From Balneolales bacterium (GTDB lineage: Bacteria; Bacteroidota; Rhodothermia; Balneolales; Natronogracilivirgulaceae): DNA of 45,154 nt. A program made the translations under genes and the position numbers. The notes under the pieces were generated by a model. The model did not search any database and had not been told where the DNA came from. It was given only the letters and a program-made list of their open reading frames with translations. This document shows positions 1 to 45,154 of this stretch, in pieces (position 1 is the stretch's first letter; each line of letters opens with the position of its first letter). The stretch covers positions 1 to 45,154 of the forward strand of contig SKWQ01000091.1 of assembly GCA_007128855.1 (NCBI GenBank), read 5' to 3'.

Positions 1-863
1 CGACTGTCGTCGATGGTGATGAGCATGTTGTAGGCCTCCAGGCGCCGCTCCGTGTCGGCATCCATGAAAACGGCCCTGAATTCACGGTGTTTGGCGGAAA
101 AGAGCAGGTCGAAGGGGTATCGAGCGGTGGTGCGGCGCTGGGACTGGTGGATCATCTGGAATGCCTCAAGGATGTTGTCGCGCGACTGGTCAGGATTCTG
201 GGTGAACAGGTCGAGCCCATGCCGGTGGTACCGGTACAGTGCTTTGCGAAAATCCGCGTAATCGGGGTTGAGCAGCTGTGTGATCAGATCGCTCCGGCTG
301 CGGCGGGAACCGGCTGTGGTCCATCCGGCACCTGAAGTTTCGCCCATGTCGGCAATGCGACGGGCATTCCGGAAAAACTCTTCCCCACCCAGCTCGGAAA
401 AAGTGTCGTAATCATATCCCAGGATGAGATTCGCATAAAAATCAAGCACGGAGGCAAGGGGATCGTACTGATAGGCATCGAAGAGCAGATTGTGGTTGGG
501 GCCGAAATCGAATACCCAATTGTTGTCGGTGATGATGAGCACCGGAGTGATCTGCAACGTGTTGTAAATAGGCCGTTCCGAAGACAACAGCATGGTGGTG
601 GTGAACAGCCGGTCGTCGACCGAATTGATGACGACCTGGATGTTGATCCGTATCCGTTCCATCTCCCCAAAGCGGTCGTCGGTCCAGCTGTTGGTCTCCA
701 GGTACTCCTTGATCATGGGTCCCAGCTGGTTGAGATACTCGTAGTCGGTGGTGCTGATCTGGGCCGTATTGATGTCCACCGAGACATCGAAAATCTGGGC
801 GGCTTCGGCCTTCCGTGGCAGGATCAGGATGAAAAGCAACAGAATGGCGATAAAAAAGCGCAT
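1..863 (-). CDS. DUF4835 family protein (type IX secretion-associated PorD-like), 3' end outside the window
   Basis: Manual translation from ATG at 863 (-): MRFFIAILLLFILILPRKAEAAQIFDVSVDINTAQISTTDYEYLNQLGPMIKEYLETNSWTDDRFGEMERIRINIQVVINSVDDRLFTTTMLLSSERPIYNTLQITPVL... VLDFYANLILGYDYDTFSELGGEEFFRNARRIADMG... DFRKALYRYHRHGLDLF. Signal peptide and DUF4835 pattern. Absent from the ORF track because it has no stop in the window. Confidence 0.8.
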   Translation of the reverse strand, partial: MRFFIAILLLFILILPRKAEAAQIFDVSVDINTAQISTTDYEYLNQLGPMIKEYLETNSWTDDRFGEMERIRINIQVVINSVDDRLFTTTMLLSSERPIYNTLQITPVLIITDNNWVFDFGPNHNLLFDAYQYDPLASVLDFYANLILGYDYDTFSELGGEEFFRNARRIADMGETSGAGWTTAGSRRSRSDLITQLLNPDYADFRKALYRYHRHGLDLFTQNPDQSRDNILEAFQMIHQSQRRTTARYPFDLLFSAKHREFRAVFMDADTERRLEAYNMLITIDDS

Positions 864-1025
864 GGATTGTCGTCGGTTTGTGAGGTCAGCTGAAAGGATT
901 CGCGTTTTCAGTGGTCTGAAAGATGTCGGGCGATGATCGCCATCCTTCCGGGTGGATGGAATGGCGACATCTGCTGAATATAACGCCTGTTTCCGGCAAT
1001 TTCGCATATAAAAATCATCCGGGAG

Positions 1026-1964
1026 ATGCTGTTCAAGTCAATGATCGGACCTCGATGCAGATACGGCACACCGTTGTGTCTCAATGGCACCATATGGATT
1101 GCCAAATCGGCAAGTATAATACGTGCTTATTCAGCAAATGCAACACGTGGATTGATTGTCCTGATTGCGATTTGCTCCATGGCTGTGCCGGCAGCGGCAC
1201 AGTGGACCATGGGGGCCCGCTCCATTGCCATGGGACAGGCACACACCGCGCTTCCGGGTGATTCGTGGGCTGTCTTCCACAATCCGGCAGCCCTTCCGAC
1301 TGACCGACTGGTTCTTGGCTTCTTTTCCATTCGCTATTATGGTCTCAGTGAACTGGAGGACCATGCAGCGGCGCTCTCGTTGCCCGGACCCGGTTTCCTG
1401 CAGACGGAAAACCGGAAGGTCGCTTTCGGGACCGGCATCCATACCTATGGATTCGACCTCTACCGTGAAACGCGCGCCAGAGTAGCAGCATCCATCAGCT
1501 TTGAACATTTCAGGATCGGTCTGAATGCCAGCTATGTCCATGTCCGGATCCAGGATTACGGTTCCCGGGGGTTACCGGTATTTGATGCCGGTATCATCAC
1601 TGATCTGTCGGAGTCGTTCCGGATCGGATACCGGATCTCACATCTTCTGGATCCCGTCTCTGACGGGCTTGCTGCCGATCTGCATCCCGCTGAAATGGCT
1701 GGCGGATTTTCGTGGGATGGTATCAGCGGCCTGCTGGTGACGGCCGACCTGGTCAAGGACAGCCTTCATCCGGTTTCCCTGCGATCGGGTGTGGAAGCTG
1801 CGTTGCCCGGCAGGTTCTTCCTCCGGGGTGGATGGACCTCGCGGCCTTTCACATGGTCTGCCGGAACCGGCCTTCATCTTGGCAGTTTTCAGGGGAACCT
1901 GGCTGTTCAGAAGCACGAAATACTCGGGTTGAGTCCCGGATTCGACTTTCAATTAACCTTCTGA
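1026..1964 (+). CDS. PorV/PorQ-like (UPF0164-like) outer-membrane beta-barrel protein; true start probably downstream of 1026
   Basis: Mature part 'AQWTMGARSIAMGQAHTALPGDSWAVFHNPAAL' is typical of PorV/UPF0164 proteins; signal-peptide-like 'GLIVLIAICSMAVPAAAQ' lies inside the ORF, so the N-terminal ~40 aa may be non-coding. Confidence 0.65.
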   Translation: MLFKSMIGPRCRYGTPLCLNGTIWIAKSASIIRAYSANATRGLIVLIAICSMAVPAAAQWTMGARSIAMGQAHTALPGDSWAVFHNPAALPTDRLVLGFFSIRYYGLSELEDHAAALSLPGPGFLQTENRKVAFGTGIHTYGFDLYRETRARVAASISFEHFRIGLNASYVHVRIQDYGSRGLPVFDAGIITDLSESFRIGYRISHLLDPVSDGLAADLHPAEMAGGFSWDGISGLLVTADLVKDSLHPVSLRSGVEAALPGRFFLRGGWTSRPFTWSAGTGLHLGSFQGNLAVQKHEILGLSPGFDFQLTF

Positions 1965-1976
1965 ATTCCTGTCACA

Positions 1977-4175
1977 ATGGCTCGCTCACAAGCTTCGGAT
2001 TGGTTCGTTAGTCGCACTGCAAAAATAAGTGGCACGGCTGGTCCGCCACTGAAGGTGCCCGGGTTGCTCCTGATGGCTTTGTTGCATGCGTTGTTTCTGT
2101 GTTTGACACTGTTACTGTCGGCTGACACAGCTCACTCCGGCATTCACTTTGGCGCCGATGGTCGGGATCGCGCAGAACTGGTGCAGCATTTCAGTCATGC
2201 CATAGATCCGGAGGATTTTGAAAGCATGGAGGACTGGGAGGCGTATGTCCAGGAGCTCATGGATCTTTTCCCGGTCAACATCAACTCGGCATCGGAACAT
2301 GAACTGCTTCTCATTCCGGGCATGACCCGCCGGTTGGCGGATGCCATTATCACGTACCGAAAGGACCGGCGTTTTTCCAGTATTGACGACCTTTCCAACG
2401 TTCCCGGTATCGGACCGGTCACCACCGAAATGCTCAGGCCCTGGGTTTCGGCCGGCTCGCAGCGGCGCAGACATCGTGGTTGGGCAAAAGGGATTGGAGC
2501 CCAGCAGTTTTTCCGGTTCCAGCAATCTTTCCCTGCGGCAAGTGGTTATTATGGATCAGATGGCCAACCGGCTCACTTCGCAGGGTCACCTGCCAGGCTC
2601 TATCACAGGCAAACCGTTTCGACAACGGGCATTTCGGCGAACCTGACCCAGGTCAAGCTCCCGGGAGAACCATACAATCCGCCATATGGGTTTGATTTCA
2701 CATCGGCGCATCTCGCATACCAGGGTAGTGGCATGTTCCGGCGGATAGTAATCGGCGACTACAGTGCGCGCTTTGGACAGGGCCTGGTGCTCTGGAGCAA
2801 TGCCTCGTTCGGCAAGGGTGGTCCGGCCCATACCGCACCCTTCAAACGTTCCCAGGGCGTCACACCGTACCGCTCGTCCGGACAAACACGTTTTTTCCGT
2901 GGAGCAGCAGCTGAAGCATCGGTACCGTTGCCCCGCTATCTCAGGCAAACCGGCTCAGAGCTTATCCTCTCGGCGATGCGCTCATCCCGTTACCGATCCG
3001 CTGTCGAGGTTGAAGGCGACACGATCCGACCTCCGTCCGGCAATCCCTACCACCGCACCGAATCGGAGCTGGCCCGCAAAAACAACGTCCGGGAGATCGT
3101 CCATGGAGCCAATATCTCATGGAGCCATCCGAACTGGAAACTGGGAATCACCCGGGTTTCGTACCGTCTGGACCGGCCGGTTCTTCCTCACCCCAACTCA
3201 TCTCCTTTCAATGGAGCGAAACATCAGGCATCAGGGTTGGATGGTTTGCTTCGTATTGGCCCCATCCGGATTTTCGGTGAATTGGCCCGGATCACAAACC
3301 GTTCACTGGTATCGGGACCGCATGGAGCCGGTGATGACAAAACCGCTCTATCAGCCGGGATCATGGCTGCTTATCCCGACGGCGCCGAGTGGGCCCTTGC
3401 TGTCCGGGACTACGGGCCGGGTTACTGGTCCGAATATGGCAATGGCTTCGGGGAGGGAGCCGGTGTGCCAACAAATCAGTCAGGATGGTACCTCGGCTTC
3501 CGCCTGAGGCCCGCTGCCCGCCTCCATCTCTCCGGTTTCCTGGACAGATTCCGGTTTCCGGAACCAACGCGGGGAAATATCTGGCCCGGACGCGGGTGGG
3601 AAGCCAACCTTCAAGTCCAGTATCGGCAGCGGACGGGTCTGCAGCATCAATTCGGTGTACGCTACAAGGAGAGGTCGACGGAGCGGGAGATACTCGATGA
3701 TTTTCACCGAAGAACACGTATACCCGGCTCAACGGGAAGGCTGACCGGACGCTATCAGATAAACTGGCAGGTCCACCAGAAACTCTTTCTGCGCTCACGT
3801 ATTGAGGCTGTCATGTCCGCACTTTCCGGCAACAGTGACAGCCACGGAATCGCCTTCAGCAAGTCTGTCCGCTGGCAGCAGACCCGAAAGCTTCGGGTCG
3901 ATTTGGGCTGGTCCTTGTTCGAAACAGATGATTTCAGCGCACGGCTTTACCAGTACGAATACGATCTGGCACAGGTCATGACGTCACGGATGCTGCATGG
4001 TCTGGGTCGCAGCTCCTACACCGTTATCCGATTCCAACCCCTTAACTGGCTGCTGGCGGAAATGAAATATGCCCGTATCCGGTACTTTGACCGGCCGGCC
4101 GTTGGGTCCGGCCATGACCAGACGCCGGGCCCGGTCCGTTCGGAACTGGGCCTGCAGATCCGGCTCTCCTATTGA
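1977..4175 (+). CDS. Helix-hairpin-helix (ComEA-like) domain protein with large C-terminal predicted outer-membrane beta-barrel
   Basis: 'VNINSASEHELLLIPGMTRRLADAIITYRKDRRFSSIDDLSNVPGIGPVTTEMLRPWV' is a tandem HhH/ComEA motif; the remaining ~550 aa is rich in alternating aromatic/charged strands ending '...SELGLQIRLSY', a barrel-like C-terminus. Confidence 0.75.
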   Translation: MARSQASDWFVSRTAKISGTAGPPLKVPGLLLMALLHALFLCLTLLLSADTAHSGIHFGADGRDRAELVQHFSHAIDPEDFESMEDWEAYVQELMDLFPVNINSASEHELLLIPGMTRRLADAIITYRKDRRFSSIDDLSNVPGIGPVTTEMLRPWVSAGSQRRRHRGWAKGIGAQQFFRFQQSFPAASGYYGSDGQPAHFAGSPARLYHRQTVSTTGISANLTQVKLPGEPYNPPYGFDFTSAHLAYQGSGMFRRIVIGDYSARFGQGLVLWSNASFGKGGPAHTAPFKRSQGVTPYRSSGQTRFFRGAAAEASVPLPRYLRQTGSELILSAMRSSRYRSAVEVEGDTIRPPSGNPYHRTESELARKNNVREIVHGANISWSHPNWKLGITRVSYRLDRPVLPHPNSSPFNGAKHQASGLDGLLRIGPIRIFGELARITNRSLVSGPHGAGDDKTALSAGIMAAYPDGAEWALAVRDYGPGYWSEYGNGFGEGAGVPTNQSGWYLGFRLRPAARLHLSGFLDRFRFPEPTRGNIWPGRGWEANLQVQYRQRTGLQHQFGVRYKERSTEREILDDFHRRTRIPGSTGRLTGRYQINWQVHQKLFLRSRIEAVMSALSGNSDSHGIAFSKSVRWQQTRKLRVDLGWSLFETDDFSARLYQYEYDLAQVMTSRMLHGLGRSSYTVIRFQPLNWLLAEMKYARIRYFDRPAVGSGHDQTPGPVRSELGLQIRLSY

Positions 4176-4654
4176 CGATCATCAAATGAAAAAAACAGGA
4201 TGGAGAAGGACGCGGCAAGCACAAGATAGTGTTGCATAAGAGGAACAAGGTGCAGCAGATATCCGGTGGTAAAGCCCGAAACCACTGCTGCTAGAAATGC
4301 GACGATGAAAGCACCAAAGTGGAGAACGAGCAGCAAGAGTAAATAACGTTTGCCTGCCGATAACAGCAGCATGAGCATCAGAAAGGCAAAAAAGACACTG
4401 CCCGCCGGGATGCCAAGAACGACCACCAAACCGGCATCGGCTGACTGGAGCATTGCTCCGGTTCCGGTATCATCCGGCACCACGTGAATGGTTCCATTGC
4501 TGATGTACAGAAACTCCAGGAATGGAACAAGCACATGCTGATTGATCAGTACCCGGACCGGCCGGATCATGAAAAAATATGCCGGGACGATGGCCATAGC
4601 GAGGACAGGATAGTACCAGCGATAGCGTTGTTTAACGGCATCAATCTTGCTCAT
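4169..4654 (-). CDS. Multi-pass membrane protein, probable exosortase-associated partner
   Basis: 161 aa with several predicted TM helices; directly follows the exosortase gene on the same strand. Confidence 0.55.
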   Translation of the reverse strand: MSKIDAVKQRYRWYYPVLAMAIVPAYFFMIRPVRVLINQHVLVPFLEFLYISNGTIHVVPDDTGTGAMLQSADAGLVVVLGIPAGSVFFAFLMLMLLLSAGKRYLLLLLVLHFGAFIVAFLAAVVSGFTTGYLLHLVPLMQHYLVLAASFSILFFSFDDRQ

Positions 4655-4685
4655 GGCAACACCAGGTTATAGCGCATCTGCAAAG

Positions 4686-5219
4686 TCATTCCGATCCTGA
4701 AGCATCAATCAGTTTTCCGTTGCCCCGAAGGGCCCAGACAATCCAAAGTGCAAATACGACCACGTAAAAAACCAGGTTGAATGTAAAGTCATGAATGGTA
4801 TGAAAGCCGGGGTACCAATGATACTGTATGATTGCCAGCAGGTAGATGCGGAAAACGTTGGTCAGATAGATTATGAGGATTCCCGCAGGGATGAAGAACC
4901 ACCGTTTGACGCTGTCTCCGGGATAGGCGATCACGAAACCGACAAACAGTCCGATGGTCTCAATACCATTGCATCCGTCTATGATTTCAAGTCCGTTTGC
5001 CAGCCCGATCCCGACGATACGGTCGAAAGCAAAGACGTCATAGCCGCTCAGCTGGAGCAACGCGGCCGTGACAGACACGATATTCCTGGAAACAAGTTGA
5101 TCCAACCTGCCATCAGGCAGGAGCCAAAGATGGTACAGTGCGTACCAGACCGCATAAACCACCAGTGCCTTGGTGATAAAAAGCACAATTTCCCGGAATT
5201 TCCCCTTAGATCCACTCAT
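4686..5219 (-). CDS. Exosortase/archaeosortase family protein (XrtF-like)
   Basis: Multi-TM protein with 'IDGCNGIETIGLFVGFVIAYPG' (Cys), 'IIYLTNVFRIYLLAI' (Arg) and 'HTIHDFTFNLVFYVVVFALWIVW' (His), the ordered catalytic signature of exosortases. Confidence 0.8.
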   Translation of the reverse strand: MSGSKGKFREIVLFITKALVVYAVWYALYHLWLLPDGRLDQLVSRNIVSVTAALLQLSGYDVFAFDRIVGIGLANGLEIIDGCNGIETIGLFVGFVIAYPGDSVKRWFFIPAGILIIYLTNVFRIYLLAIIQYHWYPGFHTIHDFTFNLVFYVVVFALWIVWALRGNGKLIDASGSE

Positions 5220-5267
5220 GGATGTACCTGGACCTGCGTGTTAGTTGTTTTAAAAAAAAATACATCC

Positions 5268-5777
5268 TCACTCCTCTCTCGCTGTGATCTTTTCGATGTA
5301 GGCGGCCGGGACTTCCACCAGGATCACCTGGCTGAGCTGTTCCAACTCAAGGCAGACTCGTTTTTTACCCCTCCAGTTGATCCACCTCCCCGTACTGTCT
5401 TTCAAAGGACCATGAGTCACTTTGACCTGGTCTCCCTTTGCAAAACTTCTCTCCCTGACATCGAAGGCATCCGGTCCGATCAGTATTTTCCGTATCAACT
5501 CGATCTGTTCGTCACGGATGACTGCCGGCGCCCCGTTGAAATGCACCGTACGCGCCACCCCGTCGGTCTGCACGGCGTGGTACAGATCCTGCAGTTTCGC
5601 ACGGATAAACACATAACTGTTGAAAAGCGGGACCTCCACCTTTTTCTTGCGGTCGCTCCATTGCCTGACTACCGTCTGCATGGGCAGCCATGCATCAAAG
5701 CCAGCTGCCTGCAGTCGCTCGACAACCTTTTTTTCAAACCTCGGCCGGGTGTACAGTGCGTACCAATGTAGACTCAT
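5268..5777 (-). CDS. NusG-like transcription antitermination factor (UpxY/LoaP type)
   Basis: 'MSLHWYALYTRPRFEKKVVERLQAAGFDAWLPMQTVVRQWSDRKKKVEVPLFNSYVFIRA... FAKGDQVKVTHGPLKDSTG': NGN plus KOW domains. Start moved from the ORF track value (5951) to the ATG at 5777. Confidence 0.85.
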   Translation of the reverse strand: MSLHWYALYTRPRFEKKVVERLQAAGFDAWLPMQTVVRQWSDRKKKVEVPLFNSYVFIRAKLQDLYHAVQTDGVARTVHFNGAPAVIRDEQIELIRKILIGPDAFDVRERSFAKGDQVKVTHGPLKDSTGRWINWRGKKRVCLELEQLSQVILVEVPAAYIEKITAREE

Positions 5778-5865
5778 GATCTCTGCTATGATATGTTGAT
5801 TCAGGCAATAGGTCCACTCCATGTCAGACGATTCACCTGATAGCAATAATATCACAAGTTGACTG

Positions 5866-5873
5866 CAAAGATA
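5866..5873 (-). promoter_or_regulatory. Possible Bacteroidota sigma-A -7 box (TATCTTTG) upstream of the antiterminator gene
   Basis: CAAAGATA on + = TATCTTTG on -, exact match to TAnnTTTG; no convincing -33 box at N19. Confidence 0.3.
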
Positions 5874-5975
5874 CCACACCGAAATGTTCGAAATGCACGA
5901 AATTCCGTGTTTCCGTAACTTCCTGAACTCATAGACATTATGAATATGCAATACCGCATTGAATCAATGCCGTTA

Positions 5976-6006
5976 TTTCATTTTGGCCGCTTTTACTGTA
6001 TCTTTA
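5976..6006 (+). promoter_or_regulatory. Putative Bacteroidota-type promoter for metG (TTTC-N19-TATCTTTA)
   Basis: TTTC at 5976-5979, 19-nt spacer, TATCTTTA at 5999-6006; compare consensus TTTG-N19-TAnnTTTG; ends 53 nt before metG. Confidence 0.45.
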
Positions 6007-6058
6007 GAGAATTATATATATTCGATAACTCAATAAAAGCTCATATTACTATTGCCTT

Positions 6059-8086
6059 ATGGGTAAACGAACCCTGGTGACCTCCGCCCTTCCCTACGCC
6101 AACGGCCCCATCCATCTGGGACATCTGGCCGGTGCCTACCTGCCTGCCGATTTCTATGTCAGGTACAAGCGCATGCGTAATGAGGACGTGGTATTCATCT
6201 GTGGCTCCGACGAACATGGCGTTCCCATTACCATCGCCGCTGAGAAGGAAGGCGTGACACCTCAGGACATCGTGGACCGGTTTCACGAGATGAACAAGAA
6301 GACGTTCGAGGAATTCGGGATATCCTTCGATTATTTCGGCCGGACCAGCTCACCCGTGCATCACGAAACCTCCCGGGACTTTTTCCGGGTGCTGAACGAC
6401 AGGGGCATTTTCAAAAAAAAGGGTGAAACCCAGCTTTACGACGAAAAAGCAGGGATGTTCCTGCCCGACCGCTATGTAAAGGGAACCTGTCCACACTGCA
6501 AATATGCCGAGGCATTCGGCGACCAGTGCGAAAAATGCGGTACCTCGCTCTCACCTTCTGATCTCATCGACCCCAGGAGTATGGTCACCGGCGAAAAGCC
6601 CATTTACAGGGAAACCGAGCACTGGTTCCTGCCGCTCGGCGATTTCCAGGATGACCTCCAGGCCTGGCTCGACAAAACCGAAAACTGGAAACCCAACGTA
6701 ATGGGTCAGGTGAAAAGCTGGCTGAACCAGGGTCTTGGCGACCGCGCCGTGACACGTGATCTCACCTGGGGTGTTCCCGTGCCGGTTGACGGATCGGATG
6801 GGAAGGTTTTGTACGTCTGGTTTGATGCCCCCATAGGCTACATATCCGCCACCAAAGAGTGGGCAGAGTTGAAAGGGGATCCCGGTCTGTGGGAAAAATA
6901 CTGGCGGGACGAGGACAGCGATCTCATCCATTTCATCGGCAAGGACAACATCGTCTTTCATTGTATCATGTTCCCGGCCGTTTTGATGTCCTACGACGGA
7001 TACATCCTCCCGAAAAACGTTCCGGCCAACGAATTCCTCAACCTGGAGGGGCAGAAACTTTCGACTTCACGCGGCTGGGCCGTCTGGGTCCATGAATACA
7101 TGAAGGATTTCGAGCCGGATCTGCTGCGGTACGTCCTGGGCACCGGGCTGCCTGAGACAAAGGATGCCGATTTTTCCTGGAAATTCTTCCAGGACCATGT
7201 CAACGGCGAACTGGCGGATATTTTCGGCAATTTCGTATTCCGCACCCTTTCGTTCGCCGGCAAGAATTTCGACAACAAGGTCCCGGCTGCCGGTCCGCTC
7301 ACAAATGAAGACCGTGCGGTGCTGGGAGAGATCACCCGGCTCAAAAACGAGATTGCGGAGTGTTACGAGACGTTCCGCTTCCGGGAGGCGATCCAGAAAA
7401 GCATGAACCTGGCCCGTGCCGGTAACAAGTACTTTACGGAAATGGAGCCCTGGCACCTGCGCAAATCCGATCCCGATCGATGCGGGACGGTCCTCAACGT
7501 ATGCTGCCAGATCACGGCTGCCCTGTCGGTGATCTTCGATCCGGTCACACCCGATGCCTGCCGCCGGCTACGTGATGCGCTGCACATCCGGAATGCCGGA
7601 TGGGACGACATAACCGAGCAGATCCTCACCGCCGGAAGCCCCTTCGATAAAGGCGAAATCCTCTTCAAAAAGCTTGAGGACGATGTGATCGAGGCCCAGC
7701 GCCAGAAGCTTGAGGACCAGACCCGCACCTTGCAGGCATCAACAACCGAGTTGGAACCGCTTAAAGATACGATCACTTTTGAGGATTTCAGCAAGCTGGA
7801 TATCCGTGTCGGCGAAGTCCTGACCGCCGAAAGGGTCCCGAAATCCGACAAACTGCTCAAGCTTACCGTGGATATCGGACTTGAGACACGGACAATCATG
7901 GCAGGCATTGCACAACATGCCGACCCCGAAGAATTGCCCGGGAAAAAGGTCACTGTAGTCGCCAATCTCAAACCCCGCAAAATGATGGGGATTCCAAGCG
8001 AGGGAATGGTACTCATGGCGGAAACGCCGGGAGGTCAATTCAAGTTTTTATCATCTGAAGCCGATAACGGAAGCACCGTTTCCTGA
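6059..8086 (+). CDS. metG: Methionyl-tRNA synthetase with C-terminal tRNA-binding domain
   Basis: 'TSALPYANGPIHLGHLAGAYLPADFYVRYKRM', zinc-knuckle cysteines 'CPHCKYAEAFGDQCEKCG', 'GQKLSTSRGWAVW' (KMSKS variant), C-terminal 'FEDFSKLDIRVGEVLTAERVPKSDKLLKLTVDIG'. Confidence 0.97.
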   Translation: MGKRTLVTSALPYANGPIHLGHLAGAYLPADFYVRYKRMRNEDVVFICGSDEHGVPITIAAEKEGVTPQDIVDRFHEMNKKTFEEFGISFDYFGRTSSPVHHETSRDFFRVLNDRGIFKKKGETQLYDEKAGMFLPDRYVKGTCPHCKYAEAFGDQCEKCGTSLSPSDLIDPRSMVTGEKPIYRETEHWFLPLGDFQDDLQAWLDKTENWKPNVMGQVKSWLNQGLGDRAVTRDLTWGVPVPVDGSDGKVLYVWFDAPIGYISATKEWAELKGDPGLWEKYWRDEDSDLIHFIGKDNIVFHCIMFPAVLMSYDGYILPKNVPANEFLNLEGQKLSTSRGWAVWVHEYMKDFEPDLLRYVLGTGLPETKDADFSWKFFQDHVNGELADIFGNFVFRTLSFAGKNFDNKVPAAGPLTNEDRAVLGEITRLKNEIAECYETFRFREAIQKSMNLARAGNKYFTEMEPWHLRKSDPDRCGTVLNVCCQITAALSVIFDPVTPDACRRLRDALHIRNAGWDDITEQILTAGSPFDKGEILFKKLEDDVIEAQRQKLEDQTRTLQASTTELEPLKDTITFEDFSKLDIRVGEVLTAERVPKSDKLLKLTVDIGLETRTIMAGIAQHADPEELPGKKVTVVANLKPRKMMGIPSEGMVLMAETPGGQFKFLSSEADNGSTVS

Positions 8087-8135
8087 CGGTTTTCATACCC
8101 CGAAGTTTATCACGCAGTAAGCAGGAGCAACATTA

Positions 8136-10154
8136 GTGTTTCGTAACGGAGACCGGGAAACCGGCTACATCAAAACCGCCTTTCACCCCTGGGGTGCAAA
8201 GCAGGAGCAGCGCAGTTGCACTTTCCGCCTGTATTGCCCCAGAGCAGCGCGGATTGAACTCGTGCTGTTCGACAGTTACCGGCAGCTGAAGGGACAGCAT
8301 CACCCCATGGACCGGCTGCCTGATGGCAGCTGGATGCTGGAACTGCCGGGCGACCACACCGGCAAATACTATGGGTACAGGGTGGAACATCCCTCAGACG
8401 AGCCCGGACTGCTGAAACCTCCACCGCTGCTTGCCGACCCCTGGTCCACCCAGGTCACCGCAGTAAATCACTATCAGCAGCTTCCCAAAAGCCGGATATC
8501 CGGTGCGGACACGTTTGACTGGCAGGGCGACACCTTTGTGATCCCTCCCGAGCAACGCGACCTGATCATCTACGAGGTGCATGTCAAAGACCTCACCGCC
8601 CACCCCTCTTCCGGCGCCACACAACCGGGCACCTACACCGGTTTCGTGGAAAAGAACATCACAGGTGGCATCGCCCATTTGAAACGTCTGGGTGTGAATG
8701 CCGTGGAACTACTTCCACTACAGAAATTCGCCGGCTTCGAACCTCCTTTCGAGCAGGAAACACCGGAAGGTTTTCGCAACACCTGGAACCCCTACAGCCG
8801 GAATTACTGGGGATATATGACCAGCTTTTTCCTGGCACCGGAGACCATGTACGCATCCAACGGAAGCAACCGGGCCGGTGTGTTCACCGGCGATCCGCTC
8901 ACCGCTGCACGCGAGCTGAAACACATGATCCGCGAGCTGCACCGCGAGGGCATTGCCGTGATCATGGATGTGGTCTACAACCACGCCTCCCAATACGACC
9001 AGAATCCGTTGCTCTACCTGGACCGCAAGGAGTTCTTCCGCACCGATGAGCACGGACATCCCACCAACCACAGCGGTTGCGGCAACGACCTGCGCACCGA
9101 ATCGCCGCACATACGGGAACTGATCATCTCATCGGTAAAATGGTGGATGCAGGAGTACCACATCGACGGTTTCCGCTTTGACCTGGCGAATCTCATTGAC
9201 CGTCAGACCATTGCCGAGATACGCGGGGAAGCGCAGAAAATTAATCCAAACGTGCTGCTCATTGCCGAGCCGTGGGGTGGCGGCTATGACCCTACCGGCT
9301 TCTCCAGACACGGATGGAGCGCCTGGAACGATCAGATACGCAATGGTGTGAAGGGCATCGACCCCATCCACACTCCCGGTTTCATTTTTGGGAAATGGCA
9401 CTATGAGACAAACCGCGAATCACTGGAGAACTACATCCGCGGAACCCTGCTGCCAGAATCCAATGGCCGGTTCCACCATCAGGAACACGCTCTGAACTAC
9501 CTGGAATCACACGACGGTTATACCCTTGGCGATTTCATCCGCATTGCCCTCGATCACGGGAAAAAAGATGCCGTTTATAAAGGCAAAACTCCACTGATTG
9601 CGCTGAACGAGCAGGAGATGAAATGCGCCCGTCTTGCCGCGCTGTTCCTGCTGACCGCCCAGGGGATTCCCATGATCCACTCCGGACAGGAGTGGGGCCG
9701 GGCAAAATGGATCGTCCCGGAAAACCCGCGCGATCCGAATACCGGGAAGCTGGACCACAACAGTTATGAGAAGGACAATGCCACCAATTACCTGGATTTT
9801 TCGGAAATCGAGGCTAATTCCGGGCTCTTTGATTATTATCGCAACCTGATCCGGCTGCGTATGGAGAATCCCCAGCTTCGCCTGGCCGAGCCGCAAGAGA
9901 TCCGTTTCCAGCCGTTCCAGGATGCCTTGCACATCACGTTCGAGATTCACAGTCAGCACCAGCCCGGACAGCGGATGTTGGTAAGCCTCAACGGCAATCC
10001 TGACAACGAATACCACGTGAGTCTTCCCGAGGGACGCTGGGAGCAGATTGCCGATGCAGCCGAAATCTACCCCGACCATCCCCGTCCCGTTCACGGACCC
10101 GAAATCCCGGTACCCCCGACATCCGGCATCATACTCCGCCAGCTGCTGTCCTGA
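8136..10154 (+). CDS. GH13 glycogen-debranching enzyme / isoamylase-pullulanase family (CBM48)
   Basis: GTG start. 'VMDVVYNHAS', 'DGFRFDLANLID', 'LLIAEPWGGGYDPTGF', 'NYLESHDGYTLGDF' GH13 motifs plus N-terminal CBM48-like domain. Confidence 0.9.
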   Translation: MFRNGDRETGYIKTAFHPWGAKQEQRSCTFRLYCPRAARIELVLFDSYRQLKGQHHPMDRLPDGSWMLELPGDHTGKYYGYRVEHPSDEPGLLKPPPLLADPWSTQVTAVNHYQQLPKSRISGADTFDWQGDTFVIPPEQRDLIIYEVHVKDLTAHPSSGATQPGTYTGFVEKNITGGIAHLKRLGVNAVELLPLQKFAGFEPPFEQETPEGFRNTWNPYSRNYWGYMTSFFLAPETMYASNGSNRAGVFTGDPLTAARELKHMIRELHREGIAVIMDVVYNHASQYDQNPLLYLDRKEFFRTDEHGHPTNHSGCGNDLRTESPHIRELIISSVKWWMQEYHIDGFRFDLANLIDRQTIAEIRGEAQKINPNVLLIAEPWGGGYDPTGFSRHGWSAWNDQIRNGVKGIDPIHTPGFIFGKWHYETNRESLENYIRGTLLPESNGRFHHQEHALNYLESHDGYTLGDFIRIALDHGKKDAVYKGKTPLIALNEQEMKCARLAALFLLTAQGIPMIHSGQEWGRAKWIVPENPRDPNTGKLDHNSYEKDNATNYLDFSEIEANSGLFDYYRNLIRLRMENPQLRLAEPQEIRFQPFQDALHITFEIHSQHQPGQRMLVSLNGNPDNEYHVSLPEGRWEQIADAAEIYPDHPRPVHGPEIPVPPTSGIILRQLLS

Positions 10155-10373
10155 CGGCTGTACGATGGCTGCCACTGCTGCGGTCCCGGCACATGCTGCA
10201 ACCTTGTAGCAGCAGCACCCCGCAGTTCCGCACCGGCAGTTGATGAAGCCATCAAACCCGGCCCATTTCGGCATTTTTCTATTGCTCTTGAGTCCTTGTA
10301 GCAGTATACTCACAGCTTATCTCGCGTGCCTGCCTGACGGCAAGGTCATTACAGGACGTAAAAGGAGAATAAT

Positions 10374-11732
10374 TTGGCAGAACATAGGACTGAAAGGGGT
10401 AACTGGAACTCCAAACTTGGGTTTGTTCTGGCAGCTGCCGGTTCGGCTGTCGGTCTTGGAAACATCTGGGGCTTCCCCACGCAGGTGGCCGATAATGGCG
10501 GTGCATCCTTCATCATCATCTACCTGATCTGCTGCCTGGTCGTTGGCCTTCCGGTAATGATCGCCGAATTTGCCATCGGCCGGCATACCCGCCGCAACCC
10601 CGTCGGCGCATTCAAGAAACTGGGGAGCGGTTGGTTTCCGCCGATCATCGGTCTGTGGGGCGTGATGTGCGGGGTGATGATCTTGTCATTCTACCTGGTC
10701 GTTGCCGGATGGACTTTCGGGTTCGTGTTCGAGGAAATTTTCCATTTTACCGGCCTCACGACAGCATCCGCCTGGGTCGCAGACCTTGGAAATGGCTTTA
10801 AAAACGCCATTTTTACGATACTTTTCATGCTTGCAACCATCGCCATCATCACCGGCGGGGTCAGCAACGGCATCGAGCGCGCCACCAAGACCATGATGCC
10901 GATCCTGATCGGTGTGCTCATCATAATGATCGCCTACGTCTTCACGTTGCAGGGCAGTATGGATGGATTGCGGCTCTACCTGCTGCCGGACTTCTCGGCC
11001 ATCAACACCGATCTCGTGTTTTCAGCCCTTGGCCAGGCATTTTTCTCTCTGTCCCTGGGAATGGGCGCCCTGCTCACCTACGGCTCCTATCTCAAGAAAA
11101 ATCAGAATATCGTGGAATCTGCCACCTATGTTACCCTGGCGGATGTGGGTATCGCATTCCTGGCGGGCCTTCTCATCATTCCCGCCATGTTCGTGGCCCA
11201 GAACAGCGGTATCACGATCATGGGCGAGGACGGGCGCCTGTTTGCCAGCACGACCCTGGTCTTTGACGTGCTGCCCAACCTCTTTAAATCCATGGGTGGC
11301 TTCTTCGGGCTGCTTTTTGGGGCCTCGTTCTTCATCCTTCTGAGTATGGCCGCCCTCACATCCACCATATCACTGCTTGAAGTGCCCGTCTCCTACGTCA
11401 TTGACGAGCACAAAGTCCCCAGAAAAAAAGCTGCCATCGGCGTCGGGGGCCTGGTCATGCTCTTTGCCGTCATCATCTCCTTCAACATCAACCTTATTGA
11501 CATCCTGGCAACCATTTTCAACAATGTGGGCCTTCCGCTGGGCGGACTCATGCTGTGTGTCTTCCTGGCCTGGTTCTGGAAATCGGAAAATGCCATGGAG
11601 GAGATACGGCACGGTTTCGAGGATATGGACCGGGGGTTGTTCCCAAAAGTTTGGCCCGTTTTCGTAAAATATGTGTGCCCCCTGCTGATTGCCCTGGTTC
11701 TCATGACCACCCTTTACAACCTTATTTCCTGA
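10374..11732 (+). CDS. Sodium-dependent transporter, NSS/SNF family
   Basis: 'NWNSKLGFVLAAAGSAVGLGNIWGFPTQVADNGGASFIIIYLICCLVVGLPVMIAEFAIGR' LeuT-type TM1-TM2 signature; TTG start. Confidence 0.93.
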   Translation: MAEHRTERGNWNSKLGFVLAAAGSAVGLGNIWGFPTQVADNGGASFIIIYLICCLVVGLPVMIAEFAIGRHTRRNPVGAFKKLGSGWFPPIIGLWGVMCGVMILSFYLVVAGWTFGFVFEEIFHFTGLTTASAWVADLGNGFKNAIFTILFMLATIAIITGGVSNGIERATKTMMPILIGVLIIMIAYVFTLQGSMDGLRLYLLPDFSAINTDLVFSALGQAFFSLSLGMGALLTYGSYLKKNQNIVESATYVTLADVGIAFLAGLLIIPAMFVAQNSGITIMGEDGRLFASTTLVFDVLPNLFKSMGGFFGLLFGASFFILLSMAALTSTISLLEVPVSYVIDEHKVPRKKAAIGVGGLVMLFAVIISFNINLIDILATIFNNVGLPLGGLMLCVFLAWFWKSENAMEEIRHGFEDMDRGLFPKVWPVFVKYVCPLLIALVLMTTLYNLIS

Positions 11733-11963
11733 CAGCACACCACTGCTGCCGCGACGTTCCTGACCGACTTTGAAACGCAATACGCATCCACCGGTATCAT
11801 GTGGCTGGATGTGACAGATGCCAGCCGGACCGGGGACAGACCTCCGATGCTTCAAACCCATCGGTTGGATAACAGGCAGCCGGATATCTCAGCATCACAT
11901 TTGTCTGAAAGCTGCAACAGTGGTATTTTTGGTCTTCATTATAACCATTTGTTACCAATCCAT

Positions 11964-12536
11964 ATGCCTAAAGTATCAACATCCGATTTTCGCAACGGAC
12001 TCACCATCATGATCAATGGTGACATCTACAGCATTACTGAGTTTCTGCATGTCAAACCCGGCAAGGGCGGCGCCTTTGTTCGGACAAAACTCAAAGGTAT
12101 TGTGAGCGGAAAAGTTCTCGACAAAACTTTCCGTGCCGGTGAATCGGTGGAAACAGTTCGCGTAGAACGCCGTCCCTATCAGTACATATACCGTGAAGAT
12201 GACATCTACCATTTCATGCACAAACAGACCTATGAACAGATCCCTATTCCCAGGGAAAAGCTGGACCGGCCCGATTTTCTGAAGGAAAACCAGGATGTGC
12301 AGGTTGCAGTCCAGGCGGAAACCGAGGAAATCCTGTTCACCGAGCTGCCGGACCATGTTATCCTGGAAGTCACGGAAACCGAACCGGGTCTGAAGGGAGA
12401 CACCGCTCAGGGTGGCTCAAAATCTGCTACGCTGGAGTCCGGTGCCACCATCCAGGTCCCCTTGTTCATCAACCAGGGAGACCTGGTCAAGGTGAATTCA
12501 AAGGAAGGAACCTACCTGGAACGAGTCAAACTCTAA
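11964..12536 (+). CDS. efp: Translation elongation factor P
   Basis: '[63 protein letters not shown]...'; start reset from the track's 11799 to ATG at 11964. Confidence 0.96.
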
Positions 12537-12549
12537 ATATCGAGTCATC

Positions 12550-13068
12550 ATGGATTTAAAAACAATAAGAAACCTTCTGAAACTCATTGCTGAAAATGAT
12601 GTGAATGAAGTTGAGATCGAAGAAGGGGATTTCAAGATCAGGGTCAAAAAGCGTCCCGACACCCTCATGAAAGAAGGATCGGGCTCCTATTACGCAGGCG
12701 CACCTCAGTCCATGGAATTCAACCTTCCCGGCGGCCATGGCGCAGCATCTCCCAATCCGGCCAGCCAGGCAGCGGCGGCATCCTCCGCACCGGTATCTGA
12801 AGCCGCGGCAGGTGCGGGCGACGAGAAATACCTCACCGTCCGCTCCCCCATTGTGGGAACCTTCTACCGCTCTCCCTCACCGGAGTCCGAATCATTCGTA
12901 AATGTCGGGGATACGGTCTCCAAAGGCGCCGTCCTCTGCATCGTGGAGGCCATGAAAATCATGAATGAGATCGAATCCGAGCATTCCGGAAAAATTGTAA
13001 AAGCCCTGGTTGAAAATGGACAACCGGTGGAATTTGACCAGCCGCTCTTTCTCATCGATCCATCCTGA
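12550..13068 (+). CDS. accB: Acetyl-CoA carboxylase biotin carboxyl carrier protein
   Basis: C-terminal biotinyl motif '[41 protein letters not shown]' after an Ala/Pro-rich linker. Confidence 0.95.
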
Positions 13069-13076
13069 CCTGCACC

Positions 13077-14429
13077 ATGTTTGATAAAATACTTATCGCA
13101 AACCGGGGCGAAATCGCGTTGCGCGTCATCCGGACCTGCCGGGAAATGGGAATCAAGACGGTTGCCGTCTATTCCACGGCGGACGAAAAAAGCCTGCACG
13201 TGAAATTCGCTGATGAAGCCGTTTGTATCGGTCCGCCTGCCGCCCGGGACAGCTACCTCAAGATCCCGCGCATCATCGCCGCCGCAGAGATCACCGATGC
13301 CAAGGCCATCCATCCCGGCTACGGTTTTCTTGCAGAGAACGCCGAATTTTCCCGTATCTGCGAAGAGCACAACATCAAGTTCATCGGTCCCTCCCCGAAG
13401 ATGATCGACACCATGGGCAACAAATCCATGGCCCGGGAGAACATCATGAAATTCGGCGTGCCGACCATTCCCGGAAGCCCGAGCGTCATACGATCAGCCG
13501 ATCAGGCAAAAAAGATCGCTGCGGATATCGGCTATCCCGTCATCTTCAAGGCCTCGGCAGGCGGGGGCGGACGCGGAATGCGGATCGTCATGGAGGAAAA
13601 GGAAATTGAGCGCCAGCTCATTGCTGCCCGCAACGAAGCCGTATCCTGTTTCGGCAATGGCGAGATCTATATGGAGAAATTCATTGTGGAGCCGCGCCAT
13701 GTCGAGATCCAGATCGTCGGCGACCGGCACGGGCTGGTAAACCACTACGGCGAGCGTGACTGCTCCATGCAGCGACGATACCAGAAGATGGTGGAAGAGG
13801 CTCCATGCCCTGTCATGACGCCCCAGCTCCGGGAGAAAATGGGACAGGCCGCCATTGCCGCCGCCGAATCCGTCCAATACGAAGGCGCCGGCACGATCGA
13901 GTTCCTGCTCGACAAAGACCACAACTTCTATTTCATGGAGATGAATACGCGGATCCAGGTGGAACATCCTGTCACCGAGGAAGTAACAAACGAAGACCTC
14001 ATCAAGCGCCAGATCGAGGTTGCTGCCGGACTTCCGCTGGACAAAAAACCCCTGAAAATACGCGGACACTGCATAGAGTGCCGGATCAATGCCGAGGATC
14101 CGGAGTTCAACTTCCGTCCCTCCGCCGGCAAGATCCAGACGTTCAACCTGCCGGGCGGGCACAGTGTCCGGGTGGATACGCACGCCTACGCCGGGTATAC
14201 CGTCCCGCCCTATTACGATTCGATGATCGCCAAGCTCATTGTCAGTGCACCGGACCGCAGGCAGGCCATCGAACGCATGAAACGTTCCCTCAGCGAATTT
14301 GTAATTGAGGGAATCAAAACCAATATTCCCTATCAGATGCAGCTGATGAACGATCCGGGTTTCATCAGCGGGCATTTCGACACCAAATACCTTGAAAATC
14401 ATTTCAAGTTTCAACCCGATCCCTCCTAA
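13077..14429 (+). CDS. accC: Acetyl-CoA carboxylase, biotin carboxylase subunit
   Basis: '[33 protein letters not shown]', '[14 protein letters not shown]', '[18 protein letters not shown]'; follows accB. Confidence 0.96.
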
Positions 14430-14441
14430 AAACATACCATT

Positions 14442-14822
14442 ATGAACCATCCCAAAGAACTCAAATACACGCGTGAACACGAGTGGATCCGTGACAACGG
14501 AGACGGAACGGTAACCGTCGGCGTCACCGACTTTGCCCAGAACGAACTCGGTGACATTGTCTTTGTGGAAATCGACAAGGTCGGAGAGTCGGTGGACAAG
14601 GACGATACCTTTGGAACCGTGGAAGCGGTCAAGACAGTGTCTGAGCTGTACATGCCGTTGAGCGGTGAAATCCTGGAGTGGAACGAGGCGCTGGAGGATG
14701 AGCCGGAGCTGATCAATGAAGATCCTTACGGAAAGGGTTGGATGATCAAGATCAAGATGAGCGACCCAGCCCAGATCGAGGAATTGCTCACAGTAGATGC
14801 CTACAACGAAATCATTGCCTGA
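14442..14822 (+). CDS. gcvH: Glycine cleavage system H protein
   Basis: 'LKYTREHEWIRDNGDGTVTVGVTDFAQNELGDIVFVEIDKVGESVDKDDTFGTVEAVKTVSELYMPLSGEI' with lipoyl Lys context. Confidence 0.96.
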   Translation: MNHPKELKYTREHEWIRDNGDGTVTVGVTDFAQNELGDIVFVEIDKVGESVDKDDTFGTVEAVKTVSELYMPLSGEILEWNEALEDEPELINEDPYGKGWMIKIKMSDPAQIEELLTVDAYNEIIA

Positions 14823-14860
14823 TTACGCCTAATTCCCCCTGCAGAGGTAATCTGCGCCGC

Positions 14861-16411
14861 ATGATCAAACCAGAAAACGAATGGATACTGATCCTGGATT
14901 ACGGCTCCCAGTACAATCAGCTGATTGCCCGCCGGGTGCGCGAAAGCCAGGTCTATTGTGAAATACATCCTTTCAACGTTGACCTGACGACGTTCGCTTC
15001 ACGTCCACCGGCCGGGGTGATCCTGTCGGGCGGACCCATGAGCGTGAACGACGAGGATGCCCCCAAACTGAACCCTGCTGTCTTTGACCTGGAGGTACCC
15101 GTCCTGGGCATCTGCTACGGTCTGCAGATCATGATGCATTCGATATTGCCCGGGTCTGTTGCCCATGCTGAAAAGCGGGAGTTCGGCCGGGCCCGTATTT
15201 CTGTGCTCAAGAGGACCGAACTGCTTGCCGGTCTGCCAGACAGCAGCACGGTCTGGATGAGCCACGGAGACCATATCGTCCACCTGCCTGAACAGTTCGA
15301 AGTCATAGCCCGGACCGACAATGCGCCGATTGCTGCAGTCAAGGACGCCGTGCGACCCATTTACGGAGTCCAATTCCACCCGGAGGTGGTGCACACCGAG
15401 TTCGGTCGGGAACTGTTGCACAATTTTGTCCGCAACATCTGCGGTCTCAAAGGAATATGGACACCCGGCTCCTTCATTGAAAGCACGATAGAACAGATCC
15501 GCGAGATCGTGGGCGACGGACGGGTGGTGTGCGGGTTGTCCGGCGGGGTCGACTCCACGGTGGCGGCCACAATGATCCACAGGGCCATTGGCGAGCGCCT
15601 GCTGTGTGTCTTTGTCAACAACGGCGTCCTTCGGAAGAACGAGTTCGAGGACGTTCAGCGGCTCTATACCGAGAAGCTGAAGCTGCCGGTCAAGGCGGTG
15701 GACGCATCCACCCTGTTCCTGGACCGCCTGGAAGGGGTCAGCGATCCGGAAAAAAAACGTAAGATCATCGGCAATACCTTCATCGAGGTGTTTGACGATG
15801 CGATTTCGGGCGACGACCGGTTCACTCACCTGGCCCAGGGCACGCTGTATCCCGATGTGATCGAAAGCGTCTCATTCCGCGGGCCGTCGGTCACCATCAA
15901 GTCACATCACAACGTGGGCGGACTTCCCGAAAAAATGAACCTGGCTCTGCTGGAGCCGCTTCGCGAACTGTTCAAGGATGAGGTACGCAGTGTGGGCCTG
16001 GCCCTTGACATCCCCAGGGATTTCATCAGCCGCCATCCTTTCCCCGGACCGGGGCTCTCCATCCGGATCCTTTCCGATGTCACCAGGGATAAGGTCCGTC
16101 TGCTCCAGGAAGCCGACGCCATCTTCATCGACGAACTGCGCAGCCAGAACCTGTATGATTCGGTGTGGCAGGCGCTGGTGGTGCTGCTCCCCGTACAGAG
16201 CGTGGGGGTGATGGGTGATGAGCGGACGTACGAATACGTTGTGGGTCTGCGGGCCGTTACCAGTGTGGATGGCATGACGGCCGACTGGGCCCATCTTCCC
16301 TATGAGTTTTTGAGTTGCGTATCCAATCGCATCATCAACGAAGTAAAGGGGATCAACCGCGTAGTCTACGATATAAGCTCAAAACCACCGGCAACGATCG
16401 AGTGGGAATAG
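14861..16411 (+). CDS. guaA: GMP synthase (glutamine-hydrolysing)
   Basis: 'ILDYGSQYNQLIARRVRE', 'GICYGLQIM', 'VVCGLSGGVDSTVAATMIHRAIG', ends 'ISSKPPATIEWE'. Start set to ATG 14861 rather than the track's 14738. Confidence 0.97.
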   Translation: MIKPENEWILILDYGSQYNQLIARRVRESQVYCEIHPFNVDLTTFASRPPAGVILSGGPMSVNDEDAPKLNPAVFDLEVPVLGICYGLQIMMHSILPGSVAHAEKREFGRARISVLKRTELLAGLPDSSTVWMSHGDHIVHLPEQFEVIARTDNAPIAAVKDAVRPIYGVQFHPEVVHTEFGRELLHNFVRNICGLKGIWTPGSFIESTIEQIREIVGDGRVVCGLSGGVDSTVAATMIHRAIGERLLCVFVNNGVLRKNEFEDVQRLYTEKLKLPVKAVDASTLFLDRLEGVSDPEKKRKIIGNTFIEVFDDAISGDDRFTHLAQGTLYPDVIESVSFRGPSVTIKSHHNVGGLPEKMNLALLEPLRELFKDEVRSVGLALDIPRDFISRHPFPGPGLSIRILSDVTRDKVRLLQEADAIFIDELRSQNLYDSVWQALVVLLPVQSVGVMGDERTYEYVVGLRAVTSVDGMTADWAHLPYEFLSCVSNRIINEVKGINRVVYDISSKPPATIEWE

Positions 16412-16453
16412 GTATGCAGCGGACTGCTATTGTATATAAATAAAAAAGCTCAG

Positions 16454-18484
16454 ATGAACGCATTTTCACGTATATCCCTTGCCTGCCTTTTTGCGGCCAC
16501 AGCCGCCTTTATGCTCCTTCAAGCCCCTTTACAGGCATACTCCGGTAAAGCAGATGCAGGTACGGTAAATGCAGTTGTGATACAACCGGCAGAAGACACA
16601 GCCACCGATGCAGCTCCCACTGCCTCCGCCAGCGGCACCGAAAACCCCTACCGCAACGCCAGTGGCGAAGACGCCGGCCCGGCCGACCGGCGCACCAGTG
16701 GACGCGACGATGAGCAGGATGGTGACCTTTTCGAACAGGCAATGGCATTTTACAGGGTGGCGCGCTATGACTCGGCGGCTCTCCTGTTTTCGCGCATTGA
16801 CACCCCGGTAGCCCGGCTTTTTGCCGGTAAAAGCTATTTTGCCACCAGCAACTATCCCCTTGCCCGTCACAGCCTGCGCAAACTGTCGCGCAACGACGAC
16901 CCCCGGTACTTTGACGAGGCGCGTTACACCCTGGCCCTTGCGGAGTTCCAGGTACGTCAGTTCGGAAACAGCCTGGACCTGCTGTACGGTCTGAAGTCGC
17001 GTCCCGCCTATCAGAACCTGCACCGGGACGCCGACCGGCTCTACAGGGAGATCATGGGTTTTCTGACCATCGACCAGCGCAAATCGGCATTCCTGCAAAG
17101 CGACAACCCAAGGGTGCAGATTGACCTGCTCCGCTTCGGTATTGATTTCATGAGCCGGTCCGAAGCCCGCCAGCTGTACGATGCCCTCCACCCCTATTAT
17201 GAGGCCACGGTGGATACGAACATCCTGGCTGCCATAAACCGGCGCATCGAACAGCTGCCTACGCGCAGCGGATCCTCTAATGGCAAAGCCCCGTCGGGCA
17301 TCGTATTCAATATCGGCGTCCTCCTGCCGGCAGCAGAACAGGGGTCTCCGGAATGGCAGGTTTCCCGGTCGCTCTACAACGGTTACCTGCTGGCGGCCGA
17401 AGAATTCAACCGCGGATCAAACGACAAGATGATCCGCCTCCATCACATGGAGACTTCAGACACCTCGCTTACCCTTGAGGCGGCCATGGCCCGGCTTGCC
17501 TGGAAGCACCATGCCGATGCGGTCATCGGTCCGCTCTTCTCCGATGACGCCTACCGCATCCGTGACCTGGCCGAATACTACGAGATCCCCGTCATACCGC
17601 CCTTGGCCAATGCCGACACGATCAACATCAGCAATCCCTATATCTACCAGATCAACCCCACGTTTGAAGCACGCGGAAGGGCCATGGCAAACTTTGCCGT
17701 GCGGAAGCTCAAACTGAGCACCCTGGCAGTCATCACCCAGAGTAATCAGCCGGTGTCACAGGAGGCCCGTGAATTCCGGAATGAAGCCGAACGTCTGGGC
17801 GCTACGATCCTGCATTACTTCAGCGAGGATTTCGAAGCGCGCGCCTTCGAAGTCGGCCATATCACTCCCCATTTTGCCGGAAACCGGCGACTGGTCGAGC
17901 GCTACTTCGACGATGAGGATTTTCAACTCGTCCCCGTGGATGGCCTCTATATTTCGGTCACCGGCGGCGGTTCGGAACAGCTGGTCGACCTCATCCTCAA
18001 CGATTTGCAGGCCTTCCGGAGCGAAGTCACCATTCTCGGCAATGAGGAGATGGCACATATTGATCTCAGCGATGCCCGCAGGCGCCAATTCGATATCTAC
18101 TACAGCAGCATCTTCCACCGGAACGATGACAACCGGGATGCCTACCATTTCCGTAACAATTTCGAATCACTGACCGGACACCAGCCCGACAACTTCGCCC
18201 ATCTCGGCTACGATGTGGCGACCTTCCTGTTCCGCTCCATCAACGATTTCGAGAATCCGGCACGCATAAAGCATCAACTCCGCAAACAGCCGAGGCATGA
18301 CGGAGTGATCACCGGCATCGATTTCCGCGGCACGCACATCAATCAATACCTGCATTTCCTGCATTTCGAGCGGGACGGTACCGTGCTGATGGAGCTCCCT
18401 GACGTTGAAGAGGAGGAGCTGGAGGATGTGGATGTGGATATGGATGCAGACATGGCCCCGGACACTGAAAATGGCGGGCGCTAG
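16454..18484 (+). CDS. Periplasmic-binding-protein-fold (ABC substrate-binding / PBP-activator-like) protein with N-terminal repeat region
   Basis: Signal peptide 'MNAFSRISLACLFAATAAFMLLQAPLQA'; TPR-like N-terminal half; 'FNIGVLLPAAEQGSPEWQVSRSLYNGYLLAAEEFN... AVIGPLFSDDAYRIRDLAEYYEIPVIPPLANADTI' type-1 PBP fold. Confidence 0.75.
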   Translation: MNAFSRISLACLFAATAAFMLLQAPLQAYSGKADAGTVNAVVIQPAEDTATDAAPTASASGTENPYRNASGEDAGPADRRTSGRDDEQDGDLFEQAMAFYRVARYDSAALLFSRIDTPVARLFAGKSYFATSNYPLARHSLRKLSRNDDPRYFDEARYTLALAEFQVRQFGNSLDLLYGLKSRPAYQNLHRDADRLYREIMGFLTIDQRKSAFLQSDNPRVQIDLLRFGIDFMSRSEARQLYDALHPYYEATVDTNILAAINRRIEQLPTRSGSSNGKAPSGIVFNIGVLLPAAEQGSPEWQVSRSLYNGYLLAAEEFNRGSNDKMIRLHHMETSDTSLTLEAAMARLAWKHHADAVIGPLFSDDAYRIRDLAEYYEIPVIPPLANADTINISNPYIYQINPTFEARGRAMANFAVRKLKLSTLAVITQSNQPVSQEAREFRNEAERLGATILHYFSEDFEARAFEVGHITPHFAGNRRLVERYFDDEDFQLVPVDGLYISVTGGGSEQLVDLILNDLQAFRSEVTILGNEEMAHIDLSDARRRQFDIYYSSIFHRNDDNRDAYHFRNNFESLTGHQPDNFAHLGYDVATFLFRSINDFENPARIKHQLRKQPRHDGVITGIDFRGTHINQYLHFLHFERDGTVLMELPDVEEEELEDVDVDMDADMAPDTENGGR

Positions 18485-18507
18485 GCCGGCGCCGGCGGAC
18501 GTGCCGA

Positions 18508-19098
18508 TCATTTGCGCTTGAGCGGCAGTCGTGAAAACAGACTGAGACTCTTCTGGGGGAAGAATCCCTCGCTGACCGATCGCACATCCTCGACAGTTAT
18601 GAACGCTTTGGGCATCTTTTCATTGATGATCTGGATCATGCGCTTCAGATCCTTGCGCTTGATGACGCTCAGGATCAGCCGGACCTGACCGCTGACACCG
18701 CTGGCCGACACCGAAGTGACCCCGAAGTCGTTCTCCTTAAGGTATTCTATCAGTTCGGTGGCGTCATCGGCCGTGATGGTCCGCACGACCAGCAGTCCCA
18801 TGGCAATTTTGCCCTCCAGATAAATTCCCATATAGTTTCCGGCGGCAAATCCCGCCGCATAGGCGAAGTAGAGACCCATATTGGTAAGACTCTGGAAAAT
18901 CTGCCCCATGGCCAGCAGCCAGATAAGGGCCTCGAAGAAACCGATCATGGGCGCCAGCATCTTCATGCTGCGCGACACGAAAATGATCCGCAGGGTGCCC
19001 AGCGTCACGTCCACAACGCGCGCAGCAAAGATCATCAATGGAAGCACAAGATAGTTGAACCAGTCAAATTCAACCGAAATGATTTCCAGAAATGCCAT
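18508..19098 (-). CDS. UPF0316 / DUF2179 (DUF5698) membrane protein
   Basis: 'LPLMIFAARVVDVTLGTLRIIFVSRSMKMLAPMIGFFEALIWLLAMGQI... DATELIEYLKENDFGVTSVSASGVSGQVRLILSVIKRKDLKRMIQIINEKMPKAFITVEDVRSV'. Confidence 0.85.
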   Translation of the reverse strand: MAFLEIISVEFDWFNYLVLPLMIFAARVVDVTLGTLRIIFVSRSMKMLAPMIGFFEALIWLLAMGQIFQSLTNMGLYFAYAAGFAAGNYMGIYLEGKIAMGLLVVRTITADDATELIEYLKENDFGVTSVSASGVSGQVRLILSVIKRKDLKRMIQIINEKMPKAFITVEDVRSVSEGFFPQKSLSLFSRLPLKRK

Positions 19099-19198
19099 GA
19101 TACCAACCAGATAGAATGGATTGAATTGTTCCCCTAAAGATATCCTTCATTCTTGAAGGAATTGCGAATTTATTAAGCAAGTTACGGAATAATCGACG

Positions 19199-20338
19199 CT
19201 AGTCCTCGCTGCCGGAACCATCTCCCGGTGCCGGCCCGGACGTCTGTCCCGGTGCCGGCCCTACTTCCTGCCGCAATGCCTCTTCCCTCTCCGCTGCTTC
19301 ACGGATACGCCGCTGTTCGCGCAGCCAGTCCGTCCATTCCCTGCTTTTTCTGCGATGCTCGGCGTATGTCTGCGAGAAACCGTGCCGCCCGTCCGGCCTG
19401 GCCACCATGAACATGTAGTTGTGCTCATCGGGATAGAGTGCGGCCCGGATCGAGGCAAACGAAGGGTTGGTAATGGGCCCCGGCGGCAGTCCGTGGATAC
19501 GGTAAGTGTTGTAAGGATGGTCGATGCGGTAGTCGGCAAATACCAGGCGGCTCCGCTCTCCCTTGGCGTAATTGACGGTGGGATCGGCCTGGAGGCGCCA
19601 ACGCCGGTTGAGACGGTTCCAGTACAACCCGCTGATGGCCGGCTTTTCATCATCGAAACGCGCCTCCCATTCAATGATGGAAGCCAGGGTGGTGATCTCA
19701 TCCACCGAACGTCCCAGCTCCCGCATGCGATCGGCATAGGGTTCGGCCACACGCGAGTCGAACTCCGACAACAGCCGCTCCAGCAGCCGATGCGGAGTGG
19801 ACGTCCAATACACCTCATAGGAATCTGGGAGGATGCGGCCGTAAAGTTGATGCGCTGAGATTCCATACTGGTTAAGGAGACTGGTATCACGCATGGCGTC
19901 TGCCAGTTCGGGCGTTTCAAACTGCATCTGGGCGGCAATGCGTTCTTTCAGCGCATCCTTGCTGGCTCCCGGCGGGATCCGGAGCATCATGGGATCCTGC
20001 AGTCCAAGCGCCAGCTTCGAGAAAAAGTCCTGATAGCCGACCGGACCGTCAAACACATAGCGCCCCTGGCTGAACCGCCGCCAGCCAAGGATGACGGACG
20101 CCCAACGAAGTTCATCGGGTCGGTACTCAAACCCGTTTTCGTCCATAAGCCCGATCAACTCCTCGAGATCGATTCCCTCGTGAATGAGCAGGACCGTATC
20201 TGCAGTTGGTGTTATTGCGGAATCACCCTGCAGGCGCCAGGTCCTCGAAACAAAGACAAGAAGGAATGAGAGCAGCAGGATTAAAGCGGCCAGGGCCCAC
20301 TCTCTTGCACGCAGATGGTTGAAATTCGAAATGATCAT
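19199..20338 (-). CDS. mltG: Endolytic murein transglycosylase
   Basis: 'LASIIEWEARFDDEKPAISGLYWNRLNRRWRLQADPTVNYAKG... HPYNTYRIHGLPPGPITNPSFASIRAALYPDEHNYMFMVARPDGRHGFSQTYAEH'. Confidence 0.94.
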   Translation of the reverse strand: MIISNFNHLRAREWALAALILLLSFLLVFVSRTWRLQGDSAITPTADTVLLIHEGIDLEELIGLMDENGFEYRPDELRWASVILGWRRFSQGRYVFDGPVGYQDFFSKLALGLQDPMMLRIPPGASKDALKERIAAQMQFETPELADAMRDTSLLNQYGISAHQLYGRILPDSYEVYWTSTPHRLLERLLSEFDSRVAEPYADRMRELGRSVDEITTLASIIEWEARFDDEKPAISGLYWNRLNRRWRLQADPTVNYAKGERSRLVFADYRIDHPYNTYRIHGLPPGPITNPSFASIRAALYPDEHNYMFMVARPDGRHGFSQTYAEHRRKSREWTDWLREQRRIREAAEREEALRQEVGPAPGQTSGPAPGDGSGSED

Positions 20339-20365
20339 TGATGCGTAAAACCGGTAATGCCGTTG

Positions 20366-20830
20366 CTAGTAGACTTCGATGATTTCCTCGTCCTTTCTCC
20401 GCGACTGTATCATGGCAACGATGGACGTGATGCCGTAAAGCAACAGGAACGCCGCCACGATGATGGAGATGATATCCGGGAACGTAAGCAGCAGTGCTGC
20501 GGCGAGCAGCGGGATCAGCGCCAGACCGACACCGCCGCTGAAAAGCGAACCCAGTCCGATCACCAGCAGAAAGAATGCGAAGAAGTAGGGTATGAACGAT
20601 GGAAAAACGAAAATGAATATACCGGTGATAACGGAGACGGCCACCAGCAGTGACGGGGCCCGGAATACCATGGAAAGAATCCCCGTGGCAATCAGGTAAC
20701 TGCCCAGGATATAATAGAGGGCATCGGGCCAGAGCAGGATGAGGATACCGGTCAGGATGGCCAGTATGGAGTTAAAGACCCGGCGTTTGCCCGAGTTGTT
20801 CTGCATGATGAAATGGATGTGTCTGGCCAT
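20366..20830 (-). CDS. DUF308/HdeD-like small membrane protein
   Basis: 154 aa, about 6 hydrophobic helices in a DUF308-like pattern. Confidence 0.5.
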   Translation of the reverse strand: MARHIHFIMQNNSGKRRVFNSILAILTGILILLWPDALYYILGSYLIATGILSMVFRAPSLLVAVSVITGIFIFVFPSFIPYFFAFFLLVIGLGSLFSGGVGLALIPLLAAALLLTFPDIISIIVAAFLLLYGITSIVAMIQSRRKDEEIIEVY

Positions 20831-20849
20831 TTGCCTGGGTTTGGTTTGT

Positions 20850-21728
20850 TCAGGGGGTAGCGTCCCAAAAATACAAAGAACTGCGGGTCAATAGAAACAC
20901 CCGGCTGCCGCTGCCGGCCACATCGCGCAGTGTTCCGGAAACATCCTGCGGCTTCACATTGCCGATATGTTCCCCGGTCATCGCAAACAGATGGATGACG
21001 CTTCCGGACAGCACCCAGATGACATTGTCGATGATCCGCACCCGTGACAGTTCGGGAAATGTGCCGATGGACGCCAGGTCCCGGCCGGAATCCGTCAGGA
21101 TCCGTACCGTTCCACTGCCCGAGTCAGTAATGAAAAGAGATTCACTGTAATAGACCATCCTATCCGGCGATTTCATGTCAGCCAGCTCAAAATGCTGCAG
21201 GTACCCCCCGTTGGCGTTGAAGTGGTAGATCCGATGCTCCCGGCTGTCCAGCACGAAAAGCTCCCCGAACTCATTGCTCGTGACATCCGAGGGTTGGAAG
21301 GATCCGGTACCGGGAACCCAGGATGGTACCGACACACTTCGCATGTATACAAGTTCCTCATCCAGTAGGATCACATCGCGGGAGGCCCGATTTACCACGG
21401 CGGTATAGGTATCCATGACCAGCGACAGTCCGTCCGGCTGCTCCAGTCCGGGAACGAGTACCTGCGGTGCCACGGATACCGAATCCACCAGAAAGGTGTA
21501 CAGGTTTCCGGAACCCGCATCGGTGACGAACAGCATCCCGTCCGGCCCCATCGCAGCGGAACGGATATCCTCAAAATCGCTGCTCAGTGTAACGGCAGGC
21601 AGGATCAACGTGTCCGGGGACTGATTGGAACCCGGCACACCGCCTGCCCGGGCTGATGCGCTCACGGTCAGGAGCATCAGAAACGCCAGCGGGACGATCA
21701 GATTAAGCGGTTGATGGACTATTCCCAT
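20850..21728 (-). CDS. Secreted beta-propeller (6-bladed/NHL-like) protein
   Basis: Signal peptide then repeated '...GMLFVTDAGSGNLYTF', 'GELFVLDSREHRIYHFNANGGYLQHF', 'ESLFITDSGSGTVRILTDSG' blades. Start chosen at ATG 21728, overlapping the preceding gene's stop. Confidence 0.7.
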   Translation of the reverse strand: MGIVHQPLNLIVPLAFLMLLTVSASARAGGVPGSNQSPDTLILPAVTLSSDFEDIRSAAMGPDGMLFVTDAGSGNLYTFLVDSVSVAPQVLVPGLEQPDGLSLVMDTYTAVVNRASRDVILLDEELVYMRSVSVPSWVPGTGSFQPSDVTSNEFGELFVLDSREHRIYHFNANGGYLQHFELADMKSPDRMVYYSESLFITDSGSGTVRILTDSGRDLASIGTFPELSRVRIIDNVIWVLSGSVIHLFAMTGEHIGNVKPQDVSGTLRDVAGSGSRVFLLTRSSLYFWDATP

Positions 21729-23353
21729 TCGACGAAGACCTGTCCGGTGAGTCCGCGCTCTACCGGTACGTTGCGCTGGATGAAATAATGGGCCGGCGGA
21801 CGGAACGGATCCACCCTGCCGGGATCCCATTCCCTGCTCCCTTCCCTGAGTTCGAACACCTTCAGGAGATAGCGTCCGGCAGGCACACGGGTGAACTCCG
21901 TTTCGCTGTTGAAGACGCGGTCGCCGATGACCACGCCCTGCTCGTCCAGCAGGCGCGCGCGGTGGCGGGTGGTATCGGTCCGGGGCGCCTCTACCCGGAC
22001 GCTCAGCGCGCCCAGCTCGTCCTCGAAGAGAATCCTGGGGGTGATGGAGACATGTTCCATGCGGTTTTCATCCCAGACCCGGATCTCGTAGTTCTCTCCC
22101 CGCCGCCATTCCCCGTCCGGGAACACCTCAAGAAACTGGTCCCGTACGCTGGCGTGCGGCCAGGGAGTGTGCGCCAGTTCGCTTTCCACCAATTCAAGGG
22201 AATCGAGCACTATCGGAGAGTCCTCAAGCAGCCTGGCATACCTGAATACAACCGGCTCGTCCGGAGCCACACCATACCGGCTTTCATTGGCAATGTAGCG
22301 GGCATAGGTGGTATCCGGCTCATCGGAACCGGGGAAAGGTTCGATATCGAAACCGGCGGCATTCCCGGCGGCATCGGTGATACCCTGCAGCTCGATATGG
22401 TAGACTGAGCCGTCGGGAAGCGGATTCCGGGCCTGGGCCATCAGGATGTTGGGGTTATCCGGGTCCACAAAGAGCGGGACCGCATCGGTTGCATGGGAGT
22501 GGTCGTCGTGGAAGATGGAGATACGGGCGTCATCCCCGATTTCCACATTCTTGCTGAAGCGGAGCCGGAGCCGGACCTCCGAAAGCATACCGACGGCCTC
22601 CAGCACTGGCGCTACGGTATCGGCTCGGATGATGAAGACCTTGCCGAGGTCCGCTTCCCCGTCCCTTTCCAGCACAAGGGTATCGGTCGGGAACGGCTGT
22701 GCGGCTTCCCGTTCACGGTCCCACCGGCGGTTCCGGTTCCTGTCATCCAGCCAGAATGCCATGTATTTGCCCTCGCGCAGGTACTGGAACTGCACCAGTC
22801 CGGAGGTGTCCGACTCGCCGACGTAGTTGGCTCCGGCGGAAAGGTCAACCGGATGGCGGTACAGAACGATGCGCTCCCCTTCTCTGCCCCTGCCGGTTCC
22901 GGCATCGCGGATCCGGGCGCTGATCTTTCCGTCATCGATATCGGGTCCGGTGGATACGGCCAGCTGAAATGGTGACGGGATGCGGTTGTTGCGGGTATCC
23001 GCCAGGTCGGTCCCGAGGGTGAAGATGATAGTGGTGGTGTCGGGCAGCGGATCCTCGAACCGCACCGTGGCCGTGCGGCGGCGCCAGCTGATATCGTAGC
23101 GGATGTTCAGGTCGGGCTCCATCCGGAAGGCCGTGCGGAAGCTGTTCCGGTTGATGTATTTGGAGAAGTGGAAGCGGATGCGGTCACCGTCGAACATGGT
23201 GGTTCGGGCAGCGGGCTCGGTCTCTTCGATCTCCGGGGGTGTGCGGTCGGCCGGCCCGCCGGTCGGCTGGGTGGGGGTTGCGCACTGATAGACCAGTATC
23301 ATCAGAAGGATCAGCGCGATGATGGAGGTCCAGCGGGTTGCGTTCGGGTACAT
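21719..23353 (-). CDS. SbsA Ig-like (Big_5) domain-containing putative lipoprotein
   Basis: 'MYPNATRWTSIIALILLMILVYQCATPTQPTGGPADRTPPEIEETEPAARTTMFDGDRIRFHFSKYINRNSFRTAFRMEPDL' lipobox-like Cys followed by an Ig-like domain pattern common in Bacteroidota; start set to ATG 23353. Confidence 0.8.
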   Translation of the reverse strand: MYPNATRWTSIIALILLMILVYQCATPTQPTGGPADRTPPEIEETEPAARTTMFDGDRIRFHFSKYINRNSFRTAFRMEPDLNIRYDISWRRRTATVRFEDPLPDTTTIIFTLGTDLADTRNNRIPSPFQLAVSTGPDIDDGKISARIRDAGTGRGREGERIVLYRHPVDLSAGANYVGESDTSGLVQFQYLREGKYMAFWLDDRNRNRRWDREREAAQPFPTDTLVLERDGEADLGKVFIIRADTVAPVLEAVGMLSEVRLRLRFSKNVEIGDDARISIFHDDHSHATDAVPLFVDPDNPNILMAQARNPLPDGSVYHIELQGITDAAGNAAGFDIEPFPGSDEPDTTYARYIANESRYGVAPDEPVVFRYARLLEDSPIVLDSLELVESELAHTPWPHASVRDQFLEVFPDGEWRRGENYEIRVWDENRMEHVSITPRILFEDELGALSVRVEAPRTDTTRHRARLLDEQGVVIGDRVFNSETEFTRVPAGRYLLKVFELREGSREWDPGRVDPFRPPAHYFIQRNVPVERGLTGQVFVEWE

Positions 23354-23982
23354 CAGCTGCGGACGTTGTATAACAGGTAAATGGTTACGGCTATGGCACT
23401 GGTGATGACGGCCGGCTCGGCGATCCGCCGGAAGAATGAGCGGCGACCCGATTGCTTCGTATGCTGGAATGCAGCCGGCGGCCACGTTCCGGTCACCTGT
23501 GCAGCCAGGCCGGCGGGAATCTCATCCTCACGGACAAACGAGGATTGCCATGTTTTTTGTATCTCACGGTCCGCATCCACCCAGGAAAAGAAGAGTTCGG
23601 AGCGGATGACGCGCCGGCTCACGCCATTGCCCTGCTCTGTCAGCAGGTTGTCCGGTTCCCACTGGATCCGGATGGCGTGATATCCTTCGCGATCGGCGGC
23701 TATGCGCACCCCACCCGCGATGAGGCCGGCGTGGATGCGGGAACGCACTCCGGCAGGAACGGCCATATCCAGGAAAACAGGCTGGGGGATAGCGTCCGTG
23801 TGCTCGCTGCCGGGACGGAGCAACCTGTCCTCATCCAGCCATTCCAGGATCACGCGCACCGTCTCATCGGCCGCGACCTCCTCATTCGTGGGCACCGCGG
23901 AATCAGAGGCGGGATCCGCCGTCCACGCAACTGCGGGAGAAAACATCAGTAAGACAAATAAAAACAAATATTTTCTTATCAT
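23353..23982 (-). CDS. Hypothetical secreted protein with C-terminal hydrophobic segment
   Basis: Signal peptide 'MIRKYLFLFVLLMFSPAVAWTA'; C-terminus 'RRSFFRRIAEPAVITSAIAVTIYLLYNVRS'. Start likely ATG 23982. Confidence 0.6.
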   Translation of the reverse strand: MIRKYLFLFVLLMFSPAVAWTADPASDSAVPTNEEVAADETVRVILEWLDEDRLLRPGSEHTDAIPQPVFLDMAVPAGVRSRIHAGLIAGGVRIAADREGYHAIRIQWEPDNLLTEQGNGVSRRVIRSELFFSWVDADREIQKTWQSSFVREDEIPAGLAAQVTGTWPPAAFQHTKQSGRRSFFRRIAEPAVITSAIAVTIYLLYNVRS

Positions 23983-24145
23983 GGATAAAACGGTGTGACC
24001 CTGAGACAAATCTTTTGACAATATAGGTCAAGAAGTTTTGAATTACGAACGCACCGACCTATGTTACAGGGGATAAATTCAAATCGAATAAAACAGATCG
24101 CTTCTTAAAAAAACGGCATTTGCCCTCTTTTTGCAATCGGATGTT

Positions 24146-25585
24146 ATGAGCAAGACAGAAATTCCGGATCCCGCCCTTTACACCGATCTGTACCAGCTTA
24201 CCATGGGCCAGGGCTACTTCAGGACCGGAAGGCATGAAAAAAACGCACATTTCGATTTTTTCTTTCGCAAGGCGCCGTTTGGCGGAGAGTTTGTGGTATT
24301 TGCCGGCCTGGCCGACCTGCTCGAGGTGCTGGAGCGCTTCCGTTTCACAGAGGACGAGATCGCGTGGCTGCGCGGGAATGGCTTCGGGGATGAATTTTGC
24401 GATCACCTGGCTGGCTACACTTTTAACGGGAGCATCACATCGGTGCGCGAAGGCGAGGTCGTCTTCCCCGGAGAGCCGGTCCTGACCGTGTCGGGCTCCC
24501 TCCTCTCCTGTCAGCTGGTGGAGACCCTGCTGTTGAACATCCTCAATTTCCAGTCGCTCATTGCCACCAAGGCGCGCCGGCTCCGCCTGGCTGCCGGCGA
24601 ATGCAAGCTGGTGGATTTCGGCCTTCGGCGGGGGCAGGGGACCGGTTCCATAGCCGCCTCGCGGGCCGCTGCCATCGGGGGATTTGATGCCACCTCGAAT
24701 GTGCTGGCCGGAAAGCGGTACGATCTTCCCGTTTCCGGAACCATGGCACATTCCTGGATTCAGTGCTTCGATAGCGAGCTGGAGGCGTTCCGGACCTACG
24801 CACGGTTGTATCCCGATTCATCCATCCTTCTGGTGGACACCTATGACACCATTGGATCCGGGCTGCCCAATGCCATTACGGTGGCCCGCGAACTGGAGCA
24901 GCAGGGGCATCGTCTGATCGGTATCCGCCTTGACAGCGGCAACCCGCTCACCCTTTCCCGCAAGGCGCGCACCATGCTGGACGATGCCGGCATGGACTAT
25001 GTCACCATTGCGGTGTCGGACCAGCTCGACGAGGAACGCATCACCGAACTGCGCGAGAATAATGCGCCTGTTGACGTTTTCGGCGTTGGCACCCGTCTCA
25101 TCACGGGTTACCCTGACGGCGCCCTTAGCGGAGTGTACAAAATATGCGACCTGGATGGACATCCCACCATGAAGTATACCGATGAAGCTTCCAAGAGCAG
25201 CCTGCCGGGCATCAAGGACATCGAACGGGAATCTGGCAATGATGGCCAGTTTGCACGGGATGTCATCCGGTTGGAGGATCCGCGCGGCAACAGAGGGTCC
25301 GGCCGCAAGGCAACGAACGGGCCTGGGGCCGGAAAAAATGCTGGACCGGTCTCCGGAAAATCCGGAAAGGACGCAACCGGCCGGACCGTGGAACACATCC
25401 GTTCGATCGTGTTTGAGAATGGCCGGACACGGGAACACACCGCTGATATCGCGGAAATCTCGAAGTTCAGTTCATCCCGCATCGACCGCCTGCCCGATCG
25501 GATCAAACGGCTGAACCGTCCCGAGCGTTATGATATTGCATTGGATAAACCACTGTTGTCGCTCATTGAAAAGCTCAAACCCTGA
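24146..25585 (+). CDS. pncB: Nicotinate phosphoribosyltransferase
   Basis: 'LYTDLYQLTMGQGYFRTGRHEKNAHFDFFFRKAPFGGEFVVFAGL', 'DFGLRRGQGTGSIAASRAAAIGGFDATSNVLAG', 'VSGTMAHSWIQCF', 'DVFGVGTRLITGYPDGALSGVYKI'. Confidence 0.95.
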   Translation: MSKTEIPDPALYTDLYQLTMGQGYFRTGRHEKNAHFDFFFRKAPFGGEFVVFAGLADLLEVLERFRFTEDEIAWLRGNGFGDEFCDHLAGYTFNGSITSVREGEVVFPGEPVLTVSGSLLSCQLVETLLLNILNFQSLIATKARRLRLAAGECKLVDFGLRRGQGTGSIAASRAAAIGGFDATSNVLAGKRYDLPVSGTMAHSWIQCFDSELEAFRTYARLYPDSSILLVDTYDTIGSGLPNAITVARELEQQGHRLIGIRLDSGNPLTLSRKARTMLDDAGMDYVTIAVSDQLDEERITELRENNAPVDVFGVGTRLITGYPDGALSGVYKICDLDGHPTMKYTDEASKSSLPGIKDIERESGNDGQFARDVIRLEDPRGNRGSGRKATNGPGAGKNAGPVSGKSGKDATGRTVEHIRSIVFENGRTREHTADIAEISKFSSSRIDRLPDRIKRLNRPERYDIALDKPLLSLIEKLKP

Positions 25586-25712
25586 ATCAAAAGAACCCAT
25601 GCCATCAGTACGCGATCGAACACCAGGAAGTAATATGCATCGGCCAGCAATATACATCGCTCAGAAAAGTTGAGGATGCACCGATAACCAGCAAATAATA
25701 CTTATATCAGTC

Positions 25713-26333
25713 ATGGATGCACTTTTAGTCACAGACGTTCAAAACGATTTCTGTCCCGGCGGCGCCCTTGCCATCCCCGACGGGGACCGGGTGGTTCCTG
25801 TTATCAACCGGCTGACCGAACTCTTTGAAGTGGTGCTTCACACGCAGGACTGGCATCCTGCAGGACATCACTCCTTCGCCTCGTCACATAAAGACAAAGA
25901 GCCGTTCGATGTGATCCCGTTGGACTACGGTGACCAGGTACTGTGGCCGGATCACTGCGTGCAGGGCACCGATGGCGCCGCATTCCATCCCGAACTGAAC
26001 ATCACCCGGAGCCAGCTTGTCCTGCGCAAGGGTTTCCGCAAGGAAATCGACTCCTATTCCGCCTTTTTCGAGAACGATCAGAAGACGGTTACGGGCCTGG
26101 GCGGCTACCTGCGAAACCGTGGAATCAAGACACTCTATGTGACTGGATTGGCAGCAGATTTTTGTGTAAAATGGACTGTTTTGGATGCCATGAAGGAGGG
26201 CTTCCATGTCAATATAGTTGAAGATGCGGTCCGGGGCATTGACCTCGACGGCTCACTGAAACAAGCTTGGAAGGAAATGCTCGGAGCAGGTGCCCGGAAA
26301 ATTTCCTCCGATACCCTTTTGCATCATAAATAA
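25713..26333 (+). CDS. pncA: Nicotinamidase
   Basis: 'DALLVTDVQNDFCPGGALAIPDGDRVVPVIN', 'TQDWHPAGHHSFAS', 'VTGLAADFCVKWTVLDAMKEGF' (Asp, Lys, Cys triad context). Confidence 0.95.
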   Translation: MDALLVTDVQNDFCPGGALAIPDGDRVVPVINRLTELFEVVLHTQDWHPAGHHSFASSHKDKEPFDVIPLDYGDQVLWPDHCVQGTDGAAFHPELNITRSQLVLRKGFRKEIDSYSAFFENDQKTVTGLGGYLRNRGIKTLYVTGLAADFCVKWTVLDAMKEGFHVNIVEDAVRGIDLDGSLKQAWKEMLGAGARKISSDTLLHHK

Positions 26334-26411
26334 CCATGTGTGGAAAAAGCAGTATACTCCACCAATTCACCGGACTTAAGGAAGGGATTACAGAATTTGC
26401 AGAACAATAGC

Positions 26412-27548
26412 ATGAAAACATTTGATGTCATCATTGCAGGCGGTGGTTTGGCCGGACTCGCAACAGCCGCTCAACTTGTTGAAAAGAACAAGGCGCTGAA
26501 GGTACTGGTTTACGAAGCGTATCAAATTGGCCAGGGTGCCTCCGGGGTGCCCGCGGGGATGGTCAATCCTGCAACAGGCCAGCGCGCAAGGATGGTCTGG
26601 AATGCAGAGGCGTGTTTCAAAATGCTGGATAAGCGGTTGGACCAGCTTTCTGCCAGTTCCAATACCGTACTCAAAAACCAGCATGGGATCCTGCGTCCGG
26701 CCATCGATGAAAACCTGGCGGAGAATTTCAGGATGTCATTAAAGAACACCCGCTGGCCCAAAGGATGGATCGAATGGCTTGAGCCGGATCAGGTGCGGCA
26801 GCGGGTACCGCAGCTCAAAGAAAGCTCCGGAGCCCTGTATATGGATAAGGGCAAGGTCGTCCGTACTCCGGAGTATCTCAATGCCTACAGCCGCTATCTC
26901 AAGGAAGCCGGCGTCACCTTCGTTTTTGGTGGCCCCTACTCCATAGATAATCGTGGCGATTGGTGCCTGAAGAACCGTAAAAATGCGTTTACCGCTCCTG
27001 TACTGGTGGTGACCACCGGTTACAAGGCAAAAGAAAACAAATACTGGTCAGAACTGCCTCTCAACTCCGTCAAAGGACAGCTTGCCATCTATTACTGCCC
27101 TGAGAATGTAGGCCATTTCCCGGCTGTGTCGGCCTATGGCTACATTGCACCGGTCGACGACCATCACCTGGCTGTCGGCAGCACATACGAGCACCATTTC
27201 CATGATGAGAATCCGGATGCCCGGGGGGCCGGCCTCCTCGATCAGAAACTGCTTGAACTGTTGCCCGATCTGTACCCAAAGTGCCAGCGTATCGGCCAAT
27301 GGTCGGGCATACGTGCCACGACGCCCGACCGGCTCCCAATTGCCGGTAAGCACTTCGAACGCAAAGGGCTGTACATCTATGCCGGTCTGGGCTCAAAGGG
27401 ACTGCTCTACTCGGAATTTGTCGCCTCCCTTCTTGCAACGCACATCACCGAGGGGAAGGACCTCCCCTACGAAATATCGCTTTACCGCTTTTCAAAGATG
27501 GAGGAACTGCGGGAGAAAGCCAGGGAAGATAACGAATCCGGTTCCTGA
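26412..27548 (+). CDS. FAD-dependent oxidoreductase (DAO family)
   Basis: 'MKTFDVIIAGGGLAGLATAAQLVEKN' GxGxxG Rossmann motif; C-terminal 'GLYIYAGLGSKGLLYSEFVASLLATHI'. Start reset to ATG 26412. Confidence 0.85.
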   Translation: MKTFDVIIAGGGLAGLATAAQLVEKNKALKVLVYEAYQIGQGASGVPAGMVNPATGQRARMVWNAEACFKMLDKRLDQLSASSNTVLKNQHGILRPAIDENLAENFRMSLKNTRWPKGWIEWLEPDQVRQRVPQLKESSGALYMDKGKVVRTPEYLNAYSRYLKEAGVTFVFGGPYSIDNRGDWCLKNRKNAFTAPVLVVTTGYKAKENKYWSELPLNSVKGQLAIYYCPENVGHFPAVSAYGYIAPVDDHHLAVGSTYEHHFHDENPDARGAGLLDQKLLELLPDLYPKCQRIGQWSGIRATTPDRLPIAGKHFERKGLYIYAGLGSKGLLYSEFVASLLATHITEGKDLPYEISLYRFSKMEELREKAREDNESGS

Positions 27549-27588
27549 AATTCACGGTGTTCACACCTGCAGTTTTATGTCAAACCGG

Positions 27589-29148
27589 TCAGAAGCGAAA
27601 TACAAATCCGCTCCAGGCGGCGGACAGGTTCATTCCTCCCTTTGATGAAGCGGGTGTGGTCATGAACCCGATACTGAACTCGAAATTACGCAAATCCAGT
27701 CCGGTACCGGCCGACAGGTTTATCCCGGAATAGCCGCCCATCCTCATTCCAATGCGAAGTGGCATCGCTTTGAGGATACGATACTCCGATCCCAGTGCCG
27801 TGTAGAGCCTTCTGCTGTTGACACCACGGTTGTTGATGCCTTTTCCGATATCCATCATTACCGTAAGCCGGGCCATGGTGAGCGACCCGCCTGCGTGGAC
27901 CATGGAAGTGAGTCCCACCCTGTGGTTGCTTACATCGCGTGGAGCAAAATTTCCGTAGATATCGCTGCCGATGCTGTCTTCCAGGACATAGTCCAGATAA
28001 TTTGAAAAGTCACCGTCAAACTCCTCTTCAATGTATTCGAAGTCGACGTTCAAGCCCTCCCAGAGAAAGGTGTCCCTGGCCCTGAAATCACCGGGTTTCC
28101 TGTTGAAGTTGATCCCTCCCAGGTCGGTTATCGCCAGGGAAGCCCTGAGAACCTGGGGGCCGGTCCCGATGACCGGCAGGGCGACATCCTTCATGTACCA
28201 CTCGAACGTGGCGCCGAGGTCGAGCCCGAACCCGATCCCCTGCACACCGCCGAGGTCGGAAAACGAGTCATCATCCAGGTAATCGTCCAGTACGGCATCC
28301 TTGTTACCCCGTACTCGCCGCTCCTCATAATAAGCCGTGAGATCATCTGTCAGGTTGCCGGTGGTCAGTATGAAGTACTCGAAGTCATGCACTACAGATG
28401 ATTCAAGATCACGACCGATCACCTGGAGCTGCGATTCCAGTCCCACCTTGATATAACCCATACCTAAAAGGATCTTTGGTGCAGCACCGGCGAAAACACG
28501 CATGGAGCCGGGGGTGTTATGCCGGGAATTATGCCACACTTCCATGGCATAACCGAACGAAAGCTCCCACATACCCAGGAGTTCGGTAGAGAAATCCACT
28601 TTTTTGGGATCCCCGAACACCTCGCTGCTGAGCCCGGTCAGCGCCATTTCGAACATACCCTTGCTCATTCCGGCACGACCCAGGGTCCGCGCCCTTGCGG
28701 CCACGCTGAAGGCCATATCATCCCTTCGGTAACTGGCACCGAGTGGGACCAAATCCACACCAAATCCGGCCCTTGATGCGGCATCCGCACCGGAACCGAA
28801 CCATTCGTCAGAGATCTGAAGCGCTCTGTGTGTGTCGATGGCATGCCCTTTGGTGAAATGCTTGTTATACACGCCGATGTTGACCAGGCTGCCTCCGGCA
28901 GAAGAGTGGATGCCTCCGATGATCCCAAAGCTGACCCGCGTGTTGCGATCGGAGATCATGAGGTTTGCGGGATTAACGAAATTGGCGTGATAGCCGGTGA
29001 TGTAGGAACTCCCGCCGCCGCCAAGTGCCGTACTGACCGAAGTACTGTGGCGTGCCTGAGCCTGTGTTCCATCCGCTGATGCCACTGATAACAGAAAAGC
29101 TGCTGAAACGCAAATGATGAGAATATGGATTGATCGGGACTTGGCCAT
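27589..29148 (-). CDS. DUF5723-like outer-membrane beta-barrel protein
   Basis: Signal peptide; 'STALGGGGSSYITGYHANFVNPANLMISDRNTRVSFGIIGGIHSSAGG...' and barrel-like C-terminus ending 'AAWSGFVFRF'. Confidence 0.65.
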   Translation of the reverse strand: MAKSRSIHILIICVSAAFLLSVASADGTQAQARHSTSVSTALGGGGSSYITGYHANFVNPANLMISDRNTRVSFGIIGGIHSSAGGSLVNIGVYNKHFTKGHAIDTHRALQISDEWFGSGADAASRAGFGVDLVPLGASYRRDDMAFSVAARARTLGRAGMSKGMFEMALTGLSSEVFGDPKKVDFSTELLGMWELSFGYAMEVWHNSRHNTPGSMRVFAGAAPKILLGMGYIKVGLESQLQVIGRDLESSVVHDFEYFILTTGNLTDDLTAYYEERRVRGNKDAVLDDYLDDDSFSDLGGVQGIGFGLDLGATFEWYMKDVALPVIGTGPQVLRASLAITDLGGINFNRKPGDFRARDTFLWEGLNVDFEYIEEEFDGDFSNYLDYVLEDSIGSDIYGNFAPRDVSNHRVGLTSMVHAGGSLTMARLTVMMDIGKGINNRGVNSRRLYTALGSEYRILKAMPLRIGMRMGGYSGINLSAGTGLDLRNFEFSIGFMTTPASSKGGMNLSAAWSGFVFRF

Positions 29149-29155
29149 AATGATT

Positions 29156-32100
29156 TCAATTCACCTTGAGGGTGGTTTTAAAACTGGCATTTACGCTCAG
29201 GCCTATGAAATCATCGGCCCTGACCTTGACTTCCCCGGAGAGGTCGTCACGACTGGTGGCCAGTTCTCCAAATAACCTGATGTATCGTGTCCGGTTCAGG
29301 TTATCCAGTTGTTCCCCGGTCAGTCGTATCTCCGCCATATCACTTCTCGGACGCTGGACAAACCGGGTTTCCGTGTTCACTTCGGCAGCGGATAAAAGGA
29401 ATGTAATCGGGTCAAGCGGCTGATCCCCAGTTGCAGTAATCATCTGCTCGTTGGCGTCCAGGAATTCGAGCGTCATTCCCGCATTGAAAGGAAGGCCGTT
29501 TTCATAGGAAACATAAAGGATGGCTTCGGTAATCCTCAGATCGTCGTCCCGGTCCGGCAGATCCGACAGGTCGGCATCAAATGTTTCCTCTATCGTTGCC
29601 GGGGCTCCGTCCGCTGTCGAGAGGTTGATCGGTATGTCGATTCCCATCCGTGAATCAAATACAACGGGATTGATGACGAACCCCTCCTGTTCCTCCGGAT
29701 TGACGAAAATTTTCCCGACAAAGCGTATCTCCACGGGCAGGTTGCTCAGGAAGTCCTCTACATTCGAGTTTTCGGAATCGAACCGAACCACCTGGTTGCG
29801 TATGATTTCGCCGATTTGCTGCGAGGGGTCCACATGGAATGATATAAGATCAGTGCGTGCGATCTGCGCACCACGGACATGGAGGTTCTGATAATCGTCT
29901 CCGGGCCGGACTTCCCGGTCCGTTCCCGGTTTTCCGGAAAGAAAGACCTCCTCCCCCTTGTCGTTTATTCCAAGAATGGCTCCGATGATGGCCCCTCTGA
30001 CACCCAGATTGGTATCATAGATCAGGTCGAATGAGGGATTCACCAGGCGCAGCCCTGACAATCGTTCAGAAAACTCTGCAAGGTCTTCAATTTCCGTGAT
30101 TTCCGCTTCATTGTCGTTGAAAATATCCACGGTCCCGTCATCTCCGTCATCATCCCCGAGAAACTCCACACGTTTCAGCACTTTTCCGTAAGCGGTACGG
30201 ACATTCAGGTCCTGAATCTTAAAGTTGGCAAAGAAGCTGTCCGAAGCCCGTACGGTGCGGATGGTATCGGCCCCGGTTGCATTTCGGGTATCTTCGGTGA
30301 TTGCCCTCAAATGGTATACCAGCTGGTTGCCGGGGGCGTAGATCCGTACATTATCAAGCGGAATCGCCCGTTCCGGCTGATCCCCGGGGTCGGCGCTCCT
30401 TCTGATCCGGTTGCTGCCTGACAGCTCGATCCAAAGTGAATCTTTCGGCAGATACCTGCCGGAACCGTCAGGGTCGGTCAGGATTCCCGGGATGGATACG
30501 ATCAGCGTATCGATATCCAGGTCTATTTCATTGACAATATCAGTGATCCGGAGCCACCCGTTCTCGACTTCCACATAGTGATCATCGCGTGTGAGCAGGA
30601 AATCCTCATCCTCGAACTCCACCTCACCGGAATCGTAGAAGACCTGCCGTTTGAGGACCGATGATGCCGAGCTGAGGGTTGCCGATCCTTCCATTTCGGT
30701 GACGATCAGATCCGTCGAGCGTACGGTTGCCGGCTCCGTGGTCCCGGGAGAGGAAGCTGTTCCGGTGTAGGAAATCCGGTTGGAAATCCCCGTTTGCTCC
30801 AGCGGCACCGCAATGATCCTGGACTGCAGGGGCGGTATCTCAATGTTGCTGATTTCAGCTATGTCGGAACCCATGGCAAAGTAACGGCCGGTGTTTTTGG
30901 CGGTGAATGCCTCTGCATTGAAAAACCTGAGGTTGTCGATGACCAGTGGCATTTCACTCGTGTTGGTGAACTCCAGCCGCAGCTCACCCTCCTCTACTTC
31001 CGCATTCACAAAATCTCCCTGCACATATTCAGTGTCCTCCAGCCGGATGCCCTCCTGCGGGTCAATGTCGGACCGGCCTTCGGAGAATCTCATTTCGGAC
31101 TTCCGGGAGGTGATGAGGAAAAACTGCTCCCTGTGCATGGTGAGGCCGCTGCCTCCCGGCGTGCCGATACTCACCTCATAGGTGAGTTCTTGTGTCAGTT
31201 TCTGGCCGGCCAGATCCATAAATACTCCTGCTGTCTCATCCGGCCCCAGACTGGTCGCTCCCGGACGCGTAAAGTTGACCAGTTCTTTTTGTTCGTCCAG
31301 AATCTCGCCATCGGAGTTGAAAAGGGTGATGAACGGCATGGTGGAAAGAGTGCTGTCCTTTATATCCAGCGGCGTGTTGTTGATGATGAGAACCTCCAGC
31401 TGAAATGCCTCGTCCGGTCCGGGGTCATCGGACACAATGGCATATTCAAATTCGGGGTTGGATGACAGGATGGGCTCGATTTCCGGTTGCAGCACCTGGG
31501 CGCGGATATTACCGGTGGCACTTCGCGCGACCAGGATATCATCCGATGACTGGATAGAAACCTGGCCGGGATTGCCCGACATGGTTTGCGCCTGCCATTC
31601 GATACGAAGTTCAAAGGCCAGGTCGATTTCAAGCTGATCACCAGTGTCAAAATGGAGTTCCGCTTCCGCAGTTTGTCCGTGCGGGACAGATCCGAATTCA
31701 AGAACATTTCCGACAGGTTCCGGTGATGAATCCGAATTGCTGAGCAGAGTTGCCGTCAGATCCCGGATATCGAATCCCAGATCGTTGGTGAATGAATACC
31801 GGATGCTGCCACTCTCGATTTCAGCCCGTTCAAACCCGGGGGTGTGAAGCGGCACGATAACGGTTCGTACGACAGGGCCGGGAATCGGTGTCCCGGGACC
31901 GTAATCCGATGCATCCAGACTGGTTACAGCTTCAAAATCAGCTGATCCTGTAGCTTCAAAACCGATCTCGAATACCCCGACCTCCATGGTTTCGTCCTGC
32001 AAATCCTCCGGTTCACTGGATATGTCGCCAATCTCACTTTCAAATGTGGATGAAAAATCGTCGATTTCCAGGTTGCCGATTTCACTCTCGACGGCAATCT

Positions 32101-32389
32101 CGTCAAAATCCATGGCTGGGATGATGTCATCCAATTCTCCAATTTCGAAATCTTCCTCGGTCGACAAAAAAACCAGTCCGTCAGGACCGACCTGGAACAA
32201 ATCCCGGAAATTATCGCTGGTGGTATCGATGATCACACCCTTACCTTCCCCGATCAGCTCATAGTTCGCGTTTTTGATCAGCGGGATGTCAAATGACTGC
32301 TGCAGGGTGAAATCCGGACTGGACGGACGTTCACAGGACAGGATCAGGAACAGTGACAGTGCGGCAGCAGTGATCCGGTTGCGTTTCAT
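29156..32389 (-). CDS. Very large (1077 aa) uncharacterised putative lipoprotein
   Basis: 'MKRNRITAAALSLFLILSCERPSSPDFTLQQSFDIPLI' with lipobox LILSC; acidic, beta-rich sequence; 7-bp gap to the DUF5723-like gene. Confidence 0.75.
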   Translation of the reverse strand: MKRNRITAAALSLFLILSCERPSSPDFTLQQSFDIPLIKNANYELIGEGKGVIIDTTSDNFRDLFQVGPDGLVFLSTEEDFEIGELDDIIPAMDFDEIAVESEIGNLEIDDFSSTFESEIGDISSEPEDLQDETMEVGVFEIGFEATGSADFEAVTSLDASDYGPGTPIPGPVVRTVIVPLHTPGFERAEIESGSIRYSFTNDLGFDIRDLTATLLSNSDSSPEPVGNVLEFGSVPHGQTAEAELHFDTGDQLEIDLAFELRIEWQAQTMSGNPGQVSIQSSDDILVARSATGNIRAQVLQPEIEPILSSNPEFEYAIVSDDPGPDEAFQLEVLIINNTPLDIKDSTLSTMPFITLFNSDGEILDEQKELVNFTRPGATSLGPDETAGVFMDLAGQKLTQELTYEVSIGTPGGSGLTMHREQFFLITSRKSEMRFSEGRSDIDPQEGIRLEDTEYVQGDFVNAEVEEGELRLEFTNTSEMPLVIDNLRFFNAEAFTAKNTGRYFAMGSDIAEISNIEIPPLQSRIIAVPLEQTGISNRISYTGTASSPGTTEPATVRSTDLIVTEMEGSATLSSASSVLKRQVFYDSGEVEFEDEDFLLTRDDHYVEVENGWLRITDIVNEIDLDIDTLIVSIPGILTDPDGSGRYLPKDSLWIELSGSNRIRRSADPGDQPERAIPLDNVRIYAPGNQLVYHLRAITEDTRNATGADTIRTVRASDSFFANFKIQDLNVRTAYGKVLKRVEFLGDDDGDDGTVDIFNDNEAEITEIEDLAEFSERLSGLRLVNPSFDLIYDTNLGVRGAIIGAILGINDKGEEVFLSGKPGTDREVRPGDDYQNLHVRGAQIARTDLISFHVDPSQQIGEIIRNQVVRFDSENSNVEDFLSNLPVEIRFVGKIFVNPEEQEGFVINPVVFDSRMGIDIPINLSTADGAPATIEETFDADLSDLPDRDDDLRITEAILYVSYENGLPFNAGMTLEFLDANEQMITATGDQPLDPITFLLSAAEVNTETRFVQRPRSDMAEIRLTGEQLDNLNRTRYIRLFGELATSRDDLSGEVKVRADDFIGLSVNASFKTTLKVN

Positions 32390-32663
32390 GGGTGTGTCGA
32401 TTACTGGTAGTCCGTTTCGGACGGTGCATCCTTACCGGAAATTCCGGCACCTTGGAGCCGCGGGCGCTTTTCAGGGGTGGATTGTTACAAAAAAGGTGAT
32501 GCCAGCGAGTGAAAGCCAGTGCGTTGAAACATGCTTGCGCTAGTGGCAACGATAGAATGATAAAATATATGTCTGAACCAACTGGCAATCATCGTAAAAA
32601 AACCCCAGGATTCAACGGATCAACCAGAAATACAAGTACGATGAGCCAAAAAATAACAATGCC

Positions 32664-32694
32664 CAAATATATAAGTTTTATTTGAAATTACAAT
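32664..32694 (-). promoter_or_regulatory. Putative Bacteroidota-type promoter (ATTG-N19-TATATTTG) driving the 1077-aa lipoprotein/DUF5723 operon
   Basis: On - strand: ATTG (32694-32691), 19-nt spacer, TATATTTG (32671-32664), an exact TAnnTTTG -7 box; about 275 nt upstream of ATG 32389. Confidence 0.5.
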
Positions 32695-32760
32695 GGCTTG
32701 TAAATAGTGGTTATGCAAGAAGGGCAACTGCAATTTCAGACCATTGGCACGTGAAGGGAG

Positions 32761-32848
32761 CGGAGAGAGAGGGATTCGAACCCTCGGTACCCGGTTAGGG
32801 CACACTCGCTTTCCAGGCGAGCCCGTTCGACCACTCCGGCATCTCTCC
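32761..32848 (-). tRNA. tRNA-Ser (anticodon GGA)
   Basis: - strand GGAGAGATGCCGGAGTGGTCGAACGGGCTCGCCTGGAAAGCGAGTGTGCCCTAACCGGGTACCGAGGGTTCGAATCCCTCTCTCTCCG: 7-bp acceptor stem, long variable arm, GGTTCGAATCC T-arm; CCA not encoded. Confidence 0.96.
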
Positions 32849-32966
32849 GTATCGTGTCGGCCTCGGTTAAACAAGGTTGCTAATATATGACAATTCATGT
32901 CCGGGAGCAACCTGAATCGGTGACAGAGTGATTCTTGCGAGGCCCTCGGGTGCCCTGCGCCTGAAT

Positions 32967-33653
32967 TTAGCTGTTGCCAAAGGTAAACCGGTGCCGGGCC
33001 GTGGAGCGCACCGGCCGGCCTTCATGCACAGCCGGATGAAAGAGCCACTGCCGGGCCGCCACAAGCGTAATTTCCCGGAAGCCGTATCCCGTCCCGGATA
33101 CCGTTTCGAAACGTCCGGTGTCACGGTTGAACATGCGGATCTCGTCGATCACGGCTTCCTCCACCTCACCGGTTTCGGAAACCACGTATCGGACAATGAT
33201 CTCGACGCGCACACCGTCCCGGCGTGCCTGCGGCGGGGTGACCGGCTCGACGATGCGCCTGACATTGGGTGGACGGTCCGGCTGATCCACGATTTCACCC
33301 GGCCCTTCCGGCATGGGGATCGGGCCGAAGTCCGGATCGGATTCCATCCCGGAGATTTCCAGGTCGAACTCCACATCCACCACCTCCTCTTCGGGAACGG
33401 TTATTTCGGGACGGGGTACGATCGGGGCCACGCGTTCGACGGCCGCTTGCTGCCTTGTCTGGATGAACTCGGGCATCAGGATCTGATCCTCCCGGAATTG
33501 ACCGTCCAGAAGCCGGTCGCCACCAGTATCCACCGGCCAAAACCGGAAGAGCAGGATGAACAGCAGGAGGCAACAGATGACGGCGATCTGGATCCGGTAA
33601 AAATAGGCGTTGTTCCTGCCGTCTGTATCGTGCAAATGCCTCACATCCACCAA
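32967..33653 (-). CDS. TonB-like energy transducer
   Basis: Single N-terminal TM 'IQIAVICCLLLFILLFRFW', Pro/Glu-rich periplasmic spacer, C-terminal 'VRVEIIVRYVVSETGEVEEAVIDEIRM... AARQWLFHPAVHEGRPVRSTARHRFTF' TonB-C domain. Confidence 0.85.
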   Translation of the reverse strand: MVDVRHLHDTDGRNNAYFYRIQIAVICCLLLFILLFRFWPVDTGGDRLLDGQFREDQILMPEFIQTRQQAAVERVAPIVPRPEITVPEEEVVDVEFDLEISGMESDPDFGPIPMPEGPGEIVDQPDRPPNVRRIVEPVTPPQARRDGVRVEIIVRYVVSETGEVEEAVIDEIRMFNRDTGRFETVSGTGYGFREITLVAARQWLFHPAVHEGRPVRSTARHRFTFGNS

Positions 33654-33678
33654 GTGATTTCAGCCGGAGGCCTGGTTG

Positions 33679-34614
33679 TTATTTATTTTCGTAAGACTGT
33701 AACGCGGCACGTATGAATCCGTTATGTGCTTCGAGCTGTTTTTCCGCCTCTTCCCGGCTTATTTTGGCCAGGCCCATGAGCAGGGCCACTTTGACCTTGC
33801 CTCCCGCTTCCATCATGAGGCGGGCTGCTTCGTCATAGTCGGCATCGGTGAACATGCTGATGATCCGCCGGGAGCGTTCCACCAGTTTTTTGTTGGTCAG
33901 CATCAGGTCCACCATCACATTCTCGTACACTTTGCCGAGCCGTACCATGGCACCGGTAGTGATCATGTTGCAGACCATTTTTTGTGCCGTCGCGCTTTTG
34001 AGCCGTGTGCTGCCCATGATCACCTCGGGTCCGACCGGTACATCGATCATCACGTCCAGCTGCTGCTCCAGATTCACGCGTTCGGCGGATACGCAGCATA
34101 CCATAATGGTGCGGGCACCGCGGCGCTTGGCCTCGTCCAGGGTTCCCAGCACGTACGGCGTGCGGCCACTTGCCGCCAATCCACAAACCACATCTTTTTC
34201 GCTTACGTTCAGATGTGAGATATCTTTTGCGCCATCTTCCGGCAGGTCCTCCGAACCCTCCTGCGCCACGAACATCGCTTCGCGTCCGCCGGCGATGAGC
34301 CCGATAACCTGATCCGGGCGGGTACCGAATGTCGGCGGGCACTCGGCGGCGTCCAGCACGCCGAGGCGGCCACTGGTGCCGGCACCGGTATAGATCAGAC
34401 GTCCGCCCTGCGCAAGTGCTTCGTGGGCATAGGCCACGGCCTGTGCGATCTGCTCATTTCTGGTGCTGACGTATTCGGCGACCAGCTTGTCCTGCTCGTT
34501 TATCAGCCGGACAATCTCCAGCGGATCGGCCAGGTCGATGTGCATGGTATCGGGGTTTCTCTGCTCGGTCTCCAGCTTCTTGAGCTGGTTGTAAAGTTTT
34601 TGCTTGTCAGACAA
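33679..34614 (-). CDS. murQ: N-acetylmuramic acid 6-phosphate etherase
   Basis: 'TEQRNPDTMHIDLADPLEIVRLINEQD', 'GGRLIYTGAGTSGRLGVLDAAECPPTFGT', 'VGPEVIMGSTRLKSATAQKMVCNMITTGAMVRLGKVYENVMVDL'. Confidence 0.95.
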   Translation of the reverse strand: MSDKQKLYNQLKKLETEQRNPDTMHIDLADPLEIVRLINEQDKLVAEYVSTRNEQIAQAVAYAHEALAQGGRLIYTGAGTSGRLGVLDAAECPPTFGTRPDQVIGLIAGGREAMFVAQEGSEDLPEDGAKDISHLNVSEKDVVCGLAASGRTPYVLGTLDEAKRRGARTIMVCCVSAERVNLEQQLDVMIDVPVGPEVIMGSTRLKSATAQKMVCNMITTGAMVRLGKVYENVMVDLMLTNKKLVERSRRIISMFTDADYDEAARLMMEAGGKVKVALLMGLAKISREEAEKQLEAHNGFIRAALQSYENK

Positions 34615-34712
34615 AATGATTGCTCCTTGTTATGTGATTTTCAGTAACAGATAATAGATTTATGTCCCAGTTGGACAATATACGCAAGTTGTATGAAGCT
34701 GTCTTGAAAAAA

Positions 34713-36296
34713 CTAGCGGCGGTTTTTACGGCGCGACCACCAATCGGAATCTGACCGGCCGCTTGCCGGATCCTTGCTTTGGTCCTGAAGACCGGTTGCG
34801 TGGCGGTCCGGAAACCCGGTTCCTGCTGCGGCCGCATCCACCCCGGCTTGTCCGACTGCCGGTGACATGCTGTTACCGCCATGGTTATCGCCATGGTGCA
34901 GCATTCCGGCTATGATCGATACCGGATGGGAGAGGGATGTTTCCACCAGCTCCTCCCCGGAAAAGTGTTCCGGAATAAAATGGGTGTCATACCGGCCCTC
35001 CCGGAACGCCGCGTGACCCATCACATACCGGCAAAACGGGATGGTTGTGGGAAAACCGGTGATGATGGTATCATCCAGGGCGCGGGTCATGCGTGCTATG
35101 GCCTCGGAACGGTTACTGCCGTACACGATCAGTTTGGCGAGCAGCGGATCGTACTCCGTGGTGATCTGCTGTCCCGGACGGATGCCCTCATCCACACGCA
35201 CGTGCGCACCCGTTGGCGGTCGCCATTTTTTAATGGTTCCGGTAGCCGGGAGGAACTGTTCGATCGGGTTTTCGGCGCAGATCCGGCATTCAATGGCGTG
35301 GCCATTCCGCTGCAGTTCATGCTGTTTCCATGGCAACGGGTGGCCTTCGGCTACGCGTATCTGCAGCGCGACAAGATCCGTTCCCGTGGTCATTTCCGTT
35401 ACGGGGTGTTCCACCTGAAGGCGGGTATTCATTTCCAGAAAATAGAAATTGCGGTCGCGGTCCACCAGGAATTCGACCGTTCCTGCTCCCACGTATCCGC
35501 AGGAACCGGCAGCGCGCAGCGCCGCTTCTCCCATTTCCTGTCGCAGCGCTTCATCCAGGAACGGGCTGGGCGACTCTTCGATGAGTTTCTGATGACGTCG
35601 CTGGATGGAGCACTCGCGGTCGAACAGGTGCACCATGTTGCCATGACGGTCGGCGAATATCTGGAATTCCACATGGCGCGGCTCCTGCAGATATTTTTCC
35701 AGGTAGACGCGGTCGTCGCCGAAAGCGCCGCCGGCTTCCGAGCGGGCGGATGAGAGGGCCCCCGGGAGCTCGCCAGCGGTTCGCACCAGGCGCATGCCCT
35801 TACCGCCGCCGCCGGCAGCTGCCTTCACCAGCACCGGATAGCCGATGTCACCGGCCACCTGTTGTGCCTCCTCATCCGAAGCGATGGCCGACCGGGTCCC
35901 CGGCGGGATGGGCACCCCGGCTTTTTCCATAAGTTCGCGTGCCTGCGTCTTGTCCCCCATCTGCCGGATGGCATGCGGACCGGGTCCGATGAATAAGATC
36001 TGCTCCCGGGCACACGCCTCGGCAAAATCGGCGTTTTCGCTCAGGAAGCCGTACCCGGGATGGATCGCATCCGCCTGGCGCTCCCTGGCTGCCTGCAGGA
36101 TCCGGTCGGAGTTCAGATAGGTGTCACTTGCCGATTTCCCCTCAAGCAGCACCACCTCATCGGCATTGAGGGAATGCGGACTGTGCCTGTCCGATTCCGA
36201 ACAGACCGCAACGGTCCGTACCCCAAGCTCCCTGCAGGTACGGATGACCCGAAGGGCTATTTCACCGCGGTTGGCGATGAGGATTTTACGGAACAT
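34713..36296 (-). CDS. Second biotin carboxylase (acyl-CoA carboxylase alpha-type) without a BCCP domain
   Basis: '[53 protein letters not shown]', 'KAAAGGGGKGMRLV', '[18 protein letters not shown]'; C-terminal tail lacks an AMKM/EAMKM motif. Start set to ATG 36296. Confidence 0.9.
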   Translation of the reverse strand: MFRKILIANRGEIALRVIRTCRELGVRTVAVCSESDRHSPHSLNADEVVLLEGKSASDTYLNSDRILQAARERQADAIHPGYGFLSENADFAEACAREQILFIGPGPHAIRQMGDKTQARELMEKAGVPIPPGTRSAIASDEEAQQVAGDIGYPVLVKAAAGGGGKGMRLVRTAGELPGALSSARSEAGGAFGDDRVYLEKYLQEPRHVEFQIFADRHGNMVHLFDRECSIQRRHQKLIEESPSPFLDEALRQEMGEAALRAAGSCGYVGAGTVEFLVDRDRNFYFLEMNTRLQVEHPVTEMTTGTDLVALQIRVAEGHPLPWKQHELQRNGHAIECRICAENPIEQFLPATGTIKKWRPPTGAHVRVDEGIRPGQQITTEYDPLLAKLIVYGSNRSEAIARMTRALDDTIITGFPTTIPFCRYVMGHAAFREGRYDTHFIPEHFSGEELVETSLSHPVSIIAGMLHHGDNHGGNSMSPAVGQAGVDAAAAGTGFPDRHATGLQDQSKDPASGRSDSDWWSRRKNRR

Positions 36297-36999
36297 GTCG
36301 CTGCAGTATATCCCCGCGGATCTCCCAGGGATCGTCTCCGGTTTCGATCCAGTAATCAAAAATGTGCTCAACCGCCTTTGACCTTAGGATATCGCTGAGC
36401 ATGTAGTTCATATCGAGGTTGGGATCGTCGGGCGTAACGACAAGGCGGATGTCCGTGCTTTTGATGTCATCGAGCAGGGTCGGGTCGTCAAGATTGGGAA
36501 GATACTCGAGCGGATTGTTGTAGTAGACGTTGTCATCGAAATAGTCATCCATGTAAGCACGTATCTGGAACACCCCTCCGATGGAGATGGCCTTCTGGAT
36601 CTGTCCCGGATGCTTGAGCAACAGGTTGACGGCATGATACCCACCCAAACCAACGCCCGCCGCCATGACAAACAGGTCGTTCGTGGTTTTCCTGATGAAC
36701 GGCAGCACCTCATCGATTATGAAGTTATCAAACTGCCGGTGCCGGCTGATCCGGAGTCGGGGCGGGGCGCCGGTGTTCAAAAAACTCTCCCGATCATTGG
36801 AGTCAACACAGAATATGCGATTATGTCCGTTTTTCAATTGAAAATCGAGGGCTTTTATCAATCCGTGGTCCTCCCATTCGGTCCGGGTCCGGCCCTCGTC
36901 CGGAAATACGAGGAGCGGTGTGCCCTCGGTACCGTATATCGAGATGGTTGTTTTTGTTCCCAGGCTGGGACTTTGCCAGCTATGACTCTTTTTTTCCAT
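36286..36999 (-). CDS. Esterase-family alpha/beta-hydrolase-fold protein, apparently lacking catalytic residues
   Basis: 'FDNFIIDEVLPFIRKTTNDLFVMAAGVGLGGYHAVNLLLKHPGQIQKAISIGGVFQIRAYMDDYFDDNVYYNNPLEYLPNL' resembles the esterase-D-like family (GCSMGGYHA...); start set to ATG 36999. Confidence 0.7.
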   Translation of the reverse strand: MEKKSHSWQSPSLGTKTTISIYGTEGTPLLVFPDEGRTRTEWEDHGLIKALDFQLKNGHNRIFCVDSNDRESFLNTGAPPRLRISRHRQFDNFIIDEVLPFIRKTTNDLFVMAAGVGLGGYHAVNLLLKHPGQIQKAISIGGVFQIRAYMDDYFDDNVYYNNPLEYLPNLDDPTLLDDIKSTDIRLVVTPDDPNLDMNYMLSDILRSKAVEHIFDYWIETGDDPWEIRGDILQRHVP

Positions 37000-37184
37000 C
37001 ACAGAGGGGTTTTGGAAAGGTGACGTGATTGTCGGACGATTCCGTTGATGGAAAGCTAAAGGATAGCTGGAAATTTTAAAAACTTTTTCCCTGCCAGTTC
37101 GATTCCATGCCGGACCGGTTTCTGAGGCGTTGGAGATGCTCCACTCAGTGCCGGCTGCTGTTCCGGGCCGGATGCCTGTACCAC

Positions 37185-38216
37185 TCAGTGCCGGACCGTG
37201 TGCCACCACACCCTGGGAAGGATCGACATCTTTTGTGTAAAGGACAGATAGGCGCGACGTGTGAAGACCTGATATTTATTGGTTTCGATCTGGTCCAGGA
37301 TCCTGGCATAGTTATGACGGGCCAGTCGGACAGGTATCTGGCTGTCCGGTGAAAGCATCGGGATGCCTTTATCGGCACTGTCATAGTAACTGCGGGCACG
37401 ATCGATCTGAAAGCGCATCAGCTCCCGGAAGGAATCGGTCATCCGGTGGCTGAACAAATCTTCTTCGGTAACACCGAAACGGTTCAGGTCTTCTTCAGGA
37501 AGATAGATCCGGCCACGTTCAAGATCCTCACCCACATCCCGCAGGATGTTGGTCAGCTGCATGGCGATGCCCAGGTCCACAGCATGCCGCAGTGCCGCCC
37601 GGTCATTATATCCGAAGATTTCACTGATCATCAGTCCGACAACCGATGCCACCTTGTAGGAGTAGTCGTATAGCTCTTCAAATGTCTCATACCGGTTTTT
37701 GCTCAGGTCCATACCGACCCCGTCGATCAGATCAAAGGGAAGGGCAATGTCGATATCGTGGCGTCTGAGCACATCTGAAAAAGCAACCAGGATCGGGTTG
37801 TCGCCACCGCCACCCTCATAGGTTTTCTGCAGTTTCCCCTTCCAGTCAGTAAGGGTCTCCTCCGTCTCCTGCCGTTTGACCGGGTTGGCGGCGATCAGGT
37901 CCTCGGCCTCATCCACAAGGTTGTCAAGAAACCGGCAGAGGCCGTAAATGGCAAAGATGCTTCGCTGTTTATGATAGGGAAGGAAGCGGGTTGCCAGATA
38001 AAAGGTCTTGGCATATCTCCGAGTGATGTTGCGGCAGTGTTCGTAGGCGCTGCGCAACTCGGGATCTGAGACCTCCTCGATCACATCCCTGTGGAAGGAA
38101 GTGCGTTCATAAACCGATCTAATGGACCAGGACGGCACGGCTATTCGATTATTTTTCGTTTGTGATTCCAAGATAAACAACAAAAGACGAATTCTTCTGA
38201 TTTCGTTCCCTGCCAA
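37185..38216 (-). CDS. crtB: Phytoene/squalene synthase family protein
   Basis: 'RFLDNLVDEAED' (DxxxD), 'GLMISEIFGY', 'GIAMQLTNILRDVGEDLERGRIYLPEEDLNRFGVTEEDL'. Product specificity not resolved. Confidence 0.85.
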   Translation of the reverse strand: MAGNEIRRIRLLLFILESQTKNNRIAVPSWSIRSVYERTSFHRDVIEEVSDPELRSAYEHCRNITRRYAKTFYLATRFLPYHKQRSIFAIYGLCRFLDNLVDEAEDLIAANPVKRQETEETLTDWKGKLQKTYEGGGGDNPILVAFSDVLRRHDIDIALPFDLIDGVGMDLSKNRYETFEELYDYSYKVASVVGLMISEIFGYNDRAALRHAVDLGIAMQLTNILRDVGEDLERGRIYLPEEDLNRFGVTEEDLFSHRMTDSFRELMRFQIDRARSYYDSADKGIPMLSPDSQIPVRLARHNYARILDQIETNKYQVFTRRAYLSFTQKMSILPRVWWHTVRH

Positions 38217-38300
38217 TACTTTCAGGGAAAATGGAAAATCCGGTCAGTAAAAAAACGGATGGATTGCCGGCGTGGCGACCATAACCCGGCTATCACACCC

Positions 38301-38324
38301 GGAATGTACTGTAACAGTCGTTCC
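38301..38324. promoter_or_regulatory. Imperfect inverted repeat GGAATGTACTGTAACAGTCGTTCC between crtB-like and lacI-like genes (possible operator or hairpin)
   Basis: Perfect core ACTGT-A-ACAGT (38308-38318) flanked by GGAA...TTCC arms, in the divergent intergenic region. Confidence 0.35.
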
Positions 38325-38570
38325 GTAATATAAATAACATGTAATTATTCAGCGAAAATCACTACTTTGAATAATTAGGTTCGTTTCTTTTTAATTCTTG
38401 ATTAAAACAGGGAGGGTACGATCCGGGTGGCAGTTTCTTTTTCGGACCGCCAGGGTTGCCCGACCCAGATCGCAGTTGGAAGTCCGGCGGCAGGCATCCC
38501 TTGTGTTGTCTGTCGTTCTTTCATTTCTATATTATTGATATATTAAGTATTTAGGCCAAACAACAGAGAC

Positions 38571-39581
38571 ATGGCAAAAAAGCAGACTATTTACGATGTG
38601 GCCCGGGTTGCTAATGTTGCGATCTCCACTGTATCGCGGGTCCTCAACGGATCCCCATATGTATCCGAGGAAACGAAAAAGCGGGTGCAGAAAGCTATCG
38701 ACGAGCTGGATTTCCGTCCGCAGGTAAATGCGAGGAAACTGGCTCGGCGAGAGGCGCAGATCATTGCCGTTGCCCTGCCCACGTTCACCACCCCGTTTTT
38801 CAACGAAATCCTCAAGGGTATCAAAGACCGGCTCAAGGATACCGACCTGGACTTCATCATCTACAACACCGGATCTGCCAATCCGGAGGAGACGCTCAAA
38901 ACGTTTCTGGACCGCGGCATACCGGATGCCTTGCTCATCCTCTCGATCAACATCGACGATGAGATCAGCAACCGGCTCAAAAGCGCTGGCATTCCCGTCG
39001 TGCTTGTCGGTGCCAAACACGATGACTTCAACTACCTGTACTGGAACAACTTCAAGGGCGGCTACATGGCCGGGGAGCATTTGATCAAGCAGGGTTACAA
39101 GAAAATCGGGATGGTGCGTTCACACAGCAAATCGCCGGTCGCCGACCAGCGTGAAAACGGCTTCCGCGACGTACTTAAGACGTACAACCTCCCCCTGGAT
39201 GAAAAATTCTTCGTAATGGGCATCACCCGCAAGCACTCCGGTTACAGCGAAGAAGCCGGTTATGAAGCCGTACAGATCATGAAAGAGCGCGGCGGGCTTC
39301 CCGAGGCCATATTCTGCACCAACGACGCACAGGCTATCGGTGTGATGCACGCCCTGCGGGAGGACAAGATGCGCATTCCCGAAGACATCGGCGTCATGGG
39401 GTACGACAACATCAAAACCTCGCACTACCTCGCCCTTTCCACCATCGACCAGAAAATGTATGACGTGGGTATGATGGCCATTGACCGGCTGACCAACATG
39501 ATCAAGGATAAGGACACCTCCATCATCCAGAAGGAGATCGAACCCAAACTCGTAGCCCGTAACTCTACCAGGCGCCCGTGA
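38571..39581 (+). CDS. LacI-family transcriptional regulator
   Basis: 'QTIYDVARVANVAISTVSRVLNGSPYVSEETKKRVQKAIDELDFRPQVNARKLAR' HTH plus type-1 PBP effector domain. Confidence 0.95.
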   Translation: MAKKQTIYDVARVANVAISTVSRVLNGSPYVSEETKKRVQKAIDELDFRPQVNARKLARREAQIIAVALPTFTTPFFNEILKGIKDRLKDTDLDFIIYNTGSANPEETLKTFLDRGIPDALLILSINIDDEISNRLKSAGIPVVLVGAKHDDFNYLYWNNFKGGYMAGEHLIKQGYKKIGMVRSHSKSPVADQRENGFRDVLKTYNLPLDEKFFVMGITRKHSGYSEEAGYEAVQIMKERGGLPEAIFCTNDAQAIGVMHALREDKMRIPEDIGVMGYDNIKTSHYLALSTIDQKMYDVGMMAIDRLTNMIKDKDTSIIQKEIEPKLVARNSTRRP

Positions 39582-40546
39582 ATTCCCAGGCCGACCGCTC
39601 GCAACTGCTGGAGCACTGCATCACCGAAACTTCCGTGCCCGGACACCCCGCAGATTACAGGGGCAAGGTGCGCGACATCTATCATCTGGACGCGGACCGG
39701 ATGGTCATCGTCGCCACCGACCGCATCTCCGCCTTTGACCACATCTTCAACGAGCCCATCCCCTTCAAGGGCCAGCTTCTCAACCAGCTCGCCTGGTACG
39801 GGTTCCGGAACGTGGCGGATCTGTGCACCCACCATGTGATCGATGTGCCGCATCCCAACGTTACCATCGCCCGCAAATGCCGGCCGCTGCCGGTGGAAGT
39901 GGTCGTCAGGGGTTACCTGACCGGACATGCCTGGCGGGTCTACAGGGAGGGCGGACGCGCACTCTGCGGTGTCACGATGCCCGGCGGCCTGCGACAGAAC
40001 GAGGCCTTTCCGGAGCCCATCCTCACACCCACCACCAAGGCCAAAGAAGGCCACGACGAGGACATCTCCGAAGCGGAAATCCTGTCCGGCGGACACGTCC
40101 CGGAACCCTTGTGGATGGAAATCCGCCAGACCGCGCTGCGCCTGTTCCGGAGAGGTCAGGAAGTGGCCCGGAAGAAGGACCTGATCCTGGTGGACACCAA
40201 ATACGAATTTGGCCTGTTCCGCGATAAACTGGTCCTCATCGACGAGGTCCACACCGCCGATTCATCGCGCTATTTCTACGCGGATGGATACGAGGATCGC
40301 CTTGAACGCGGCGAACCGCAAAAGCAGCTCTCCAAGGAGTTCCTGCGCGAGTGGCTGATCGATAGCGGGCACCATGCCACCCTGGACCAGCAGCTGCCGG
40401 TCCTGCCTGACGATGTGCGCATCTCCATCTATGAGCGCTACCGTGAACTGTATGAAAAGCTGACCGGAGAGACCTTCCGTCCGGTCCCCACGGCCGATTT
40501 CAACCGTGAACTGGAGGACCTGCTGGATAAACTGGCGACGTCCTGA
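39578..40546 (+). CDS. purC: Phosphoribosylaminoimidazole-succinocarboxamide synthase
   Basis: 'YRGKVRDIYHLDADRMVIVATDRISAFDHIFNEPIPFKGQLLNQLAWYGF', 'RGYLTGHAWRVYREGG', 'LVDTKYEFGLFRDKLVLIDEVHTADSSRYF'; GTG start overlapping the lacI-family stop. Confidence 0.95.
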   Translation: MNSQADRSQLLEHCITETSVPGHPADYRGKVRDIYHLDADRMVIVATDRISAFDHIFNEPIPFKGQLLNQLAWYGFRNVADLCTHHVIDVPHPNVTIARKCRPLPVEVVVRGYLTGHAWRVYREGGRALCGVTMPGGLRQNEAFPEPILTPTTKAKEGHDEDISEAEILSGGHVPEPLWMEIRQTALRLFRRGQEVARKKDLILVDTKYEFGLFRDKLVLIDEVHTADSSRYFYADGYEDRLERGEPQKQLSKEFLREWLIDSGHHATLDQQLPVLPDDVRISIYERYRELYEKLTGETFRPVPTADFNRELEDLLDKLATS

Positions 40547-40615
40547 CAAAGCTTGTTTACCTCTCCCATACCCTACTTCAACGTGACATTCGTATGTGCG
40601 CAGCCAGAACGCTTC

Positions 40616-41281
40616 TCAGGGCACGTTCAGGTACTTGTGCGTCTGCAGGCTGATGGTCCACCCGGGATTCGCCTTCACATAATCCACGATCATCGGGATG
40701 GATGCGGGTGTGTCCCACTCGGGCTGCAACATTTTCCGGGCGCCGGCCGGACACCGGGCCGCATTTTTCTCGGCGTATTGCAGGTCCTTGCGGGTCAGCA
40801 CCACCACTTTCAGCTCGTCCACAAGAGGAAATATCCCGGCCAGTGGCTCCTTGAACCGTTTCGGTGACAGCGTGACCCAGTCGATATCGCCGGTCATGGG
40901 CGAGGAACCGCTGGTCTCCAGGTGGATGCGCAATCCGGCCTCATGCAGGCCTTCGCACAGCGCCGTCAGGTCATGCAGCAGTGGTTCACCACCGGTTATG
41001 ACGGCAAAACCCGCCCCGGACTCCGCAGCGGCCCGCACCAGCTCCCCGGTGCCAATACGCGGATGGATGGACTCGTCCCAGCTCTCCTTCACGTCACACC
41101 ACCAGCATCCCACATCACATCCCGCCAGCCGTATGAAATAGGCCGCCTGTCCGGTGTGCGCACCTTCCCCCTGGATGGTGTAAAAATGCTCCATCACAGG
41201 GTAACCGGTGTCGCGCCAGCTGCGTGGTCCGCCTGCCGATGCCGCGCTGCCCCTTTTTTTTGTGGATGTGGTTTTCGTCAT
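40616..41281 (-). CDS. queE: 7-carboxy-7-deazaguanine synthase (radical SAM)
   Basis: 'FYTIQGEGAHTGQAAYFIRLAGCDVGCWWCDVKESWD' CX3CX2C, 'AVITGGEPLLHDL'; start set to ATG 41281. Confidence 0.92.
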   Translation of the reverse strand: MTKTTSTKKRGSAASAGGPRSWRDTGYPVMEHFYTIQGEGAHTGQAAYFIRLAGCDVGCWWCDVKESWDESIHPRIGTGELVRAAAESGAGFAVITGGEPLLHDLTALCEGLHEAGLRIHLETSGSSPMTGDIDWVTLSPKRFKEPLAGIFPLVDELKVVVLTRKDLQYAEKNAARCPAGARKMLQPEWDTPASIPMIVDYVKANPGWTISLQTHKYLNVP

Positions 41282-41370
41282 AATCACGGATTGGCTTGAT
41301 AACAGTGCCAAAGATACAAATTTTTGCGGATTACAGGTTTTGCGGGTTTTACGGGTTTTGCGGCGACCGA

Positions 41371-41688
41371 TTACGGTTCCCAGTAGTGGCCGGACATGTC
41401 CACCCTGCCGTGCCCGTCAAAAGCCACGCCTTCCGAGCGGAGCAGCTGTTCCATGATGTCACCACCGAACCAGGCTTTCCCGGTCAGCTCGCCGCTGCGG
41501 TTGACGACGCGGTGGCACGGCAGCATCGACCGGTCGCCTGCCAGGGTTTTATTGAGCGCCCAGCCGACAAGCCGCGCACTGCCCCCGGTGCCCAGATGCC
41601 GGGCGATGGCGCCGTACGTGGTCACCTTGCCTTCCGGGATGCGGGCCACGACCTCGTAGACCCGCTCGAAAAAATCACGTTGTTCCAT
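41371..41688 (-). CDS. MGMT / alkyltransferase-like family protein
   Basis: 'VPYE..'-type fold: 'VVARIPEGKVTTYGAIARHLGTGGSARLVGWALNKTLAGDRSMLPCHRVVNRSGELTG' with PCHRV; 105 aa, lacks the N-terminal domain. Confidence 0.88.
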   Translation of the reverse strand: MEQRDFFERVYEVVARIPEGKVTTYGAIARHLGTGGSARLVGWALNKTLAGDRSMLPCHRVVNRSGELTGKAWFGGDIMEQLLRSEGVAFDGHGRVDMSGHYWEP

Positions 41689-41710
41689 GCTTAAAAAAAT
41701 TACTCCATGC

Positions 41711-42598
41711 TCACTGAGACCCGAAACGTTCCATCATCCCGGGGTCGGCACTGCGGTCCCGCGCCTCGATTTTTTGCGCGAGCTCCAGGGTGACCCTTCC
41801 AAGTTCGCGGTACAGACGGTCCCATTTCGGAGAATCTTCCAGCACCTTCAGGTGCCTGTCGATAGTGCCGGTGTCCCCTCGCACGACCGGACCCGTGAGT
41901 ACTTCGGCCGGCGGATGGCTGAGCAGCCCCTCCACGGCCTGTCTGACCATCGGCCCGAAAAGATCGCGTGACCGCACCTCCAGGCCATTGTCACGCAGGA
42001 TGTCCTGTGATGCCGCAAAAAGCGGCGCCATGTAGTTGCACACATAGACCGCAGCCAGGTGGATCGCGATTTTCTGCCGGCTGTCCACCAGCAGCGGCCG
42101 GCCCCCGATGGCTTCCACCACCTTTTTCAACTTGTCACACAAAACAGGATCGCCCTGCAGGGTGACGAAACACTGGTTGAAGGCAGAATCCCTGTTTTTG
42201 ATGGTGAATGTCTGCACCGGGTGCATGGCGGCGATGCCCGACCCTTCCGGGGAAAGGGGCTCCAGCACCCCTGCCGGCGTGGCGCCGGAAGTATGCACCC
42301 AGGCCGGGCCGTCCTTCACCGGTCCCATCTTTTTCGCGAACGCACCGATCTGGTCGTCCGGCAGGCAGAGAAAGACCACGTCACCCAGATCGGCCGGCCG
42401 GGACGGGAACGTCCCGAAAATATCCGTATTTGTTTGTGTTGCAATACGTTCACAGGAATCCAGGGTGCGGTTGTACAGACTCCGTATCAGGTACCCCTTG
42501 CTGTTCAGGCGAAGCGCCAGGGAAGATCCGAGACGGCCGGTTCCGATGATGGTGAACCCGCGCGGAAATAGCTGCCTGCTCGATTCGAAAGGTGTCAT
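41711..42598 (-). CDS. Rossmann-like/DUF2520 domain NADP-binding protein
   Basis: 'FTIIGTGRLGSSLALRLNSKGYLI', 'DVVFLCLPDDQIGAFAKKM', 'VHTSGATPAGVLEPLSPEGSGIAAMHPVQTFT', 'AIHLAAVYVCNYMAPLFAASQDIL' (DUF2520). Confidence 0.88.
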   Translation of the reverse strand: MTPFESSRQLFPRGFTIIGTGRLGSSLALRLNSKGYLIRSLYNRTLDSCERIATQTNTDIFGTFPSRPADLGDVVFLCLPDDQIGAFAKKMGPVKDGPAWVHTSGATPAGVLEPLSPEGSGIAAMHPVQTFTIKNRDSAFNQCFVTLQGDPVLCDKLKKVVEAIGGRPLLVDSRQKIAIHLAAVYVCNYMAPLFAASQDILRDNGLEVRSRDLFGPMVRQAVEGLLSHPPAEVLTGPVVRGDTGTIDRHLKVLEDSPKWDRLYRELGRVTLELAQKIEARDRSADPGMMERFGSQ

Positions 42599-42631
42599 GA
42601 TGTCCGGGTTTTAGGGGATGGTGGGTGAATA

Positions 42632-43402
42632 TCACCGATCGGGGAAGCCCGCCTTGGCCGCAAGCAGGTTCTGGTCCGGGGTGCCGGCGCGTTCGCGGAA
42701 GAAACGGACTTCCCGTTCCCGCTCACGCGCCACCTTGAGTCCGGTCAGAAAGATGCCGGCTCCGTTGATATGCGAATCGCCACTGTATATCAGGTTCAGC
42801 AGGCGCGTATCGTTCTGTTCGCTGATGAGTTGCTGCAACAATTCAAACACCTCCTGGTGCCGCCCCGCCATTTCACAACAGAAAATGGCGATGGCATTCT
42901 TGAACGGAAGGATTTCCTTGAGAACGTAGGTCAGCTCCTGCACCAGGGGCGGCGTCTCATCCAGCATCTGGATCCCGATAACCTCGATGTCCTTCTGCAC
43001 AAGTTGCAGCATCGAGACATGGTCGAAAAAGCCCAGATGGCTGAAATCGGTCGTTTCCCGGACGAACAGATCATCCTCCTCATCGCAAAAATCATCCCGC
43101 AGCCGCTCTTCCATGCGCAAGGTGCCGAATGCCGTCTTCACGGAGATCCCGGGAAGCAATGGCAGCTTCCTGAAGGATTCAAAACGGTCCGGCTCCACGA
43201 TCACAGCCACATTATAGCTGGTATCCAGGATCTGGCGGTAGATGTAACAGAACTCATCGACATTCTGTTCGGTCAGCCGGGGGGGCAGGAATATCATGCG
43301 GATCCCGTCCTGCCCGCCATAGGGTTGTTCGTTGATCCTATCCAACAGTTCCTCTTTGCTGAACGGCAGGGAGCGATTGGATTGCAGTTCATCCTGTATC
43401 AT
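42632..43402 (-). CDS. Divergent Memo-like (AmmeMemoRadiSam system protein B-like) protein
   Basis: Ordered resemblance to Memo: 'IFLPPRLTEQ', 'VAVIVEPDRF', 'KTAFGTLRMEERLRDDF' (cf. TPLGxVxVDxxL), 'FDHVSMLQLVQKDIEVIGIQM' (cf. EHSIEVQLPFL), 'INGAGIFLTGLKVARE'. Recognition by eye only. Confidence 0.45.
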   Translation of the reverse strand: MIQDELQSNRSLPFSKEELLDRINEQPYGGQDGIRMIFLPPRLTEQNVDEFCYIYRQILDTSYNVAVIVEPDRFESFRKLPLLPGISVKTAFGTLRMEERLRDDFCDEEDDLFVRETTDFSHLGFFDHVSMLQLVQKDIEVIGIQMLDETPPLVQELTYVLKEILPFKNAIAIFCCEMAGRHQEVFELLQQLISEQNDTRLLNLIYSGDSHINGAGIFLTGLKVAREREREVRFFRERAGTPDQNLLAAKAGFPDR

Positions 43403-43492
43403 GTGATTTCCGGTTTGATGATCGTTCGAAAGTTCGGTTTGTTTTGGATCCGGGTGGAAGCGACCGGCAACGTGACAGATGGATGCGCGGTT

Positions 43493-44053
43493 TCATGGTC
43501 TGGTGGCTACGGCAATCCAGTGTTCCCGGAGCTGGAACGAAGTAATGGCGATACGGTCCGTGTCCATGAAAGCCATGATGCGGTACCCATCGGCCATTTC
43601 GAGCCGTATCCTGTTCATGGCCACCCGCAGTCCGGTGCCCATGTACTTGAGCGTGGCCTCCTTGATGGTCCACATGCGGATGCAGCACAGGTCGTCGGGC
43701 AGCCCGGATTGTTCTTCGGGATGGCAGATGCGGTCGAGCAGCCGCGGGTGCACTTTCCGTTCATCCGGCTCCACATCGATGCCGATCTCCCCCCCGGTGT
43801 TCAGGGCACAGATGAGCAAACCCTGGCAGTGGGAGATGCTCACCCCGAGGGTGCGGTCGCCGATCACTCCATACGGCTTGCCCGTATCGTGCTTGCGAAG
43901 TTCGAAACGGTCCGCATCCATCCCCTGCCGCGACACCAGCTCCCGGAGCAGCGGCAGTGCGCCTTCCTGCTTCAGCCGGTCATCGGCCAGCAGCCAGCAT
44001 CCCTCCGGAAGCGGTACGGGGGCATATGTGTTCACCATCCATTGCAAGGGCAT
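43493..44053 (-). CDS. 4'-phosphopantetheinyl transferase (Sfp-type)
   Basis: 'FELRKHDTGKPYGVIGDRTLGVSISHCQGLLICALNTGGEIGIDVEPDER... LCCIRMWTIKEATLKYMGTGLRV'. Start uncertain (ATG 44053 or upstream, track gives 44266). Confidence 0.88.
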   Translation of the reverse strand: MPLQWMVNTYAPVPLPEGCWLLADDRLKQEGALPLLRELVSRQGMDADRFELRKHDTGKPYGVIGDRTLGVSISHCQGLLICALNTGGEIGIDVEPDERKVHPRLLDRICHPEEQSGLPDDLCCIRMWTIKEATLKYMGTGLRVAMNRIRLEMADGYRIMAFMDTDRIAITSFQLREHWIAVATRP

Positions 44054-44229
44054 ACCTCGGTTGATCTCATCGGTTCGGTTTCTACCCGAATATACAAAAA
44101 CTGCGGCGAGCATGTCACTTTCCCGTGGCCCGGGCGGGACCCGTCCCGAATTAATCCCAATATGTTTCCCGGCGATTCCGTAATTTTTGGCAATTTTAAA
44201 CCGCACTACAAAACTACCGCACAAAGCAC

Positions 44230-45154
44230 ATGAAGGAAACCGAACCCAGCCTGACCGAGCAGGCACGTTTTCGCCGCGAAAAACTGGAAGAGATCCGCGG
44301 GTTGGGGGTGGATCCCTATCCCTATGAATTTGAGACCGACCACCACGCAGAGGAGATCCGCCGGAATCCGGAACTGCTCGACGGCGAGGAGGCGGAGCGG
44401 AAACGGGTACGTGTGGCGGGACGTGTCATGACCCGGCGCATCATGGGCAAAGCGGCTTTTTTCAACCTGCAGGATGAGTCCGGCACCATCCAGGTCTACA
44501 TCCGTCGCGACGATGTGGGCACAGAAACCTACAACACACTGTTCAAAAAACTGATCGATCTGGGCGATATCGTCGGGGTAAGCGGATTCGTGTTCACGAC
44601 CCGGACCGGCGAGCTGACCGTGCACGCCGAGGAGTTCGTGCTGCTCACCAAAACGCTGCGTCCGCTCCCGGTGGCCAAGGAGGTGGAGGACGATGAGGGC
44701 AACAAGGTGACTTATGATGCCTTCGCCGACAAGGAGCATCGCTACCGGCAGCGGTACCTGGACCTGATCGTCAACCCGGAGGTGCGCGAGGTGTTCGTCA
44801 AACGCAGCCGCATGATCCAGGCCATGCGCGACTACATGACCGGCATGGGGTACCTTGAGGTCGAGACCCCCATCCTCCAGCCCATTTACGGCGGGGCGGC
44901 GGCGCGGCCGTTCGAGACGCACCACAATACGCTGGACATGAAGCTCTATCTGCGCATCGCCAACGAACTCTATCTCAAGCGGCTCATCATCGGCGGATTC
45001 GAGGGTGTGTTCGAGTTCGCCAAGGATTTCCGCAACGAGGGCATGAGCCGGTTCCACAATCCGGAGTTCACCCAGGTTGAGCTCTACGTGGCCTACAAGG
45101 ACTACAACTGGATGATGGCATTCGTCGAGCAGATGATCGAGCACGTGGTCACCA
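44230..45154 (+). CDS. lysS: Lysyl-tRNA synthetase (class II), truncated by the window end
   Basis: Manual translation from ATG 44230: [45 protein letters not shown]... [38 protein letters not shown]... [118 protein letters not shown]. Not in the ORF track because no stop is in the window. Confidence 0.97.

Follow-up and report, generated by a model that had tools for sequence, protein, structure and literature searches.

The three-gene module described here is on balance best explained as a stand-alone sorting operon of the XrtX type, led by an UpxY antiterminator, whose substrates are probably PID-CTERM-like micro-proteins encoded behind genes for cargo of the type IX secretion system (T9SS). 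Our analysis narrows the candidate exosortase substrates to micro-proteins of ~70 residues that are positionally tied to T9SS cargo. This position points to a connection between two protein-export systems that has not been described before and, if true, would form a bridge between exosortases and type IX secretion through which both could be tested directly.

The operon and its conservation

The module lies in a window of 45,154 nucleotides (the whole stretch of DNA analysed) from an uncultured member of the Balneolales, whose assembly comprises 2.65 Mb in 287 contigs and is 88.75% complete. The features of the module are as follows:

4169..4654, minus strand: small multi-TM partner, 161 aa, without family match, kept 3' of xrt in the genus
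4686..5219, minus strand: XrtX-like exosortase, 177 aa, with Cys83, Arg124, and His143 at the motif columns; PF09721 and TIGR04178 above cut-off
5268..5777, minus strand: UpxY-family NusG paralog (antiterminator), 169 aa from ATG; matches NF033644
5847..5869, minus strand: conserved leader element TTTGCAGTCAACTTGTGATATTA, 5' of upxY, once per module
5866..5873, minus strand: TATCTTTG, candidate Bacteroidota-type -7 promoter box by its sequence, overlapping the leader element

All three genes are on the same strand, as the first-pass annotation had described, and they are flanked, again as described, by metG and by a gene for a ComEA-like HhH plus barrel-like protein (Pfam). A Pfam scan of the window's other main ORFs returned housekeeping and envelope genes and confirmed that no glycosyltransferase is among them, nor is any polysaccharide-export gene; the carbohydrate gene nearest to the module encodes an alpha-amylase-type enzyme (8136-10154). 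One EPS export locus was detected in the genome (Poly_export, Wzz, Wzy, and two glycosyltransferases), on a different contig (C196) that has no link to the module in the assembly. Two kilobases from the module, at window positions 3-1964, are a DUF4835 gene (PF16119), which we take to represent a PorD-like T9SS family, and a weak PorV/PorQ-like gene; the position of the PorV-like gene is kept in several congeners.

The 177-aa protein had been called an exosortase from its Cys, Arg, and His signature, and HMM searches bear this out. Two superfamily models were exceeded, PF09721 (50.1 bits; cut-off, 25.7) and TIGR04178 (66.7 bits; cut-off, 23), and Cys83, Arg124, and His143 occupied invariant or nearly invariant columns when 22 homologs were aligned. 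The nearest named subfamily was XrtX (NF046081), for which the score of 167.1 bits was just under the cut-off of 170, and the score against XrtF (88.8 bits) was likewise below its cut-off of 90. Four of seven congeneric exosortases passed the XrtX model (172.8 to 176.6 bits) and three fell short (163.2 to 165.2 bits); XrtX proteins tested from other families of the order scored 177 to 206 bits. Due to the subthreshold score and the congeners straddling the cut-off, we refer to the enzyme as XrtX-like rather than as a certified XrtX. The exosortase had no sequence match in the PDB, and an AlphaFold2 model from five sequences was of low confidence (mean pLDDT, 65.7), with six helices and no significant PDB fold match. 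In one congener (G002; L083:1489-2013 and L005), the exosortase reads IIDGSNGIE, with Ser at the position of the catalytic Cys and the gene otherwise intact; the Ser is either a real change or an assembly error.

UpxY and the exosortase were found between metG and the HhH-barrel gene in seven congeneric genomes, amounting to eight copies, with some congener contigs ending inside the module region. Across these copies, identity to the window's proteins was 76 to 83% for UpxY and 65 to 79% for the exosortase. The named relatives with 73 to 79% exosortase identity are Balneolales MAGs of series CSSed162cm, presumably from soda-lake sediment. In both upxY and xrt, non-synonymous change was far below near-saturated synonymous change, which indicates purifying selection. 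Together with the gene order kept in seven relatives, this selection argues that the module is no stray EPS fragment. Judged from these genomes, the stand-alone arrangement that had been noted in the single window is a stable feature of the genus and not a single broken locus. In one of these genomes (G001; L033 and L034), the whole module occurs twice in diverged copies within an assembly with 4% contamination, reflecting either a duplication or two strains.

None of the ten genomes sampled from the family's other genera had the exosortase, but a majority of the genomes in four further families of the order did. Absences are weak evidence here because many relatives are incomplete MAGs; their genes were taken from simple ORF calls. 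In those families, nucleotide-sugar, aminotransferase, or polysaccharide-export genes are near the exosortase at L049 and L051. EPS genes beside the exosortase in related genomes, which the first-pass annotation had set as the sign of a rearranged fragment, do occur in some other families but not in this genus, so that such a fragment does not fit the module.

The 161-aa protein had no Pfam or NCBIfam match. Five more copies of the module in the genus include it, and its gene evolves faster than upxY and xrt; only a remnant is left in G003, and none was detected in G004. In families f2 and f3, xrtX can be followed on its 3' side by diverged, weakly similar small membrane proteins. Homology of the 161-aa protein to TIGR04127 is not supported, given no NCBIfam match and a profile comparison with one Flavobacterium member that gave an E value of 0.056 and a probability of 1%.

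The UpxY antiterminator and its leader element

The NusG paralog was correctly recognized as UpxY type, scoring 152.6 bits against NF033644 (cut-off, 100), and UpxY proteins above this cut-off occurred once per module in the genus genomes examined. Here the genes behind upxY encode the exosortase and the 161-aa membrane protein, and upxY heads no polysaccharide operon. The operon is a compact example of a specialized antiterminator away from polysaccharide genes, and its leader element is defined. This element, a conserved block of 23 bp in the region toward metG (TTTGCNNTCAACTTGTGATATTA), overlaps TATCTTTG. The Bacteroidota -7 promoter type is TAnnTTTG, and TATCTTTG resembles such a box. With up to three mismatches allowed, the leader element was detected once per module and at no other place in 21 genomes.

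UpxY proteins are reported to block early termination in the leader that precedes their own gene (PMC7819879) and to activate the operon in which they reside (PMC7593976). The first-pass annotation had left two options, that the antiterminator serves its own operon or that it acts in trans. Each module has a single UpxY, and the leader element occurs only with the module, so that action on its own operon is the favored predicted function; the leader block could equally be a promoter or an operator. In one congener (G005; L182:6047-6809), upxY is intact and constrained, and xrt, the partner gene, and the leader element are gone by an apparent deletion. Retention of upxY without xrt leaves room for a second UpxY role and speaks against pure self-regulation.

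Candidate substrates and type IX secretion cargo

The first-pass annotation had predicted that a dedicated substrate, bearing a C-terminal signal of its own, is encoded elsewhere in the genome. We identified candidates in five congeners but none in the module's own assembly. PID_CTERM (NF046080) had no match above cut-off in the genus and only chance matches in the module's own genome. The weakest matches in the genus pointed to ORFs of ~70 aa, and a profile built from three of them detected five genus proteins (in G001, G006, G007, G008, and G009) with E values of 1e-32 to 1e-40, three of the five being those that built the profile. The G008 genome contained a divergent second micro-protein (E value, 6e-7), and the profile also reached PID-CTERM micro-proteins of family f5 (E value, 1.4e-8). 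The genus micro-proteins consist of a signal peptide, AQ(I/L)PPPELPGAPDQS, and then PLWG, PIWG, VLWG, or PVSCG; they close with a TM helix and a basic tail. Against PID_CTERM they scored at most 15.5 bits, below the cut-off of 26, compared with 47.8 bits for a control from the order. We regard the genus signal as a divergent PID-CTERM derivative without the PID motif. Order-wide, the predicted signal-peptidase site (A before Q) and the motif are separated by 11 to 16 residues in most cases, with some longer spacings due to the regular expression starting too early; a peptide of this length would be the mature product.

In the module's own genome, no micro-protein was found by protein, profile, or degenerate-DNA search or by a scan around its 36 T9SS tails that used loosened criteria and included positive controls. 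The ortholog of the cargo encoded upstream of the substrate was also absent among these 36 tails. Since both are missing, an assembly gap and a true loss cannot be distinguished, and either is a possible cause of the missing substrate.

XrtX and PID-CTERM proteins tend to occur together. Among genomes outside the genus, 31 contained both above cut-off, 2 contained XrtX only, 4 contained PID_CTERM only, and 13 contained neither (Fisher p, 5.7e-7, a value that shared descent inflates). Within the genus, G006 encodes a micro-protein without a detected exosortase. Most of the genomes with a PID-type protein and no exosortase, namely G006 and the four with PID_CTERM only, are incomplete.

Directly upstream of the genus micro-protein genes is a gene whose large product carries a T9SS sorting tail (PF18962). 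An assignment of this upstream gene as a histidine kinase was ruled out, as Pfam identifies T9SS cargo. With a profile built from the T9SS tails of the module's own genome, a tail was found on the same-strand ORF just upstream at all five main micro-protein loci of the genus, at 25 of 30 PID loci in relatives, and at 23 of 26 further loci in the order (48/56 for the latter two sets), figures that we give as counts without a p-value, loci of one genome or genus not being independent. With the same profile, no tail was found downstream of PID loci or on the opposite strand in the order. Outside the order, an upstream tail was present at 9 of 24 PID loci, and three more upstream ORFs appeared tail-like by eye. 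Based on the 36 tail matches among ~2,400 genes in the module's own genome, we estimate that chance would place a tail at about one or two per hundred genes. In two genomes of another family, outside the order (L212, L213), the PID-CTERM gene is behind a polyprenyl synthetase-like ORF, judged by eye, and not behind T9SS cargo. We found no description of an XrtX/PID-CTERM pairing with T9SS in the open-access papers searched, nor any of PID-CTERM.

Proposed mechanism, alternatives, and known systems

In the mechanism that we propose, UpxY most likely engages RNA polymerase at the leader of its own operon (5847-5869), which would then be read through upxY and xrt into the gene for the partner. 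Both the exosortase and its small partner would reside in the inner membrane. The substrates would be the ~70-aa micro-proteins encoded elsewhere, with a Sec signal peptide followed immediately by a Pro-rich stretch of 13 to 16 residues and ending in the putative divergent PID-CTERM signal of P-[LIV]-[WS]-[GC], a TM helix, and a basic tail. With the signal peptide removed before the Gln, Cys83, aided by Arg124 and His143, would cut near the motif, and a peptide of ~14 residues would be released or transferred to some envelope acceptor. Because micro-protein genes are directly behind cargo genes, this peptide probably acts on the cell surface together with the neighboring T9SS cargo, for example by anchoring it. 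The genes, their conservation, the leader element, the micro-proteins, the co-occurrence, and the adjacency to T9SS cargo genes are seen in the sequence; regulation, cleavage, the acceptor, and the role are inferred. More tentatively, and with a little less than even confidence, we suggest that XrtX and PID-CTERM constitute a T9SS-tied branch of micro-protein maturation in which each micro-protein amounts to two sorting signals flanking a Pro-rich peptide and the ~14-residue peptide helps to export, modify, or anchor the cargo; this genus would use a divergent form, lacking the PID motif, with a stand-alone UpxY-led operon. Counting against our preferred explanation of the module are its own genome without a found substrate, the scores of the genus micro-proteins below the PID_CTERM cut-off, the genomes with a PID-type protein and no XrtX, the retention of UpxY without xrt in G005, and the loss or reduction of the partner in two congeners.

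Alternatively, UpxY may act in trans on the distant EPS locus on C196 and the exosortase may attach proteins to the polysaccharide of that locus, with the module as an outpost of the EPS system. UpxY proteins typically serve capsule operons, the EPS locus is indeed present on another contig, xrtX or UpxY is found beside polysaccharide genes in families f3 and f5, and G005 retains an intact UpxY without xrt. We nevertheless consider this arrangement fairly unlikely, given that the leader element was found at no other genome site and that each of the eight other copies has UpxY immediately 5' of xrt. The positional tie of the micro-proteins to T9SS cargo and not to xrt, along with genomes that have XrtX or a PID-type protein without the other, could also mean that the micro-proteins escape processing and serve as small membrane helpers of T9SS cargo, with XrtX acting on something else. 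The co-occurrence of XrtX and PID-CTERM and the mostly incomplete MAGs among the exceptions weigh against such helpers, as does the sequence of motif, TM helix, and basic end, which is the known layout of exosortase signals (PEP-CTERM, PMC7468200), and we find it unlikely that XrtX leaves them uncut.

Decay of a former EPS-linked exosortase system would account for the lack of a found substrate in the module's own genome, the loss of xrt and the partner in G005, the reduced partner in G003, and the replacement of the catalytic Cys by Ser in G002. A relic of this kind is difficult to reconcile with purifying selection on upxY and xrt, whose synonymous sites are near saturation, with catalytic residues that are intact in this module and in the majority of congeners, and with the conserved position and leader, and we regard it as improbable.

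The closest known counterpart is XrtX (NF046081) with PID-CTERM (NF046080), which shares with our system a short exosortase of the same clade, the same substrate build, and co-occurrence in the Balneolales. In contrast to that pair, the module's exosortase is just below the cut-off, the genus signals are without the PID motif, and the operon is UpxY led and away from EPS genes. Like the XrtF (TIGR04128)/TIGR04127 pair of Flavobacterium, the module places a small multi-TM protein after a short exosortase, and neither has polysaccharide genes among the surrounding ORFs seen (L085 for Flavobacterium). Unlike that pair, the module scores below the XrtF cut-off, homology of its partner to TIGR04127 is unsupported, and it includes UpxY, which was not seen in the Flavobacterium stretch viewed (L085). 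In Flavobacterium johnsoniae, the XrtF and TIGR04127 genes are both needed for surface colonization, and the study that first tied an exosortase to this process leaves the substrates to future work (PMC10936215).

The UpxY proteins of Bacteroides capsule operons are likewise NF033644 members encoded by the first gene of an operon behind a conserved leader, but the genes that follow upxY here are those for the exosortase and its small membrane partner, with no glycosyltransferase and no upxZ seen. The Cys-Arg-His membrane enzyme and the tripartite C-terminal signals resemble those of the PEP-CTERM/EpsH (XrtA) system, from which the module differs in its short enzyme (28.5 bits against EpsH; cut-off, 105.55) and in its candidate substrates, which are not secreted proteins linked to EPS but micro-proteins encoded next to T9SS cargo. 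Elsewhere in the window, we observed two biotin carboxylase genes (13077-14429 and 34713-36371), with a biotin-carrier gene adjoining only the first.
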